A stretch of DNA of 64,000 nt from Dokdonella sp. (lineage in GTDB: Bacteria > Pseudomonadota > Gammaproteobacteria > Xanthomonadales > Rhodanobacteraceae): the NCBI GenBank assembly GCA_024707225.1, contig JANQAE010000001.1:1302001-1366000 (forward strand), given 5' to 3'. The notes beneath the pieces were generated by a model, which did not search any database, was not told the DNA's origin, and saw only the letters and a program-made list of their open reading frames with translations. Positions 1 to 64,000 of the stretch are shown piece after piece. Position 1 is the first letter of the stretch. Each line of letters begins with the position of its first letter. The position numbers and the translations under genes are program-made.

Positions 1-108
1 CCCGCTCGATCGCGTCCTCGGCGCGGGTGGCGGGACCGGTGATCAGGCGAACTGTGGGAAAATCAAACGCATCGGCCGACAGGCCGCCGATGGCGTGAAA
101 ACGGGAGC
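1..108. other. Left edge, no gene identified
   Basis: This stretch precedes the first recognisable start codon. I see no ribosome binding site, promoter or complete reading frame I can support. It may hold the end of a gene lying outside the window, but no recognisable protein sequence is visible in any frame. Confidence 0.3.
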
Positions 109-2583
109 ATGGCACAGGCGTCCAGGCAGTATCGTTTCGGCCGGTTCATGCTGAATCCGCAGGCTCGCCAGTTGTTCGAGGACGGACGTCTGGTGGCGCT
201 GGCTCCCAAGGTCCTCGATGTCCTGCTGTGGTTGTTCGAGCACCGCGGACGCGCGGTCGGCCGTGACGAGCTCGGCGCAGCGATCTGGGGCAAGGCGGAT
301 TTCACCGACGGGCAGCTCGACCAGCTGATCTGGGGCTTGCGGCGCGCGCTCGGCGACAGCGAGCGTACCGTGATCCGCACGGTGCCGCGTTTCGGTTACC
401 TCTGGACCGCCGAGGTCGAACCGGCGATGCCGCCCGTCGACACGGACGCCACCCTCGCCGCCGACGGGGCCTCTGAGGTCGACGAGGAACCTGCCGCCGC
501 GCCCGGGACCGAGGCCGCCAGGATTTCGGAGGCCGCGAGTACGCCGCGACGGTTCCCGCGGATCGCGCTCGGCGCTTTCGCGCTGCTGGCCGTGGCCGCC
601 GGTACATGGGGACTGCATTGGCGGTATCGCGCCACGCCGCCGGACTCGACGGCGACCCGGCCGGCCGCGCCGGCGACGGCGGGCTTGGTGGCGGTGCTCC
701 CGGTCGTGATGGACGTCGAGTCGGACAGTCGGTTTGCATGGCTGCGTCTGGGCCTGATGGATCTGATCGCCGCGCGCCTGATCGAGGGCGGCGCCCATGT
801 GGTGCCGGCGCAGAACATCGTGGCCTTGATCGGAGAACGCGGCGAGGCGCTTCCGGATGCGGAAAGGATCCGCGAGGTCACGGGGGCGACGATCGTCATC
901 GCGCCGTCGATCCATCGCGGCAGCGACGGCTGGCGGTTGCGGTTGGATCTCGGCGGCCTGGAAGGAGCGCTCGAGATCGAGGTCCACGACGCCGAACCCA
1001 CCGCCACGGCGCGCCAGGCCGCCGATCGCGTGCTGGTGCTGATGAACCGCGCGCCGGTCACCGGGCGCCCTGGCGAAGAACGTGCCGGCGAGGAAGCAGC
1101 CGCTCTGCTCATCGATGCGGCGGTCGCCAGCGAGCGCTTCGATGTCGCGCAGCGGCTCCTGGACGAGGTGCCGCCGGCGTTGCGCAGCGCACCGCGGTGC
1201 GCTTCATGGGCGTCCACGTACTGCTGGCGCAGGGCAGGACGGCCGAGGCACTGGCCGAGCTGGAAGCGCTGGCCGGATCCGATGCGGATCTGGCGGAGGA
1301 TGACGGATTGCGTTCGTCGATCCTGCAGGCCCTGGGCGCGGTGCTCGTCCGCAGCGGACGTCCTCCCGCCGAGGCGCTGAAGCCCCTCGACGGTGCCGTG
1401 GAGGCCGCCAGCAAGGCGCAGTCCGCGGGCAACTACGGTTCCGCGCTGCAGAGCCGGGCTGCCTTGAACGTCATGCTCGAGCGCTGGCCCGAGGCCGATG
1501 CCGACTTCGCGCAGGCGCGCGTCACGATGGAAATGATCGGCGACAGTCTCGGCCTGGCGGAACTGGACGCGAACGAAGCCGGAGCCCTCATCAAGCGACA
1601 GCGCTATGCCGAAGCCGCGACGCTGCAAGCCCGGGCGATCGAGCGCCTCGAGCGGTTTCCGGTCGGGGGAGGCGCTGAGAATTGCCTACGGCAATCAGAT
1701 CGCCCTGGAACTGGACCTGCTCGACACGCCGGCCGCGCTCGACACGGCCACCAAGGCCCTGAAGACCCTCGAAAAGACCACCGACCTGCGTGCCGTTTCC
1801 TGGCTCGCCGTGCAGGTCAGCCGCGCCGACATCGCGGCCGGTCGCCTGGGCGAGGCGGAAAGGCGACTCATCGCCGTCAGGGCGGCGCTCGACCCGGCGG
1901 TACCGGAGGATCGCTATTCGAATGCGCAACTCCTGCTCGCACAGCTGGCACTCGCTCGCGGGGATGCCGCCGAGGCGGCGCGCCTGGCCGCCTCGGCCGC
2001 AGAACGGCGCCCGATGCCGGCGGCGACCGCGGCGCATTTCGCGAAGGTGCGGTCCGCGGCGGCGCTCCTTCACATCCGCGCGCTGCTGGAGCTGCGCCGG
2101 CCCGTGGAGCCGAAGGCGGCGTTGCAGGCGTTCGCCGAGTGGGCGGACGCGTCCGACCAGCCCGACGTCATCGCCCATCTCAGGCTGGCGCAAGCCCTGG
2201 TGAGCGCTCGGGAAGATTCATCCGAGGTCGCCGCCGGCCGCTTCGACGCGGCGCTGGACGCCGGCGCGAAGGCGGCGCCGGCGAGTCTGGCCAAGGTCGC
2301 GGTCGCCTACGGTACGTACCTGCTCGACGGGCATGAGCTCGGCCCGGCGACGCGCGTCATCGGGCGTGTCGCCCGCTGGGCGGAACAGGACTTCGACTGT
2401 GCCCTCCTGCAGGCAAGGCTCTACCACCTGCTGGGCCAGCCCGAGCCCTGGCGGCGCGCGCTGGCCGCAGCCCGTCGGCTGGCCGGCGAGCGCGCCATCC
2501 CGCCGGCGCTGGCGGCCGCGCCGGCCCCGCCTCCCGCGCGCGGAGCCGGCGCGCCGGTTTCCGGTCCGTCGCCTCCGCGCTGA
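109..2583 (+). CDS. CadC-type winged-helix regulator with transmembrane segment and TPR-like tail (two compensating frameshifts)
   Basis: Residues about 9-100 form an OmpR/CadC-type winged-helix DNA-binding domain (FGRFMLNPQARQLFEDGRLV, then TVPRFGYLW). A charged linker follows, then one membrane helix at about 151-169 and a periplasmic alpha-helical region with TPR-like helical pairs. This is the one-component membrane regulator layout. The reading frame breaks twice. One base is missing near 1190, so the phase must shift to read FMGVHVLLAQGRTAEALAEL. One extra G lies in the G5 run at 1665-1669, which returns to the first phase. The repaired gene is 824 codons with no internal stop. The breaks compensate exactly, which favours sequence errors over decay. 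It lies directly upstream of two large secreted proteins on the same strand, so it may control them; that link is inferred from position only. Confidence 0.75.
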
Positions 2584-2764
2584 CCAGCCGCGCCCCTGCC
2601 GGTTTCGCGCCCTTACGGCGCCCATGAGTCTCCCATGAGGCAGACCTAAGCCTCCCGATAGGCAGGGCGAATGCACAGGTCGCCCTCTCCCACCATGTTC
2701 GGCCCCTGCATCCACCGGACGCCGTGGCCGGCGTCCTCTCTTCCGTGTTTCGGGGAATCGTGCA

Positions 2765-5124
2765 ATGAAGCGTTTCGTCATAACCCTGCTGGCGGCCTGG
2801 GCCGGATTGGGTCTGCATCCGGCCCGCCCGGCCGTCCCGGCCGTCGACGCCACCGAGGGCGCTGTTCCCGCGTCGCCCCCCCCTCCGCCGTCGCGGATCC
2901 GCCCCTGGCCTGGACGGCCCGGCGCATGCCGGCGCCCGGCGGCGGCGGCGAGCTGCGCAACGGCATCGCGATGACCGACGACGTCGCCATGGTCGGCGAC
3001 CTCCAGAGGGTCCACGTCTACCGCAAGGAGGCTGGCCAATGGATCGAGCGCCAGGTCCTCGATCCCAGCCGCCCGGTTCCGCCGGAGGCCTTCTTCGCGT
3101 TCGGAGCCGCCATCGCCATCCGCGGGTCGCATGCCGTGATCGGCCACACCCGCGGATACAACGGCATCGATTTCGCTCCGCCGGATCCGGCTGCGGACGC
3201 CGGCTCCGAGTCACAGCCCGCGGCCTACGTGTTCGAGGACCGCAACGGCACCTGGCTCGAAACGGCCCGCCTGACGCCGGACGACGGCGCCCCCGGTTCG
3301 TGGGGGCAACGCGGCAACTCGTTCGCCACCAGCCTGGCAATCGACGGTACGACCGTCGCGGTCGGTGCCTATTCGCACACGCCCGATGCCGATCGCGCCA
3401 ACCAGGGCGCCGTCTATCTGTTCAGCGACGACGGCAACGGCTGGCGGCAGACGCAGAAGCTCGTCGCGGACGACGCTCGCGCCGGCGACCAGTTCGGCAA
3501 TGCCATCGCGTTGCAGGGCGATACCCTGCTCATCGGTGCGCGCGGCGCGACGCGCAACCGCGACTTCCCCTGGCATGGCCTGGTCTATGTGTTCGAGCGC
3601 CGCAACGGCGTCTGGGTTCAGCGCCAGAAGCTGTATCCGTCGCCGCTGTCGCCGGCGATCCGATTCGGCCAGTCGCTGGGCCTGGACGGTGATACCGCGA
3701 TCGTCGGCGCGCCGCGCGGATTGAGCGGCTATCTGGAATACGGCGACGCACGCGGCGGCGTCTTCATGTTGCAGCGCAGAGATGGATTCTGGTCGGTGAC
3801 GCAGGCGCTGCCATCGTTGAACGATCGGGACTACGCGGACTCTCTCGGCGAGAGTGTCGCGATCGCCGGCGATCTGGCGATCGCCGGCGCCTACCAGACC
3901 TTCTACACCGGCGGCCTGACGCAGCAGGGCACGGCCTTCGCCTACGAGCGGGATGGCGATCGCTGGGTCCGGCGCAGCCGGCTGACCTCGCCGGAAGGCT
4001 TCGACTACGGCTACTTCGGCATCTGGTTCGCGTTGTCCGGACGATCGGCGATCATCGGCTCCTTCCCCAGCAACAACGTCTTCGCGTTCGAGGCGCATAC
4101 GCCCGCGATCGCACGCCTGCAGCCCGGCGCGATCCACGTCACCATGCCGCCGAACACCGTCGCGCAGCGATCGCTGCGGATCGACAACCCCGGCGACCGG
4201 ACGCTGCAGTTCGCACTGGACGCGACGGCACCCACGCACGCGGTGCCGTTGCAACCACGCTCCGGCCCGGGCTCCGGCCCCGCCGGCCCATCGGGTTCGA
4301 CGGGCGGCGCGCTCGACTTCGCACTCGACGACGGCGGATACGAGGCCAAGCAGTCGTTCAACTTCCGGTTCACCGAGCAAGCCGCGATCTGGCTCAACCG
4401 CTTCGCCGCCCCGGCCGGCACCGGCGCCTTCACCATCGACAGCATTTCGATGCTGGTTCCCGCCGAGAACGCCGGATCGCTGGTCGGCCGCCCGATCACC
4501 CTGGTCGCGTACTACGACGCGGATGCCGATGGCGACCCGGGCAATGCCGTGCGCCTCGGTGCCGATCATCCGGCCACGATCACGGCCGAGGGCCAGTTCA
4601 TCACGTTCCCGACCGATTTCCGCGTGCCCGGCGACGGTGACGTCTACGTCGGCTTCGAGTCGACCTACGCACGCGGCGGCCTCCCGGAGCGGTTTCCGGT
4701 CGCGCTCGATACGACCGCGCCGGTGCTCGAGCATTCCTGGCTCGCCTCGATGGAGGACGGTGCGCCCAATCTCGACGACCTTTCCGCCAATCGCGTGCAG
4801 ATGTACCTCGAGGACTACTCGCGGGAGGTGCGCGCCGGCAACGCGATGATTCGCGCGACCGGCAAGGATCCGGCGAACGACTGCATCGATCCGGCCGGTG
4901 TGCCGTGGCTCGCACTGGCCGCGGCGGCCGGCTCGGTTCCGGCGGGCGGCTCGGCGACGATCGCGCTGGAACTCGACGGCAGCGGACTCGCCGAAGGGAC
5001 GTACACCGCGCAGTTGTGCGTCGCCAGCAACGATGCCGCGCGCGCGATGCAGCGCGTGCCGGTCGTGCTGACGGTCCTGCCCGACGGCGTGATCTTCCGC
5101 GACGGATTCGAGGGCACGCCATGA
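2765..5124 (+). CDS. Secreted FG-GAP/beta-propeller protein with C-terminal IF..GFE motif (frameshift in C8 tract)
   Basis: The start at 2765 gives a signal peptide (MKRFVITLLAAWAGLGL). Eight C residues at 2876-2883 then throw the frame; a ninth C would join it to the long downstream frame and give about 786 residues. After the leader come repeated FG-GAP-type propeller blades with signatures such as GDQFGNAIALQGDTLLIGAR and FGQSLGLDGDTAIVGAPRG. A beta-rich module follows (ALDDGGYE..., then YYDADADGDPGNAVRLG), then an immunoglobulin-like segment, and the protein ends in IFRDGFEGTP. The ALDDGxYE module is duplicated in the next gene. No catalytic residues are recognised. A role as an extracellular adhesin or cell-surface protein is inferred. 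A longer start at 2671 in the downstream frame gives no signal peptide and is rejected. Confidence 0.7.
2876..2883 (+). repeat. Homopolymeric C8 tract at the frame break of the FG-GAP gene
   Basis: Eight consecutive C residues lie about 37 codons after the signal-peptide start at 2765. With eight the signal peptide reads out of frame; with nine it joins the propeller domain. This is either a base-calling error or a slippage (phase-variable) tract. Confidence 0.85.
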
Positions 5125-5201
5125 ACGCACCGCGCCACGATTTTTCCCTGCACCCGCGCACGCCGGTCCGGCGTGCGGCCATCTTCTGCGGATCATCGCC
5201 C

Positions 5202-8200
5202 ATGAAGTTCATCTCCCTGCCGCTCGCCGGCCTGCTCGTCGCCGGCACCGCGGACGCCGCGGCGCTGCAGCGCGCCCCGGCCACCGGACTTGCCCCCTCC
5301 CCGTCGGTCGTGCTCGGCGCGCGCGCGCTCGCGCAGATGGACGACAACGCGCCGACCGAGCAGGGCGGCTTGTCGTGCACCGACGCACAGACCAGCTACA
5401 CCTCCCGCCAGAGCTACTGGCGGCGCTTCTATCTGGCCGAGCACGGCGCGCCCTCCTCCGTCCGCATCGAGAGCGTGATGATCGGTGCCGAGACCGGGTC
5501 CGCGCCGGTCACGATCCGGCTGCACGCGCTCGCGCACACGACGCCCGTCGACACGATTCCGGTCGAGCTGTTGCGCCCGATCGGTTCATCGGCGCAAGTC
5601 CTGGTGCACGGGCAGCTGGACACCACCACGATTCCGGTGACCGGCCTGCTGGCCGATGCCGCGCCGACGACCTGGTGGTCGAGTACCAGGTCGGCGAGGC
5701 GTTCGGCTCCCTCTTCTATGGCGGCGGCAACCCGACCGCCGAGACGCATCCGTCCTTCATCAGCGCACCGGACTGCGGCGTGTTCGAGCCGACGCCCGTC
5801 GGCGGCGCCGGCTTTCCCAACGCACACATGATCGTGGTCGCCAACACGGCGGCGCCGGGGGTCGGCCTGCTGCCTTCGTTCACGCCTGCGACGATCGCGT
5901 CGGGAGGGATTTCGCGGCTCGAGATCGCGCTGGCCAATCCGCTGCCGGCGGCGGCCGCACAGACCTCGGCCCTGACCGTGACGCTGCCGAGCGGCCTGTC
6001 CGTGGCGGCCGTTCCGCACGCCGCCACCACCTGCGGCGGCAGCGTGACGGCAGCGGCCGCCGGCAGCAGCGTGAGCCTGGCCGGCGCCACGATCGCGGCA
6101 CGGGGTTCTTGCACGCTCGGCGTCGACGTGACCTCGGCCGGCGGCACGTTCGACGTCGCGATTCCCGCCGGTGCCCTGCTCACCGGCCAGGGCAGCAACA
6201 CCCAAGCGGCCTCGGCCCGGCTCGTGGTGGTGCCCGTCGGCGGGAACGGCCTGATCCGGTCCGGATCGATCAACCGCACGCTGGCGATGAACGTGGCGGG
6301 CACCTCGTACGACATGGTCGGCAACGCCTTGAACCATACCGGCATGCTCGGGCCGAACTGGGACCTGAAGGCCGGCATGGTGATGAACTTCGCCCTGCCC
6401 GCCGTCGTCGTCTTCGGCTTCGCCGCCACACCCGACGTCCAGTTCGCCCTCAACGGCAATGGCGAGATCGCCCTGCTCGGCCATGGGACGGTCGTCGGGC
6501 CCGCCACCGGGTTCGGCAACGGTTCCGGCCTGCCCCTCGACCCGGCCTGGTACGCCGGTGCCGATGCCGCGATCGGCGTCCGCTTCCGCTGTGCCGGGCG
6601 CCTGGCATACCCGGTCGCCGGCGGCGACCACTGCTTCGGCTACGTGCGACTGTCGACCACCGCGCCGAGCGGCATTCCGGTCCGGCTGGTCGAGTCGGCG
6701 TTCGACGGCGACGGCAATCCCGTGATCGTGCAGCTGCCGCCACCGAGCAACCCGCCCGCGGCCAGCGTGACACCGGCGTCGCTCTCGCTCAGCGTGGCCG
6801 CCAACGCGGTGTCACACCAGGAGCTGTCCCTTGCCAATACCGTCGGCAGCGCACCGCTGCGCTATTCGCCGAGCGGCCGCGGCATCGCGCTGGCCGCCCG
6901 GCCGGGCGTCGAGGACCTGGCGCGCCGTGGCGACATCGCGCAGGCGACGGCGTCGCTGCCGTTGCCGCCGGTCGCCTCGCCCCTGCAGCGGGCGCAGGTG
7001 CACGGCTTCGATGCGGCACCGTGGAGCACGGGCGGAGGCTTCCTCTACGCGCTCGACGACGGCGCCTACGAGCAGGTCGTCGGCATGGGATCGAATCTCG
7101 CGGGCATCTGGCTGAACCGCTATTCGGTCATCGAGGCGCAGACGATCGACTCGATCTCCGTGATGTGGCCCAAGCAGGCGATCGGCAACCCCGGCGCCCT
7201 GCTCGGCCTGCCCGTGAACCTCGTGGCCTACTACGACGCCGACGGCGATGGCGATCCACGCAACGCGGTGCGCCTGGGTGGCGACCACATCGGGACGATC
7301 GACGCGATCGACCGCTTCCAGACCTACGCGACACAGTTCGAGGTCCCGGGGCCGGGCGATGTCTATGTCGGATTCGTCGAGCACTGGCCGATGGACGGCT
7401 CCATGGAGATCGTCTACGCGGCCGCCTTCGACTCGACCACGTACGGCGGCGCTTCCTATGCGTCGCTGAACTTCGGCGGGCCGCCCGACATCGACGACCT
7501 CGGCGCCAACCCGTTCACCGCCGTCGTCGGCGCGCTGGGAGCGGCCGGCAACTTCACGTTCCGCGCGACCGGCAGCGGCGTTTCCTGCGGCGGCGCCGAA
7601 GTGACCTGGTTGCGCGTCGACGGCAGGGCCGACGTCGTGGTCGGCGGGTCGTCCAGAACGCTGCGCGTCGAGATCGATCCGGCCGCAGCCCGACTCGATC
7701 CCGGCAGCCACCAGGCCGAGCTGTGCATCGTCACCAACGATCCGGCGCAGCGCACGCTGTCGGTGCCGATCACGGTGCAGGTGACCGCGCCGCTGGTACA
7801 GCACGCCTGCGCCAGCAACGGCGACGGCCTGTTCTGCTCCGGCTTCGACGACGGCGCAAGCGACAGCGTCGTCGACAGCGGCCTGCTGGCCGTGAACTTG
7901 CCGCCGACGGCGTACGGCCTGTCGTTCAATTTCCTGCGCGGCGAATGGGGCGACTTCCCGTTCTCCGGTGACGACTTCGCGTCCTACTTCGGGGGACCGC
8001 TCGCTCCGTATGCGCTCTTCTACTGGCACGGCGATGCGAACCCCGGGCGCGGCGGCGGTGTTGCCGACACGGCATTCGGCCCCTACCGGGTCCTGCAGAG
8101 CGGTGACACGATCGGCCCGGACTCGGTCTTCAGCGAGGTCTCCAGCGGCCGCTACTCGGAGACCCGGCGTTTCCTCGACGGCGTGAACGGCTATCTCGGC

Positions 8201-8338
8201 TTCCGCTTCTACAACGAGGAAACGCGCCAGATCAACTACGGCTACCTCCATCTGCAGACGACCTGGCCGACCGGCTATCCGGCCAAGGTGACCGGCTACG
8301 CCTACGACCGCACCGGCGCGCCGATCACGATTCCGTGA
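5202..8338 (+). CDS. Large secreted multidomain beta-sandwich protein (frameshift near 5665)
   Basis: The start at 5202 gives a clear signal peptide (MKFISLPLAGLLVAGTADAA). An in-frame ATG at 5121 overlaps the previous stop but adds an atypical 27-residue tail. One base is missing near 5665; inserting it joins VTGLLADAA to DDLVVEYQVGEAFGSLFYGG and gives about 1045 residues. Domains in order: an N-terminal beta domain, a DUF11-like sandwich (about 5900-6230), a module ending near 6735 with GYVRLSTTAPSGIP, and a second ALDDGAYE module (about 7030-7790) closely matching one in the upstream gene. An internal GLFCSGFDDG motif follows, and the end module carries GYLHLQTTWPTGYP. The two GY..L.TT modules resemble each other. 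No enzyme signature is visible. It is probably part of the same extracellular set as its upstream neighbour; substrate unknown. Confidence 0.65.
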
Positions 8339-8364
8339 CCGGGACACGTCGCTCCGTTCCGCAA

Positions 8365-8388
8365 GGCGTCGCCGGCAACGGCGGCGCC
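8365..8388 (+). terminator. Candidate terminator after the large secreted protein
   Basis: A 9-bp stem (GGCGTCGCC / GGCGGCGCC with one G-U pair) encloses GGCAAC and is followed by TTTCTC. It lies 27 bases past the stop at 8338. The T-run is short, so efficiency is uncertain. Confidence 0.45.
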
Positions 8389-8539
8389 TTTCTCGGGTTC
8401 GTCGCGGAAGACCGCGGAGGTTCCGAGGCTCCATCCTGCGTCCGTCCCGATGCTCTTTGGATCGGGATGTGTCGAATCGCAGTGCGCGTCAGGCACCGGA
8501 CCGTGCTGCACAGGCTATCGTTTGACGCGGCTGGAATGG

Positions 8540-9190
8540 CCTGATGGAGGGCTGGAGGCTGTCGTGGCATCTGATGCCGAGCTGCAAGGTGATGTCGTGC
8601 GCGCCTTGCGGCGCGCGTCGCCGTCGGATCCATGAAACGACGCTGCGTCGGCTGCGTGACCTGCCGCTGATCGAGTAGCGCGTGATCGTGCATGCGATCT
8701 GTACCGCGTCGCGGCCAGGTACGGGCGCGAGGTGATCGATCGGGTGCGGGTGTACCGAGCCAGTCAGCTTCGACGGGACGCGCCGACCAGGTAGGTCCTC
8801 AAATCCGGTCGCTGGCTGTCGCTGCGCAACCGGCGCAATCTCGAACTCGAACAGGCCGCGCATTGGCGGGAGCGGCTGGCGGCCAACCCGTCGTGGCTAT
8901 GCATCTGCGGGCTGCGCCGAACTCACAGGCATTGGTTCTGGCGGAAGTGCCCAGTCGGAACGCGCCCGGCAGCAATGGCTGCGGCAGGTCCGCCGAAGCG
9001 GAATCGCCGTCCTGGAAACATTGCCCAGCGCCTGCGGGGCTACCGGCACGGCATCGTGGCCCGCTGTCGCCCTCGGCTCGACACCGGCCTCGTCGAAGCC
9101 GCCAACAACACCATCGAGGTCATCGAGCGCCGCGCGAATACCGCGAGGAGTCCTACCCGTTCCTCAGCATCCGTGCGCCCCTCCCTTGTA
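8540..9190 (+). pseudogene. Decayed ISL3-family transposase
   Basis: Conceptual translation across several frames recovers ISL3 transposase landmarks in the right order. First comes an N-terminal zinc-finger remnant (CAPCGARRRRIHETTLRRLR, then DLPLIE and a stop). Next is YRVAARYGREVIDRVRV with the preceding Asp, near 8690-8745. An in-frame TAG near 8790 is followed by LKSGRWLSLRNRRNLELEQ. Then come VRRSGIAVLET, RLRGYRHGIVARCR, LVEAANNTIEVIERR and, one frame over, REYREESYPFLSIRAPLP. The section holding the first catalytic Asp is absent, and the remainder carries stops and frameshifts, so it cannot be active. Intact members of the family are about 400 residues. I saw no convincing terminal inverted repeats. 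It sits between the secreted-protein genes and the subtilase array, so insertion here is one route by which the region was rearranged. Confidence 0.8.
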
Positions 9191-9207
9191 AGCGGCGACG
9201 AACCAAG

Positions 9208-9239
9208 AAAAAAAGCCCCGCATTGCTGCGGGGCTTTTC
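9208..9239 (-). terminator. Rho-independent terminator of the first subtilase gene
   Basis: A perfect 9-bp stem (AGCCCCGCA / TGCGGGGCT) with loop TTGC at 9214-9235. Read on the minus strand, the stem is followed by a run of T (the A-run at 9208-9214). It lies just past the stop at 9269. A short T4 on the other side may also help on the plus strand. Confidence 0.85.
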
Positions 9240-9268
9240 GATACCGCGGGCTGAAGCGGCTGTACCGG

Positions 9269-11620
9269 TCAGGGCGCGCCGCGAACCGCGACAGTCAGAC
9301 GCAGCGGCGGCGACTGGCCGCCGGTCTCGGTCAGCACGATCTGCGCGAACACCACGTTGGCGAGCGTCGTCGTCGGCGTCGCGGTGACGGTCACCGCCTG
9401 CGTCTCCGGCGCGGTCGGGGTCGCATCCTCGAACGTGCCGATGAAGATCACGTCCGGATCGAGCACGCCTTCGCCGGTGAAGCTGAAGCTGGTCGGCGAG
9501 ACCGTGACGTTGAGGCCGGCCGGCACGTTGACGGCCGCGACGGTCCAGTTGGTCGGCGTCGACAGCGTGTTGCGGAACGTACGCGTCCACTGGCAGTTGC
9601 CGGTGCAGCCGACGTTGCGCAGGCTGGCGATGTTCAGCGTGTGCGGCTGGCCGCCGCTGTTCGGGTTGGCCGCGACGAAGTTGGCGAAGGTCTCGTTCAG
9701 CACGAGGCCGGCGAGCGCCGCGCCGCGCAGATTGACCATGCCGCTGCCGACCTCGTCCGGCGTCGCCGCCGTCGTGCCGTCCGGCATCAGCTGACCGGCG
9801 AGGGTCGCGGTCATCATCAGCGCGGAGTTGACCTCGACCGGGGTCCAGGTCGGCCGCACCGCGCGCACCAGGGCGCCGGCGCCGGCGACGTGCGGCGAGG
9901 ACATCGAGGTGCCCGAGATGTTGGCGTAGGCGGCTGCGCCGGTGCCCGAGGCGGCGGCGTAGATGTTGATGCCGGGCGCCGTGATGTCGGGCTTGGTGAC
10001 GTTCATCGCACCGCTGCCGTTGCAGCACAGATTCGGGCCGCGCAGGCTGCCGCTGTCGAGCACGTTGGCGGTCGTCAGCGGCGGCGGGTTGACCGTCACC
10101 AGCGTCGGCGTCGCGCCGTTGGCGGTGATGAAGCTCGCCAGTGCCTGGCCGTCGGTCTGCGTCAGCGTGCCGACCGGCGTGCCTTCCTGCGCGTTGGTGC
10201 CGGGGCTGAAGGCGCCGGCGACGTTGTTGTAGATGATCACGCCCTGCGCGCCGGCGGCGACCGCATTGGCGACCTTGACCGCGAACGCGCAGGCCTCGGG
10301 CGTGCCGCCGCGCGACACCAGCGCATAGGCGCCGGAGAACGTGCCCGGCGCGAACGACGTGCAGCCGAACGCATTGGACGCGACGTGGCGCACGACCACG
10401 CCGGTCGCGGCCGGCGGCGGCGGTACGTCGGAGGCCGACAGTGTCAGCGACGCCAGGTTCGACGGCACCGGCGTCGGGCCGGTCACCTGGATGAAGCCGT
10501 CGGCACGCGGCACGCCGTCGTGGCCGCTGTTGGCGACCGTGATGTTCCACGGACCGACGTGCTTGACCTCGGCCGGCGGGTTGATGACCGGCGAGGCGCG
10601 CGTATTGCCGGCCGACATCGAGACGAAGATGCCCGAGTTGACCATGTCGAGCACGCGGCGGTCGGTGCTGTCGGTCCACGGGTTGAGCTGGCCGTTGATG
10701 TTCGGGCCGAGCGAGAAGTTGGCGACATCGATGCCGTCGGCGATCGCCTGGTTGATCGCGTTGGTGATCGCCGTTCCGGTACAGCCGGACGGGAAGCAGA
10801 CGCGATAGGTACGCAGGTTCGCGCACGGCGCGACGCCGGAGATGTTACGCAGCGGATCGGAGTTCTCGCCGCGCGGCACGAAGTTGCCGCCGGCGGTGCT
10901 GGCCGTGTGGCTGCCGTGATCGTCGGCGTCGCCGGGCGAGGGACCTGCGCAGTTGGCGGCCGAGCAGTCCAGTGCGACCAGCTTGGGCTGCGGCGTCGAG
11001 AAGCCGCAGGCCGCGCCCATCGGCGCGAACGAGGGATGATTGAGATTGGCGCCGGTATCGAACACGCCGATCGTGACGCCCTGGCCGAGCGAACCGAAGC
11101 CGCCCGGCGCATTGGAGCCGTCCCAGATCGTCGGCGCGCCGATGAAGGTCGGGCCGCGGTGGGTGTCGAGCTGGTAGAGCGCTTCCTTCTCGACGCTGAC
11201 GATGCCCGGCAGGTCGCGGATCCGCGCGGCTTCCTCTTCGGTCAGCTCGAGCGCGATGCCGCTGTGCGTGATCGCGTAGCGGTGGATCGCCTGCACGCTG
11301 CGGCCGAGGCGCGCCTCGATCGCGGCGATGTGCGCGTCCTGGGCGGCGGTCAGGCGGGCCTGGTACTGCACGGCGGCCGGCGCGTGCACGTCGAGCCGGC
11401 GCTGGCCGGCCGGTGCGGTGCCCTGCGGCTGCTGCGCGTCGCCCTGGAAATACAGCAAGCCCGGCTCGGCGAACTCGATCATCCACAGCCGGCCGCTGAT
11501 CGCGGCGGCATTGGGATCCTGGGCCGGATCGGCCGCGAATGCGTGACCGGCCACGGCGCCGGCCGACAAGGCGACGGCGACCGCCGAAGCCAGAACCTTC
11601 GAACGTACGAACGTATTCAT
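9269..11620 (-). CDS. Secreted subtilisin-like serine protease (S8) with PA domain, paralogue 1
   Basis: A 783-residue precursor with a signal peptide ending near AGHAFA (about residue 29). An inhibitor-I9-like propeptide follows (about 45-150), then the S8 catalytic domain with Asp188 in GVFDTGANLNHPS, His235 in HGSHTAS and Ser572 in GTSMSSPHVAGAG. A protease-associated (PA) insertion lies between His and Ser (CTSFAPGTFSGAYALVSRGG). The C-terminal fibronectin-like domain contains IFIGTFEDA. All triad residues are present, so it should be an active extracellular endopeptidase. The start is supported by GGAGGGG seven bases upstream. It is the last of three tandem paralogues on this strand, followed by its own terminator, which implies separate transcription. 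Substrate unknown. Confidence 0.92.
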   Translation of the reverse strand: MNTFVRSKVLASAVAVALSAGAVAGHAFAADPAQDPNAAAISGRLWMIEFAEPGLLYFQGDAQQPQGTAPAGQRRLDVHAPAAVQYQARLTAAQDAHIAAIEARLGRSVQAIHRYAITHSGIALELTEEEAARIRDLPGIVSVEKEALYQLDTHRGPTFIGAPTIWDGSNAPGGFGSLGQGVTIGVFDTGANLNHPSFAPMGAACGFSTPQPKLVALDCSAANCAGPSPGDADDHGSHTASTAGGNFVPRGENSDPLRNISGVAPCANLRTYRVCFPSGCTGTAITNAINQAIADGIDVANFSLGPNINGQLNPWTDSTDRRVLDMVNSGIFVSMSAGNTRASPVINPPAEVKHVGPWNITVANSGHDGVPRADGFIQVTGPTPVPSNLASLTLSASDVPPPPAATGVVVRHVASNAFGCTSFAPGTFSGAYALVSRGGTPEACAFAVKVANAVAAGAQGVIIYNNVAGAFSPGTNAQEGTPVGTLTQTDGQALASFITANGATPTLVTVNPPPLTTANVLDSGSLRGPNLCCNGSGAMNVTKPDITAPGINIYAAASGTGAAAYANISGTSMSSPHVAGAGALVRAVRPTWTPVEVNSALMMTATLAGQLMPDGTTAATPDEVGSGMVNLRGAALAGLVLNETFANFVAANPNSGGQPHTLNIASLRNVGCTGNCQWTRTFRNTLSTPTNWTVAAVNVPAGLNVTVSPTSFSFTGEGVLDPDVIFIGTFEDATPTAPETQAVTVTATPTTTLANVVFAQIVLTETGGQSPPLRLTVAVRGAP

Positions 11621-11820
11621 TTCCCCTCCGAGGCTCCGGCCAGGCGATCATTGCCGGAGCGCCGGATCATGGTGATCCCGGGCCGCATGGTTCGTCCTTG
11701 GACGCACGCCGGTGCCCGGGGCAGTCCGGTGTTTTACCGCAAATCCGCCGGAGCGATCAATACGCTGTACGGACGGCCGAATTCGTTCAGGCGCGCTGAG
11801 CTGCAGTAGGAGACGCGCAA

Positions 11821-11848
11821 AAACAAAAGGGCCCGCCGAAGCGGGCCC
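11821..11848 (-). terminator. Rho-independent terminator of the second subtilase gene
   Basis: Perfect stem GGGCCCGC / GCGGGCCC with loop CGAA at 11829-11848. On the minus strand it is followed by TTTTGTTT. It lies 31 bases past the stop at 11880. Confidence 0.85.
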
Positions 11849-11879
11849 TCGAAGCACATCGGCCGGATACCGGCGGCGA

Positions 11880-14231
11880 TCAGGGATTGCCCTTGACCGC
11901 CACGGTCAGACGCAGCGGCGGCGACAGGCCGTTCTGCTCGGTCAGCACGACATCGGCGTAGACCACGCTGGCCAGCGCGGCCGTCGGCGTCGCGGTGATC
12001 ACGACCGCCTGGGTCTCCGGCAGGCCGGCCGGCTCCTCGAAGTCACCCGAGAAGAACCCGTCCGGGTTCGGCACGTCGGTACCGGCGAAGCTGAAGGTCG
12101 CCGGCGAGAACGACAGGCTCAGACCGGCCGGCAAGTTGGCCGCCGTCACGGTCCAGGTGGTCGGTTCCGACAGCGTGTTGCGGAACGTGCGCGTCCAGTT
12201 GCAGCTGCCGACGCAGCTGGTGCGGCGCAGGTTGGCGATGTTGAGGTTGCGCGGAACGCCGCCGCTGTTCGGGTTGGCGGCGAGGAAGTTGGCGTAGGTC
12301 TCGTTGAGCACGAGGCCGGCCAGCGGCGCCTTGCGCAGGTTGACCATGCCGCTGCCGATCTCGTCGGCGGTCGCCGGCGTGACGCGGTCGGGCATCAGCT
12401 GACCAGTGTTGGCGGTCATCATCAGCGCCGAGATCACCTCGGCCGGCGTCCAGTGCGGCTGCGCGGCGCGGACCAGGATGCCGGCACCGGCGACGTGCGG
12501 GCTCGACATCGACGTGCCCGAGATCGTCGCGTAGTTGCCCGGCGCGGCGCCGGCGGCGTAGATCTGCGTGCCCGGCGCGGTGATGTCGGGCTTGGTCACG
12601 TCCATGCTGCCGGTCGAGTCGCAGCACATGTTCGGACCGCGCAGGCTGCCGCTGTTGAGCACGTTGGCGAGGCTGGTCGGCGCCGGGTTGACGGTGGCGA
12701 CGGTCGGCGTGGCGCCGTTGGCGGTGACGAACGCGGCGAGCGCCTCGCCGGCCGCCTGGTTCATCGACGCCACCTGCACGCCGTCCGGCGCATTGGTCAG
12801 CATCGAGGTGATGTTGCCGGCGGCGTTGTTGTAGATCAGCACCGTGTGGGCACCGGCGGCGACCGCGTTGGCGACCTTCTCCGAGTACGCGCACGAGGAC
12901 GGCGTGCCGCCGCGCTGGATCAGCGCGGCCACGCCGTTGAAGTAGCCGGCCGGGAACGGGCTGCAGCCGGCGGCATTGGTCGGATCGTGACGGATCGTCA
13001 AACCGGTCTGCGCGGCGACCGGCGTGGTATCGCTCGGGCGGATCTCGAACGTCGCCAGCGCCGGCGGTACCGACCCCGGACCGGTGATCTGCATCGCACC
13101 CGGCGCGTTCGGCAGGCCGTCGTGCGCGCTGTTGGCGACCGTGATGTTCCACGGACCGACGTGCTTGACCTCGGCCGGCGGATTGATGACCGGCGAGCTG
13201 CGCGTGTTGCCGGCCGACATCGACACGAATACGTCGTTGTTGAACAGATCGAGCGCGCGGCGGTCGGTGCTCTCGGTCCACGGGTTCAGCTGGCCGTTGA
13301 CGTTCGGGCCGAGCGAGAAGTTGGCGACGTCGATGCCGTCGATGATCGCGCGGTTGATCGCGTTGGTGATCGCGCCGCCCGGACAGCCCGAGCTGCAGAC
13401 CTTGTAGGTGATCAGGGTCGCGCACGGCGCGACACCGGTGATGTCGCGCGTCGGCGCCGGCGTGTCGGCGATCGTCACATGGTTGCCGGCGGTCGTGCTC
13501 GCGGTGTGGCTGCCGTGGCTGTCGGCGTCCTCGGGATTGCCACCCTCGCAGCCGGAGACCAGGCAGTCACGCGCGGTCAGCTTCGGCTTGGGGTAGTCGT
13601 AGCCGCAGGCCGCACCCATCGGCGCGAACGAGGGATGGGTCTGATTGGCGCCGGTGTCGAAGACGCCGACGAGGACGCCCTGGCCCTTGGTGCCCAGGCC
13701 GGTCGGCGTCGCGTCGCCGTTCCACACGGCCGGCGCGCCGATGAAATACGGACCACGATAGGTGTCGGGATAGTAGATCTGCTCGCGCTCGATCCTGGCG
13801 ATGCCCGGCAGTCCGTTCAGCGCGGCGGCTTCCTCGTCGCTGAGGCGCACGGCCACGCCGCTGTGGGTGACCGCATAGCGGAACACGACGTCCAGGTCGG
13901 CGCGGCCGAGCCGGCTCTGCATCCGCGCCAGGTGCTCGTTCTGCTTGATCGTCAGTTCGTGGCCGTAGGCGATCGCGGCCGGCGACTTCGCGTCGAACTT
14001 GCGCTGGCCGCGGACCGCCGGCGCCGTCGCCTGGGTCGAGTCGCCGCCGGCGGTGTAGTACAGCAGGCCCGGCTCGTCGAACTCGATCAGCCACACGTTC
14101 GACTGCGTCACCTGCGACGCTTCCTGGCCGGCGTCCGCGGATTCCGCCGCGACGACCAGTCCTGCGCCTCCGGCGGACAGCGCGAACGTCACTGCCGATG
14201 CCAGAACCTTTACTCGAAACGACATACCCAT
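11880..14231 (-). CDS. Secreted subtilisin-like serine protease (S8) with PA domain, paralogue 2
   Basis: Also 783 residues and closely similar to its downstream neighbour throughout. It has a signal peptide (VKVLASAVTFALSAGGAGLV), an I9-like propeptide, the catalytic Asp in GVFDTGANQTHPS, His in HGSHTAS and Ser in GTSMSSPHVAGAG, a PA insertion (CSPFPAGYFNGVAALIQRGG) and a C-terminal Fn3-like domain with GFFSGDFEEP. The start at 14231 has GGAGG six bases upstream; a second ATG two codons in is less well spaced. The triad is intact, so it is predicted to be an active secreted protease. It has its own terminator and sits in a three-gene array that probably arose by tandem duplication. Confidence 0.92.
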   Translation of the reverse strand: MGMSFRVKVLASAVTFALSAGGAGLVVAAESADAGQEASQVTQSNVWLIEFDEPGLLYYTAGGDSTQATAPAVRGQRKFDAKSPAAIAYGHELTIKQNEHLARMQSRLGRADLDVVFRYAVTHSGVAVRLSDEEAAALNGLPGIARIEREQIYYPDTYRGPYFIGAPAVWNGDATPTGLGTKGQGVLVGVFDTGANQTHPSFAPMGAACGYDYPKPKLTARDCLVSGCEGGNPEDADSHGSHTASTTAGNHVTIADTPAPTRDITGVAPCATLITYKVCSSGCPGGAITNAINRAIIDGIDVANFSLGPNVNGQLNPWTESTDRRALDLFNNDVFVSMSAGNTRSSPVINPPAEVKHVGPWNITVANSAHDGLPNAPGAMQITGPGSVPPALATFEIRPSDTTPVAAQTGLTIRHDPTNAAGCSPFPAGYFNGVAALIQRGGTPSSCAYSEKVANAVAAGAHTVLIYNNAAGNITSMLTNAPDGVQVASMNQAAGEALAAFVTANGATPTVATVNPAPTSLANVLNSGSLRGPNMCCDSTGSMDVTKPDITAPGTQIYAAGAAPGNYATISGTSMSSPHVAGAGILVRAAQPHWTPAEVISALMMTANTGQLMPDRVTPATADEIGSGMVNLRKAPLAGLVLNETYANFLAANPNSGGVPRNLNIANLRRTSCVGSCNWTRTFRNTLSEPTTWTVTAANLPAGLSLSFSPATFSFAGTDVPNPDGFFSGDFEEPAGLPETQAVVITATPTAALASVVYADVVLTEQNGLSPPLRLTVAVKGNP

Positions 14232-14446
14232 GGAGCCTCCACGATTGTTTTACGAAGCGACCGTGGAGCGTGGGACTCGATCAGCCCCGCCGTTTCGACC
14301 GGCCACCGCAGTGCAGAAGATGGTGAGTGCGTCGGCGGAACCGGCCGAGTCCTTCGACCGGTCGGACGCGCACGCCGACGTGCGCTGCCCGCCGGACAGC
14401 CGCAGGGTTATACCCCTGCCCTGCCCGGCAGGCAATCGGCCACAGG

Positions 14447-16747
14447 TCACGGCAGCGGGTCGAATCCGTTGCGGAAGATGCCGTTGGCGGCGCCGCGCAC
14501 GGCCAGACTGATCGTCGCATCGGGCGCCTGGCCGGCGGTGGCGGTCTTCATCACGACGAAGCCGAAACCGATCCGGTTCGCGAACGAGGGGCCGTAGTCC
14601 TCCGGCGCCACGGTGATCGTCAGCGTCTGGCTGGCGCCGGGCGCCAGCGTGAAGCTGGCCGGGCTGACCGTGACCGACAGGCCCTCGGCGCCCTCGAACG
14701 ACGCATTCCACGTGGCCGATGCGGCGAGCTTGCTGCTGACCGTGCGCGTGAACGTGCACGACGGCGCGCAGGCCATGTTGCGCATCGACGGCAGGTTCAG
14801 CGTCTTCGGATCGCCGCCGGTCGACGGATTGGCGGCCAGGTAGTTGGCGTAGGTCTCGTTCATGACGAGGCCGGCCTTGGCCGCGACGGTCAGGTCGACG
14901 CGTCCGTTGCCGACGTCGTCCGGATCCCACGGCGTAGCACCGTCGTCCTTGCGGCCGGTACGCTTGGCGGTCATCTGCAGTGCGGACTTGACCTCGACCG
15001 GGTTCCAGTCCGGGTGCACGGCACGGATCAGCGCGGCGGCGCCGGCCACGTGCGGGCTCGACATCGAGGTGCCGCTCATGCGGCCGTAGCCGCCGTTGAC
15101 GGCCGCGTAGATGCTGACGCCCGGCGCGGTGATGTCGGGCTTGGTCACGCCGATCGTGACGCCCGAGGTCGGGCCGCGCAGCGAGAAGTCGCCGAGCATG
15201 TCCGGATTGCCGACGTTCGGCGTGAACGAGAACGTCGTGGCGGTCGGATTGGCGGCGACGTACGCGAACAGGCGGTCCGAGGCCGGCGAACCGAGGCTGT
15301 AGGCCGGCACCGTGGTCGGCGCGCCGGCGGTGTTCATCGAGATGCCGCCGGTCTCGTTGTTGCCGATCAGCACGAAGGTCGCGCCGGCGTTGACGGCGTT
15401 GGTGATCTTCTCGGCGAACGGGCAGTTGCCGCGGCGGATGTAGGCGCCGACGCCGTTGAACTGGCCGGCCGGAATGCCGCCGGTCGCGCTGCAGCCCTCG
15501 ATGTTGGCGGCGTAGGTGCGCAGCGGCAGGTCGGTGAACGCGCTGCCGGCCGGCGTCGTGCTGCCCTTGATGATGACCATGCCCTGCATGTCGTCGCTCG
15601 GCGCCGGCCCCTCCACGCTCATCTGCGCGGCCAGGATCTGATCGTGCGTCGAGGCGGCCACCGACATCACCCAGGGGCCGCGATGGTTGACCTGGCCGAC
15701 CGGATTGGGCACGCCGTCGCTGGTGTTGCCGGCCGATGCCGCGACGAAGATGCCGGCGTTGACGGCGTTCAGGAACGTGCGGTCGTTGTCGTTCCAGGGG
15801 CTGGTGCCACCGGAGATCGAGAAGTTGATCACGCCGACCGAGTCGGAGATCGCGTTGTTGATGCCGGCGACGATGTCGGCGCCGCCGCACTGGCCGTTGG
15901 ACTCGTTGCAGACCTTGTACGAGCGGATGCTCGCGCACGGCGCCACGCCGGAGATCGACGTGAAGCCGGCCGGCGGCGCCGGCGCCGGCGCCGGGCCGCT
16001 CGACAGCAGGAAATTGCCGCCGGCCGTGCTCGCGGTATGCGCGCCGTGGCTGGACAGCGTGACCTCCGGCGAGGGGCCGTTGCAGACGCCCGCGGCGGTC
16101 GACGAACAGTCGCGGTAGCTCAGCAGCTTGTGGTCGCTGCCGCCGAAGCCGCAGGACGCGTCGTCGGCGAACGAGGGATGGTCGGCGTCGATGCCCGAAT
16201 CGAGCACGCCGATCACAACGCCCTTGCCGCGATTGACCGGCGTGGTCGGCGTGGCGTTCCAGATCGTGTCGGCGCCGATGAAGGTCGGGCCGCGGTAGGT
16301 GCCGGTCTCGTAGAACGGCTCGACCTCGACCTCGCGCACGCCCGGCAGCCGCGCGATCTCGGCGGCTTCGGCCGCGGTCAGTTCGGCGGCGATGCCGCTG
16401 TGCGTGAACTCGTACTCGTGGCTCGGCGTCACGGTGCGGCCGAGCCGCGCGGCGATCGCCTGCAGGTGCTGCTGACGCGACTGCGCGAGCACGCCGCGAT
16501 AGGCCACGACCTCCGGGCTGCGCGCGTCGAAGCGCAGCGAACCGTCACTGCGCGGCGCCGTCGCGGCGATGCTGCCGAGACTGCCGTCGTTGTCGAGCAC
16601 GCCCGGCTCGGCGAACGTGATCAGATAGGTCGACCGGGTCGCGGCCGCATCGGCGGCCGTATCGGCCGCATGAACGGCGAGGCCGCCGCCGGCCAGGCAG
16701 GCGCCGATCGTCGCCGCCAGCAGGGTGACGCGCAGGGAGTGGTTCAT
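14447..16747 (-). CDS. Secreted subtilisin-like serine protease (S8) with PA domain, paralogue 3
   Basis: About 766 residues from ATG 16747 (MNHSLRVTLLAATIGACLAG), chosen because it begins a typical signal peptide and has GAGAG upstream; the frame stays open to 16849. Catalytic Asp in GVLDSGIDADHPSF, His in HGAHTAS, Ser in GTSMSSPHVAGAA, with a PA insertion (CSATGGIPAGQFNGVGAY). It is more divergent than the other two and is organised slightly differently at its end, which closes with IFRNGFDPLP at the extreme C-terminus rather than carrying the motif inside the last domain. The intact triad predicts an active extracellular protease. I found no clear terminator between it and paralogue 2. Confidence 0.9.
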   Translation of the reverse strand: MNHSLRVTLLAATIGACLAGGGLAVHAADTAADAAATRSTYLITFAEPGVLDNDGSLGSIAATAPRSDGSLRFDARSPEVVAYRGVLAQSRQQHLQAIAARLGRTVTPSHEYEFTHSGIAAELTAAEAAEIARLPGVREVEVEPFYETGTYRGPTFIGADTIWNATPTTPVNRGKGVVIGVLDSGIDADHPSFADDASCGFGGSDHKLLSYRDCSSTAAGVCNGPSPEVTLSSHGAHTASTAGGNFLLSSGPAPAPAPPAGFTSISGVAPCASIRSYKVCNESNGQCGGADIVAGINNAISDSVGVINFSISGGTSPWNDNDRTFLNAVNAGIFVAASAGNTSDGVPNPVGQVNHRGPWVMSVAASTHDQILAAQMSVEGPAPSDDMQGMVIIKGSTTPAGSAFTDLPLRTYAANIEGCSATGGIPAGQFNGVGAYIRRGNCPFAEKITNAVNAGATFVLIGNNETGGISMNTAGAPTTVPAYSLGSPASDRLFAYVAANPTATTFSFTPNVGNPDMLGDFSLRGPTSGVTIGVTKPDITAPGVSIYAAVNGGYGRMSGTSMSSPHVAGAAALIRAVHPDWNPVEVKSALQMTAKRTGRKDDGATPWDPDDVGNGRVDLTVAAKAGLVMNETYANYLAANPSTGGDPKTLNLPSMRNMACAPSCTFTRTVSSKLAASATWNASFEGAEGLSVTVSPASFTLAPGASQTLTITVAPEDYGPSFANRIGFGFVVMKTATAGQAPDATISLAVRGAANGIFRNGFDPLP

Positions 16748-16864
16748 CGCAGATCTCTCGTGGTGGGCAAGAAGAAACGGCGTCGCATCCCCGACGTCGC
16801 ATTGGTGCGGATCAAGATGGCCCCGTGTGACGGGAGCGGCGTGGATCATACGCCGCCTGGTGCA

Positions 16865-18256
16865 TCACGCGCGCGGTCGTTCAGATTCCTCGCCGCGGCG
16901 CAGCCGCGCGAGGATCTCGGTGCGCGCCTCGCGCAGGATCGAATCGCGATCGAGGCTGCGCACGATCTCCTCGACGACGCGTTTGGGCCCCTGCGCGCCC
17001 CAGGACTTGCCGGCGACCAGGTAGCGTTCGGCGGCACGGCCGACCAGGGCCGTGGCGTACCAGGCCAGCGCGCCCTGCGCGGCGGCCGTCAGCACCGTCG
17101 ACATGCCGGCACTGAGGCCCTTGAGCGCCGAGGACGCCAGATGGATGCCCCAGATCGCGCCCATCAGCGCGACCAGCTGCGCGGTGATCGTCGCGATCAG
17201 GCCGCCGGCCTCGCGCCGCGTCAGCGGCAGGCCGTAGACGCGGCCCAGGTGCATGACCAGGGCCGCGTCGAGCGCACCGGCGGCGAGCAGATCGGCCACC
17301 GGAATCGGATTCAGCGCGACCGCCACGCTCTTGGCGAGGCAGTACTGGCGGATCACGGTGTCGGCCAGGTCGCGGCGCGCCGCGGCGATGCGCCGGCCGA
17401 CCGCGTCGGAGAGGCGGCCGGCGAACAGGCTCGCATTGAGCGCCGACAGCGTCTTGCCCTCGTGCGCCAGCACGGCGACCAGGCGCTCGCGCAGCGCGTC
17501 GATCGCCGGCGGCTGCTCGACGAAATCCTCGTGCTCGCGGCCGTCGGCGTCCAGCCGCAGCGTCCGCAGCGCGGCCGGCCGCGCGCTGACCGCGACCACG
17601 TCCTCGCTGCGGATCAGGCCGGCGGCGTGTTCGCGCAGACGCTCGAGCAGACGCTCGCGGTCGGCATCGGCGTAGCGGTCGGCCTTGTTCAGCGCGAGCA
17701 GCAGCGGGCGGCGCGTCGCGGCCAGCAGCTGCAGCGCCTCGCGCTCGCGCTGGGTCATGTCGCCGTCGACGACGAAGATCACCAGATCGACCAGGCCGGC
17801 GACCTCGAACGCGAGCTGCTCGCGCGCCTCGCCGTCGAGCTCGTCGATGCCGGGCGTGTCGATCAGATGCACGCCGGAGCCGGCGACGTCCTGCCACAGC
17901 CGCTGCCCGGCCGCTCTCGTGGTGCCGTGCAGTACGCCGACCTCGAACGCCGGCTCGCCGAGCAGCGCATTGGCCAGCGCCGACTTGCCGACGCTGACGC
18001 GGCCGAACACGGCCAGATGCAGCTCGTCGCGCTCGAGCTTGGCGAGCAGCGCCTCGAGCCGCGCGAAATCCTCGGCCAGGCCGCTGCGGACCGCGGCCGG
18101 GATGTTCGGATCGTCGAGCAGCGCGCGCAGGCTGTCGGCGGCCTGCGCGCCGTGCACCGCACCGCCGGTGCGCGGCGCGGCGGCATCGGGCGCGGGCGTG
18201 TCGGACGCGCCGAGCCAGCCGCGCAGCCGCCGCCAGGACGAGGACAGGACGCTCAC
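16865..18256 (-). CDS. Era/dynamin-like GTPase with DUF697 membrane domain
   Basis: 463 residues from a GTG start. The GTPase domain shows G1 (GRVSVGKSALANALL), G3 (DTPGIDELD) and G4 (NKAD). The C-terminal half (about 300-430) is a DUF697-type region with hydrophobic segments (LIATITAQLVALMGAIWG) and a second in SAGMSTVLTAAAQGAL. Proteins of this layout are inner-membrane-associated GTPases of unresolved function, sometimes linked to envelope stress. A second gene of the same class lies at 20201-21690, on the other side of the YceI/cytochrome b561 operon. The stop of that operon and this start are 16 bases apart on the same strand, so co-transcription with it is likely. Confidence 0.85.
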   Translation of the reverse strand: MSVLSSSWRRLRGWLGASDTPAPDAAAPRTGGAVHGAQAADSLRALLDDPNIPAAVRSGLAEDFARLEALLAKLERDELHLAVFGRVSVGKSALANALLGEPAFEVGVLHGTTRAAGQRLWQDVAGSGVHLIDTPGIDELDGEAREQLAFEVAGLVDLVIFVVDGDMTQREREALQLLAATRRPLLLALNKADRYADADRERLLERLREHAAGLIRSEDVVAVSARPAALRTLRLDADGREHEDFVEQPPAIDALRERLVAVLAHEGKTLSALNASLFAGRLSDAVGRRIAAARRDLADTVIRQYCLAKSVAVALNPIPVADLLAAGALDAALVMHLGRVYGLPLTRREAGGLIATITAQLVALMGAIWGIHLASSALKGLSAGMSTVLTAAAQGALAWYATALVGRAAERYLVAGKSWGAQGPKRVVEEIVRSLDRDSILREARTEILARLRRGEESERPRA

Positions 18257-18272
18257 GCCGGTCGCGGCGCGA

Positions 18273-18818
18273 TCAGCCGCCGGTCAATACGAGATGGCCC
18301 TTGACGACGACGTCCTTGCCGACGTCGTTCCAGTCGCTGCCGGCGCCGAGGTCGAAGTCGGTGCGCTGCAGCGTGGTCTGGACGTCGAGCGTCGCGGTCG
18401 CGCCGCTCTCGGCGAACACGACCTTCAGCCGCACCGGCCGGCTGCGGTCGCGGATCGTCAGCGTGCCCTCGGCGGTGACGGCGCCGTCGCTGCCGACCTT
18501 GAAAGCGGTGGTCTGGAAGTGCGCCTTCGGGAACTTCGCGACGTCGAAGAAATCGCTGCCGGTCAGCGACTCGTCGCGCTCGTCGTTGCGCGTGGTCACG
18601 CTGGCGGTGTCGACGGTCACCTCGAAGCGACCCGACGCCGGATCGGCCGCGTCGTAGCGGATCGCGGCGGTGAACTTCGCGAAACGGCCGTCGAACGATT
18701 CGCCGTCGTAGACGGCGGTGAAGCCGAGCGAGCTCTTCGCGGCGTCGACCTGCCAGTCGCGCGCCTGGGCGCCGAGCGGAACGAGCATCAACAGCAAGGC
18801 CAACAGCGGTCTGGACAT
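18273..18818 (-). CDS. YceI-family periplasmic lipid-binding-type protein
   Basis: 181 residues with a signal peptide ([19 protein letters not shown]), then a lipocalin-like YceI barrel: WQVDAAKSSLGFTAVYDGES, FFDVAKFPKAHFQT and RSRPVRLKV. The start at 18818 is set by the signal peptide and an upstream GGAG; the open frame continues further but without coding character. YceI proteins bind isoprenoid or amphiphilic ligands, and many are encoded beside cytochrome b561, as here. It follows the b561 gene by 38 bases. The GTPase-DUF697 gene follows. Confidence 0.9.
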   Translation of the reverse strand: MSRPLLALLLMLVPLGAQARDWQVDAAKSSLGFTAVYDGESFDGRFAKFTAAIRYDAADPASGRFEVTVDTASVTTRNDERDESLTGSDFFDVAKFPKAHFQTTAFKVGSDGAVTAEGTLTIRDRSRPVRLKVVFAESGATATLDVQTTLQRTDFDLGAGSDWNDVGKDVVVKGHLVLTGG

Positions 18819-18856
18819 GGCGATCTCCGGATCGGAACTGAAGAGGAATCGGGGCA

Positions 18857-19462
18857 TCAGGGCGTCGCCGCCGGCGGCGCCGGCGGCTCGGACGCGGCGG
18901 CGTCGCGCAGGCGCCGCGTGCGCCACGGCAGCATGCGCGCGAGCACGTCGTCGCGATCGACGAAGTGATGCTTGAGCGCGCCGCCGACGTGCAGCACGAG
19001 CGCGGCCGCGAGCACCCAGAACAGCGCCTCGTGCAGCGTCTCGGCGACGTCCTTGACGTCGCCGTTCGGCGCCAGCAGCTTGGGCACCTCGAACAGGCCG
19101 AACCAGTGCAGCGGACGCAGGCCGCCGGCCGAGTCGAACAGCCAGCCGCTGAGCGGGATCGCGAAGATCAGCGCGTACAGCGCGCCGTGCACGAGCCGCG
19201 AAGCCCAGTGCTGCCAGGCCGGCATCGCCGGCTCGCGCGGACGCCGGTCGAACAGCCGCCACAGCAGGCGCAGCACCGCCAGCGCCAGCACGGTCAGGCC
19301 GACCGACTTGTGGAAGCTGTAGACCGGGATGATGTTCGGCCGCTTCGGCAGCTCGACCATGATCAGGCCGACCGTCGCGGCGACCGCGATCAGGACGAAG
19401 ATGATCCAGTGGAGGCTGCGGGCGATCGCGCCCCAGCGTGCGTCATTGCTTCTTATCGCCAT
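18857..19462 (-). CDS. Cytochrome b561-family diheme membrane protein
   Basis: 201 residues with four hydrophobic segments. Candidate heme-ligand histidines lie in SLHWIIF, YSFHKSVG, RLVHGALYAL and ALVLHVGGALKHHF, the pattern of CybB-type cytochrome b561. These proteins oxidise quinol or pass electrons across the membrane. Its start overlaps the end of the upstream YceI gene by 20 bases and a second YceI gene follows, a YceI-b561-YceI sandwich. The partner and electron acceptor are not known. Confidence 0.9.
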   Translation of the reverse strand: MAIRSNDARWGAIARSLHWIIFVLIAVAATVGLIMVELPKRPNIIPVYSFHKSVGLTVLALAVLRLLWRLFDRRPREPAMPAWQHWASRLVHGALYALIFAIPLSGWLFDSAGGLRPLHWFGLFEVPKLLAPNGDVKDVAETLHEALFWVLAAALVLHVGGALKHHFVDRDDVLARMLPWRTRRLRDAAASEPPAPPAATP

Positions 19463-20090
19463 CGGCTGTCTCTTCCGGGTTCGCTGCCTGGCCGTCGGCG
19501 ATGCCTTCGACCTCGATTCTGACGTCGATCGTCTCGCCGACGACCTCGGCGTAGCGCTTCATGCCGAACGCGCTGCGCTGGAGCGTGGTGCGTGCCGAGA
19601 AACCGGCCTTGCGCTTGAATGCGTACGGATCGCGGCCGATCCGGTTGAACGTGACCGCGAGCTCGACCGGCCGGGTCTGCCCGTGCAGCGTCAGTTCGCC
19701 GCGCAGGATCGCCTGTCCCTCCGGCTGACCGCTGGTGACGAGCCCCTGCGCGACGAAGCGCGCGATCGGCCAGCGCGCGACGTCGAGGAACTGGCCCGAA
19801 CGCACCGCCTCGCTCCACTTGGCCTCGCCCATGTCGAGCGAGGCCAGATCGATCGTCACGTCGACCGCCGCGCTCGACCAGTCCTGCGGATCGAAGCGGA
19901 ACCAGCCGCCGGCGATGCGGACCCGGCCGGCCGCATGCGCGAAGCCGAGATGGTCGACGAAGAACGTGATCTGCGTGTGCACCGGATCGAAGCGCCAGGT
20001 GACCGCGTCGGCAGCCGCGGCGCGGCCCGGCGCGAGGGCGGCGGAAACGGCCAGCAGCACGGTGAGCGCCAGGATGCGGAGCGTCGACAT
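19443..20090 (-). CDS. YceI-family periplasmic protein (first of operon)
   Basis: 215 residues from ATG 20090, which begins a signal peptide (MSTLRILALTVLLAVSAALA). The YceI domain follows: WRFDPVHTQITFFVDHLGFA, FLDVARWPIARFVA and GQTRPVELAVTFNRIG. A polar tail (ANPEETADGDKKQ) ends the protein. It differs enough from the second YceI copy 38 bases beyond cytochrome b561 that the two probably bind different ligands; that is inference. Translation is coupled to the b561 gene by a 20-base overlap. Confidence 0.88.
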   Translation of the reverse strand: MSTLRILALTVLLAVSAALAPGRAAAADAVTWRFDPVHTQITFFVDHLGFAHAAGRVRIAGGWFRFDPQDWSSAAVDVTIDLASLDMGEAKWSEAVRSGQFLDVARWPIARFVAQGLVTSGQPEGQAILRGELTLHGQTRPVELAVTFNRIGRDPYAFKRKAGFSARTTLQRSAFGMKRYAEVVGETIDVRIEVEGIADGQAANPEETADGDKKQ

Positions 20091-20200
20091 GCGGGGAGCT
20101 TGGCAAAAACCCGGCGGCCCCGCCACCGCCGCGGCATGAAAGCACTGTCGGTCCACGCTGACCAATGCGGCGATGCCGCGCGCGCGGGCCGTCGCGGCGC

Positions 20201-21690
20201 TCATCCGGCGCTACCGCTGCCGCGCACCGCGTCCAGCACGATCCGCGCGACGCGTTCGAGCCGCTCGCGGCCCGGCTCGGCGAGCAGTTCGCGCACGCGC
20301 CGCTCGGCGTCGGCCTGATCGAACGCGGCCTTCTCGGCCAGACTGGCCGAGACCGCGCGGCCGACGCTGTCGAACACCAGTCCGTAAGCGACCGCGTGCA
20401 GCACGCCGCCGCCGAGCGTGCCGAGCCCAGGAAACGCCTTGAACGCATTGCCGGCGATCGCGAGCACCACCGCCGTGGCATTGCGCACGGTCAGACCGAG
20501 CCGCTTGAGCAGGTCGTCGACCGCCAGTTCGCGGACCGGCACGCCGTGCACGGCGGCCAGCTCGCGGATCAGCGCGGTGCCGAGCGCGCCCTGGATGACC
20601 AGGTCGCTGCCGGGCGCGACCGCGCCATCGCGCCGACCACCGCGCGGCGCGTGTAGCGCACGACGATCGCATCGGCTTCGCGCGCGGCCGCGTCGCGCTC
20701 GAGCGCGGCCCGGCGTTCCTCGACGCGCGTCAGCACGGCGGCCTCGCGTGCCGGCTCCAGCGCGGCCGCGCCGTGCGCGGCGTAGCGGTCGAGCGCGGCG
20801 GCCAGCGGCTCGACGGCCGGCAGCCGCTCGCGCTCGATCTTCTCGATGCGGCCGTCGGCCAGGCGCCGCTCGAAGCGTTCGAGGCCGCCGGCACTGACCG
20901 GCACCAGCGCCGCGACCAGGCCGGCGTAGCGCCGTTCGAGTGCGCCGATCAGCGCGTGCCGCTCGGCGGCGTCGAACTGGTCGATCTTGTTCAGCACGAG
21001 CAGCAGCGGCTTGCCGAAGCCGGCCAGCCAGCGCAGCTCGCTATCCTGCCGAGCGGTCAGGTCGGACGCGGCGACGACCGCGACGACGTGCGCACGCAGC
21101 GCCTCGTCGCGCGCCAGCGCCTCGCGCGCGGCCCCGTCGACCTCGCCGGTGCCGGGCACGTCGGCCAGCACCAGGCTGCGTCCGCTGGCGAGCCGGCCGC
21201 GATACGTCGCGACCCGGCGCGTGGTGCCGCCGCGCGGATCGGTCGCCGGCGCCTGGTCGGGCGCGAGCGCGCCGATCAGGCTCGACTTGCCGGTGGAGAT
21301 CTCGCCGAACACGGCGACGTAGACCTCGCCGTCGGCGCGGCGGCGGTCCAGTTCGTGCAGTTCCGCCTCGAGCGCCGCGGTATCGACCTCGCGCTGGCGC
21401 AGGGCCTCGACGCGGGCGTCGACCTCGGCGCGCTGCGGCGGTTCGCGCAGCGGCGGCAGGCGCCGCCGCGCCGGCCGCGCGAGGCGCCAGAACAGCAGGC
21501 CGAGACCACCGACCGCGCAGGCCGCCGCGACGATCAGCGGCAGGCGCAGCCACAGCGGCATCGCCATGACGCGCGCATGGAACTCCAGCATCGTATTGAG
21601 CGCGCCGACGACCAGGCCGACCGCGAGCGCCGCACCGATCGCGAGTGCGGCGATCAGCAGCAGGCGCAGCGGCAGTCGGTTGGCGGACAT
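20201..21690 (-). CDS. GTPase with DUF697-type membrane tail, second copy (frameshift near 20633)
   Basis: Two N-terminal membrane helices (about 7-30 and 45-65) precede a GTPase domain with G1 (GEISTGKSSLIGAL), G3 (DVPGTGEVD) and G4 (NKID). A DUF697-like tail (LTVRNATAVVLAIAGNAF) follows. One base is missing near 20633; inserting it joins RRAVVGAMA to AVAPGSDLVIQGAL and gives 496 residues. The start at 21690 has GAGG nine bases upstream. It belongs to the same broad class as the GTPase at 16865-18256 but carries the extra N-terminal helices. It is divergent from the adjacent histidine kinase gene. Confidence 0.8.
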
Positions 21691-21800
21691 GGCATCCTCG
21701 AAGCGGCGGTGTCGGTTCATTCTAGGCGGGCCGGCCGCCCTTCGGCGACGCGCCGCCAGCCGTCGCGGCCCGGCGCCGACGCGCGGCACAAGCGCCGACG

Positions 21801-24800
21801 ATGAGAAATGCCGGCCGGCATGGCACCATGCCGTTCATGTTCGCGCGCTGGCTCACGATGTTCGTGCCGCTGCTGGCGGCGGCCGCGCCGCCGCCGGCCG
21901 AACCGCGTTTCGAAGTGCTCGGCGTCGCCGACGGCCTGCCGTCGAGCCGCGTCTACAAGCTCGCCCAGGACGCCGACGGTTTCATCTGGATCGGCACCGC
22001 CGATGGCCTGGCCCGCTACGACGGCGTCGAAGTCAGGGTCTGGCGGCACGATCCGCGCGACGCCGGCTCGCTGGCCGGCAACGACGTCGCCAGCCTGCTG
22101 GTCGACCGCCACGGCCGGGTCTGGAGCGGCGGCGAGGCCAGCGGCATCAGCCGGCTCGATCCGGGCGCGACCGCGTTCGTGCGCTACCGTCACGTGCCGA
22201 GCGACCGCACGACGATCGGCAGCAACGACATCTTCGCGATCGCCGAGGACGCCGCCGGCACGATCTGGGTCGGCACCTACGGCGGCGGCCTGGCGCGCTA
22301 CGAGCGCGACGGCACGTTCACGCAGTTCCGCCACCGCGCCGACGAGCCGGACGGCCTGCGCTCGGACGCGGTGATCAGCCTGCACGGCGACGCGGCCGGG
22401 CGGCTCTGGATCGGCACCGATCGCGGCCTGGACGTGCGCGACCGCGACGGCCGCTTCCACCGCGTCGACCTGCCCGATCTCGACTCGCGCACCGGCGTGG
22501 CCCAGGTCAGCGCGATCGTCGGCGAGCCGGACGGCGGCGCGCTGCTGACGACGCCGCGCGGCCTGTTCGCGGTCGGCGCCGACCTGGTCGCGACGCGCCG
22601 CATGCCGATCGACGGCTTCACGCCGCTGTCGGCCGCGCGCGACCGCAGCGGCCGGCTGTGGATCGGCACGGTCTCGGGCCTGGGCGTGCTCGACGGCGAC
22701 CAGGCCGATCACTTCCTGACCCACGAGCAGATTCCCGGCACCCTGCCCGGCGCGCGCATCATGGACGTGCTGTGCGATCACGAGGGCAGCGTCTGGCTGG
22801 CGACCCAGGAAGGCGGCGTCGCGCGGCTGCCACCGACCTGGCGCAACTTCTCGAACTACCGCTTTCTGCCGGGTTCGCCGGCCAGCCTGACGCACGGCAC
22901 CGTCAATGCGCTGGCGGTCGGCTCCGACGATGCGGTCTGGGCGCTCAGCGCCCACGACGGACTGGACCGCATCGACCCGGTCACCGGCCACGTCGAGCGG
23001 CACGGTCACCACCTCGACGGCAACCGCCAGCGCATGACCTCGCTGCTGGTGCAGGACGAGGCGATCTGGATCGGCCAGCGCAACGGCCTGCGCCGGATCG
23101 ATCGCAGCGGCCGTACGCGCAGCCACGAGTTCGCGGTCGACGCCGACCGCGCCGACGCGCTGCCGCCGGGGCAGATCTCGGCGCTGGCGGCCGGCGAAGG
23201 CCGGGTCTGGGCGGTCGTGCTCGGCGAGGGCGTCGTCGCGATCGATCCGAAAACGCGCGCGCTGCAGCGCTACCAGCGCGGCAACGACCGCCTGACCAGC
23301 GCCGACATCAAGGTGCTGGCCCGTGCGCCGGACGGCGGCATCTGGATCGCGACGACGGTCGGGGTGGAGCGCTACGTGGCGGCCGAGGACCGCTTCCGAC
23401 GCGTCACCGGCGTGCCGTTCGATCTGATCGACGCGTTCGCGTTCGCGCCCGACGGCACGTTCTGGGCCCATCACCCGGGCCGGCTCGAGCATTACCGCAT
23501 GGACGGCGAGATCGCGCGCCGGATCGATCAGGTCGAGCGTGACCTGGCCTTGCCGACGATGCCGGGCGCCGCGCTGGTGATCGCCGACGACGGCAGTCCG
23601 TGGCTGGCCAGCCGGCGCGGCCTGTGGCACTTCGATCCGGCCGCGCGCCGCCTGACCCGCTACGGCGAGGGCGACGGCCTGCCGAGCGTGGAGTTCCGCA
23701 GCGGCGCCGCGGCGCGTACCTCCGACGGCACGATCTGGATGTCGACGCTGTCGGGCTTGGTCGCGTTCGACCCGCGCGCGCTGCGGATCGAGCTGGCACG
23801 CCCGCCGGTGCGCGTCACCGCGCTGACGGTGCGGCGCGACGGCCGCACGATCGACCTGCCGCCGTCCGGTCCGGTCGTGCTGACCTACGACGACCGCGAT
23901 CTGCAGGTCGACGTGCGCGCGCTCTCGTACGTCAACCCGGCCGCCAACCGCTACCGCTTCCAGCTCGCGCATTTCGACGAAGGCTGGGTCGACACCGGCG
24001 ATCGCGGCCAGCGCGTGTTCTCGCAGCTGCCGGCCGGCCGCTATCCGCTGCGGATCTCGGCGACCAACGGCGGCGGTGAGTGGAGCGACCTGGACCCGCC
24101 GCTGCTGCTGGAGGTCGCGCCGCCGGCCTGGGCGACCGAGCAGGCCTATCTGGTCTACTTCGCCGCGCTGCTCGGCATCGGCTGGATCGTCATGCGCGGC
24201 TACCGCGAGCGCATCAGGCGCCAGCACGCGCTGCAGCTGGCCGAGGAGCGCCGCCGCGCGGCCGAGATCGTCGCCGACGCCAAGTCGCGCTTCCTCGCGA
24301 TGATGAGCCACGAGATCCGCACGCCGCTGACCGGCGTGCTCGGCATGACCGACCTGCTGCTGCGCACGCCGCTGGAGACGCGCCAGCGCAGCCAGGCCGA
24401 CGCGATCCGCAAGTCCGGCGAGGTGCTGCTGCGCATCGTCAACGACAGCCTCGACCTGGCGCGCATCGAGGCCGGCAAGCTGTCGCTCGATCCGGTGCCG
24501 TTCGATCCGGGTGCGCTGCTGCACGAGGTCGCCGCGGTCGAGGAAGGCATCGCCGCGCCAAGGGCGTCGGCCTGGTCGTCGACATCGCGCCCGGCGTGCC
24601 GGCGCGCGTCGTCGGCGATGCGGTGCGGATCAAGCAGATCCTGCTGAACCTGGTCGGCAATGCGCTGAAGTTCACCGACCAGGGCCAGGTCCGGCTCGGG
24701 CTGACGATCGGCTTCGGCGGCATCGTGCGCTTCCGCATCGAGGACAGCGGGCCGGGCATGAGCGCCGACATGCTGCAGAAGCTGTTCAGCCGCTTCGAGC

Positions 24801-25429
24801 AGTCCGACGGCGTCAGCCGCCGCCACGGCGGCAGCGGGCTTGGCCTGGCGATCTGCCAGGAACTGACCCAGCTGATGCACGGGCGCATCCACGCGACCAG
24901 CGTGCCCGGCCACGGCAGCGTGTTCACGGTCGAGCTGCCGCTGCTCGACCCGCGCATCCCGCCGCCCGATTCGGTCGAAGCCGCGCTGGCACGCGAGGCC
25001 GCCGCGGCGGCTCCGGCCGTCGAGACGCCGCGCACGGCGCCGCTGCCGGCGCTGACGATCCTGCTGGTCGAGGACGATCTGACCGTGGCCGCGGTCGCCA
25101 GCGGCCTGCTCGAAGCGGCCGGACATCGCGTCGTGCATGCCGCGCAGGCGCTGGCCGCCCTGGTCGAGCTGTCGCGCGGCCGCTTCGATCTGGCGATCGT
25201 CGATCTGGACCTGCCCGGCATCGACGGCCTGCAGCTGACCGGCATGATCCGCAAGCAGAGCGCGCATGCCGGTCTGCCGGTGCTCGCGGTCACCGCGCGC
25301 TCGGGCGGCGAGGAGGAAGCCGCCGCCAAGGCGGCCGGCATGGACGGCTTCCTGCGCAAGCCGCTGACCGAGAGCCGCCTGCAGGAGGCGATCGAGCGCC
25401 TGCTGCAGACGGTCGCGCCGGGCGCCTGA
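21801..25429 (+). CDS. Hybrid histidine kinase with two-component-propeller sensor (frameshift near 24556)
   Basis: A signal sequence is followed by two seven-bladed propeller-type repeat sets (motifs FIWIGTADGLARYDG, TIWVGTYGGGLARYE, RLWIGTDRGL), then a Y_Y_Y domain (YVNPAANRYRFQLAHFDEGW). A membrane helix comes at about 24140-24200, then a HisKA domain (SHEIRTPLTG), a HATPase (NLVGNALKFT, DSGPGM, GGSGLGLAI) and a receiver domain (LVEDD, phospho-Asp in IVDLDLPGIDG, Lys in FLRKP). One base is missing near 24556; repaired length is about 1209 residues. Without repair the HATPase and receiver are lost. No DNA-binding domain and no adjacent response regulator are seen, so the output partner is elsewhere. 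The start could also be ATG 21828; neither has a clear ribosome site. Confidence 0.85.
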
Positions 25430-25441
25430 GCCGCTGCGCGA

Positions 25442-26500
25442 TCAGCGCTCGGCGGGGCGCCAGGCGTGCACGGCGTCGATCAACACGCCCAGATGCGCCG
25501 GATCGACCTGCGGCGTGATGCCGTGGCCGAGATTGAAGACCAGGCCCGGTCCGGCACCGAAACTGGCCAGCGTCGCATGCGCCTCGGCGCGGATCGACTC
25601 CGGCTGCGCGTAGAGCACCGACGGGTCGAGATTGCCCTGCAGCGCGACGCGGTCGCCGACGCGCGCACGCGCCTCGCCGAGCGTGATCGTCCAGTCGACG
25701 CCGAGCGCCGCGCAGCCGGTGCCGGCCAGCGCCTCGAGGTGGCCGTTGGCCCCCTTCGAGAACACGATCAGCGGCAGCTCGCGCGCGGCCGGATCGGCAT
25801 CGAGCGCATCGACGACCTGGGCGATGTAGCGCAGCGAGAACTCGAGGAACGGCCCCGGTCCGAGCAGGCCGCCCCAGGTGTCGAACAGCATCAGCGCCTG
25901 CGCGCCGGCGGCGGCCTGCGCCGACAGATACGCGGCGACCGCGCGCGCGTTGACGTCGAGCAGGCGATGCAGGCTGGCCGGATCGTTCCAGAGCAGCGCC
26001 TTGGCATGCGCGAAGTCCGACGAGCCCTCGCCCTGGATCATGTAGCAGGCCAGCGTCCACGGGCTGCCGGAGAAGCCGATCAGCGGCACGCGGCCGTCGA
26101 GCTCGCGGCGGATCAGGCGCACCGCGTCGGTCACGTAGCGCAGATCGCGCTCCGGATCGGGCACGCCGAGCCGCGCGATCGAGGCCGCGTCGCGCAGCGG
26201 ATGGTGGAACTTGGGACCCTCGCCCTCGACGAAATGCAGGCCCAGGCCCATCGCGTCGGGGACGGTCAGGATGTCCGAGAACAGGATCGCCGCGTCGAGC
26301 GGGAAGCGCTCGAGCGGCTGCAGCGTGACCTCGCAGGCCAGTTCCGGCGTCTTGGCGAGCGCGAGAAAGCTGCCGGCACGGGCGCGCGTCGCGCGGTACT
26401 CGGGCAGGTAGCGCCCGGCCTGGCGCATGATCCAGACCGGGGTGCGGTCGACGGGCTGGCGGCGCAGCGCACGCAGCAGGCGATCGTTCTTGAGGGTCAT
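25442..26500 (-). CDS. hemE: Uroporphyrinogen decarboxylase
   Basis: 352 residues. It catalyses the four-step decarboxylation of uroporphyrinogen III to coproporphyrinogen III in cytosolic heme synthesis. Diagnostic features: [14 protein letters not shown] near the start, [36 protein letters not shown] and GNLDP. Length matches the family. It is convergent with the hybrid kinase, the stops being 13 bases apart. The product feeds HemN encoded 5 kb away. Confidence 0.97.
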
Positions 26501-26582
26501 CGTCGGTTCCGGCTCGGGGCGCCGCCGGCGGCGGCGCACGGGAAAGAGGGACGCGCCGCCGCGGGCGGGCGCGGACGCGCGA

Positions 26583-26825
26583 CTAGAGGCCGCGGCTGAA
26601 CATGATCTGGAAGCCGCGCCGCAGCTGCGAATCGCGCGCGCTCTCGAATGCCGCCAGGGCCTCGTCGCGTTCGAGGTAGAGCTCGCGCTTGCGGCTGCTG
26701 CGCCCGCCCTGCTGGCCCCACTCGCGCGACAGCGTCCATCCGCCGAGCAGGTCCTGCTCCAGATCGATCTGGTAGAACTTCGGCGTTTCGCTGGCGACCG
26801 GCTGGGTCTGCATGAACAGGCGCAT
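26583..26825 (-). CDS. Small WGR-domain protein
   Basis: 80 residues, almost entirely one WGR domain ([20 protein letters not shown], then GQQGGR and [14 protein letters not shown]). WGR domains bind nucleic acid, and many bacterial members are stand-alone as here. The start at 26825 is the first Met giving a complete domain; a further upstream frame to 26882 looks non-coding. It lies 82 bases upstream of hemE on the same strand. Function unknown. Confidence 0.8.
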
Positions 26826-26908
26826 CGGCCCATTGTAGCCGCGCGCCATCGGGTTGACACCTCGCCGCACGCGTGGCGACATGCCGCGACGCCCGGCCGG
26901 AGAGACCG

Positions 26909-27919
26909 ATGAAACCCGTGACGATCCTGGCGCTCGGCGCCGTGCTGGCCAGCGCGAGCGTGCGCGCCGACGGCGTGCTGCTGGTCGGCAACAAGAGCGC
27001 CGCCTCGGTCGAGATCGTCGATCTCGGCAGCGGCGTCTCGCAAGGCCGCATCGCGACCGGCGAGGGACCGCACGAGATCGAGGTCTCGCCGGACGGCCGC
27101 CGCGTCGTCGTCGCCGACTACGGCACCGCCGCGTCGGCCGGCGCCACGCTGACCGTGATCGACTGGCCGTCGCGCACGACGCGCAGCGTGGCGCTGGGCG
27201 AGCACCGCCGGCCGCACGGCCTGCGCTTCCTGCCCGACGGCCGCCGGGTCGTCGTCACGACCGAAGGCAGCGGCAGCCTCGTCGAGGTCGACCTCGAGCG
27301 CGGCCGCGTGCTGCGCGCGATCGAGGTCGGCGCCGGCAAGCCGCACATGGTCGCGCTTGCGCCGGACGGAGCGCGCGCCTACGTGACCCAGGTCGCCGCC
27401 GGCGTCGTGTCAGTGGTCGACCTGGCGAGCGGGCGGCGCCTGCGCGACGTCGCGACCGGTGCCGGCGCCGAAGGCATCGCGATCACGCCCGACGGCGCGG
27501 AACTGTGGGTCGCCAATCGCGCCGACGACAGCGTCTCGGTGCTCGACGCCGCGACGCTCGCCGTGGTCGCGACGCTGCCGAGCGCCGGCTTTCCGATCCG
27601 CGTCGCGATGACGCCGGACGCGCGCCACGTGCTGCTCGTCAATGCCAAGGCGGCGACGCTGTCGGTGTTCGACCGCACGGCGCGGCGTCCGGTCGCGACC
27701 GTGACGCTCGACGAGCCCGGCGTGCGCTACCAGCCGAGCATGCTCGGCGACAGCGCCCTGCCGATCGGCGTGCGCGTCGCGCCGGATGGCCTTCGCGCCT
27801 ACGTCGCGATCAGCGGCGGCGACCGGGTCGCGGTGATCGACACGGCGACCTGGACGGTCCTGGAACGCTGGAAGACCGGCCGCGAGCCGGACGCGGTCGC
27901 GATCGCCGGCCTGCGCTGA
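26909..27919 (+). CDS. Periplasmic YVTN-family beta-propeller protein
   Basis: 336 residues with a signal peptide ([20 protein letters not shown]), then about seven repeats of about 45 residues with the pattern PDGxRxxVA/T...SVxDL ([49 protein letters not shown]). GGAGAG stands six bases before the start. Such propellers are exported scaffolds or quinoprotein relatives. No catalytic residues are identified. Confidence 0.85.
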
Positions 27920-27935
27920 GCGGTGCCGCGGCCGC

Positions 27936-29279
27936 TCAGGCCGCGACGTCCTCGACCAGGCGGATGCGGCCGCGCAGCGAGTTGCTCATGACCTCGGTGA
28001 CCACGACATCGGCGAACTGGCCGATCAGGCGGCGCGGCCCGGCGAAGTTGACGTAGCGCATGTTCTCGGTGCGGCCGGTCAGCTCGTCGGGATTCTTGCG
28101 GCTGGGGCCTTCGACCAGCACGCGCTGCACGCTGCCGAGCATGCCCTGGGCGATGCGCCGCGCATTGTCGTTGATCGCGGCCTGCAGCCGCGCCAGCCGC
28201 TGCTGCTTGACCGCAGCGGGCGTCTCGTCGGCGAGGTTCGCGGCCGGCGTGCCGGGCCGTGCCGAATAGACGAACGAGAAGCTCTGATCGAAGCCGACGT
28301 CGGCGATCAGCTTCATCGTCTTGTCGAAGTCGGCATCGGTCTCGCCCGGGAAGCCGACGATGAAATCGGTCGACACGCTGATGTCCGGCCGCACCGCGCG
28401 CAGCTTGCGGATGCGCTGCTTGTACTCGAGCACCGTGTAGCCGCGCTTCATCGCCGCCAGGATCCGGTCCGAGCCGGCCTGCACCGGCAGATGCAGATAG
28501 TTGGCGAGCTTGGGCACGTTCGCGTAGGCGTCGATCAGCGAATCGGAGAACTCCATCGGATGCGAGGTCGTGAAGCGGATCCGGCCGATGCCGTCGATCT
28601 CGGCGATCGCGTGGATCAGCAGACCGAGATCGGCGCTGCCGCCGTCGAACATCGGGCCGCGATACGCGTTGACGTTCTGTCCGAGCAGGGTCACCTCGCG
28701 CACGCCCTGCTCGGCCAGCATCGCGACCTCGGCGACGACGTCGTCGAACGGGCGGCTGATCTCCTCGCCGCGCGTGTACGGCACGACACAGTACGTGCAG
28801 TACTTCGAGCAGCCTTCCATGATCGAGACGAATGCGGTCGGTCCTTCGGCGCGCGGCTCGGGCATGCGGTCGAACTTCTCGATCTCCGGGAACGAGATGT
28901 CGACCTGCGGCCGCCCGGTCGCGCGCTGGGCGGCGATCATCTCGGGCAGGCGGTGCAGCGTCTGCGGGCCGAACACCAGATCGACGAACGGTGCGCGCTT
29001 GACGATCGCCTCGCCCTCCTGGCTGGCGACGCAGCCGCCGACGCCGATGACCAGGCGCTCGTTGCGCTGCTTGAGCTCGCGCCAGCGGCCGAGCTGGCTG
29101 AAGACCTTCTCCTGCGCCTTCTCGCGGATCGAGCAGGTGTTGATCAGGATGACGTCGGCCTCGCTCTCGTCCTCGGTCAGTTCGAGGCCGTGCGCCGCCT
29201 GCAGCACGTCGACCATCTTGGTCGAGTCGTACTCGTTCATCTGGCAACCGTGGGTCTTGATGTAGAGCTTGCCGGGCAT
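27936..29279 (-). CDS. miaB: tRNA-2-methylthio-N6-dimethylallyladenosine synthase
   Basis: 447 residues. A radical-SAM methylthiotransferase acting on i6A37 of tRNAs. The N-terminal cluster cysteines lie in [24 protein letters not shown] and GGCVASQEG; the radical-SAM cluster is CSKYCTYC; a TRAM-like domain ends the protein ([20 protein letters not shown]). The start [11 protein letters not shown] at 29279 matches family N-termini. It is convergent with the YVTN gene. Confidence 0.97.
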
Positions 29280-29444
29280 GGGCTGGCCGTCGTCGAGGCT
29301 GCGGCGCGGACCGTGAGCAGTCCGAAACCGGTGATGGCCCAATAGTTTATGATGGACGCCGGGCCACCGCCACGTGTCCGCCGGGGGGAACTGCGACGCG
29401 GGCGGCGGAAACTTTTCGGAAGCTGCGCTATCCATCTTCGCCAC

Positions 29445-30352
29445 ATGACGTCCCGACCGCTGCTCGCGCTGCTGCCGCTCGCCCTGGCCCTGCTGCCGGC
29501 GGCGCCGGCGCATGCCGACACGGTCTACAAGTGCGAGGGACCGGACGGCACGATCGCCTACGGCAACGTCACCGCGGGCTTTCGCAACTGCAAGGTGTTC
29601 GCGACCGCGAGCGCGGCCGCCAGCAAGCCGCCGGCCGCCGGCAGCATGGCCGCCACCAGCAAGTGGACCTACGAGCAGAGCAGCCGTCCCGACGTCAAGG
29701 CGACCGGCGCCGGCGTGACCAGTACCGCGCCTGCGGTCGAACCCGCGCCGCGTGTGGCGCCCGCTGCGGCGGCCCCCAGGCGCAGCACGGCCAAGGTCAC
29801 CAGCGGCGCGGTCTACCGCGTGGACCGCGGCGACGGCGTCACCGAGTACACCAACATCAAGCCGCGCGGCGGCCGCTACGCGACGATGTTCACCTACATC
29901 GCGACCTGCATCGCCTGCGACGTGCACTCGACGATCGACTGGCTCAGCACCCGGCTCAAGACCGACCTGTACCGCGAGGAGATCGCCGCGCCGCGGCCGA
30001 ATCGGGCGTCGATGCGGCGCTGATCCGCGCGGTCATCCACGCCGAGTCGGCGTTCAACCCGCTGGCGCTGTCGCACAAGGGCGCGCAGGGCCTGATGCAG
30101 CTGATGCCGGGCACGGCCGGCGACCTCGGCGTCGTCGACGCGTTCGACATCGGCGAGAACATCCGTGGCGGCGCGCGCTACCTCGCGCAGATGCTCAAGT
30201 CCTTCAACGGCGACGAGCGGCTCGCGACGGCCGCCTACAACGCCGGTCCCGGCGCGGTGCAGAAGCACGGCGGTGTCCCGCCGTATGCCGAGACCAAGCT
30301 CTACGTCGAGCGCGTCGCGACGCTGCGCGAGCGCTACGGCAAGGCGCAGTAG
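29445..30352 (+). CDS. Lytic transglycosylase (SLT) with DUF4124 N-terminal domain (frameshift near 29992)
   Basis: A signal peptide ([20 protein letters not shown]) precedes a DUF4124 domain ([15 protein letters not shown]). After a Pro/Ala linker comes a soluble lytic transglycosylase domain: catalytic Glu in [10 protein letters not shown], then [31 protein letters not shown] and [10 protein letters not shown]. One base is missing near 29992; inserting it joins LYREEIAA to [13 protein letters not shown] and gives about 302 residues. It cleaves peptidoglycan with 1,6-anhydro product formation (family knowledge). A short open frame to 29349 precedes the chosen start but contains no signal peptide. 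Confidence 0.88.
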
Positions 30353-30383
30353 CCCCTTTGGAAGGCCGGCACGTCGCGCCGGC

Positions 30384-30397
30384 TTGATCCGGATCAA
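30384..30397 (+). promoter_or_regulatory. FNR box upstream of hemN
   Basis: TTGATCCGGATCAA matches the FNR/Anr consensus TTGAT-N4-ATCAA perfectly. Its last base lies 33 bases before the hemN ATG. This is the operator expected for FNR-activated hemN, whose own regulator gene follows. Confidence 0.9.
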
Positions 30398-30430
30398 GTC
30401 CGCCTTGCGCGGCCACGGCACGATGGCGGC

Positions 30431-31855
30431 ATGTCCCTGCTCCGCACCGCCCCGCTTCCGGCCGACACCGTCCCGGTGTTCGACGCCGATCTGATCGCCC
30501 GCTACGACACCAGCGGCCCGCGCTACACCTCGTATCCGACCGCGCCGCAGTTCCGCGCCGACTTCGGCGCCGAGGACTTCCGGCGCGCCGCGCATGCGTC
30601 CAACGAGGACCCGATCCCGCGGCCGCTGTCGCTGTACGTGCACGTGCCGTTCTGCGCGAGCCCGTGCTTCTACTGCGGCTGCACGCGCATCATCACGCGC
30701 GACCGCCGCAAGGCCGATCGCTACCTGGCGCACCTGATCGCCGAGCTCGACCGCGTCGCGCCGCTGTTCGACCGCGACCGGCCGCTGCTGCAGCTGCATC
30801 TGGGCGGCGGCACGCCGAACTTCTTCGACACGCGCCAGCTGCGCACGCTGGTCGAGGCGATCGGGCAGCGCTTCTCGCCGGCCGAGCGCGGCCGCCGCGA
30901 GTTCGGCATCGAGCTCGACCCGCGCGGCGCCGACGCGGCCTACGTGCGCGAGTTGGCCGAGCTCGGCTTCGACCGGCTCTCGCTCGGCATCCAGGACTTC
31001 GATCCGGACGTGCAGAAGGCGATCAACCGCGTCCAGACGCCGGCCGAGGTCGGCGCGATCATCGACGCGGCCCATGCGAACGGCTTCCGCTCGGTCAGCG
31101 TCGACCTGATCTACGGCCTGCCGCACCAGACGCTGGAGCGCTTCACGCGCACGCTCCGGACCGTCGCCGCGCTGCGCCCGCAGCGCATCGTCACCTATGC
31201 CTACGCGCATCTGCCCGAGCGCTTCCGCGCGCAGCGCCGGATCCCCGCGGCCGCCCTGCCCGACGCGTCGACGCGCCTGGCCCTGCTCGGCCGCTGCGTC
31301 GAGGAACTGAGCGCGGCCGGCTACCGCTACATCGGCATGGACCACTTCGCGCTGCCCGACGACGAGCTCAGCCGCGCCCAGGCCGAGGGCACGCTGCAGC
31401 GCAACTTCCAGGGCTATTCGACACACGCCGACTGCGATCTGATCGGCCTGGGCGTCAGCGCGATCAGTCACGTCGGCGCCACGTTCAGCCAGAACCTGCG
31501 CGAGCTGCCGGCCTACGAGACCGCTCTGGACGCCGGCCGCCAGCCGATCGACCGCGGCCTGCGGCTGGACCGCGACGATCTGGCGCGTGCCGACGTGATC
31601 CAGCAGCTGATGTGCCACGACGCGGTCGACGTCGAAGCGGTCGAACGGCGCCACCGGCTCGACTTCGCGGCCTACTTCGCCGACGCGCTGCAGCGGCTGC
31701 GCACGCTCGAACGCGACGGCCTGGTCGCGCTGACGCCGCAGCGCATTCTCGTGCGGCCGGCCGGACGCCTGCTGCTGCGCAACGTCGCGATGTGCTTCGA
31801 CGCCTACCTGCGTCCCGCCGCGGCGCCGGCCGCGCGCTACTCGCGCACGCTGTGA
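30431..31855 (+). CDS. hemN: Oxygen-independent coproporphyrinogen III oxidase
   Basis: 474 residues. A radical-SAM enzyme that decarboxylates coproporphyrinogen III to protoporphyrinogen IX without O2. The cluster motif is CASPCFYCGC. Other landmarks are YDTSGPRYTSYPT at the N-terminus, LHLGGGTPNFF, IELDPRGAD and LSLGIQDFDPDVQKAINR. A perfect FNR box stands upstream. The stop overlaps the GTG start of fnr by three bases, so the two genes are translationally coupled. It works with hemE (25.4 kb) to supply heme for the cbb3 oxidase. Confidence 0.97.
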   Translation: MSLLRTAPLPADTVPVFDADLIARYDTSGPRYTSYPTAPQFRADFGAEDFRRAAHASNEDPIPRPLSLYVHVPFCASPCFYCGCTRIITRDRRKADRYLAHLIAELDRVAPLFDRDRPLLQLHLGGGTPNFFDTRQLRTLVEAIGQRFSPAERGRREFGIELDPRGADAAYVRELAELGFDRLSLGIQDFDPDVQKAINRVQTPAEVGAIIDAAHANGFRSVSVDLIYGLPHQTLERFTRTLRTVAALRPQRIVTYAYAHLPERFRAQRRIPAAALPDASTRLALLGRCVEELSAAGYRYIGMDHFALPDDELSRAQAEGTLQRNFQGYSTHADCDLIGLGVSAISHVGATFSQNLRELPAYETALDAGRQPIDRGLRLDRDDLARADVIQQLMCHDAVDVEAVERRHRLDFAAYFADALQRLRTLERDGLVALTPQRILVRPAGRLLLRNVAMCFDAYLRPAAAPAARYSRTL

Positions 31856-32634
31856 CGGCGCCGCCGAGATCCGCCGCAGCGGCCGCCGCCGCCCGCGTCG
31901 TCGACATCGGCGAGCTGCGCCAGTCGTGCGCGGCCTGCGCGCTGCACGCGCTGTGCCTGCCGGCTTCGATCGACGGCCACGACCTGGCGCGGCTCGATCA
32001 TCTGGTCAAGCGGCGCCAGCCGCTCGACCGCGGCGCGACGCTGTTCCGCGAAGGCTCGGCGCATCCGTCGCTGTTCGTCGTGCGCTCCGGCTCGCTGAAG
32101 ACCTCGGTCACGCTGCCGGAAGGCGACAACCAGATCCTCGGCTTCCATCTGAGCGGCGAGATCCTCGGCTTCGACGGCCTCGCCGGCGAGCGCCACCAGT
32201 GCACGGCCGAGGCGCTCGAACGCGCCAGCGTCTGCGAGGTGCCGTTCGAGCAGCTCAGCCGCGTCGCGGCCCAGGTGCCGGGCCTGCAGCATCAGCTGTT
32301 CCGCGTGATGAGCCGCGAGTTCGTCCGCGAGCAGCAGCATCCGGTCATGATGGGCCGCAAGCAGGCGCTGTCGCGGCTGGCGATCTTTCTGCGCAACCTG
32401 TCCGAGCGGCGCGCCGCCACCGGCCACGACCCGCTCGAACTGCAGCTGAGCATGTCGCGCCAGGACATGGCCAACTACCTCGGTCTCGTGATCGAGACGA
32501 TCAGCCGGCTGTTCTCGCGGCTGCATGCGCAGGGCCTGGTCCGGGTCGAGCGCAAGACCGTGCGCATCCTCGACCCGGCCGCGCTGCACGCGCTGGCCGA
32601 AGGCGGCGAGGACGAGAATCGCGCGCTGGCCTGA
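31852..32634 (+). CDS. fnr: FNR/Anr-type oxygen-sensing transcription regulator
   Basis: 260 residues from GTG 31852, overlapping the hemN stop. N-terminal cysteines in SCAACALHALCLP (spacing C-x2-C-x5-C) plus a fourth in GERHQCTAEALE match the [4Fe-4S] ligands of FNR. A cAMP-like beta barrel (LFREGSAHPSLFVVRSGSLK), a dimer helix and a helix-turn-helix (SRQDMANYLGLVIETISRLF) follow, with Glu, Ser and Arg of the recognition helix present. It is predicted to activate hemN and ccoN under low O2 through the boxes at 30384 and 42372. Autoregulation through the hemN box is likely. Confidence 0.96.
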   Translation: MTAPPRSAAAAAAARVVDIGELRQSCAACALHALCLPASIDGHDLARLDHLVKRRQPLDRGATLFREGSAHPSLFVVRSGSLKTSVTLPEGDNQILGFHLSGEILGFDGLAGERHQCTAEALERASVCEVPFEQLSRVAAQVPGLQHQLFRVMSREFVREQQHPVMMGRKQALSRLAIFLRNLSERRAATGHDPLELQLSMSRQDMANYLGLVIETISRLFSRLHAQGLVRVERKTVRILDPAALHALAEGGEDENRALA

Positions 32635-32645
32635 GCGCGCCGCGT

Positions 32646-32664
32646 GCCGATGTCCGACATCGGC
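32646..32664. promoter_or_regulatory. 19-bp perfect dyad after fnr
   Basis: GCCGATGTC-C-GACATCGGC is a perfect 9+1+9 inverted repeat 12 bases after the fnr stop. As RNA it could form a 7-bp hairpin, but no T-run follows. The rest of the 265-base gap to 32900 shows no gene. Confidence 0.45.
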
Positions 32665-32899
32665 GATGACGCCATCGCGAGCCGGCGGCTCGTGACGAGG
32701 CCGGACCGCGCGCCAGGCAGGCGACCGGCGGTCGCGCCACGCCGGTCGCGTCCCGGCGCCTGTGGAGCGCCGCGATCCGTAGGCCGGTCGCGCCAGCGTC
32801 CGTGCTCGCGTGCCGACCCGTCCGATCGCGCCGACCGATCGGGCGCGGCAGGTGCCTCATCCGGAGCCGAGACGAGTCCATCTGCAGCAGACAGCGCGC

Positions 32900-33700
32900 T
32901 CAGGGATCGAGCACGCGGAAGCTCAGCGTGTAGCCGTAGCCGTATTCGGGCGCAGGCGCGCCGGCCGGTGCCTTGGCGCGATGACGGACGAGGGCCAGCC
33001 AGATGCCGGGCCGAGTCAGCGCGAACGTCGCCTTGCCGGCCGCGTCGGTCGTCAGCCTGGCGGCCGCCTGCTGGCTGCTGCCGTCGCCGGTCGCCGGAAA
33101 GATCTCGACCGTCGCGCCGGCCAGCGGCGCGCCGTCGAAGCGCAGCTCGAACGCGAAGGTCTCACCGGTATACAGGTCGCTCGGATGCGTGACCGGCACG
33201 ATCTCCAGGCCCGAGCCAGTCGGCGTCAACGCCGTGCGCGACGGCGCACCGAGCGTGACGTAGCTCTCGGCCAGATTGACCGACTGGTAGTGCGCGATCA
33301 GCTGGGCGCCCTTCGGCAGTTCCTTGGCCGGATCGCGCGTGGTCTCGGTCTTGCCGTCGAGCGTCCAGGTGCGGAACACCGCGCCGAGCCGGCGACCGCT
33401 GCTGAAGCGGTAGGTGCCCTTGGCGGTCAGCGTGTGCTCGATCACCGCGCGCGTCTTGAGCCGGTGCACGGTCTGCGCCGGCACGCGGACGCCGTCGGGA
33501 CCGGTCACGACGAACTCGCTGTCGTCGAACACGACCTCCGGAACGAAGAACTCCTCGGCGAACGCGGCGTCGAGCGTGACGCGACCGCCGTGCACCGGCT
33601 CGAAGCCGACCGGTGCCAGATACGGCGTGTGGGCGTGGGCGAGGATCGGAACGAGCGCGGCCAGCAGGCAGCCGACCAGCGACGAGGACGTGTTCTTCAT
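32900..33700 (-). CDS. DUF4198-family periplasmic protein
   Basis: 266 residues with a signal peptide (MKNTSSSLVGCLLAALVPIL, cleaved after AHA). Beta-rich DUF4198 region: YLAPVGFEPVHGGRVTLDAA, then DLYTGETFAFELRFDGAPL and a C-terminal GYTLSFRVL. Family members are exported and often accompany metal or TonB-dependent uptake systems. A Fur-like box lies upstream, which suggests iron control. Function not established; no adjacent transporter is seen. Confidence 0.85.
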   Translation of the reverse strand: MKNTSSSLVGCLLAALVPILAHAHTPYLAPVGFEPVHGGRVTLDAAFAEEFFVPEVVFDDSEFVVTGPDGVRVPAQTVHRLKTRAVIEHTLTAKGTYRFSSGRRLGAVFRTWTLDGKTETTRDPAKELPKGAQLIAHYQSVNLAESYVTLGAPSRTALTPTGSGLEIVPVTHPSDLYTGETFAFELRFDGAPLAGATVEIFPATGDGSSQQAAARLTTDAAGKATFALTRPGIWLALVRHRAKAPAGAPAPEYGYGYTLSFRVLDP

Positions 33701-33772
33701 GGCGGGATCCCTGGGAGAAAGCGGAGCCCGGGCTGACGCGGCTGGGGCGAACGATCGCCGAAGTCTAGATCA

Positions 33773-33793
33773 GATGAGAGCCATTCTCAATTG
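33773..33793 (-). promoter_or_regulatory. Fur-like operator upstream of the DUF4198 gene
   Basis: GATGAGAGCCATTCTCAATTG contains the dyad TGAGA-N5-TCTCA, matching 7-1-7 Fur boxes of the TGAGAAT-N-ATTCTCA type at most positions. It lies 73 bases upstream of the DUF4198 start and about 188 bases before the start of no other gene on this strand. It could equally bind another Fur-family protein. Confidence 0.55.
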
Positions 33794-33856
33794 AAAGCAG
33801 CCAAGACCTGCGGCCGATCGTGCGTGTCGAGGGCACCCCGATACCGGACGATGGCG

Positions 33857-34585
33857 TCAATACGAGGTCGTGCAGTCGAACGGCAGCCAGCCGTGCAGGC
33901 CCGGCATCTGCGCGACCAGCCACGGTCCCGACATCACCAGCACCGCGCAGGCCAGCAGGGCCATGCCGGCGGCGCGGCGCACGTTGCGGCGGCCGGACCA
34001 GGCCATCAACCGCGGTGCGCCCCAGCCGGTCGCCAGCATCGCCGGCAGCGTGCCGAGACCGAACGCGGCCATCGTCGCCGCGGCCTGGACCGGATCGGCC
34101 GACACCGCGGCGACCAGCAGCACCGTGTAGGCGAAGCCGCACGGCATCCAGCCCCAGATCATGCCGAACGCGAACGCGCGCGGCAGCGTGGCGACCGGCA
34201 TCAGCCGGCGACCGAGCGGCGCCAGGCGCAGCCAGAGCCGGCGACCGACGATGTCGCCCGGATCGCGCAGACGGCCGAGGATCACCAGCGCCGACAGCAG
34301 CAACGCGGCCGCGCTGGCCGCACGCAGCGCGCTGCGGACGCCGTCGTCGTCGAGCAGGCCGACGATGCCGCCGCCGATACCGCCGATCAGCGCGCCGGCC
34401 AGCGCATAGGAGGTGATCCGGCCGGCCTGGTAGCCGACCAGCAGCAGGCGGCGTGCGCGGCCGTGCCGGTCCTTCGCGGTGACGATGCCGAGCGCGCCGG
34501 AGATGCCGCCGCACATCAGCACGCAGTGGCCGCTGGCGACGACGCCGAGCAGCAGGGCCGCGGCAAAGCCGAGCGGCGTGCTCAT
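33857..34585 (-). CDS. TauE/SafE (DsbD-like) membrane protein, cbb3 cluster
   Basis: 242 residues with about six membrane segments. Cysteine-bearing motifs are SGHCVLMCGGISGAL and WGWMPCGFAYTVLL, typical of the TauE/SafE or DsbD-like family found at the end of cco clusters. Start ATG 34585 overlaps the ccoS stop by four bases (ATGA). Placement suggests a part in copper or thiol handling for cbb3 assembly, though no substrate is visible. Confidence 0.85.
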   Translation of the reverse strand: MSTPLGFAAALLLGVVASGHCVLMCGGISGALGIVTAKDRHGRARRLLLVGYQAGRITSYALAGALIGGIGGGIVGLLDDDGVRSALRAASAAALLLSALVILGRLRDPGDIVGRRLWLRLAPLGRRLMPVATLPRAFAFGMIWGWMPCGFAYTVLLVAAVSADPVQAAATMAAFGLGTLPAMLATGWGAPRLMAWSGRRNVRRAAGMALLACAVLVMSGPWLVAQMPGLHGWLPFDCTTSY

Positions 34586-34746
34586 CGGCCGCTGCCGGCG
34601 GCCGGCGGCCGGTCCTCGGCCAGCGGACTCAGCGCCGGCGTGTCCAGATCGTCGAACTGCGCGTGGTTGACGGCCCAGAAGAACGCCCAGACCGCCAGCG
34701 CCAGCAGCGCGATGCTGAGCGGGATCAGCAGCAGGATGATGTTCAT
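34582..34746 (-). CDS. ccoS: Cytochrome cbb3 oxidase maturation protein CcoS
   Basis: 54 residues: one membrane helix (ILLLIPLSIALLALAVWAFF) followed by NHAQFDDLDTPALSPL, the CcoS signature. Known to be needed for cofactor insertion into cbb3 oxidase. Overlaps ccoI and the TauE-like gene by four bases each. Confidence 0.93.
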   Translation of the reverse strand: MNIILLLIPLSIALLALAVWAFFWAVNHAQFDDLDTPALSPLAEDRPPAAGSGR

Positions 34747-37166
34747 GCGGTGCGCTCCCGTGTCCGGACCGGCACGACACGCCGCGCCGCGTCGGGCTGC
34801 GGCGCGGCGCGGCCGATCCGCAGCGAGTTGACGATCACGACGACCGAGCTGGCCGACATGCCGATCGCGGCCAGCCACGGCGGCACCAGGCCGAACGCCG
34901 CCAGCGGCACCACCGACAGGTTGTAGCCGAGCGCCCAGTTGAGATTCTGGCGCAGCGTGCGCAGCATCTGCCGCGCGATCGTACGCGCATCGAGCAGCGC
35001 GTCGAGGCGCTCGGCCGGCAGCAGCACGCCGCTGGCCGCGTGCGCCAGTGCGGCGCCCTCGCCGATCGCGACGGCGACGTCGGCGCCGGCCAGCACCGGC
35101 GCATCGTTGACGCCGTCGCCGACCATCGCGACGCGGTGACCCTGGGCGCGCAGCGTGCCCAGCCGAGCCAGCTTGTCGGCCGGTTGTGCGGCGGCCTGCC
35201 AGTGCTCGATGCCGAGCCGCGCGGCCATCGCCTCGACGCGCGCCGGCGCGTCGCCGCTGACGATCTCGCAGACGACGCCTGCCTGTTGCAGACCCTGCAC
35301 GAGTCGCGCGGCGCCGCTGCGCGGCTGCTCGGCCAGCGCGAACCGCGCGACGACGCCGTCGGCGTCCGAGAGCACCAGCGCATCGTCTCCGGCGGCCGCA
35401 TCGCCGAGCGAGAACGCGGCACGGCCGAGCCGGTAGCGGCGGCCGTCGATGCTGCCTTCGACGCCGGCCCCGCCGACGTGCCGCAGTTCGTCGGCCGGCG
35501 GCAGCGCACGCGCGCCGGCGGCGCGGCGCACCGCGCGCGCCAGCGGATGATCGCTGCCCTGCTCGAGCGCGGCGGCGATCGCGATCGCCGCGTCGCGGCT
35601 GCCGCGCAGGACCTCGCTCGCGGCCAGATCGAACTGCGGCTCGGCCAGCGTGCCGGTCTTGTCGAACACGAAGCGGTCGGCCGTCGCCAGCGCCTCGAGC
35701 GCGTCGGCGTCGACGACCAGCACGCCGCGCGCGGCCAGCACCGCGACCGCGCGCGTCAGCGCGGCCGGCACCGCCAGCGCGAACGCGCACGGGCAGCTGA
35801 CGACCAGCACCGCCAGCGCCGCGGCGAACGCGCGCGCCGGATCGACCAGGCTCCAGACCGTCGCGGTCGCGACGGTCAGCAGCAGCACGCGCACGACGAA
35901 ACGCGACGCGCGCGCATCGGCCAGCCGCGCCAGCTGCGGGCGCTCGCCGGCCGCGCGCGTGACCAGACGCACCACGCCGGCCAGCACGGTGTCGGCGCCG
36001 ACGCGCTCGACGCGGATCTCGACCGGACCGTCGAGCACCAGACTGCCGGCGATCACGGCCTCGCCGGGACTGCGCGGACGCGCGGCCGATTCGCCGCTGA
36101 CCAGCGACTCGTCGACGCGGCAGGCGGGGCCTGCGAGCACGCCGTCGGCCGGGATCGCCGCGCCGGCGCCGACGCGTACGACGTCGCCGGGGACCAGTTC
36201 GTGCACGCCGACGGTCTCGAAGCCCTCGCCGCCGCGCCGCTCGGCCAGCGGCGGCTGCAGCCGCGCCAGTGCATCGACGACGTCGCCGGCGCGATGCCGC
36301 GCGCGCATCTCGACCATGCGCCCGGCCAGCAGGAAGAACACGAACATGCTGACCGAGTCGAAGTAGATCTCGTGGCCGCCGCGCAGCGTCTCGACCAGGC
36401 TGGCGAGATAGATCGCACCGATCGCCAGCGCGACCGGCGTGTCCATCGACAGCCGGCGCGAGCGCCACTCGCGCAGCGCACCGTCGAAGAACGGGCGCGC
36501 CGAGTACAGCACCACCGGCGTGGCGACCAGGAAGCCGAGCCAGCGGAAGAAGTCGCGCACGGCCGGATCGATGCCGTCGAACACGCCGGCATACAGCGCG
36601 ACCGCGTACATCATCGCCTGCATCGCGCCGAGTCCGGCCACGACCAGGCGCTTGAGCGCGTCGCGCGTCTCGCGCTGGCGCAGCGAATCGATCGCGTCGG
36701 CGGTCAGCGGATGCGGCGTGTAGCCGAGCCGCGCCAGCGCCGAGAGCAGCGCCGAGAGCTGCGTGCGCTCCGGATCGTAGGCCAGCACGACGCGGCGCGC
36801 GGCCGCGTTGACGCCAACCTCGTGTACGCCGGGCTCTGCGCCGAGTGCGCGTTCGATCAGCCACGCGCAGGCCGCGCAGCGCAGGCCCTCGACCAGCACC
36901 ACGACCTCGGCACGATCATGTGCCAGCCTGCGCACGTGCAGCCGTGCCAGCTGCGGGCGATCCCAGGCCTCGTAGGCCCCGGCGGCCTCGACCGGCACGG
37001 CCGGCTCGCTGCGCAGGCGGTAGTAGTCGGCCAGGCCGAGCCCGTCGATCCACTCGGCGGCGGCACGGCAGCCGATGCAGCACACCGGCCGCTCGCCGCC
37101 GCCGACGCGTGCGCTCAGCCGTACGCCGGCCGGCACCGGCTCGTGGCAATGGAAGCAGCGTGCCAC
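34743..37166 (-). CDS. ccoI: Copper-transporting P1B-type ATPase of the cbb3 cluster
   Basis: 807 residues from GTG 37166. N-terminal cysteine-rich domain (CFHCHEPV, CCIGC), an HMA domain with LRCAACAW, eight membrane helices with the CPC metal site in VSCPCAFALA, the phosphorylation loop FDKTGTL and the hinge GDGVNDAP. It exports Cu to the periplasm for cbb3 assembly (CcoI/FixI family). No ATG exists near the start; GTG 37166 follows the FixH-like gene by about 11 bases. Neighbours ccoG, ccoS and ccoN agree with the role. Confidence 0.95.
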   Translation of the reverse strand: MARCFHCHEPVPAGVRLSARVGGGERPVCCIGCRAAAEWIDGLGLADYYRLRSEPAVPVEAAGAYEAWDRPQLARLHVRRLAHDRAEVVVLVEGLRCAACAWLIERALGAEPGVHEVGVNAAARRVVLAYDPERTQLSALLSALARLGYTPHPLTADAIDSLRQRETRDALKRLVVAGLGAMQAMMYAVALYAGVFDGIDPAVRDFFRWLGFLVATPVVLYSARPFFDGALREWRSRRLSMDTPVALAIGAIYLASLVETLRGGHEIYFDSVSMFVFFLLAGRMVEMRARHRAGDVVDALARLQPPLAERRGGEGFETVGVHELVPGDVVRVGAGAAIPADGVLAGPACRVDESLVSGESAARPRSPGEAVIAGSLVLDGPVEIRVERVGADTVLAGVVRLVTRAAGERPQLARLADARASRFVVRVLLLTVATATVWSLVDPARAFAAALAVLVVSCPCAFALAVPAALTRAVAVLAARGVLVVDADALEALATADRFVFDKTGTLAEPQFDLAASEVLRGSRDAAIAIAAALEQGSDHPLARAVRRAAGARALPPADELRHVGGAGVEGSIDGRRYRLGRAAFSLGDAAAGDDALVLSDADGVVARFALAEQPRSGAARLVQGLQQAGVVCEIVSGDAPARVEAMAARLGIEHWQAAAQPADKLARLGTLRAQGHRVAMVGDGVNDAPVLAGADVAVAIGEGAALAHAASGVLLPAERLDALLDARTIARQMLRTLRQNLNWALGYNLSVVPLAAFGLVPPWLAAIGMSASSVVVIVNSLRIGRAAPQPDAARRVVPVRTRERTA

Positions 37167-37176
37167 GACGACCGCG

Positions 37177-37418
37177 TCAGCCGGTCTTCGCCGGCAGCGG
37201 TGGCGGCTGCTGCGCGATCGGCGGAATCTTGCTCGGCCGCGCACGTCGCCGGGCACGGCGATGTGCGCATCGGGCCTGCGCACCGCGGTCACGACCAGCG
37301 ACAGCGAGCCGATCACCGTGGCGCCGAGCAGCACCACGATCAGCCAGACCTCCGGGACGCGATACCAGGCCAGGCCCGGCTGCGTCGCCGGATGCAGCGG
37401 CGGGGAATGGAGGTTCAT
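37177..37418 (-). CDS. Short FixH-like single-helix protein (frameshift near 37240)
   Basis: About 80 residues after repair. Starts MNLHSPPLHPATQPGLAWYR, then one helix (VWLIVVLLGATVIGSLSLVV), then DAHIAVPGDV. One base is missing near 37240; inserting it leads to RPSKIPPIAQQPPPLPAKTG and a stop just before ccoI. Position between ccoG and ccoI is that of ccoH/fixH, but canonical FixH is about twice as long with a periplasmic domain, so this is a shortened or functionally replaced version. The start overlaps the ccoG stop (ATGA). Confidence 0.7.
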
Positions 37419-38839
37419 GGCGACTCCGGGGCGAAGAAATGGGATTTGCCACGCGCCAGCACCGTGCCGTCGGGCCCGGTCACGAGCACCGCGATCGGAT
37501 GGCGCCCGTGCACCTGGCCGCCGTCGGCGCGCAGCGTCATCGGCAGCGAGAACACCTCGCCGGCCGCCAGCGTCACCGACGGCGTGCCGAGCATGCGCAG
37601 CGGCAGTTCGGTGTCGGGACGGATCGTCAGCGCGAGCTCGGCATCGGTCTTGTTGACGAGCTTGACCGCGTAGCCGTTCTCGATCGCGCCGTGGCGGATG
37701 CTGCGGAACAGCGTGTTGCGGTCGTGCAGCACCTCGACGATGACCGGCGCGCGCGCCGCCACCGCCCAGACGAACGCACCGACGAACGCGCTCAGCAGCA
37801 CCGCGTAGATCGCGGTGCGCATGCGCAGCAGGCGCGGCCGCTGCCCGGCCAGTGCGTTCTCGGTCGTGTAGCGGATCAGGCCGCGCGGATAGCGCATCTT
37901 GTCCATGACCGCGTCGCAGGCGTCGATGCAGGCCGCGCAGGCGATGCACTCGATCTGCAGGCCGTTGCGGATGTCGATGCCGGTCGGACAGACCTGCACG
38001 CAGGCCAGGCAGTCGATGCAGTCGCCGAGGACCGGATCGGCGCTCTCGCTGCGCGCGGCATCGGATACGACGCGCAGATTGGCGCCGCGCTTGCGGTGGC
38101 CGCGCGGCTCGCCGCGTGCGGTGTCGTAGCTGATGACCAGCGTGTCCTTGTCGAACATCGCGCTCTGGAAGCGCGCATACGGGCACATGTACTTGCAGAC
38201 CTGCTCGCGCAGGAAGCCGGCGTTGCCGTAGGTCGCCAGCGCGTAGAACACGATCCAGAACGCCTCCCAGCCGCCGAGCGTCCAGCCGAGCAGCTCGCCC
38301 GACAGCTCGCGTATCGGCGTGAAGAAGCCGACGAACGTGAAGCCGGTCCACAGTGCGAAGCCGATCCACACCGCCTGCTTGGCGCTCTTGCGCAGCAGCT
38401 TGGCGCGGCCCCACGGCGCCTTGTCGAGCTTGATGCGCGCATTGCGATCACCCTCGATGCGCCGCTCGATCCACAGGAACACCTCGGTCCAGACCGTCTG
38501 CGGACAGGCGTAGCCGCACCACAGCCGGCCGGCCAGCGCGGTGAAGAAGAACAGGCTGACCGCGGCGATCACCAGCAGCATCGTCAGCAGGTAGAAGTCC
38601 TGCGGCCAGAACGTCAGACCGAACACGTGGAAACGGCGCGCCGGCAGGTCGAACAGCACCAGTTGCTGGCCGCCGATGCTGATCCACGGGAACACGTAGA
38701 ACATGCCGAGCAGCCAGAACACCGCCGCGGTGCGCAGGCGCTGGAAGCGGCCGTCGACCTCGCGCGGATAGACCTTGGGCTCCTTGGCGTAGAGGCCGCC
38801 GCCGGCGTCGACCACGCTGATGTCCAGACGCGGCTTCAC
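37415..38839 (-). CDS. ccoG: Cytochrome cbb3 accessory ferredoxin-type protein CcoG
   Basis: 474 residues from GTG 38839, which overlaps the upstream stop (GTGA). Four to five membrane segments precede two 4Fe-4S motifs (CIDCLACVQVCP and CIACAACIDACD); additional cysteines lie in CGYACPQTVWTE and CKYMCPYARF. A periplasmic immunoglobulin-like tail ends the protein. CcoG reduces Cu(II) to Cu(I) during cbb3 maturation (family knowledge). Open frame upstream continues into ccoP only because the ccoP frame is broken. Confidence 0.95.
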   Translation of the reverse strand: MKPRLDISVVDAGGGLYAKEPKVYPREVDGRFQRLRTAAVFWLLGMFYVFPWISIGGQQLVLFDLPARRFHVFGLTFWPQDFYLLTMLLVIAAVSLFFFTALAGRLWCGYACPQTVWTEVFLWIERRIEGDRNARIKLDKAPWGRAKLLRKSAKQAVWIGFALWTGFTFVGFFTPIRELSGELLGWTLGGWEAFWIVFYALATYGNAGFLREQVCKYMCPYARFQSAMFDKDTLVISYDTARGEPRGHRKRGANLRVVSDAARSESADPVLGDCIDCLACVQVCPTGIDIRNGLQIECIACAACIDACDAVMDKMRYPRGLIRYTTENALAGQRPRLLRMRTAIYAVLLSAFVGAFVWAVAARAPVIVEVLHDRNTLFRSIRHGAIENGYAVKLVNKTDAELALTIRPDTELPLRMLGTPSVTLAAGEVFSLPMTLRADGGQVHGRHPIAVLVTGPDGTVLARGKSHFFAPESP

Positions 38840-39156
38840 AGCGGCTCCGGCGGATCGTCGTGGAGCGCGTGCAGCGGCGGCGCGATCAGCAGCGCCGTGA
38901 ATGCGCACGCGCAGAACGTGCAGAGCCAGAACATGAAGAAGCCGATCGTATAGCCGGCCTGGCGGCTGATCTCGACCTTGGGCCAGGTGATCGCGGCCAG
39001 GTCGAGCGGATCGACGATCGCGAAGAACACCATCGTCGCCACGCCGGCCGCGAAGAACGAGGGCCATACCACCGCCCCGATCCGGCGCGCGGCGGAGTCG
39101 CGCGCGGATCGTTCGGCTGGGCGCAGCGCACCTGGCGGCGGGCGGTACGTGCTCAT
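38836..39156 (-). CDS. Small two-helix membrane protein between ccoP and ccoG
   Basis: 106 residues from ATG 39156. Two hydrophobic helices: PSFFAAGVATMVFFAIV and GFFMFWLCTFCACAFTALLI, the second with two cysteines near each other. Overlaps the ccoP stop (ATGA) and the ccoG start (GTGA), so it is translated as part of the cco operon. I do not recognise a named family. Its location suggests an assembly role in the oxidase. Confidence 0.8.
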   Translation of the reverse strand: MSTYRPPPGALRPAERSARDSAARRIGAVVWPSFFAAGVATMVFFAIVDPLDLAAITWPKVEISRQAGYTIGFFMFWLCTFCACAFTALLIAPPLHALHDDPPEPL

Positions 39157-40114
39157 GGCGCGGTGCCCGGTTCCCGTTCGGAAGCCTCGGCGCTCGCGGC
39201 CGCGTCGGCCGCGGCGTTCCCGGCCGCCTGCGACAGTACCCAGGCGCGGCCAGGCGCGCACGGTCGGTGCCGATCAACGGCTCCCAGGCCGGCATCGTGC
39301 CGCTGCGGCCGTAGACGATCGCCTCGCGGATCGCGGCGAGGTCGCCGCCGCCGTGCAGCCAGATGTCGTCGGTCAGGTTCGGCGCGCCGAGCGCGGTGTT
39401 GCCGGTGCCGGCGACACCGTGGCAGGCCGCGCAGATCGTCTCGAATTTCGGCTTGCCGAGCGCGGCCAGACGCTGGTCGTGGTCCTGTCCGGACAGCGAC
39501 AGCACGTAGTGGGCGACCTCCTCGACGCCCTCGCCCGGCAGCGTCGCGGCCAGCGGTGGCATCAGGCCGTGCCGGCCGTGCAGCACGCTGGCCAGCACGG
39601 TGTCCGGATCGCCGCCGTACAGCCAGTCGGCGTCGACCAGGTTCGGATAGCCCTTGGCGCCGCGCGCGTCCGAGCCGTGGCAGGCCGCGCACTGGTTCGC
39701 GAACACGTTGCGGCCGACCTTGGTCGCGGCCGGATCGCGCGCCAGATCGGCCAGCGGCCGGTCGCGGAAGCCCGCATACAGCGATTCGAGCCTGGCATTG
39801 GTCGCCGCCAGCGTGCGCTCGACCTCGCCGCCGGAGGTCCAGCCGAGCCGCCCGGCGAAGTTGCCCAGGCCCGGATAGAACACCAGATAGCCGATGCTGA
39901 AGACCACGCTGAGCACGAACAGCCACAGCCACCAGCGCGGCAGCGGATTGTTGAGCTCGGCGATGTCGCCGTCCCAGACGTGGCCCATCGTCTCGACCGG
40001 CTGCTCCGGTGCGGCCGGCGCGCCGCCGCGCGCGGTCGCCAGCAGCAGCCAGACCAGGCCGACGATGTTGAGCACGGTCAGCGCGATGACGTAGAGGCTC
40101 CAGCCGCCGCTCAT
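39153..40114 (-). CDS. ccoP: Cytochrome cbb3 oxidase diheme subunit III (frameshift near 39246)
   Basis: About 320 residues after repair. N-terminal helix pair, a linker containing HVWDGDIAELNNPLPRWW (CcoP signature), and two CAACH heme-c sites (NQCAACHGSD and TICAACHGVA). One base is missing near 39246 in the final 25 residues; inserting it joins LIGTDRARLA to WVLSQAAGNAAA and a stop at 39153. Transfers electrons from soluble cytochrome to CcoO/CcoN. Overlaps ccoQ and the small membrane gene by four bases each. Confidence 0.95.
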
Positions 40115-40269
40115 GGCCGCACCTCCCGCGCCGGCACGGCGGCCGCGTCGTGCTCGAGCGGCAGATGCGCCGCCTCGCCGAACGGCTGGCGGCGCGCCGC
40201 GCCCCAGGCCCAGGCCCAGACGCCGACGAACAGCGCCAGCAGCAAAGCAGTGAAGATTCCCGACATCAT
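40111..40269 (-). CDS. ccoQ: Cytochrome cbb3 oxidase subunit IV
   Basis: 52 residues: one helix ([20 protein letters not shown]) followed by a charged tail. Position between ccoO and ccoP, ATGA overlap at both sides and helix pattern identify CcoQ, which stabilises the complex. ATG 40269 and ATG 40266 are adjacent; 40269 is given. Confidence 0.92.
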
Positions 40270-40877
40270 GGCGCGGCCTCCTTCGGCGTGACGCCCAAGC
40301 CCTGCAGATAGGCGACGACCGCGTCCATCTCGGTCTGCCCGGTCACCGCGGCGCGTGCGCCGGCGAAGTCCTCCTCGCTGTAGGGATGTCCCATCAGCGC
40401 GAGCACCTTCATCTTCTTCTCGACCTGGTCCGGATCGACCAGCGCCTGCGACAGCCACGGATAGCCGGGCATGTTCGACTCCGGCACGACGTCGCGCGGA
40501 TTCTTCAGATGCACGCGGTGCCAGTCGTCCGAGTAGCGCGCGCCGACCCGCGCCAGATCCGGTCCGGTGCGCTTGGAACCCCACTGGAACGGCCGGTCGT
40601 AGACCGACTCGCCGGCGGTCGAGTACGGGCCGTAGCGCAGGGTTTCCGACGCCAGCGTGCGGACCATCTGCGAGTGGCAGCCGTAGCAGCCCTCACGGAT
40701 GTAGACGTCGCGGCCGGCCAGGCGCAGCGGCGAGTACGGCTTGACGCCGGGCGCCGGCTCGATCGTCTGCGCCTGGAACATCAGCGGGACGATCTCGACC
40801 AGGCCGCCGACCGCGATCACCAGGACGATCAGGATCGCCATCAGGCCGATGTTCTTTTCGATCAGTTCGTGTTTCAT
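40266..40877 (-). CDS. ccoO: Cytochrome cbb3 oxidase monoheme subunit II
   Basis: 203 residues. N-terminal helix ([20 protein letters not shown]), heme-c site [10 protein letters not shown], and the Met ligand region [15 protein letters not shown] stands upstream of ATG 40877. Passes electrons from CcoP to CcoN. Overlaps ccoQ; separated from ccoN by ten bases. Confidence 0.97.
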
Positions 40878-40887
40878 CGCGGCCTCC

Positions 40888-42326
40888 TCAGGCGTGCGCC
40901 GGTGCCGGCACCGGGATCGCGGCGGCTCGCGCAGCGGTACCACCGTGCGCCAGACGTTCCAGCCCATCAGCAGCATGCCGCCGAGGAACATCAGGCCGCC
41001 GACGAAGCGGGTGACGTAGTAGGGATAGGTCTGGCGGACCGACTCGATGAACGTGTAGGTCAGCGTGCCGTCGGCATTGGTGGCGCGCCACATCAGGCCC
41101 TGCATGACGCCGGCGATCCACATCGCGGCGATGTAGAGGACGATGCCGATCGTGGCGATCCAGAAGTGCGCATCGATCGCCTTGATCGAGTACATGCGCT
41201 CGCGTCCGTACAGCCGCGGCAGCATGCTGTAGATCGCGCCGATCGTGATGAAGGCGACCCAGCCCAGCGCGCCGGCGTGGACGTGACCGATCGTCCAGTC
41301 GGTGTAGTGCGAGAGCGAGTTGACCGTCTTGATCGACATCATCGGACCTTCGAAGGTCGACATGCCGTAGAACGACAGCGAGACGATCATGAACTTGAGG
41401 ATCGGGTCGGTGCGCAGTTTGTGCCACGCCCCCGACAGCGTCATCATGCCGTTGATCATGCCGCCCCAGCTCGGCGCGAGCAGGATCAGCGAGAACACCA
41501 TGCCGAGCGACTGCGCCCAGTCCGGCAGCGCGGTGTAGTGCAGGTGGTGCGGACCGGCCCACATGTAGACCGAGATCAACGCCCAGAAGTGCACGACCGA
41601 CAGGCGGTAGGAGTAGACCGGCCGCTGCGCCTGCTTGGGCACGTAGTAGTACATGATCCCGAGGAAGCCGGCGGTCAGGAAGAAGCCGACCGCGTTGTGG
41701 CCGTACCACCACTGCACCATCGCGTCGACCGCGCCGGAGTAGACCGGATAGGACTGGGTCCAGCTGACCGGGATCGCGATGCTGTTGACGATGTGCAGCA
41801 CCGCCACGGCCAGGATGAAGGCGCCGAAGAACCAGTTGGCGACGTAGATGTGCTTGACGCGGCGCTTGACGATCGTGCCGAAGAACACGACCGCGTAGGC
41901 GACCCAGACCAGCGCGATCAGGATGTCGATCGGCCAGATCAGCTCGGCGTATTCCTTGCCCTGGCTCAGGCCGAGCGGCAGCGTGATCACCGCCAGCACG
42001 ATCACCGCCTGCCATCCCCAGAACGTGAACGACGCCAGGGCATCACTGAACAGCCGTACGTGACAGGTGCGCTGCACGACGTAGTAGGCCGTCGCGAACA
42101 GGCCGCTGCCGCCGAACGCGAAGATCACCGCATTGGTGTGCAGCGGTCGCAGCCGCCCATAGCTCAGCCAGGGCACGTCGAAATTCAGTGCCGGCCAGGC
42201 GAGCTGGGCGGCGATCAAGAGGCCGACCGCCATGCCCACGATGCCCCATATCACGGTGGCGATCGTGAACTGGCGGACGACGGTGTCGTTGTAGATTTCC
42301 TCGCCGCTTTGCATGTGCCATCCCAT
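40888..42326 (-). CDS. ccoN: Cytochrome cbb3 oxidase catalytic subunit I (frameshift near 40922)
   Basis: About 479 residues after repair, twelve predicted helices. Heme and Cu ligands: [34 protein letters not shown] and [11 protein letters not shown]. One base is missing near 40922, 12 residues before the end; inserting it gives [15 protein letters not shown] and a stop at 40888, ten bases before ccoO. Without it ccoN would fuse to ccoO, which does not occur in known clusters. Start could be ATG 42326 or 42314. An FNR box lies 46 bases upstream, so it should be microaerobically induced. Confidence 0.96.
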
Positions 42327-42635
42327 CGAAGATCCCGGGCGGCAGTGTCGGTGCCGGGCTGCCGGCGCGACTTGACCAGGATCAAGTCCGAACATCGGCA
42401 CGGCACCGGCGCGCGGGCGCGGCGGCCTTGCGCGGCGCGGGCCCGGCGAGGTCCTGCGACAACCTGACGCGGCGCCGGCCGGCGCGTCCGCCGCTGGTTC
42501 GCCGGGCTGCGTTTGATGGTTAAATCGCCACGCCTGCGCGCAGCCTCCGGGACGGACCGCCGCCGGCGGCCCTGATCCGGGCGCGACCGTCGCGCCGGAC
42601 CGGCCGTCTCCTGTCGATCGCCGCCCCCTCCTGCC
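42327..42635. other. Divergent regulatory gap between ccoN and the diguanylate cyclase gene
   Basis: 309 bases with no gene. It contains the FNR box at 42372-42385 serving ccoN and a -10-like TTAAAT at 42520-42525 on the plus strand that could serve the cyclase gene. No terminator or RNA gene is evident. Confidence 0.6.
42372..42385 (-). promoter_or_regulatory. FNR box upstream of ccoN
   Basis: On the minus strand TTGATCCTGGTCAA matches TTGAT-N4-ATCAA with one mismatch in the second half. Its centre is 52 bases before the ATG at 42326. If the box sits at -41.5 the transcript starts about 11 bases upstream of that ATG. Confidence 0.85.
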
Positions 42636-45600
42636 GTGTCCCGTTCGATGCTTTCGCCGACCACCGCCCTCGCCCGTTCGCGCCGCCCCGCGCTGACCCT
42701 GCTTCTGCTGCTGGCCGTGCTGGCCGGCCGCGAGGGCGCGCGCGCTCGACCCGGAGCGCCGCGTCGAGGAGTACACGATCACCGGCTGGACGATGGAGGA
42801 CGGCCTGCCGCACAACCTGGTGCAGCGCGTCGCGCAGAGTCCCGAGGGCTTTCTCTGGATCGGCACCTGGGAAGGCGCCGCCCGCTTCAACGGCCGCGGC
42901 TTCACGACGTTCGACGCGCATACGGTGCCCGGCATCGATCTGGTCGGCGTGCGCAGCATCGTGCCCGACGGCGACGCGATGCTGTTCGGCACCGCGCAGT
43001 ACGGCGTGTTCCGGCTGGCCGACGGTTATTGGGAGCGGCTCGGCGGCACCGACGCGCAGCGCCTGCAGGTCACCGTGCTGCTGCGCGATCGCGACGGCGC
43101 GCTGTGGATCGGCACCGAGAACGGCCTGCACCGGCTCGATGCCGACGGCCGCCTGGCCTCGTTCGGCCCCGAGCAGGGTCTGGCCGGCCGGCTCGTCTTC
43201 AGCCTGCTGCAGCTCCCCGAAGGCGATCTCGCAGTCGGCACCGAGCGCGGCCTGGAGCGTGTCCATGACGGCGCCGCGACGCCGTGGGGCTCGGCGCTCG
43301 GCCTGCCGGCCGCACCGGTGCGCAGCCTGCTGGCGGTCGGCGACGGCGCCCTGCTGGCCGGCGGCCACGCCGGCGCCTGGCGGATCGGCCGCGGCGAGTC
43401 CACGGCACGCCGGCTGATCGAGACACGCGTGGAGGCGATGCTCGAGGACCGGGACGGTCAGATCTGGCTGTCGACGGCCGGCGACGGCCTGTTCCGCTAT
43501 CGCGACGGCCGCTTCGACGACCGCCCGGCCCAGCTGGCGCTGTCGGGCCGCGGCAGCCCCGCGCTGTTCGAGGATCGCGAAGGCCTGATCTGGGTCGGCA
43601 CCACGAACGGGCTGTACCGGATCGCCGACGGGCCGGTCTATGGCATCGACTCGGCGCGCGGCCTCAGCGACGGCTATGCGCGCGTCGTCATGGAGACCGA
43701 AGACGGCACGGTCTGGATCGGCCATGCCGGCGGCCTGGACCGGCTGCGCGAGGACCGCGTCGAGGCGGTGCCGCTGCCCGGCCTCGGCGACCGTCCGGCC
43801 TCGGTGCTGGCGCTGGCGCCGGCACGCGACGGCGGTCTGTGGCTGGGCACCTACGACCAGGGCGTGCTGCATCTGCCCGGACCGGCCGGCGGCGCGCCGC
43901 TGCCGCGCCTGACCCGCGCCGACGGCCTGCCGGCCGACCACGTGCGCGCCCTGCTCGAGGATCCGGACGGCACGCTGTGGATCGGCACCACGCACGGCCT
44001 GGCGCGTCGCCGCGACGGCGAGCTGCGCGTGTTCGGCAGCGCCGACGGCCTGCCGGCCGGCTTCATCCGCGTGCTGTACCGCGCGCCCGACGGCGTGCTG
44101 TGGATCGGCACCTCGGCCGGCATCGCCGCGATCGGGGCCGACGAGCGCATCCGCGCCTGGCATCCGGACCACGGCTTTCCGGCGATGGGCAGCTTCGATT
44201 TCCTCGGCGATCCGGACGGCACGCTGTGGATCGCCAGCGACCGCGGCCTGCTGCGCCTGCGCGACGGTCGCTTCACGGTCTACGACCGTGCCGCCGGCCT
44301 GCCCAAGGACACGGTGTTCCGCGTGCTCGACGACGGCCGCGGCCGGCTGTGGCTGTCGAGCAACCACGGCGTGTTCCGGATCGCGCGCGACGCGCTGGAC
44401 GCGCACGACCAGGGCCGGCGCCGCCAGCTCGCGCTGGAGGTGTTCGACCGTACCGACGGCATGCCGAGCAGCCAGAGCAACGGCGGCAGCGCGCCGGCCG
44501 GCTGGATCGGGCGCGACGGCCGGCTCTGGTTTCCGACCGCCGCCGGCGTCGCCGTCGTCGATCCGGCGGCGAGCGACCGTCAGCCGCGCGGCGAGATTCC
44601 GATCGCGTTCGAACGCGTCCTCATCGACGGCCAGGCACGGCCGCCGGCAGCGCGCTACACGCTCGGGCCCGAGGTCCGGCGCGTCGCGATCGCGTTCGCG
44701 GGCCTGAGCTTCCGCGCGCCGCGCGACGTGCGCTACCGCTACCGCATGAGCGGCTTCGACGAGGGCTGGCTCGAGGCCGGTCCGGACGCCGAGGCGGTCT
44801 ACACGAACCTGCCGCCGGGGCGGTTCCGGTTCGAGGTGCAGGCCGCGCGCGTACCGGTCGACTGGAGCGAGGTCCATGCGATGCCGGCCACGATCGAGGT
44901 CGAGGTGGAACCGCCGTTCTGGCGCCGCAGCGGCTTCGTCGCGGCCGCGCTGGTCGCCGCCGTGATCCTGGTCGACCTGGCGAGCCGGCTGCGCTCGATG
45001 CATTACCGGCGCCGCGAGCGCCGGCTGGCCGGCCTGATCGAGCAGCACACGCAGGACCTGCGCGCGAAGAACGCCGCGCTCGAACGCGCCGACCGCGAGC
45101 GCGAGGATCTGCTGCGGCGCCTGGAATACCAGGCCCTGCACGATCCGCTGACCGGCCTGCCGAACCGGCGCGCCGCCGATGCCTATTTGCTCGAGACGAT
45201 CGGGCGGCTCTCGGCCGGCGGCGGCCAGCTCTGCGTCGGCCTGCTCGACGTCGACCATTTCAAGCGGATCAACGACGAGCACGGCCACGACGCCGGCGAC
45301 GCGGTGCTGCGCGAGGTCGCCGCACTGCTGACCGACGCGCTCGGCGCCGACGGCTTCGCGGCACGCCACGGCGGCGAGGAATTCCTGATCGCACTGACCG
45401 GCCAGCCGCCGGCGGCGGCGCGCGCGACGTTCGAGCGCCTGCGCGAGCGGATCGCCGCGCGCCGCCTGGCCGCCGGCGGCGAACGGCCGCTGCAGTGCAC
45501 CGCCAGCATCGGCCTGGCGGTCTGGCGCGCGCCGTTCGGACCGCGCCAGCTGCTCGCGCTGGCCGACCGGCGGCTCTACCGCGCCAAGCGGCGCGGCCGC

Positions 45601-45645
45601 AACCGCATCGTCGGCGAAGACGAGGACGACACGCCGGTGCCGTGA
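42636..45645 (+). CDS. Membrane diguanylate cyclase with two-component-propeller sensor (frameshift near 42740)
   Basis: A signal-like N-terminus from GTG 42636 ([17 protein letters not shown]) joins, after one surplus base in the GCGCGCGC stretch near 42740, to [20 protein letters not shown]. About 1002 residues after repair. Many propeller repeats ([47 protein letters not shown]), a Y_Y_Y domain ([17 protein letters not shown]), one membrane helix at about 44935-44985, a coiled region and a GGDEF domain with RHGGEEF, so it should be active. The usual I-site RxxD is LGAD here, so product inhibition through it is unlikely. Same sensor architecture as the hybrid kinase at 21.8 kb. Confidence 0.87.
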
Positions 45646-45655
45646 CGCGGCGCGC

Positions 45656-46870
45656 TCAGGCGCCGGTGCTGCCGGGCGTCGGGCGCTGCGCCAGCTGCAG
45701 CGACAGGTCCAGCGGGCGCGTGCCGCGCAGCCCCTCCAGGCGGACCGTGGCGCCGGGCGCCAGCGCCGCTTCGCGGTTGCGCAGATCGGCCTGGTCGGCG
45801 ATCTCGCGGCCGTCGAGCTTGAGCAGCAGGTCGCCGGCCCGCAGGCCGGCGCGCGCCGCCGGACCGTCCGGATAGACGTTGGCGACGACCACGCCGCGCC
45901 GCGCGACCGTCTCGCCGTTGGCGACCGGGATGTCGGCGTAGTCGACGCCGAACCAGCCGCGCACGACGACGCCGTTGCGGACGATCTGGTCGAGCACCGC
46001 GCGCGCGGTCGCGACCGGGATCGCGAAGCCGATGCCCTCGGCGCCCGGCGTCACGCTGCCGCGGCCGTCGCGCGTCGGCGTGCGCGGGTACATCGCGGTA
46101 TTGATGCCGATCAGCTCGCCGAGCGCGTTGACGAGGGCGCCGCCGGAGTTGCCGGCGTTGATCGCCGCGTCGGTCTGGATGAAGTCCTCGTACGAGGACA
46201 GCCGCAGCTGGCGGCCGGTGCCGCTGACGATGCCCATCGTGACGGTCTTGCCGATGCCGACCGGGTTGCCGATCGCCAGCACGACGTCGCCGACGCTGGC
46301 CTCGGCGCCGTCGGCGATCGCGATGACCGGCAGGTCGCCTACGTCGATCTTCAGCACCGCCAGATCGGTCTCGGCGTCGGTGCCGACGACGCGCGCCTTG
46401 GCGACGCGGTCGTCGTCGAGCAGCACCTGGATGTCGTCGGCGCCGCTGATGACGTGGTTGTTGGTCAGCACGTAGCCGTCGGCGCTGAAGATCACGCCCG
46501 AGCCCAGGCTCTGGTCGCGCCGCTGCATCAGCGGGCCCATCGAATAGGTGCCGAGCAGGCGCTGCGTCAGCGGATCGAGCACGACGCGCGGCTGCAGCTG
46601 CCGGTACGGCGTGATCTTGTCGGCATAGATGTTGACGACCGACGGCGAGGCGCGGTTGACCGCGTCGGCATAGGAGACCGGCCCGCGGCTGCGGCCATTG
46701 GTCGCAGTGGTGGCCGGCGCCGGCGTGCCGACCGCGGCCGGCCGCGCGAACGCGCCGCGCAGCCGCTCGACCAGCGCCGGCGAGACCAGGCTGAACACGA
46801 ACGCGAGCGCGAGCCCGAGCACGGCGAAGCGGCCGATGAAAGCGAGGAGGCGGACGGTGCTGCTGCGCAT
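45656..46870 (-). CDS. DegS-like serine protease with one PDZ domain
   Basis: 404 residues. An N-terminal membrane anchor (LLAFIGRFAVLGLALAFVFS), then a trypsin-like domain with His in TNNHVISGADD, Asp in TDLAVLKID and Ser in INAGNSGGALVNALG, and a C-terminal PDZ domain (GVVVANVYPDGPAARAGLRA, then GDLLLKLDGREI). Single-PDZ, membrane-anchored members (DegS/AlgW) cleave anti-sigma factors in the envelope stress response. It starts 283 bases from petA, divergently; this placement next to petABC is common in the order. Confidence 0.92.
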   Translation of the reverse strand: MRSSTVRLLAFIGRFAVLGLALAFVFSLVSPALVERLRGAFARPAAVGTPAPATTATNGRSRGPVSYADAVNRASPSVVNIYADKITPYRQLQPRVVLDPLTQRLLGTYSMGPLMQRRDQSLGSGVIFSADGYVLTNNHVISGADDIQVLLDDDRVAKARVVGTDAETDLAVLKIDVGDLPVIAIADGAEASVGDVVLAIGNPVGIGKTVTMGIVSGTGRQLRLSSYEDFIQTDAAINAGNSGGALVNALGELIGINTAMYPRTPTRDGRGSVTPGAEGIGFAIPVATARAVLDQIVRNGVVVRGWFGVDYADIPVANGETVARRGVVVANVYPDGPAARAGLRAGDLLLKLDGREIADQADLRNREAALAPGATVRLEGLRGTRPLDLSLQLAQRPTPGSTGA

Positions 46871-46925
46871 GGAGGGCCGGTTCGACGGAAGCGGCGCAGA
46901 TCGGCCGGCGTCGCGTCCGCGTTGA

Positions 46926-46954
46926 TTGTGCGGGTGGGGGTGCTTCGCTAAACT
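46926..46954 (+). promoter_or_regulatory. Candidate sigma-70 promoter of petABC
   Basis: TTGTGC, 17-base spacer, TAAACT (46949-46954). It lies about 200 bases upstream of petA in an AT-richer patch of the intergenic region. Matches are moderate, so this is a guess from position and composition. Confidence 0.3.
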
Positions 46955-47152
46955 AACATGATTTTGAGGGCCGCCCTAACCGGCGCGCATCGTTTCCGGA
47001 GCGGTTCCGAGGGGCAGTCGCTGCCGCGCCGGACGATCGATTCGCGAGACGGCGGCGCGGTGGGGTGCATAGCCAGCGGTCGGACACCGCCCCTGAGCGG
47101 GCAGCGGCGTCCGGCGTGCCGAGTTTGAATGCGAGCTATTGCGGAGTACCGG

Positions 47153-47752
47153 ATGGCGACTGACGGCGTAGACAAGGGCCGCCGCCGATTCCTCACTGCG
47201 ACGACGTCGGTCGTCGGTGGTGCGGGAATCGTCGTGGCGGCCGTGCCTTTCATCAAATCGTGGGAACCCAGCGCGCGGGCCAAGACCGCCGGCGCTCCGG
47301 TCGAAGCGGACATCAGCAAGCTCGAAGAAGGCCAGATGGTGATCTTCGAGTGGCGCGGCCAGCCGGTGTGGATCATCCGGCGCACCCAGGCCCAGCTCGA
47401 CGCGCTGCCGAGCCAGGACGCGCGCCTGCGCGATCCGAAGTCGACCAACACCGAGCAGCAGCCGGCGTTCGCGCAGAACGAGTACCGCTCGATGAAGCCG
47501 GAGATCCTGGTCCTGGTCGGCCTGTGCACGCACCTGGGCTGCGCGCCGCAGCTGCATCCGGAGCTCAAGCCCGAGCCGTTCGACGCCGATTGGAAGGGCG
47601 GCTTCTTCTGTCCGTGCCACAAGTCGCGCTTCGACATGGCCGGCCGCGTCTATCAGGGCGTCCCGGCTCCGACCAATCTGGTGGTCCCGCCGTATTCGTT
47701 CGTCGACGACAACCACATCATGATCGGCGTCAACGCCGAAGGGGCGGCATGA
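47153..47752 (+). CDS. petA: Ubiquinol-cytochrome c reductase iron-sulfur (Rieske) subunit
   Basis: 199 residues. Twin-arginine-type N-terminus (GRRRFLTATT), one helix, then the Rieske cluster boxes CTHLGCAP and CPCHKSRFD. GGAG stands before the start at 47153; the frame remains open a few codons further upstream. First gene of petABC; carries electrons from quinol to cytochrome c1. Confidence 0.97.
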   Translation: MATDGVDKGRRRFLTATTSVVGGAGIVVAAVPFIKSWEPSARAKTAGAPVEADISKLEEGQMVIFEWRGQPVWIIRRTQAQLDALPSQDARLRDPKSTNTEQQPAFAQNEYRSMKPEILVLVGLCTHLGCAPQLHPELKPEPFDADWKGGFFCPCHKSRFDMAGRVYQGVPAPTNLVVPPYSFVDDNHIMIGVNAEGAA

Positions 47753-49017
47753 TGGCCAACTTCCTGACCCGCGCCGGCACCGGCCTGCAGGACTGGTTCA
47801 ACGAGCGCGCTCCGTCGTTCGGCCCGTTCTACCGCAAGCACATGTCGGAGTACTACGCTCCGAAGAACTTCAACATCTGGTACATCTTCGGCGTGCTGTC
47901 GATGGTGGTGCTGATCAATCAGATCGTCACCGGCATCTTCCTGACGATGCATTTCAAACCGAGTGCGGCGGAAGCCTTCAACTCGGTCGAATACATCATG
48001 CGCGACGTCGAGTGGGGCTGGCTGATCCGCTACATGCACTCCACCGGTGCGTCGGCGTTCTTCATCGTGGTCTACATCCATATGTTCCGCGGCGTCATGT
48101 ACGGCTCGTACAAGCGCCCGCGCGAGCTGGTCTGGGTGCTCGGCATGCTGATCTACCTCGTGCTGATGGCCGAGGCGTTCCTCGGCTACGTGCTGCCGTG
48201 GGGCCAGATGTCGTTCTGGGGCGCCAAGGTGATCATCTCGCTGTTCGGCGCGATCCCGTACGTCGGCGGCGCGCTGACCGAGTGGATCATGGGCGACTAC
48301 CTGCCGTCCGACGCGACGCTCAACCGCTTCTTCGCGCTGCACGTGATCGCATTGCCGCTGGTGCTGCTGCTGCTGGTGGTACTGCACATCTTCGCGCTGC
48401 ACGAGGTCGGCTCGAACAACCCCGACGGCGTCGAGATCAAGAAGGGGCCCAAGGGCAACCGCTGGTCGCAGGCCGCGCCGGCCGACGGCATCCCGTTCCA
48501 TCCGTACTTCACGGTCAAGGACACGTTCTACACCGGCTTCTTCCTGCTGATCTGCGCGTTCATCCTGTTCTTCGAACCGACCGTCGGCGGCTGGTTCCTC
48601 GAGCACGACAACTTCATCGAGGCCAACCGCCTGGTGACGCCCGAGCACATCAAGCCGGTGTGGTACTACACGCCGTTCTACGCGATGCTGCGCGTGATCC
48701 CGGACAAGCTGTTCGGCGTGCTGACGATGTTCGGCGCGATCATCATCCTGTTCTTCCTGCCGTGGCTGGACCGCGGCAAGGTCAAGTCCTGGCGCTACCG
48801 CGGCACCGGCTTCCGCGTCGCCCTGTTCGTGCTCGGCATCTGCTTCGTATGGCTCGGCAAGATCGGCGCCGGCCCGGGCACCGACCCGGTCGAGACGATC
48901 GTCGGCCGCTTCCTGACCGCCCTGTACTTCGGCTTCTTCGCGTTCGTGTGGGCCTACACCTACTTCGGGTGGGAAAAGACCAAGCCGGTTCCGGAACGGG
49001 TGACCACCCATGACTGA
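47749..49017 (+). CDS. petB: Cytochrome b subunit of the bc1 complex
   Basis: 422 residues, eight helices. Heme-ligand histidines fall in RYMHSTGASAFFIVVYIHMF and in FFALHVIALPL with LHIFALHE. The Qo motif is PVWY (HIKPVWYYTPFYAML), the beta/gamma-proteobacterial variant of PEWY. The ATG at 47749 overlaps the petA stop (ATGA); ATG 47752 is the next codon. Confidence 0.97.
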   Translation: MMANFLTRAGTGLQDWFNERAPSFGPFYRKHMSEYYAPKNFNIWYIFGVLSMVVLINQIVTGIFLTMHFKPSAAEAFNSVEYIMRDVEWGWLIRYMHSTGASAFFIVVYIHMFRGVMYGSYKRPRELVWVLGMLIYLVLMAEAFLGYVLPWGQMSFWGAKVIISLFGAIPYVGGALTEWIMGDYLPSDATLNRFFALHVIALPLVLLLLVVLHIFALHEVGSNNPDGVEIKKGPKGNRWSQAAPADGIPFHPYFTVKDTFYTGFFLLICAFILFFEPTVGGWFLEHDNFIEANRLVTPEHIKPVWYYTPFYAMLRVIPDKLFGVLTMFGAIIILFFLPWLDRGKVKSWRYRGTGFRVALFVLGICFVWLGKIGAGPGTDPVETIVGRFLTALYFGFFAFVWAYTYFGWEKTKPVPERVTTHD

Positions 49018-49774
49018 GACGATCATGCAGCAGACGCGACGTTCGATCGTTGGTTTCGTCCTCGGCCTGGGCCTCGCGCTCGCGCCGGCGGCGATGGCCG
49101 CCGGCGGCGGCGCCCTCCAGGCCTCCAGTACCAGCCTGTCCGACCGCGGTTCGCTGCAGAACGGCGCCAAGCTGTTCTTCAACTACTGCTCGGGCTGCCA
49201 TTCGCTGAAGCTGATGCGCTACTCGCGCATCGCCGAGGACCTCGGCCTGACCGAAGACCAGGTCATGCAGAACCTCAACTTCACCGGCGCCAAGTTCGGC
49301 GAGCAGATCCCGCGCACGATGAATCCGGACGACGGCAAGGCCTGGTTCGGCAACGCCGCGCCGGACCTGTCGCTGGTCGCACGCGCCAAGGCCGGCGGTC
49401 CGGACTGGATCTACACGTATCTGAAGACGTTCTACCTGGATCCGTCGCGCCCGATCGGCTGGAACAACACGACGTTCCCGAACGCCTCGATGCCGAACCC
49501 GCTGTGGGAACTGCAGGGCATCCAGACCGCGGTGTTCAAGACCGGCCCGGAAGGCGAGCCGGTGTTCGACCGCTTCGAGCTGCATCAGCCCGGCTCGATG
49601 AGCCCGGCCGAGTTCGACGTGGTCGCGCGCGACATCGCCAACTTCCTGCGCTATGCGGCCGAGCCGGCCGCGCTGCAGCGGCACGCGGTCGGTGTCTGGG
49701 TGATCCTGTTCCTGTCGCTGTTCACGTTCCTGGCCTGGCTGCTCAAGCAGGAGTACTGGAAGGACGTACACTGA
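49010..49774 (+). CDS. petC: Cytochrome c1 subunit of the bc1 complex
   Basis: 254 residues. Signal sequence (IVGFVLGLGLALAPAAMAAG), heme-c site CSGCHSLK, Met ligand in NASMPNPLW, C-terminal anchor helix (VWVILFLSLFTFLAWLL). Overlaps petB by eight bases. Completes the bc1 complex that reduces the cytochrome c feeding CcoP. Confidence 0.97.
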   Translation: MTETIMQQTRRSIVGFVLGLGLALAPAAMAAGGGALQASSTSLSDRGSLQNGAKLFFNYCSGCHSLKLMRYSRIAEDLGLTEDQVMQNLNFTGAKFGEQIPRTMNPDDGKAWFGNAAPDLSLVARAKAGGPDWIYTYLKTFYLDPSRPIGWNNTTFPNASMPNPLWELQGIQTAVFKTGPEGEPVFDRFELHQPGSMSPAEFDVVARDIANFLRYAAEPAALQRHAVGVWVILFLSLFTFLAWLLKQEYWKDVH

Positions 49775-49911
49775 ACCACCCTCCCCCGTCCCTATGCGTC
49801 ACGGCGGCTGCGTAGTAGATTGTCCGCCGACATCCAGACCGTGACGGTCCGGACCCGGGAACGCCCCGGGCCGGGCCGGCCGCGGTCCGCAGGGGCATTC
49901 AAAACATCGCC

Positions 49912-49936
49912 GACGGACGGAATCGTTCCGTCCGCC
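49912..49936 (+). promoter_or_regulatory. Hairpin in the sspA leader
   Basis: GGACGGAA-TCG-TTCCGTCC with one flanking C-G pair forms a 9-bp stem 27 bases before the sspA start. No T-run follows, so it is not a terminator. A second GC-rich inverted repeat (CCCGGG at 49854 and 49865) lies after petC, also without a T-run. Confidence 0.4.
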
Positions 49937-49962
49937 ACTGGCGGGAGGGAGGGGTCAAAAGC

Positions 49963-50595
49963 ATGGCCTTGAGTCAGCGTTCGAGAACCGTTCTAACCCT
50001 GTATTCGGCCCGCGACTGCGTACACTGCCACCGCGTCAGGCTGGTCCTGGCGGCCAAGGGCGTCAGCTACGACCTGATCGCGGTCGATCTGGATCATCCG
50101 CCGGAAGACCTGATCGACCTCAACCCGTACAACTCGGTGCCGACCCTGGTCGATCGCGACCTGGTCCTCTACGACACCAATGTCATCTGCGAGTACCTCG
50201 ACGAGCGCTACCCGCATCCGCCGCTGATGCCGGTCGATCCGCTGTCGCGCGCGCGCCTGCGCATGTCGATCGTGCGCATCGAGAACGACTGGCTGACCCT
50301 GGTCGACCAGATCGAGGAAGGCGGCCGCGGCGCCGACGTCGCGCGCAAGGCGCTGCGCGAGGAACTGGTCAGGAACGTCCAGGCGTTCCGCGCGTCGAAG
50401 TTCTTCCTGAGCCCCGAGATGAGCCTGGCCGACTGCGCACTGGCGCCGCTGGTGTGGCGGCTGGCCTCGCTCGGCGTGGACCTGCCGCGCGAGGCCCAGA
50501 TCGTGCTCGACTACGGCGAGCGGATCTTCCGCAACCCCGCCTATACGCGCAGCCTGATGCCCGAGGAGCGGGATCTGCACGAGATGGAAAAATGA
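49963..50595 (+). CDS. sspA: Stringent starvation protein A
   Basis: 210 residues with glutathione-S-transferase fold: thioredoxin-like start (LTLYSARDCVHCHRVRLVLA), NPYNSVPTLVDRD and YLDERYPHPPLMP. SspA binds RNA polymerase and is not an active transferase (family knowledge). It follows petABC and overlaps sspB (ATGA), a linkage typical of this bacterial group. Confidence 0.95.
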   Translation: MALSQRSRTVLTLYSARDCVHCHRVRLVLAAKGVSYDLIAVDLDHPPEDLIDLNPYNSVPTLVDRDLVLYDTNVICEYLDERYPHPPLMPVDPLSRARLRMSIVRIENDWLTLVDQIEEGGRGADVARKALREELVRNVQAFRASKFFLSPEMSLADCALAPLVWRLASLGVDLPREAQIVLDYGERIFRNPAYTRSLMPEERDLHEMEK

Positions 50596-50996
50596 CCGAT
50601 TCCCCGGCGATGACGTCCAATCGCCCCTATCTGCTGCGCGCACTGTACGAATGGATCAGCGACAACGGACTGTCGCCGTACCTGCTGGTCGACGCCACCC
50701 AGCCGGGCGTGCGCGTCCCGCCGGGCAGCGCCAAGGACGGCAAGGTCGTGCTCAACATCGCCGCGCGCGCGGTCAACAAGCTCGAGCTCGGCAACGAAGG
50801 CATCCGTTTCCAGGCCCGTTTCAGCGGCGTCAGCCTGGGCGTCGACGTGCCGATGGCCGCGGTGCTGGCGATCTACGCGCAGGAGAACGGCCAGGGCATG
50901 ATGTTCCCGGCCGAGGACGCGCCGCCCGCGCCGGAACCCGACAGCCCGCCGCCCGAGCCGCAGGACCGCCGCTCGCGCCTGCGCGTGGTCAAGTGA
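50592..50996 (+). CDS. sspB: ClpXP protease specificity-enhancing factor
   Basis: 134 residues. Begins MTDSPAMTSNRPYLLRALYE, then VDATQPGVRVPP and SLGVDVPMAAVLAIYAQENG, the SspB substrate-binding domain; a Pro-rich linker and the ClpX-binding tail (RLRVVK) end it. Delivers ssrA-tagged proteins to ClpXP. ATG overlaps the sspA stop. Confidence 0.95.
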   Translation: MTDSPAMTSNRPYLLRALYEWISDNGLSPYLLVDATQPGVRVPPGSAKDGKVVLNIAARAVNKLELGNEGIRFQARFSGVSLGVDVPMAAVLAIYAQENGQGMMFPAEDAPPAPEPDSPPPEPQDRRSRLRVVK

Positions 50997-51160
50997 AGCG
51001 CCCTCGCCGGCGCCGACCGTGCCACCGGACACGGTGACGATCGCCGCATGCGCGGCCGCGACCGTTGAGCTAGGCTTTCGCGCATAGGTGGACGCCGCGC
51101 CACCGCGTCACACCCTCACATCGAACGCGGACCTTCGCGGGCCGCAGAAGGACGATCCCC

Positions 51161-53002
51161 ATGGCTGACACCCGTCGCGGCCCGCTGTCGCGCTTTTTCA
51201 TCGGCATCTGGAACACGCTGAATTTCACGCGGCGCCTCGTGCTGAACCTGATCTTCCTGGCGATCCTCGTGTTCGTGCTGGCGGCGCTGTTCCAGTCGCG
51301 TCCGGCGCTGCAGGACCAGACCGCCCTGGTGCTCGACCTCGAGGGCGCGATCGTCGAGCAGTACAGCACCGCCGCGACCGAGCGCGCGCTGGACCGGCTG
51401 AGCGGCTCGGACCGCAAGGAGATCCAGCTGCGCGACGTGCTGCGCACGATCGATGCGGCCACGCGCGACGCGCGGATCGGCCGCATCGTGCTGATTCCGG
51501 ACAACCTGACCGGTGCCGGCGCCTCGACGCTGCGCGAGATCGGCCAGGCATTGGACCGCTTCCGCGCGGCCGGCAAGCCGGTCACGACGATCGCCAACGA
51601 CCTCGGCCAGGGCCAGTTCTTCCTCGCCGCGCATTCCAACGAAATCCTGCTCGATCCCGAGGGCGGCGTCGTCCTGACCGGTCTGTCGAGCCATCGCAGC
51701 TATTTCAAGGAAGCGCTCGACAAGCTCGGCGTGACCGTGCACCTGATCAAGGTCGGCCAGTACAAGTCCGCCGCCGAGCCGTACGTCATGAACGAGGCGT
51801 CCGAGGCCGCCAAGCGCGCCGACGCCGAGTGGATGGGCGATCTGTGGGGCCAGTACCTCGCCGAGGTGGCGGGGCTGCGCAAGATCGACGCGGCGCGCAT
51901 CGCCGAGGACATCGCCCACTACGACGAGCGGCTCGCCGCGCACCAGGGCGACCTGGCCGCGCTGGCGCTCGACCAGAAGCTGATCGACCGCATCGCGACG
52001 CGTGCCGAGGCGCGGCAGTGGCTGCGCGAGCAGGGCGTGCCGGCCGAAGGCGACAGCTTCCGCCAGATCGGCTGGCAGCAGTATCACGCGCAGCTGCCGC
52101 CGCAGCTGCCGGCATCCGAGAAGATCGCCGTGATCGTCGCCGAGGGCACGATCCTGCCCGGCAACCAGCCGCAGGGTTCGATCGGCGGCAACTCGACCGC
52201 CCAGCTGATCCGCGGCGCGCGCGAGGACGAGACCGTCAAGGCGCTGGTGCTGCGCGTCAGCTCGCCCGGCGGCGACTCGGTCGCCTCCGAGCTGATCCGC
52301 CGCGAGGTCGAGCAGACCCGCGCAGCCGGCAAGCCGGTGATCGTCTCGATGGGCGACTACGCGGCCAGCGGCGGCTATTGGATCTCGATGAACGCCGACG
52401 AGATCTACGCGCAGCCGACCACGATCACCGGCTCGATCGGCATCTTCGGCCTGTTCCCGCGCATCCCCGACACGCTGGCCAAGATCGGCGTGCACACCGA
52501 CGGCATCGCCACCACGCCGCTGGCCGACGCCTTCGACATCCGCCAGCCGCTGACGCCGCAGGTCGAGTCGATCCTGACCACGATCATCGGCCGCGGCTAC
52601 CGGCAGTTCATCGGCCGCGTCGCCGAGGCGCGCAACCGCACGCCCGAGCAGATCGACGCGATCGCGCAGGGCCACGTCTGGACCGGCAGCCAGGCGCTCG
52701 AGCGCGGCCTGGTCGACAAGCTCGGCGGCCTCGACGCGGCGATCGCGGCCGCCGCGGCGCGTGCCGGCCTGCCGGCCGACGTCCAGGTCACCTATGTCGA
52801 GCCGCCGCTGTCGGCCTGGGACCGGCTCGCGCTGAGCCTCAGCGGCAGCGAGGCGCTGGCCGGCATCGCGAGCGGCAGCCGCCTGCCGTGGTCGACGGCG
52901 TGGCTGTCGACCGAGGAGGTGCGCCAGGCGGGCGCCGTGCTCGAGTCGATGCGCGGCCGCCGTTTCGGCATGTTCGCGCACTGCTTCTGCGAGCTGCGCT
53001 GA
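51161..53002 (+). CDS. sppA: Signal peptide peptidase SppA (67 kDa type)
   Basis: 613 residues. N-terminal anchor ([19 protein letters not shown]), two peptidase S49 halves. The catalytic Lys lies in [11 protein letters not shown] and the Ser in [11 protein letters not shown], the Ser-Lys dyad of SppA. Digests cleaved signal peptides in the membrane. Stop is one base before the trpS GTG start. Confidence 0.93.
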
Positions 53003-53003
53003 C

Positions 53004-54430
53004 GTGGCGGCTCGCGACACGGGCCCGCGCCGGCGCGTCCTCACCGGCATCACGACGACCGGCACGCCGCATCTGGGCAATTACGTCGGTGCGATCCGGC
53101 CGGCGATCGCCGCCAGCCGCGAGGCCGGCGTCGAGTCGTTCTTCTTCCTCGCCGACTATCACGCGCTGATCAAGAGCGACGACCCGGCACGCGTGAGGCG
53201 TTCGCGCCAGGAGATCGCGGCGACCTGGCTCGCCTGCGGCCTGGACGCCGAGCGCGTCGTGTTCTACCGGCAGTCGGACATCCGCGAGATCCCCGAGCTG
53301 ACCTGGCTGCTGACCTGCGTGACCGCCAAGGGCCTGCTGAACCGCGCGCATGCGTACAAGGCCGCGGTCGACCAGAACATCGCCGCGGGCGAGGACGCCG
53401 ACGCCGGCGTCAGCGCCGGCCTCTACATGTACCCGGTGCTGATGGCCGCCGACATCCTCGCGTTCAACGCGCATCGGGTGCCGGTCGGCCGCGACCAGAT
53501 CCAGCACATCGAGATGGCGCGCGACATCGCGCAGCGCTTCAACCATCTGCACGGCGCGGCCTATCGCGCCGCTGCCGGCGTCGACGGCGAGCCGTTCGTG
53601 CTGCCCGAGGCGCTGATCGAGGAGAGCGTGGCCACCCTGCCCGGCCTCGACGGCCGCAAGATGTCCAAGAGCTACGACAACACGATCCCGCTGTTCGAAG
53701 GCGGCGAGCGGCGCCTGCGCGAGACCATCGCGCGGATCGTCACCGACTCGCGCGCGCCGGGCGAACCGAAGGACCCGGCCGAGTCGCATCTGTACGCGAT
53801 CTACCGCGCGTTCGCGTCGGCCGACGAGGCGCGTGCGCTCCAAGCCGATCTGATCGCCGGACTCGGCTGGGGCGAGGCCAAGCAGCGCCTGTTCGAGCGC
53901 GTCGAGCGCGAGCTCGCGCGCCGCTGCGCGAGCGCTACCAGAGCCTGATCGCGCGTCCCGACGAGCTCGAGGACATCCTGCGCCACGGTGCCGACAAGGC
54001 GCGCGCGGTGGCCGGTCCGTTCGTCGCGCATCTGCGCGATGCGGTGGGCCTGAGCGATTTCCGCCGCGACGTCGCGGCCGCTGGCGGCGCACAGGCCGCA
54101 GCGCCGACGGTCGACGACGATGCGCCGAGCGCCCTGCTCGTCAAAGGCCCGTCGGCCCGGGATTTCTCGCTGACGATCGCCTATTCCAGGCGCGGTGAGT
54201 TCGCGACCGGCGACCTCGGCGACAAGCCGGCCGCGATCGCGCTGCGCCGGCGCATCGACGCGCTCGACGGCCTCGAGGTCGCGATCGGCACGCGCGAGGA
54301 CGGCCGCGCCGAGCTGCAGCTGCTGCTCGACGGCACGGCGGTCGCGCGCAGCGACGGCCTCGACCCGGCCGATGCGGATGCCGAACGGCTCAAGGCCGTC
54401 GAATCGATCCGGCTGCGCCGCGAGCGCTGA
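53004..54430 (+). CDS. trpS: Tryptophanyl-tRNA synthetase with C-terminal extension (frameshift near 53922)
   Basis: GTG start. Class I signatures: [15 protein letters not shown] (HIGH-like HLGN) and [10 protein letters not shown] (KMSKS). One base is missing near 53922; inserting it joins RVERELA to [20 protein letters not shown] and gives about 475 residues. The ordinary TrpS core ends near AVGLSDF. About 120 further residues follow ([20 protein letters not shown]), a region of unknown role found in xanthomonad TrpS as far as I recall. Essential, so the break should be a sequence error. Confidence 0.94.
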
Positions 54431-54764
54431 TCGCGGCGCCACGCGCGGCAGCAGCTGCCGCGTCCTATCGCGTCACGCGCCAGGGACCCCCTCGCATCGC
54501 GCGAACGCGGCTCACGCCGGCGCGTGCGAGGACGACATCGTCAGCGGAGCTCGACGTCGTCGGACGCCGCTTTAGCGACCGATGCGATCGATGCGTCGCA
54601 TCCGCTCCGCCGACGGCCGTCACGGGTTAGTCGCAGATCGGGCACAACGAGCGACAGGCACCGCGCGGCGGCGGCAGTCGAAATCCTTCGGGCGTGTCGC
54701 GCCCGGCTGGTCGGCATCGAAAAGCATCGAAGGGGCACATCCCCGGCGGCGCAACGGATCCCGC
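54431..54764. other. Gap between trpS and dusB
   Basis: 334 bases without a supportable gene. A 7-bp hairpin (GCGGCAG-CAG-CTGCCGC, 54445-54461) follows the trpS stop by 14 bases but has no T-run; it could be a weak terminator. Nothing else is recognised. Short frames here have shadow-like composition. Confidence 0.5.
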
Positions 54765-55775
54765 TCAGGCCGCGCTCGCCAGCCTGAGCACCGTGCCGGG
54801 TTCCAGGCCCGCGGCCAGCGCGTCGAAATAGTCGCGCGTCAGCTCGAGCTGCGCGGCCGCCGTCTCGGCGCGGTTGACCACGCCGCGGAACGCGGCGTTC
54901 TCGGGCCGATCCTTCGCGTACCAGCCCAGGTGCTTGCGCGCGATGCGCACGCCGGCGGTCTCGCCGTAGAACGCATACAGCGCCTGCAGATGGCCGAGCA
55001 GCAGATCGCGCACCTCGGCCGGCGACGGCGGCGGCGGTACCCGTCCGGTCGCCAGATACGCGGCGACCTCGCGGAAGATCCACGGCCGGCCCTGCGCGGG
55101 CGCGCCGATCATGACGCCGTCGGCGCCGGTGCGCTCGAGGACCTCGCGCGCCTTGTACGGCGAATCGACGTCGCCGTTGGCGAGCACCGGCAGCGCGACG
55201 GCGGCCTTGATCGCCGCGATCGTCTCGTACTCGGCCTGGCCGTTGTAGAGGTCGGCACGCGTGCGGCCGTGCACCGCGAGCGCGCGGATGCCGCTGTCCT
55301 CGGCGATCCGCGCGATGCGCACGCCGTTGCGGTGGTCGCGATCCCAGCCGGTGCGCATCTTCAAGGTTACCGGCACCTGGACCGCGGCGCAGACCGCGGC
55401 CAGGATGCGGCCGACCAGGGCCTCGTCCTGCAGCAGGGCCGAGCCGGCGTAGACGTTGCAGACCTTCTTGGCCGGACAGCCCATGTTGATGTCGACGATC
55501 TGCGCACCGTGGTCGACGTTGTAGCGCGCCGCCTCGGCCAGCATCGCCGGATCGTAGCCGGCGATCTGCACGCTGATCGGATCGGGCTCGCCGGCGTGAT
55601 CCATGCGCTTGAGCGACTTGCGCGTGGTCCACAGCCGCGGATCGGCGCTGGTCATCTCGGACACGGCCAGGCCCGCGCCGAGCTGCTTGCACAGCTGGCG
55701 GAACGGCTTGTCGGTGACGCCGGCCATCGGCGCCAGCGCGACCGGCGGCGCGATCGTGTAGTGACCCAGTTGCAT
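54765..55775 (-). CDS. dusB: tRNA-dihydrouridine synthase B
   Basis: 336 residues, TIM-barrel flavoprotein. APMAGVTDKPFRQLC at the start, catalytic Cys in NMGCPAKKVCNVYAGSALL, and HGRTRADLYNG. The NMGCPAKKV form points to DusB rather than DusA or DusC. Reduces uridine in tRNA D-loops using NADPH. The frame to 55859 upstream is not coding-like. Confidence 0.92.
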   Translation of the reverse strand: MQLGHYTIAPPVALAPMAGVTDKPFRQLCKQLGAGLAVSEMTSADPRLWTTRKSLKRMDHAGEPDPISVQIAGYDPAMLAEAARYNVDHGAQIVDINMGCPAKKVCNVYAGSALLQDEALVGRILAAVCAAVQVPVTLKMRTGWDRDHRNGVRIARIAEDSGIRALAVHGRTRADLYNGQAEYETIAAIKAAVALPVLANGDVDSPYKAREVLERTGADGVMIGAPAQGRPWIFREVAAYLATGRVPPPPSPAEVRDLLLGHLQALYAFYGETAGVRIARKHLGWYAKDRPENAAFRGVVNRAETAAAQLELTRDYFDALAAGLEPGTVLRLASAA

Positions 55776-55942
55776 GGGCGCTAGTGTAGGGCCTCGTGCC
55801 GCCTGCGCCAGCATCGCGACGATGCACCGTGCCTGTCCGGCCCGACGCCGCGACGCCAAACCGTCGCGGGGGGCCTGTTAGACTCCGTCTTCGCCGACCT
55901 GCGCGAACGACGCGCGCGGCCGGATTCAGCCGCTGTATCACG

Positions 55943-56629
55943 ATGGATATTCTCGACCTTCTCGTCAGCTTCTTCACCCAGAACGGCTATCTGGCCGTGT
56001 TCGTCGTGCTGCTGATCTGCGGCTTCGGCGTGCCGATTCCCGAGGACATCACCCTGGTCGCCGGCGGTGTGATCGCGGGCCTGGGCTACGCCGACGTGCA
56101 TGTGATGTGCGCGGTGGGCCTGGCCGGCGTCCTGCTCGGCGACGCGACGATGTTCACGATCGGCCGCGTGTTCGGCGAGCGCGCGCTGCGCGTGCGCTGG
56201 GTGCGCTACCTGCTGACGCCCAAGCGCTACGCGCAGGTGCAGGCCAAGTTCGCGCAGTACGGCAACCGCCTGATGTTCGTCGCGCGCTTCCTGCCGGGCC
56301 TGCGCTCGCCGATCTATCTGACCGCCGGCATGACCGGGCGTGTCTCGTTCCTGCGCTTCTTGCTGCTCGACGGCCTGGCTGCGCTGATCAGCGTGCCGGT
56401 CTGGGTGTATCTGGGCTTCTACGGCGCCGAGAACCACGAGTGGCTGCTGGTCTGGGTCGAACGCAGCAAGATCGGCGTGCTGCTCGCGCTGGCCGCCGCG
56501 GCGATCGTCGTGGTCTGGTATTTCCGCCGCCGCGGCCGGCTGCGCCGCGAGCGTCTGCACGCGGCCCGCGCCCACCGTGCCGGCCGTGCGCGGGCCGCCA
56601 TCGGCCCCAAGCGCGACGCCTCGCCGTGA
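55943..56629 (+). CDS. DedA-family membrane protein
   Basis: 228 residues. Start MDILDLLVSFF; membrane helices at about 10-35, 50-75 and C-terminal ones. Conserved motif FGVPIPEDI followed by GRVFGER, and RFLPGLRSPIYLTAGM. DedA proteins act in membrane lipid or polyprenyl-phosphate flipping (family knowledge). A basic tail of about 40 residues follows the last helix. Confidence 0.92.
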   Translation: MDILDLLVSFFTQNGYLAVFVVLLICGFGVPIPEDITLVAGGVIAGLGYADVHVMCAVGLAGVLLGDATMFTIGRVFGERALRVRWVRYLLTPKRYAQVQAKFAQYGNRLMFVARFLPGLRSPIYLTAGMTGRVSFLRFLLLDGLAALISVPVWVYLGFYGAENHEWLLVWVERSKIGVLLALAAAAIVVVWYFRRRGRLRRERLHAARAHRAGRARAAIGPKRDASP

Positions 56630-56709
56630 GCGGCGCTGCCGGTCCGGCGCGTTCGCTTTGACCCTCGTTTTCGGCTAACGTGGCCGGCACGCCGGCCGTT
56701 TGGTTACTC

Positions 56710-57075
56710 GTGGATATTTTCAAGATTTTCCAGATCGAGGCGGCCCACCGTCTGCCCCACGTGCCCGAAGGGCACAAGTGCGCGCGCCTGCACGGACATT
56801 CGTTCCGGATCGAGATCCACCTCAGCGGCCCGGTCGATCCGCACGCCGGCTGGGTCATGGACTTCGCCGATCTGAAGACCGTCTTCGCGCCGGTCTACGA
56901 GCGCATCGATCACCGGCTGCTCAACGACATTCCCGGCCTGGAGAATCCGACCAGCGAGAACCTCGCGCGCTGGATCTGGGACCAGCTCGCGCCGGACCTG
57001 CCGCTGCTCTCACGCGTGGTCGTCCACGAGACCTGCACGTCCGGATGCAGCTATGCCGGCCCCGATGCGCGCTGA
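56710..57075 (+). CDS. queD: 6-carboxytetrahydropterin synthase (QueD)
   Basis: 121 residues from GTG 56710 ([15 protein letters not shown]). Zn-binding histidines in AAHRLP and LHGHSF with catalytic Cys in [11 protein letters not shown]; downstream DHRLLND and [13 protein letters not shown]. Acts in 7-deazaguanine (queuosine) synthesis. An in-frame ATG at 56680 adds ten unlikely residues. The stop overlaps the next gene's start. Confidence 0.92.
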
Positions 57076-57688
57076 ACGATCGCGCCTGCGCGGCGCCGTC
57101 GCACTGATCGGCCTCGGCCTGCTCGCCGCCGCGCCGCTGCCGGTGTCCGCGCAGGGCGAGGAGGAGCCGTTCTCGCCGCAGATCGCGATGCCCGGCAACC
57201 AGCAGGCCTGGCGCCGCGTCGGCGAGGCGACGTTCCAGCATTATTTCCAGCCGTACTACCGCGCCGCGCTGTACGTGTCGCCGACACTGCGCGACGTCGG
57301 CGAGGTCGCCGAGGCGCTGACCGCCTACCAGGTCGAGATTCTCTGGCAGCCCTCCGAACTCGGCGAGGTCGAGGTGCGCCGCTACTGGCGCCAGGCACTG
57401 CGCACCGCGGCCGGCGACGAAGATACCTATGGCCGCATCGAGGCCAAGGCCGAACACTGGGTCGGCCAGCTGCCGGCCGTGCACCACGGCGATCGCTGGG
57501 TGTTCTCGTACGTGCCCGATGCCGGCATGACCGTGCAGATCGGCGGGCGTCCGGTGCATCGCCTGGTCGGCATCGATCTCAACCGCAGCCTGACGCGGGT
57601 CTGGCTCGGCGAGCACGCCGATCCGGAGCCGCGCGCGGCCTTGCTCGGCGCCGATACCGCAGCGCAGCACGACACGGCGAGCCGCTGA
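57065..57688 (+). CDS. Exported chalcone-isomerase-like protein
   Basis: 207 residues with a signal peptide ([20 protein letters not shown]). Chalcone_3-like pattern: [20 protein letters not shown], then [32 protein letters not shown] and [13 protein letters not shown]. Bacterial members do not act on flavonoids; role unknown, periplasmic. ATG 57065 overlaps the queD end by 11 bases; ATG 57053 is an alternative. Confidence 0.8.
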
Positions 57689-57800
57689 ACGCCGACGGCG
57701 CAGCGACGTCCAGGACACCGCACGGGCGTTTTCAAGGGCTCCAGAAACTGAATCGATGCCAACGCGGCAGCGTGGGGCCCACGGCATTGCGTACGATATG

Positions 57801-57829
57801 TTGCATCGCACAAAAACCTTTGCTAGAGT
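57801..57829 (+). promoter_or_regulatory. Sigma-70 promoter of the phasin gene
   Basis: TTGCAT (57801-57806), 17-base spacer, TAGAGT (57824-57829) with an extended-10 TGC just before it. The predicted transcript start is about 30 bases before the phasin ATG; AGGTG stands in front of the start. Confidence 0.65.
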
Positions 57830-57863
57830 CCTCGCACACACCCCTAATGGATCAGGTGACACC

Positions 57864-58298
57864 ATGTTCGAGCAAGTCAGTTCGCAGTTCCTCGCGTTCG
57901 GCAAGAGCCAGGCCGATGCCGCGCTGAAGGCCCAGAGCCTCGCGCTGGCCGGTTTCGAGCGCATCGCCGACATCGAGCTGCAGGCCTTCGAGAGCCAGGT
58001 CAACGCCACGGTCGAGTTCCTGAACTCGCTCGGCGAGGTCCGTGATTTCGAGAGCGCCCGCACCGTGTGGCCGCGCGGCTTCGCGCTGGCCAAGCAGTCG
58101 GCCGAGAAGGCCTACGCGGTCAGCCTCGAAGTCTTCGACGTCGCGGTCAAGACCAACGAAGCCCTCGGCACGCTCGCCAAGGAGAAGATCGAGTCGACCA
58201 ACGAGGTGATGGCCCAGCAGGTCAATGCCGTCAAGGGTCAGTTCGAGAAGTCCAGCGAAGAGCTCGTCAAGCGCGTCAAGAAGGCCGTCGCCAAGTAA
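57864..58298 (+). CDS. Phasin-family (PHA granule-associated) protein
   Basis: 144 residues, almost entirely amphipathic helix: MFEQVSSQFLAFGKSQADAA, then ALAGFERIADIELQAFESQV and a Lys-rich end (VKRVKKAVAK). Matches the phasin_2 pattern of proteins coating polyhydroxyalkanoate granules. Has its own promoter and a strong terminator, so it is monocistronic and probably abundant. No PHA synthase gene is in the window. Confidence 0.88.
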   Translation: MFEQVSSQFLAFGKSQADAALKAQSLALAGFERIADIELQAFESQVNATVEFLNSLGEVRDFESARTVWPRGFALAKQSAEKAYAVSLEVFDVAVKTNEALGTLAKEKIESTNEVMAQQVNAVKGQFEKSSEELVKRVKKAVAK

Positions 58299-58372
58299 GC
58301 CGGCGCCGTCCTCTCCACTTTGCGTGGAACAGCACGAGGGCATCCTCCCTCCCCCGCCTTCGTGCTGATTTG

Positions 58373-58402
58373 GGCCGGATGGTTCGCCATCCGGCCTTTT
58401 TT
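58373..58402 (+). terminator. Strong rho-independent terminator of the phasin gene
   Basis: Perfect 10-bp stem GGCCGGATGG / CCATCCGGCC with a TTCG tetraloop, followed by TTTTTTC. 75 bases past the phasin stop. On the other strand no T-run follows, so it does not terminate thrC. Confidence 0.95.
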
Positions 58403-58556
58403 CTTTTTCGGCGTCATGCTCCGCCGCCTCGCGGTGCGACGGCAGCCGATCGCGACGCCCGACCGCGAGGCCGCGGTCTCCGAAACCGCATGGCCAGCGC
58501 GGCGCATCGCGTCCGAGCGCGACGGCGCCCGACGCGCCGCAGGAGCGCTGCACGGC

Positions 58557-59847
58557 TCAGGCCAGCAGACGCTCGCGCAGGGCCTCGTACGAGGCGGCCA
58601 ACGGGTCCGCCGCGCCGGACGCGCCAGCAGCTCGGCCAGCGCCGGCGGCGGTTCGACACGACCGACCAGCGGCTCGACGATCCGCTCGAACTTGGCCGGA
58701 TGCGCGGTCGCGACGACCGCGTAGTCGCCGCGGTCGCCGGCCGCGCGCAGGCGCTCGAGCACCGCGACCGCGCAGGCCGTATGCGGGCAGACCACGATGC
58801 CGCGCCGTGCTGCCGTCGCGGCGATCGTCGCTCGAATCTCGGCGTCCTCGACGCTCTGCGCGGTGACCGCCTCGCGCAGCCGCATCGGATTCGGATACAG
58901 CCAGACCAGCCGCTCGACATTGCTCGGTGCGCCGACGTCCATCGCATTGGCGAGCGTCGCGACGCTCGTGCGCGGCGCGTAGTCGGCACCCGCGAGGAAA
59001 TCGGCGAGCACGCGATTGGCATTGTTCGCGAGCACGACCGGACCGAGCGGCAGGCCGATCGCGCGGACCAGGATCGCCGCCAGCGCATTGCCGAGGTTGC
59101 CGGTCGGTACGATCAGGCCGAGCGGCCGCGCGCGTGAGCGCCCATGCTCGAGTGCGGCCGCCGCGTAATAGGCCATCTGCGGCAGCAGCCGGCCGAGGCT
59201 GATGCTGTTGGCCGAGGACAGCAGGCAGCGCTCGCGCAGGACCGCATCGGCCAGTGCCTGCTTCACGAGGCGCTGGCAGTCGTCGAAGCTGCCGGCCACA
59301 CGCAGCGCCAGCACGTTGTCGCCGAAGCAGCCGAGCTGGTGCGCCTGCCGCGGCGACACGCGGCCGTCCGGATAGAGGATCACGACGCGAAAGCCGGGCC
59401 GCCGGTGAAACGCCGCGGCGACGACCGCGCACCGGTGTCCCCGGAGGTCGCGACCAGGATCGTCAGCGTCGGATCGGACGGCGCGCGCAGGCGCGCCAGG
59501 CACTCGGCGAGAAAGCGTGCACCGAAGTCCTTGAACGCCGCGGTCGGCCCGTGAAACAGCTCGAGCAGCCGGCTGGACTCGTCGCCGAACGGCACCAGCG
59601 GCGCCGCGAAGTCGAACGCGTTCGCGCAGATCGAGGCGAGCGCGTCGTGCAGCGGATCACCGGCGAAGAACGGCCGCAGCAGCCGCTCGGCGACGGCCGG
59701 CAGCGTCGCCAGGCCGTCGAAGTCCGCCGCGCTCAGCCGCGGCAGCGCTGCCGGCACGTAGAGTCCGCCGTCGGGCGCGAGCCCGGCGCGCAGCGCAGCA
59801 CCGATCGAGACGGCGGGTGCGCCGCCACGCGTGGAGACATAGTTCAT
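58557..59847 (-). CDS. thrC: Threonine synthase (two frameshifts)
   Basis: About 430 residues after repair, the family length. PLP-Lys region [30 protein letters not shown] and [12 protein letters not shown]. Missing bases near 59427 (joins VATSGDTGA to [12 protein letters not shown]) and near 58612 (joins ELLARPA to [15 protein letters not shown]). Converts O-phosphohomoserine to threonine. ATG 59847 overlaps the thrB stop. Confidence 0.94.
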
Positions 59848-60802
59848 GGCGTGACCTGCACTGCCGGAGGGGGCTGGGCGGATCGACGAGGTGCGCGGCC
59901 GGACCGGCCACCGGCGTCACGTAGCGGCGGCTGGCCAGCCCGGCGTCGGCGAACGCGGCCTGCATCGCCTGCGCACCGGCCTCGGCCCCGGCGCGGCTCT
60001 CGAACCAGCCGAACACGCTTGGGCCGGCGCCGGAGATGCTGGCACCGAGCGCACCGGCATCGAGCGCGGCGGCCTTGACCGCGGCGAAACCGGCGATCAG
60101 CGGCGCGCGGCGCGGCTCGACCAGCACGTCGCGCAGGCCGGCGCGGACCAGATCCGCGTCGCCGCGCCAGCAGCCGGCCAGCACCAGCGCCAGATGCGCG
60201 CTCTGCTGTACGAAGTCGCCGAGCGCGTAGTCGCCGCGCAGCGCTTCACGCGCACGTCGCGTCTCGAGCACCGCATCGGGATGCACGACCGCCGCATGCC
60301 AGGCCGCCGGCACCGGCACCGGCACCAGGCGATCCTCGGTCGCCAGCACCAGGCCGCCGAGCAGCATCGGACCGATGTTGTCGCCGTGACGGCCGCCGCT
60401 GGCCGCGGCCTCGCCTTCGAGCGCGAACGGATACAGCGCATGGACCGGCAGCGGCGCCGGCAGCAATGCATTGGCGGCGATCAAGGCGGCGACGCAGGAC
60501 GCCGCCGATCCGCCCATGCCCGAGCCGAGCGCGATGCCCTTGTCGAGCGCGACCTCGAAACCGAACGGCAGCGCGAGCGCGTCGCGCAGTGCGATCAGCG
60601 CGCGGCCCGCGGTATTACGCTCCGGATCGCGCGGCAGGTCGCGCACCGTGCCCTCGATCCGGCCGATGCGCACCTCCGGCGCGTCGATGCGGCGCACGCG
60701 CGCATGGTCGCCGGCGCCGGCGATGCTGTGGCCGAGGATGTCGAAACCGACCGCGACGTTGCCGACGCTGGCCGGCGCGAACGCGAGGATGCCATCGTTC
60801 AT
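59844..60802 (-). CDS. thrB: Homoserine kinase (frameshift in G5 run at 59869-59873)
   Basis: 319 residues after repair. GHMP-kinase: [20 protein letters not shown] loop [15 protein letters not shown], and [11 protein letters not shown]. One base is missing near the end (five G at 59869-59873, plus-strand reading); adding one gives a stop that overlaps thrC as ATGA. GAGG stands nine bases before ATG 60802; a GTG at 60814 overlapping thrA is an alternative. Confidence 0.93.
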
Positions 60803-60810
60803 GACGGACC

Positions 60811-63357
60811 TCACAGGCGGGCGCCGAGCGCCGCTCCGAGCCGCAGCAGATCGGCGAACACACCGGCCGCGGTCACGTCCGGCCCGGCGCCGGGCCCCTG
60901 CACGATCAGCGGATTGCTCGCGTAGCGGCGCGTCGTGAACTGCACGATGTTGTCGGTCAGGCGCAGATGCGCGAACGCATGGCTGCGCGGCAGCTCGGCC
61001 AGCTCGACGCGCGCGCCGTCGCGGCCGAGACGCGCGACATAGCGCAGCACGTTCCCGGCCGCCTCGGCGCGCGCCAGGCGCTCGGCCATCGGCGCGTCGA
61101 GCGCGCCCAGCGCCGCCGCGACGCCCTCGCGCGGCACCGCGCCGAGCACGGCCGGCACCAGGCTCTGCACCGCGACGTCGGCGAGCTCGAGCTCGCGTCC
61201 GGCCTCGCGGGCGAGGATCACCAGCTTGCGCGCGACGTCCAGGCCCGACAGATCGTCGCGCGGATCGGGCTCGGTGTAGCCGAGCGCGTGCGCCTCGGCG
61301 ACCAGCGCCGAGAACGGCTGGCTGCCGTCGTAGCGGTTGAACAGCCAGGCCAGCGTGCCCGAGAAGATGCCTTCGACCGCGATCAGCTCGTCGCCGGTGT
61401 CGAGCAGATCACGCAGCGTCTGGATGATCGGCAGGCCCGCGCCGACCGTCGCCTCGTAGCGCCAGCGCGCGCCGCCGCTGTCGGCCGCCGCGCGGATCGC
61501 CGCGTAGCGCGGCCACGGGCCGGCGCCGGCCTGCTTGTTCGGCGTGATGACGTGGATGCCGGCGGCGAGCCAGCCCGCATAGCGATCGGCGACCGCCGCG
61601 CTGGCGCTGCAGTCGACGATCACCGCATGCGGCAGATACGGCGCGTGCACGTGCGCTGTGAAGCGGTCCAGATCGGCCGCCTCGCCGTCGCCGCCGAGGC
61701 GCTCGGACCAGTCGGCCGACAGCAGGCCGCGCTCGTCGGTCCAGAGCCGCCGGCTGCTGGCGATCGCGCGCACGCGCAGGTCCAGCCGCGTTTCGCGCTG
61801 CAGGCGCTCGGCGCCCTCGCGGATCTGTTCGAGCAGCGCGCGGCCGACGTGGCCGGGCCCGATCAGGCCGACCGACAGCGTCTGCGGCGACAGCCAGAAG
61901 CCGGCGTGCGCGGCGCGCAACGCACGCGCGGCGTCGGCGCTGGTCAGCGCGACGGAGATGTTGCGCTCCGACGCGCCCTGCGCGATCGCGCGGACGTTGA
62001 CGCGGGCGCGGCCGAGCGTCGCGAACAGCCGCGCCGCGACGCCGGGCGTGCCGGCCATGCCGTCGCCGACCGCGGCCAGCACGCTGATGCCCGGCGTGAC
62101 CGTGATCGCCTGGATCTGGCCGCTGGCGAGCTCGGCCGCGAACGCGGCGGTCAGGCCGTCGCGTGCGCGCTCGACGTCGCCGGCGCGCACGACGCAGCAG
62201 ATCGAATGCTCCGAGGAGCCCTGCGAGATCATCACGACCGACACGCCGGCTTCGCGCAGCGCGGCGAATACACGCTCGGCCGTGCCGGGCACGCCGATCA
62301 TGCCGGCGCCCTCGACGTCGACGATCGCCAGATGATCGGCCAGCGACAGGCCCTTGACCGGCGCCGGCGGCGCGTCGTCGGCTCCGATCCGCGTGCCGGC
62401 ATGGTCGGGCCGGAACGTGTTGCGGATGCGGATCGGCAGGCCCAGCGCCATCGCCGGCAGCATCGTCTGCGGATGAATCACCTTGGCGCCGAAATAGGCC
62501 AGTTCGCAGGCTTCCTCGTAGGACAGCGACGCCAGCGGCACCGCCTCGGGCACCAGGCGCGGATCGGCCGACAGCACACCGTCGACGTCGGTCCAGATGT
62601 TGAGTTCCTGCGCGCCGAACAGCGCCGCGAAGATCGCGCCGGAATAGTCGCTACCGTTGCGGCCGAGCACGGTCGGCCGGCCGGCCGCATCGCGCGCGAC
62701 GAAGCCGGTCGCGACCACGCGCGTGGCCGGATGGCGCTCGCGCCAGTCGGCCAGACGTGCCGCGCTGGCCTGCCAGTCGACCGCGACGCCGAGTTCGCCG
62801 TGGCGCACGACCAGCACTTCGCGCGCGTCGAGCATCGCGCAGTCGCTGCCGTCGGCTGCCAGCAGCGCCGAGAGCAGGCGCGCCGACCAGACTTCGCCCA
62901 GTCCCTGGATCCGCTCGAGCGCCTCGCGCGCCGGAAAGCCGAGCACCGCCAGCGCCTGCAGCAGCTCGGCCAGCGCGGCCTGGCCGGTGTCGAGCCAGGC
63001 CTCGACCGGTGCCGCCGCCGCGCCGAGCAGGTCGCGCGCGGTGTGCCGGTGGCGCTCGTGCAGCGCGGCCGCCGCTTCGCGCCAGCCGGTGCCGCCGGCG
63101 GCCGCCTCGCCGGCCAGCGCGATCAGCGTATCGGTGACGCCCTGCATCGCCGAGACCACGGTGATCTGCCGGTCTTCGGGCTGCTCGCGCAGGATCGCCG
63201 CGACCGCGCGGTAGCGCGACGCATCGGCCAGCGAGGAGCCGCCGAACTTGTGGGCGACGATGCGGGCGTCGGCGGACAGGCCGGCCAGGCCGGCGCGGCG
63301 CGCTGCGGCGAGCGGATCGACGGCGGCGGGGTCGATCGAGGGGACGTGCGGTTTCAT
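60811..63357 (-). CDS. thrA: Bifunctional aspartokinase / homoserine dehydrogenase
   Basis: 848 residues. Kinase half: [17 protein letters not shown] at the N-terminus, [14 protein letters not shown]; then ACT-like regulatory repeats ([28 protein letters not shown]); dehydrogenase half: [44 protein letters not shown]. Start has GGAGG seven bases upstream. Catalyses the first and third steps of threonine synthesis and is normally feedback-inhibited by Thr. Expression is expected to be controlled by the leader at 63446-63514. Confidence 0.97.
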
Positions 63358-63445
63358 CGGGCCTCCGGTCAGGAAACCCCGCACACCGGGAGGAAGGGGA
63401 GTGCCCGCTTCCTCGTCGAGGAGCGGGACGGTCGTCGAGCGGGTG
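63358..63445 (-). promoter_or_regulatory. thr attenuator region and SD-sequestering hairpin
   Basis: Two features lie between leader peptide and thrA. The first is a hairpin at 63404-63427 (CCCGCTTCCTCG / CGAGGAGCGGG, plus-strand letters). The second is CCGGGAGG (63386-63393) with CCTCCGG (63362-63368). In the transcript CCUCCCGG can pair with CCGGAGG, which contains the thrA Shine-Dalgarno. There is no U-run for classical termination, so control may be at translation initiation. Pairing choices are my inference. Confidence 0.6.
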
Positions 63446-63514
63446 CTACGCGCGCACGACCGACCGCCCCTGCGGGGTAGTCGTCGTCGTGGTCGTGGTG
63501 CGGCGCATCAACAT
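63446..63514 (-). CDS. thrL: Threonine operon leader peptide
   Basis: 22 residues from ATG 63514 to TAG at 63446. It reads MLMRR, then eight consecutive Thr codons (ACC ACG ACC ACG ACG ACG), then ACT ACC, then PQGRSVVRA. It is too short for usual gene calling, yet sits 88 bases upstream of thrA. Eight Thr codons in a row are the hallmark of ribosome-mediated attenuation by threonyl-tRNA, as in thrL of enteric bacteria. There are no Ile codons, so isoleucine is not sensed. No ribosome site precedes it. A second ATG at 63508 is possible. Confidence 0.93.
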   Translation of the reverse strand: MLMRRTTTTTTTTPQGRSVVRA

Positions 63515-63521
63515 GGCGCCG

Positions 63522-63551
63522 AGTTGATCCGATCCGACCGGATGCTGTCAA
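63522..63551 (-). promoter_or_regulatory. Promoter of the thr operon
   Basis: A perfect -35 TTGACA (63546-63551 on the plus strand reads TGTCAA), about 18 bases, then a weak -10 (TCAACT, 63527-63522). The start of transcription would fall at or next to the thrL ATG, so thrL may be leaderless. Confidence 0.6.
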
Positions 63552-63678
63552 GCCGGTCGCGGCCGCACCGGCGGGTATGTGGGCTCGTCGGATCGCGGCC
63601 ACGTCGCTGCCGCGCACGCCGAGGATCGCGGGCCGGGCCGCGCGGCCAGACGGCGCTGCGTTGCGGTAGCATGCGCCG

Positions 63679-64000
63679 ATGAACGATCCGCAGCGCACCA
63701 CCCATTTCGGCTACCGCGACGTACCCGAGGCCGACAAGGCCCGCCTGGTCGGCGAGGTCTTCAGCTCGGTCGCCGGCCGCTACGACCTCATGAACGACCT
63801 GATGTCGTTCGGCCTGCACCGGCTCTGGAAGCGCTATTTCGTCGGCACCAGCGGCGTGCGTGCCGGCGATGCCGTGCTCGATCTGGCCGGCGGCACCGGC
63901 GACATCGCGGCGCTGCTGCTGCCGAAGGTCGGTCCGGGCGGACGCATCGTCGTGGGCGACATCAACGGCGAGATGCTGCGCGTCGGCCGCGACCGCCTGA
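63679..64000 (+). CDS. ubiE: Ubiquinone/menaquinone methyltransferase UbiE, 5' part
   Basis: 107 codons before the window ends. [19 protein letters not shown] and [13 protein letters not shown] (SAM-binding motif I) identify UbiE, which methylates the quinone ring. Divergent from the thr operon with 164 bases to thrL. The product quinone feeds the bc1 and cbb3 chain encoded elsewhere in the window. Confidence 0.95.

Follow-up and report, generated by a model that had tools for sequence, protein, structure and literature searches.

The thr Operon and the Leader Frame

The analysed stretch of Dokdonella sp. DNA, referred to below as the window and comprising 64,000 nucleotides, carries on its minus strand the gene thrA (60811–63357), which encodes the bifunctional aspartate kinase/homoserine dehydrogenase I, as revealed by NCBIfam and Pfam profiles (NF006959, E 2.3e-299). 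It is followed by thrB, recognised by profiles of the same two collections, and the gene ubiE is located divergently from thrA on the plus strand. The thrB frame (59657–60814, minus strand) encodes 385 residues, and the homoserine kinase profile stops near residue 307; the arginine-rich tail past approximately this residue does not look in frame, and an overlap with the neighbouring gene is possible. A second region of the genome (G000:C2:33600-35888) resembles both halves of ThrA with about 37–40% identity.

A short frame of 22 codons precedes thrA on the minus strand, running from 63514 down to 63446 with a TAG stop, and reads MLMRRTTTTTTTTPQGRSVVRA, that is, MLMRR-T8-PQGRSVVRA. The ATG at 63514 was preferred over the ATG at 63508, and no Shine-Dalgarno (SD) sequence is located before it. 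The eight consecutive Thr codons, the control codons of the frame, occupy positions 63476–63499 of the minus strand and are read directly from the sequence. An earlier sequence-only reading had described this frame exactly as it was found here, leaving the strand unstated; the translation of the plus strand of 63446–63514 is unrelated to the leader peptide. The distance of 88 bases upstream of thrA given in that reading agrees with the 88 nt that lie between the leader stop and the thrA ATG (63357), and the leader of the window indeed contains no Ile codon. The search of the 22-residue peptide against Pfam and NCBIfam profiles gave no match.

The pattern of eight ACN codons in a row was matched once in the window versus 0/100 dinucleotide-preserving shuffles, and twice in the genome of 4.37 Mb. 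The same pattern read backwards had 16 genome matches. Runs of a triplet are thus not unusual in themselves, and the argument is carried by position and conservation. The Thr run is not a product of chance. The view that it represents a chance or low-complexity ACN repeat with no function, which the reversed matches favour, is extremely improbable given that the frame, its place, the promoter spacing and the downstream helices are conserved in 71 distinct loci.

Conservation and Distribution of the Leader

The thrA loci were sampled from 10 genomes of the genus, and 80 further loci came from named genomes. The exclusion of the window's duplicate and two truncated contigs from 91 loci left 88 usable ones, 78 of which possess a Thr-rich leader by the heuristic score; ten loci fell below this score (L081, L089, L096, L098, L102, L103, L104, L106, L108 and L109), including L096, where the contig begins inside the region. 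After removal of six repeated records and one identical region, the 78 passing loci make up 71 distinct ones. The assignment as a Thr leader peptide made by the sequence-only reading is supported by these short Thr-rich frames kept upstream of thrA, and the loss of the Thr run from this position in close relatives, which that reading had named as evidence against itself, was not encountered: in 67 of the 71 distinct loci the frame ends 83–103 nt before an in-frame thrA ATG. Within the genus, the thrA locus reaches upstream of the gene in nine of the ten genomes, and a comparable leader is present in all nine (9/9); in the tenth genome, the contig starts inside thrA.

The leaders vary widely in sequence and length (22–50 residues). 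They keep Thr, usually with Ile and sometimes with Met, adjoining a common ending (VRSVVRx, VRPVVFA or VRSVLPG). The earlier proposal that only threonine would be sensed thus holds for the window sequence but does not extend to most relatives, which mix Thr with Ile or, in some cases, Met. The presence of Thr codons without Ile is a minority state found in 6 of 69 leaders, and Ile appears already in a sister species (L008). In several leaders of the genus (L010, L012–L015), such as MCTMMMTTTMTTP, the Thr codons are interspersed with Met codons, and Met might therefore be sensed too.

A covariance model (R1) was built from 61 sequences, ten more of the 71 being left out by choice because of odd alignment. 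With strict filters, which lose weak matches, the model matched 78 of 250 genomes of the order, comprising 34 of 52 genomes of the window's family, 43 genomes of a second family and one of a third. In a sample of the class, five of 369 genomes were matched, and all five (5/5) belong to the window's order. Some matches are not thr leaders: among twenty weaker ones that were fetched, L151 has neither thrA nor hom as a neighbour, and L161 precedes ilvD. The latter match (L161:401-519), found in another family of the order, follows a Val-rich frame (SPVVVGVVITERQVQAA). In 15 loci from the window's family (L145–L150 and L152–L160), the thrA search matches only from residue 470–492, which corresponds to the homoserine dehydrogenase half. 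For seven of them the start of the downstream gene was read, and it opens with the homoserine dehydrogenase domain. The leader in these loci thus serves a stand-alone homoserine dehydrogenase gene.

Putative Promoter and Probable Leaderless Start

A putative −35 element, TTGACA (63546–63551, minus strand), is located upstream of the leader frame, its first T preceding the A of the leader ATG by 37 nt; the TTGAC part is conserved. The candidate −10 element, TCAACT (63522–63527, minus strand), which is separated from it by an 18-nt spacer and ends 7 nt before the leader ATG, is a poor match to TATAAT. The sequence TCCACT occupies this position in other loci, and TAAGGT in the loci with stand-alone homoserine dehydrogenase. 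The generic promoter scan reported no promoter at the leader site.

TTGAC was found in the range of 30–46 nt before the leader ATG in 69 of 71 loci. This range had helped in choosing the leader ATG, and the finding therefore consists in the narrow spread of the TTGAC–ATG distance, which is 35–38 nt in 67 of the 69 loci. The loci collected later demonstrate the same geometry (36–38 nt in 48 of 50), 11 of them sharing an identical stretch with the first set. Binding of the anti-SD sequence at −4 kcal/mol or better is predicted for 1% of leader starts; the share is 97% for thrA starts and 20% for random stretches.

The promoter would place the transcript start at the leader ATG or within a few bases of it, so that the mRNA encoding the leader peptide is probably leaderless.

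RNA Elements and Helices between the Leader and thrA

Six elements of the minus strand were delineated, beginning with element A, GGGGCGG (63464–63470; GGTGCGG in relatives), at the 3' end of the leader frame. Element B, CCGTCCCGCTCC (63420–63431; CGGCCCCGCACC in relatives), is located after the leader stop and would pair with A or C, its pairing with D having weak support. Element C, GAGGAAGCGGG (63404–63414; group motif GGATGCGGG), would pair with B or with the C-rich element C', TCCCCTTCCTC (63390–63400). Element D, GCGGGGTTTCC (63372–63382; group motif GCGGGGCCTCC), is predicted to pair through its 3' part with the SD of thrA, GGAGG plus CCC (63359–63366), which forms an 8-bp hairpin with GGGTTTCC. 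Since A lies within the frame, the common ending of the leaders reflects the RNA as much as the protein. As a point against a structured leader, the region has an unremarkable folding energy in the window (z −1.25).

The pairings were assessed by a swap test comparing the duplex energies of native partners with those of partners swapped between species, a test blind to pairs between invariant elements. In the first set of 47 sequences with less than 80% identity, natives paired better in A:B (z −5.3), B:C (−8.3), C:C' (−7.9) and D:SD (−3.5); the control pairs gave 0.0 (A:C), +1.0 (A:D), +1.9 (B:C'), −0.6 (C':SD), +2.4 (B:SD) and −0.5 (C:SD). The second set was obtained from 20 rows by dropping two that had no thrA or hom by the thrA search and one that was more than 85% identical, and comprised 17 sequences with no close copies of the first set; in 14 of these, the gene that follows is a different one. 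It gave z of −3.1 for A:B, −3.9 for B:C, −3.6 for C:C' and −3.3 for D:SD, the controls ranging from −1.1 to +0.6.

In the structure combining A:B and D:SD, 86.9% of cells are paired versus 83.9% after shuffling, and the covariation score was reached in 0/500 shuffles, as was the score for B:C combined with D:SD (0/500). The B:D pairing was weak in both sets (z −2.3 and −2.2), its covariation score being reached in 45/500 shuffles. A helix C':D, which would complete a domino chain to the SD, was rejected, natives pairing worse than swapped partners (z +2.7 and +2.6). Helices A:B and B:C, which share element B, are mutually exclusive, and coupled variation in the two sets points to both. In the window, where A is GGGGCGG and B ends with CCCGCTCC, the pairing is therefore kept with one G-U; L009, with GGAGCGG as A and the same end of B, carries a compensated change.

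The Core Shared with E. coli and the Terminator Question

Like E. coli thrL, represented in Rfam by RF00506 (Thr_leader), the frame of the window is a Thr-rich leader just before thrA. The A/B/C triple (GGTGCGG, CCGCACC and TGCGGG) recurs in the same order in the thr leader of E. coli, where GGTGCGGGC lies at the end of the leader, GCCCGCACC and GTGCGGGC come next, and a run of nine T follows. In E. coli, A:B takes the place of the antiterminator and B:C that of the terminator. Unlike the window, the E. coli leader has Ile codons, and nine T follow its hairpin. The window's group, in contrast, is characterised by a leaderless-type start, the absence of a U-tract and the extra helices C:C' and D:SD, the latter engaging the thrA SD itself. 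Besides, element A is next to the stop in E. coli, whereas in the group it begins about 22 nt before the leader stop (median of the 57 loci where the motif was found); a ribosome at the stop would therefore cover A only in part. The Rfam search of the window with E up to 10 did not reveal RF00506 and gave two chance matches of the microRNA type only. The gathering score of RF00506 is 55 bits; the E. coli control scored 122.1 bits, and the window remained below the threshold with no match. For six other thr/leu leader loci of the group searched at E 0.1, there was one sub-threshold match (L147, 29 bits).

A C:C' hairpin of −6 kcal/mol or better is predicted in all 71 loci. A U-tract was not found after it: over the 71 loci, the next 10 nt contain a mean of 0.69 T, where composition would predict about 1.56, and five T within any examined stretch of 8 nt occur in only one of the 71 loci. 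Meanwhile, the leader of leuA in the same genome (2-isopropylmalate synthase, E 7.1e-189) has a GC-rich hairpin followed by TTTTTT, and the presence of this T6 tract in a similar place means that the species does use U-tracts. The terminator scan reported no site in the window region, but this silence is weak evidence because the same scanner missed the visible leuA terminator; in the E. coli control, it found the thr site on one strand only.

These data bear on whether the leader could be an ordinary attenuator with an intrinsic terminator, as in enterics, with a terminator working without a U-tract. Such an arrangement would agree with B:C occupying the place of the E. coli terminator and having the strongest coupling of all pairs, but the depletion of T after C:C' and the T6 tract before leuA, together with the silence of the scanner for what it is worth, make it unlikely. 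Repression is probably not canonical intrinsic termination, since the U-tract is missing and the thrA SD is held in a conserved hairpin of its own. With an apparently leaderless leader in addition to the missing U-tract terminator, the mechanism probably departs in its details from that described for enterics in textbooks.

Proposed Regulation of the thr Operon

The operon is preceded by a short frame in which codons for its end product are repeated, and mutually exclusive helices predicted from the RNA extend from the 3' end of the leader to a downstream hairpin. The element is thus likely a ribosome-mediated attenuator leader of the thr operon, and attenuation through the position of the ribosome on the Thr codons is well supported by this anatomy. 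In the proposed mechanism, a shortage of charged Thr-tRNA would slow ribosomes on the Thr codons just upstream of A, and the slowed ribosome would shift the choice between A:B and B:C and, hence, determine whether C is free to pair with C'. The state with A:B (and C:C') is rather probably the starved, expressed one and the state with B:C the replete, repressed one, a direction suggested by homology with the E. coli thr attenuator, where B:C occupies the terminator place. The direction assumed at first, with the held ribosome masking A, was weakened by the same E. coli triple, in which A:B has the place of the antiterminator. As for the output, the SD hairpin may keep thrA translation low, with Rho-dependent polarity, or the helices may directly switch access to the SD.

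Folding models were used for the second possibility. In the window's own fold, the D:SD probability is 0.99 in each masking state tried; since the SD stays paired throughout, folding reveals no SD switch in the window. Across the loci, removal of the RNA 5' of B lowered the median D:SD from 0.99 to 0.06 and raised B:D to 0.66, with SD exposure increased by more than 0.1 in 29 of 71 loci and decreased in five. With explicit ribosome masks, the median D:SD was 0.35 and 0.76 in two treatments, so the size of the modelled SD switch across species depends on the setting of the ribosome mask. The simple SD switch, with A masked, fits many relatives in one treatment, does not fit the window and fits less well with explicit masks; it was retained only as a rival.

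In its full form, this translational switch supposes a default state (A:B, C:C' and D:SD) in which the thrA SD is sequestered by D, and a ribosome on the last Thr codons that masks A, leading to B:D and a freed SD. The coupled variation of D:SD in both sets, the response to removal of the RNA 5' of B and the missing U-tract are in its favour, and it is a tentative possibility, less likely than not, but the SD of the window stays paired, the B:D signal is weak, the effect is smaller with explicit masks, and the direction is opposite to the E. coli expectation, where ribosomes on early control codons leave A free.

Rho-dependent termination would operate differently: under replete conditions, B:C would leave the C-rich C' single-stranded for Rho, with the closed thrA SD barring ribosomes, and under starvation C would hide C'. 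Its direction agrees with the E. coli-like reading, C' consists of 45% C and 23% G, and no U-tract follows the hairpins. However, C' measures only about 20 nt, which is short for a Rho loading site, and the entire intergenic region has nearly the same composition (41% C, 29% G). Rho has been offered for actinobacterial Cys leaders that lack intrinsic terminators (PMC1262725), and for the present leader it can be put forward as a conceivable, somewhat doubtful output.

A broader reading embraces both outputs. Under it, the thr attenuator common to two families of the order would be leaderless and lack a terminator. Its Thr leader would govern thrA or, in some members of the window's family, a gene for homoserine dehydrogenase alone, and would act through a chain of helices ending in an SD-sequestering hairpin, the output being translation start or Rho and not intrinsic termination. 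We consider the chances of this combined reading to be about even. With the output at translation start or by Rho, the enteric-type A/B/C core would have been rewired to a different output.

Relation to Other Leader Peptides

Vitreschak et al. (2004) reportedly predicted thr attenuators in gamma-proteobacteria, which may already include Xanthomonas-type genomes. Canestrari (2020) is said to have described leaderless polycysteine short ORFs as Cys-responsive attenuators in mycobacteria. These would resemble the leader of the window in that a biosynthetic operon is preceded by a short, leaderless frame in which the sensed residue is repeated in a run, and differ in the amino acid (Cys) and in belonging to actinobacteria.

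In the trpL attenuator of Sinorhizobium meliloti, the transcript of the leader peptide begins at the ATG, which makes it a leaderless leader peptide as proposed for the window; unlike the window, it employs Trp codons, precedes trpE(G) and uses a transcription terminator (PMC7298713). The actinobacterial survey describes ileS T-boxes, which bind tRNA, with SD-sequestering hairpins instead of terminators, and reports no conserved structure for threonine operons (PMC1262725). The actinobacterial Cys leaders and ileS T-boxes resemble the window's group in being terminator-less and, for the T-boxes only, in the SD-sequestering hairpins, and differ in amino acids and RNA structures (PMC1262725).

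Taken singly, the features are already known or proposed elsewhere: leaders for Thr, leader peptides with a leaderless start, and leaders that lack terminators. The literature searches, made at the record level and with the work of Vitreschak et al. (2004) outside their scope, found no description of a leaderless and terminator-less thr leader in this order. If the proposed reading is true, E. coli reads out the three-part RNA core through a U-tract terminator, and the same core is read otherwise here, which would provide a clean comparative case for a change of attenuator output and for leaderless translation in amino-acid sensing, as well as a marker by which overlooked thr leaders of the order could readily be annotated. 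A second leaderless-type leader peptide of the window's genome, MTHRNTARLHLPIARLAPVGSLAGAALAILVLVRLITAGGAG, was noticed before leuA (L172:1375-1503, minus strand; G000:C3 near 326919-326959).
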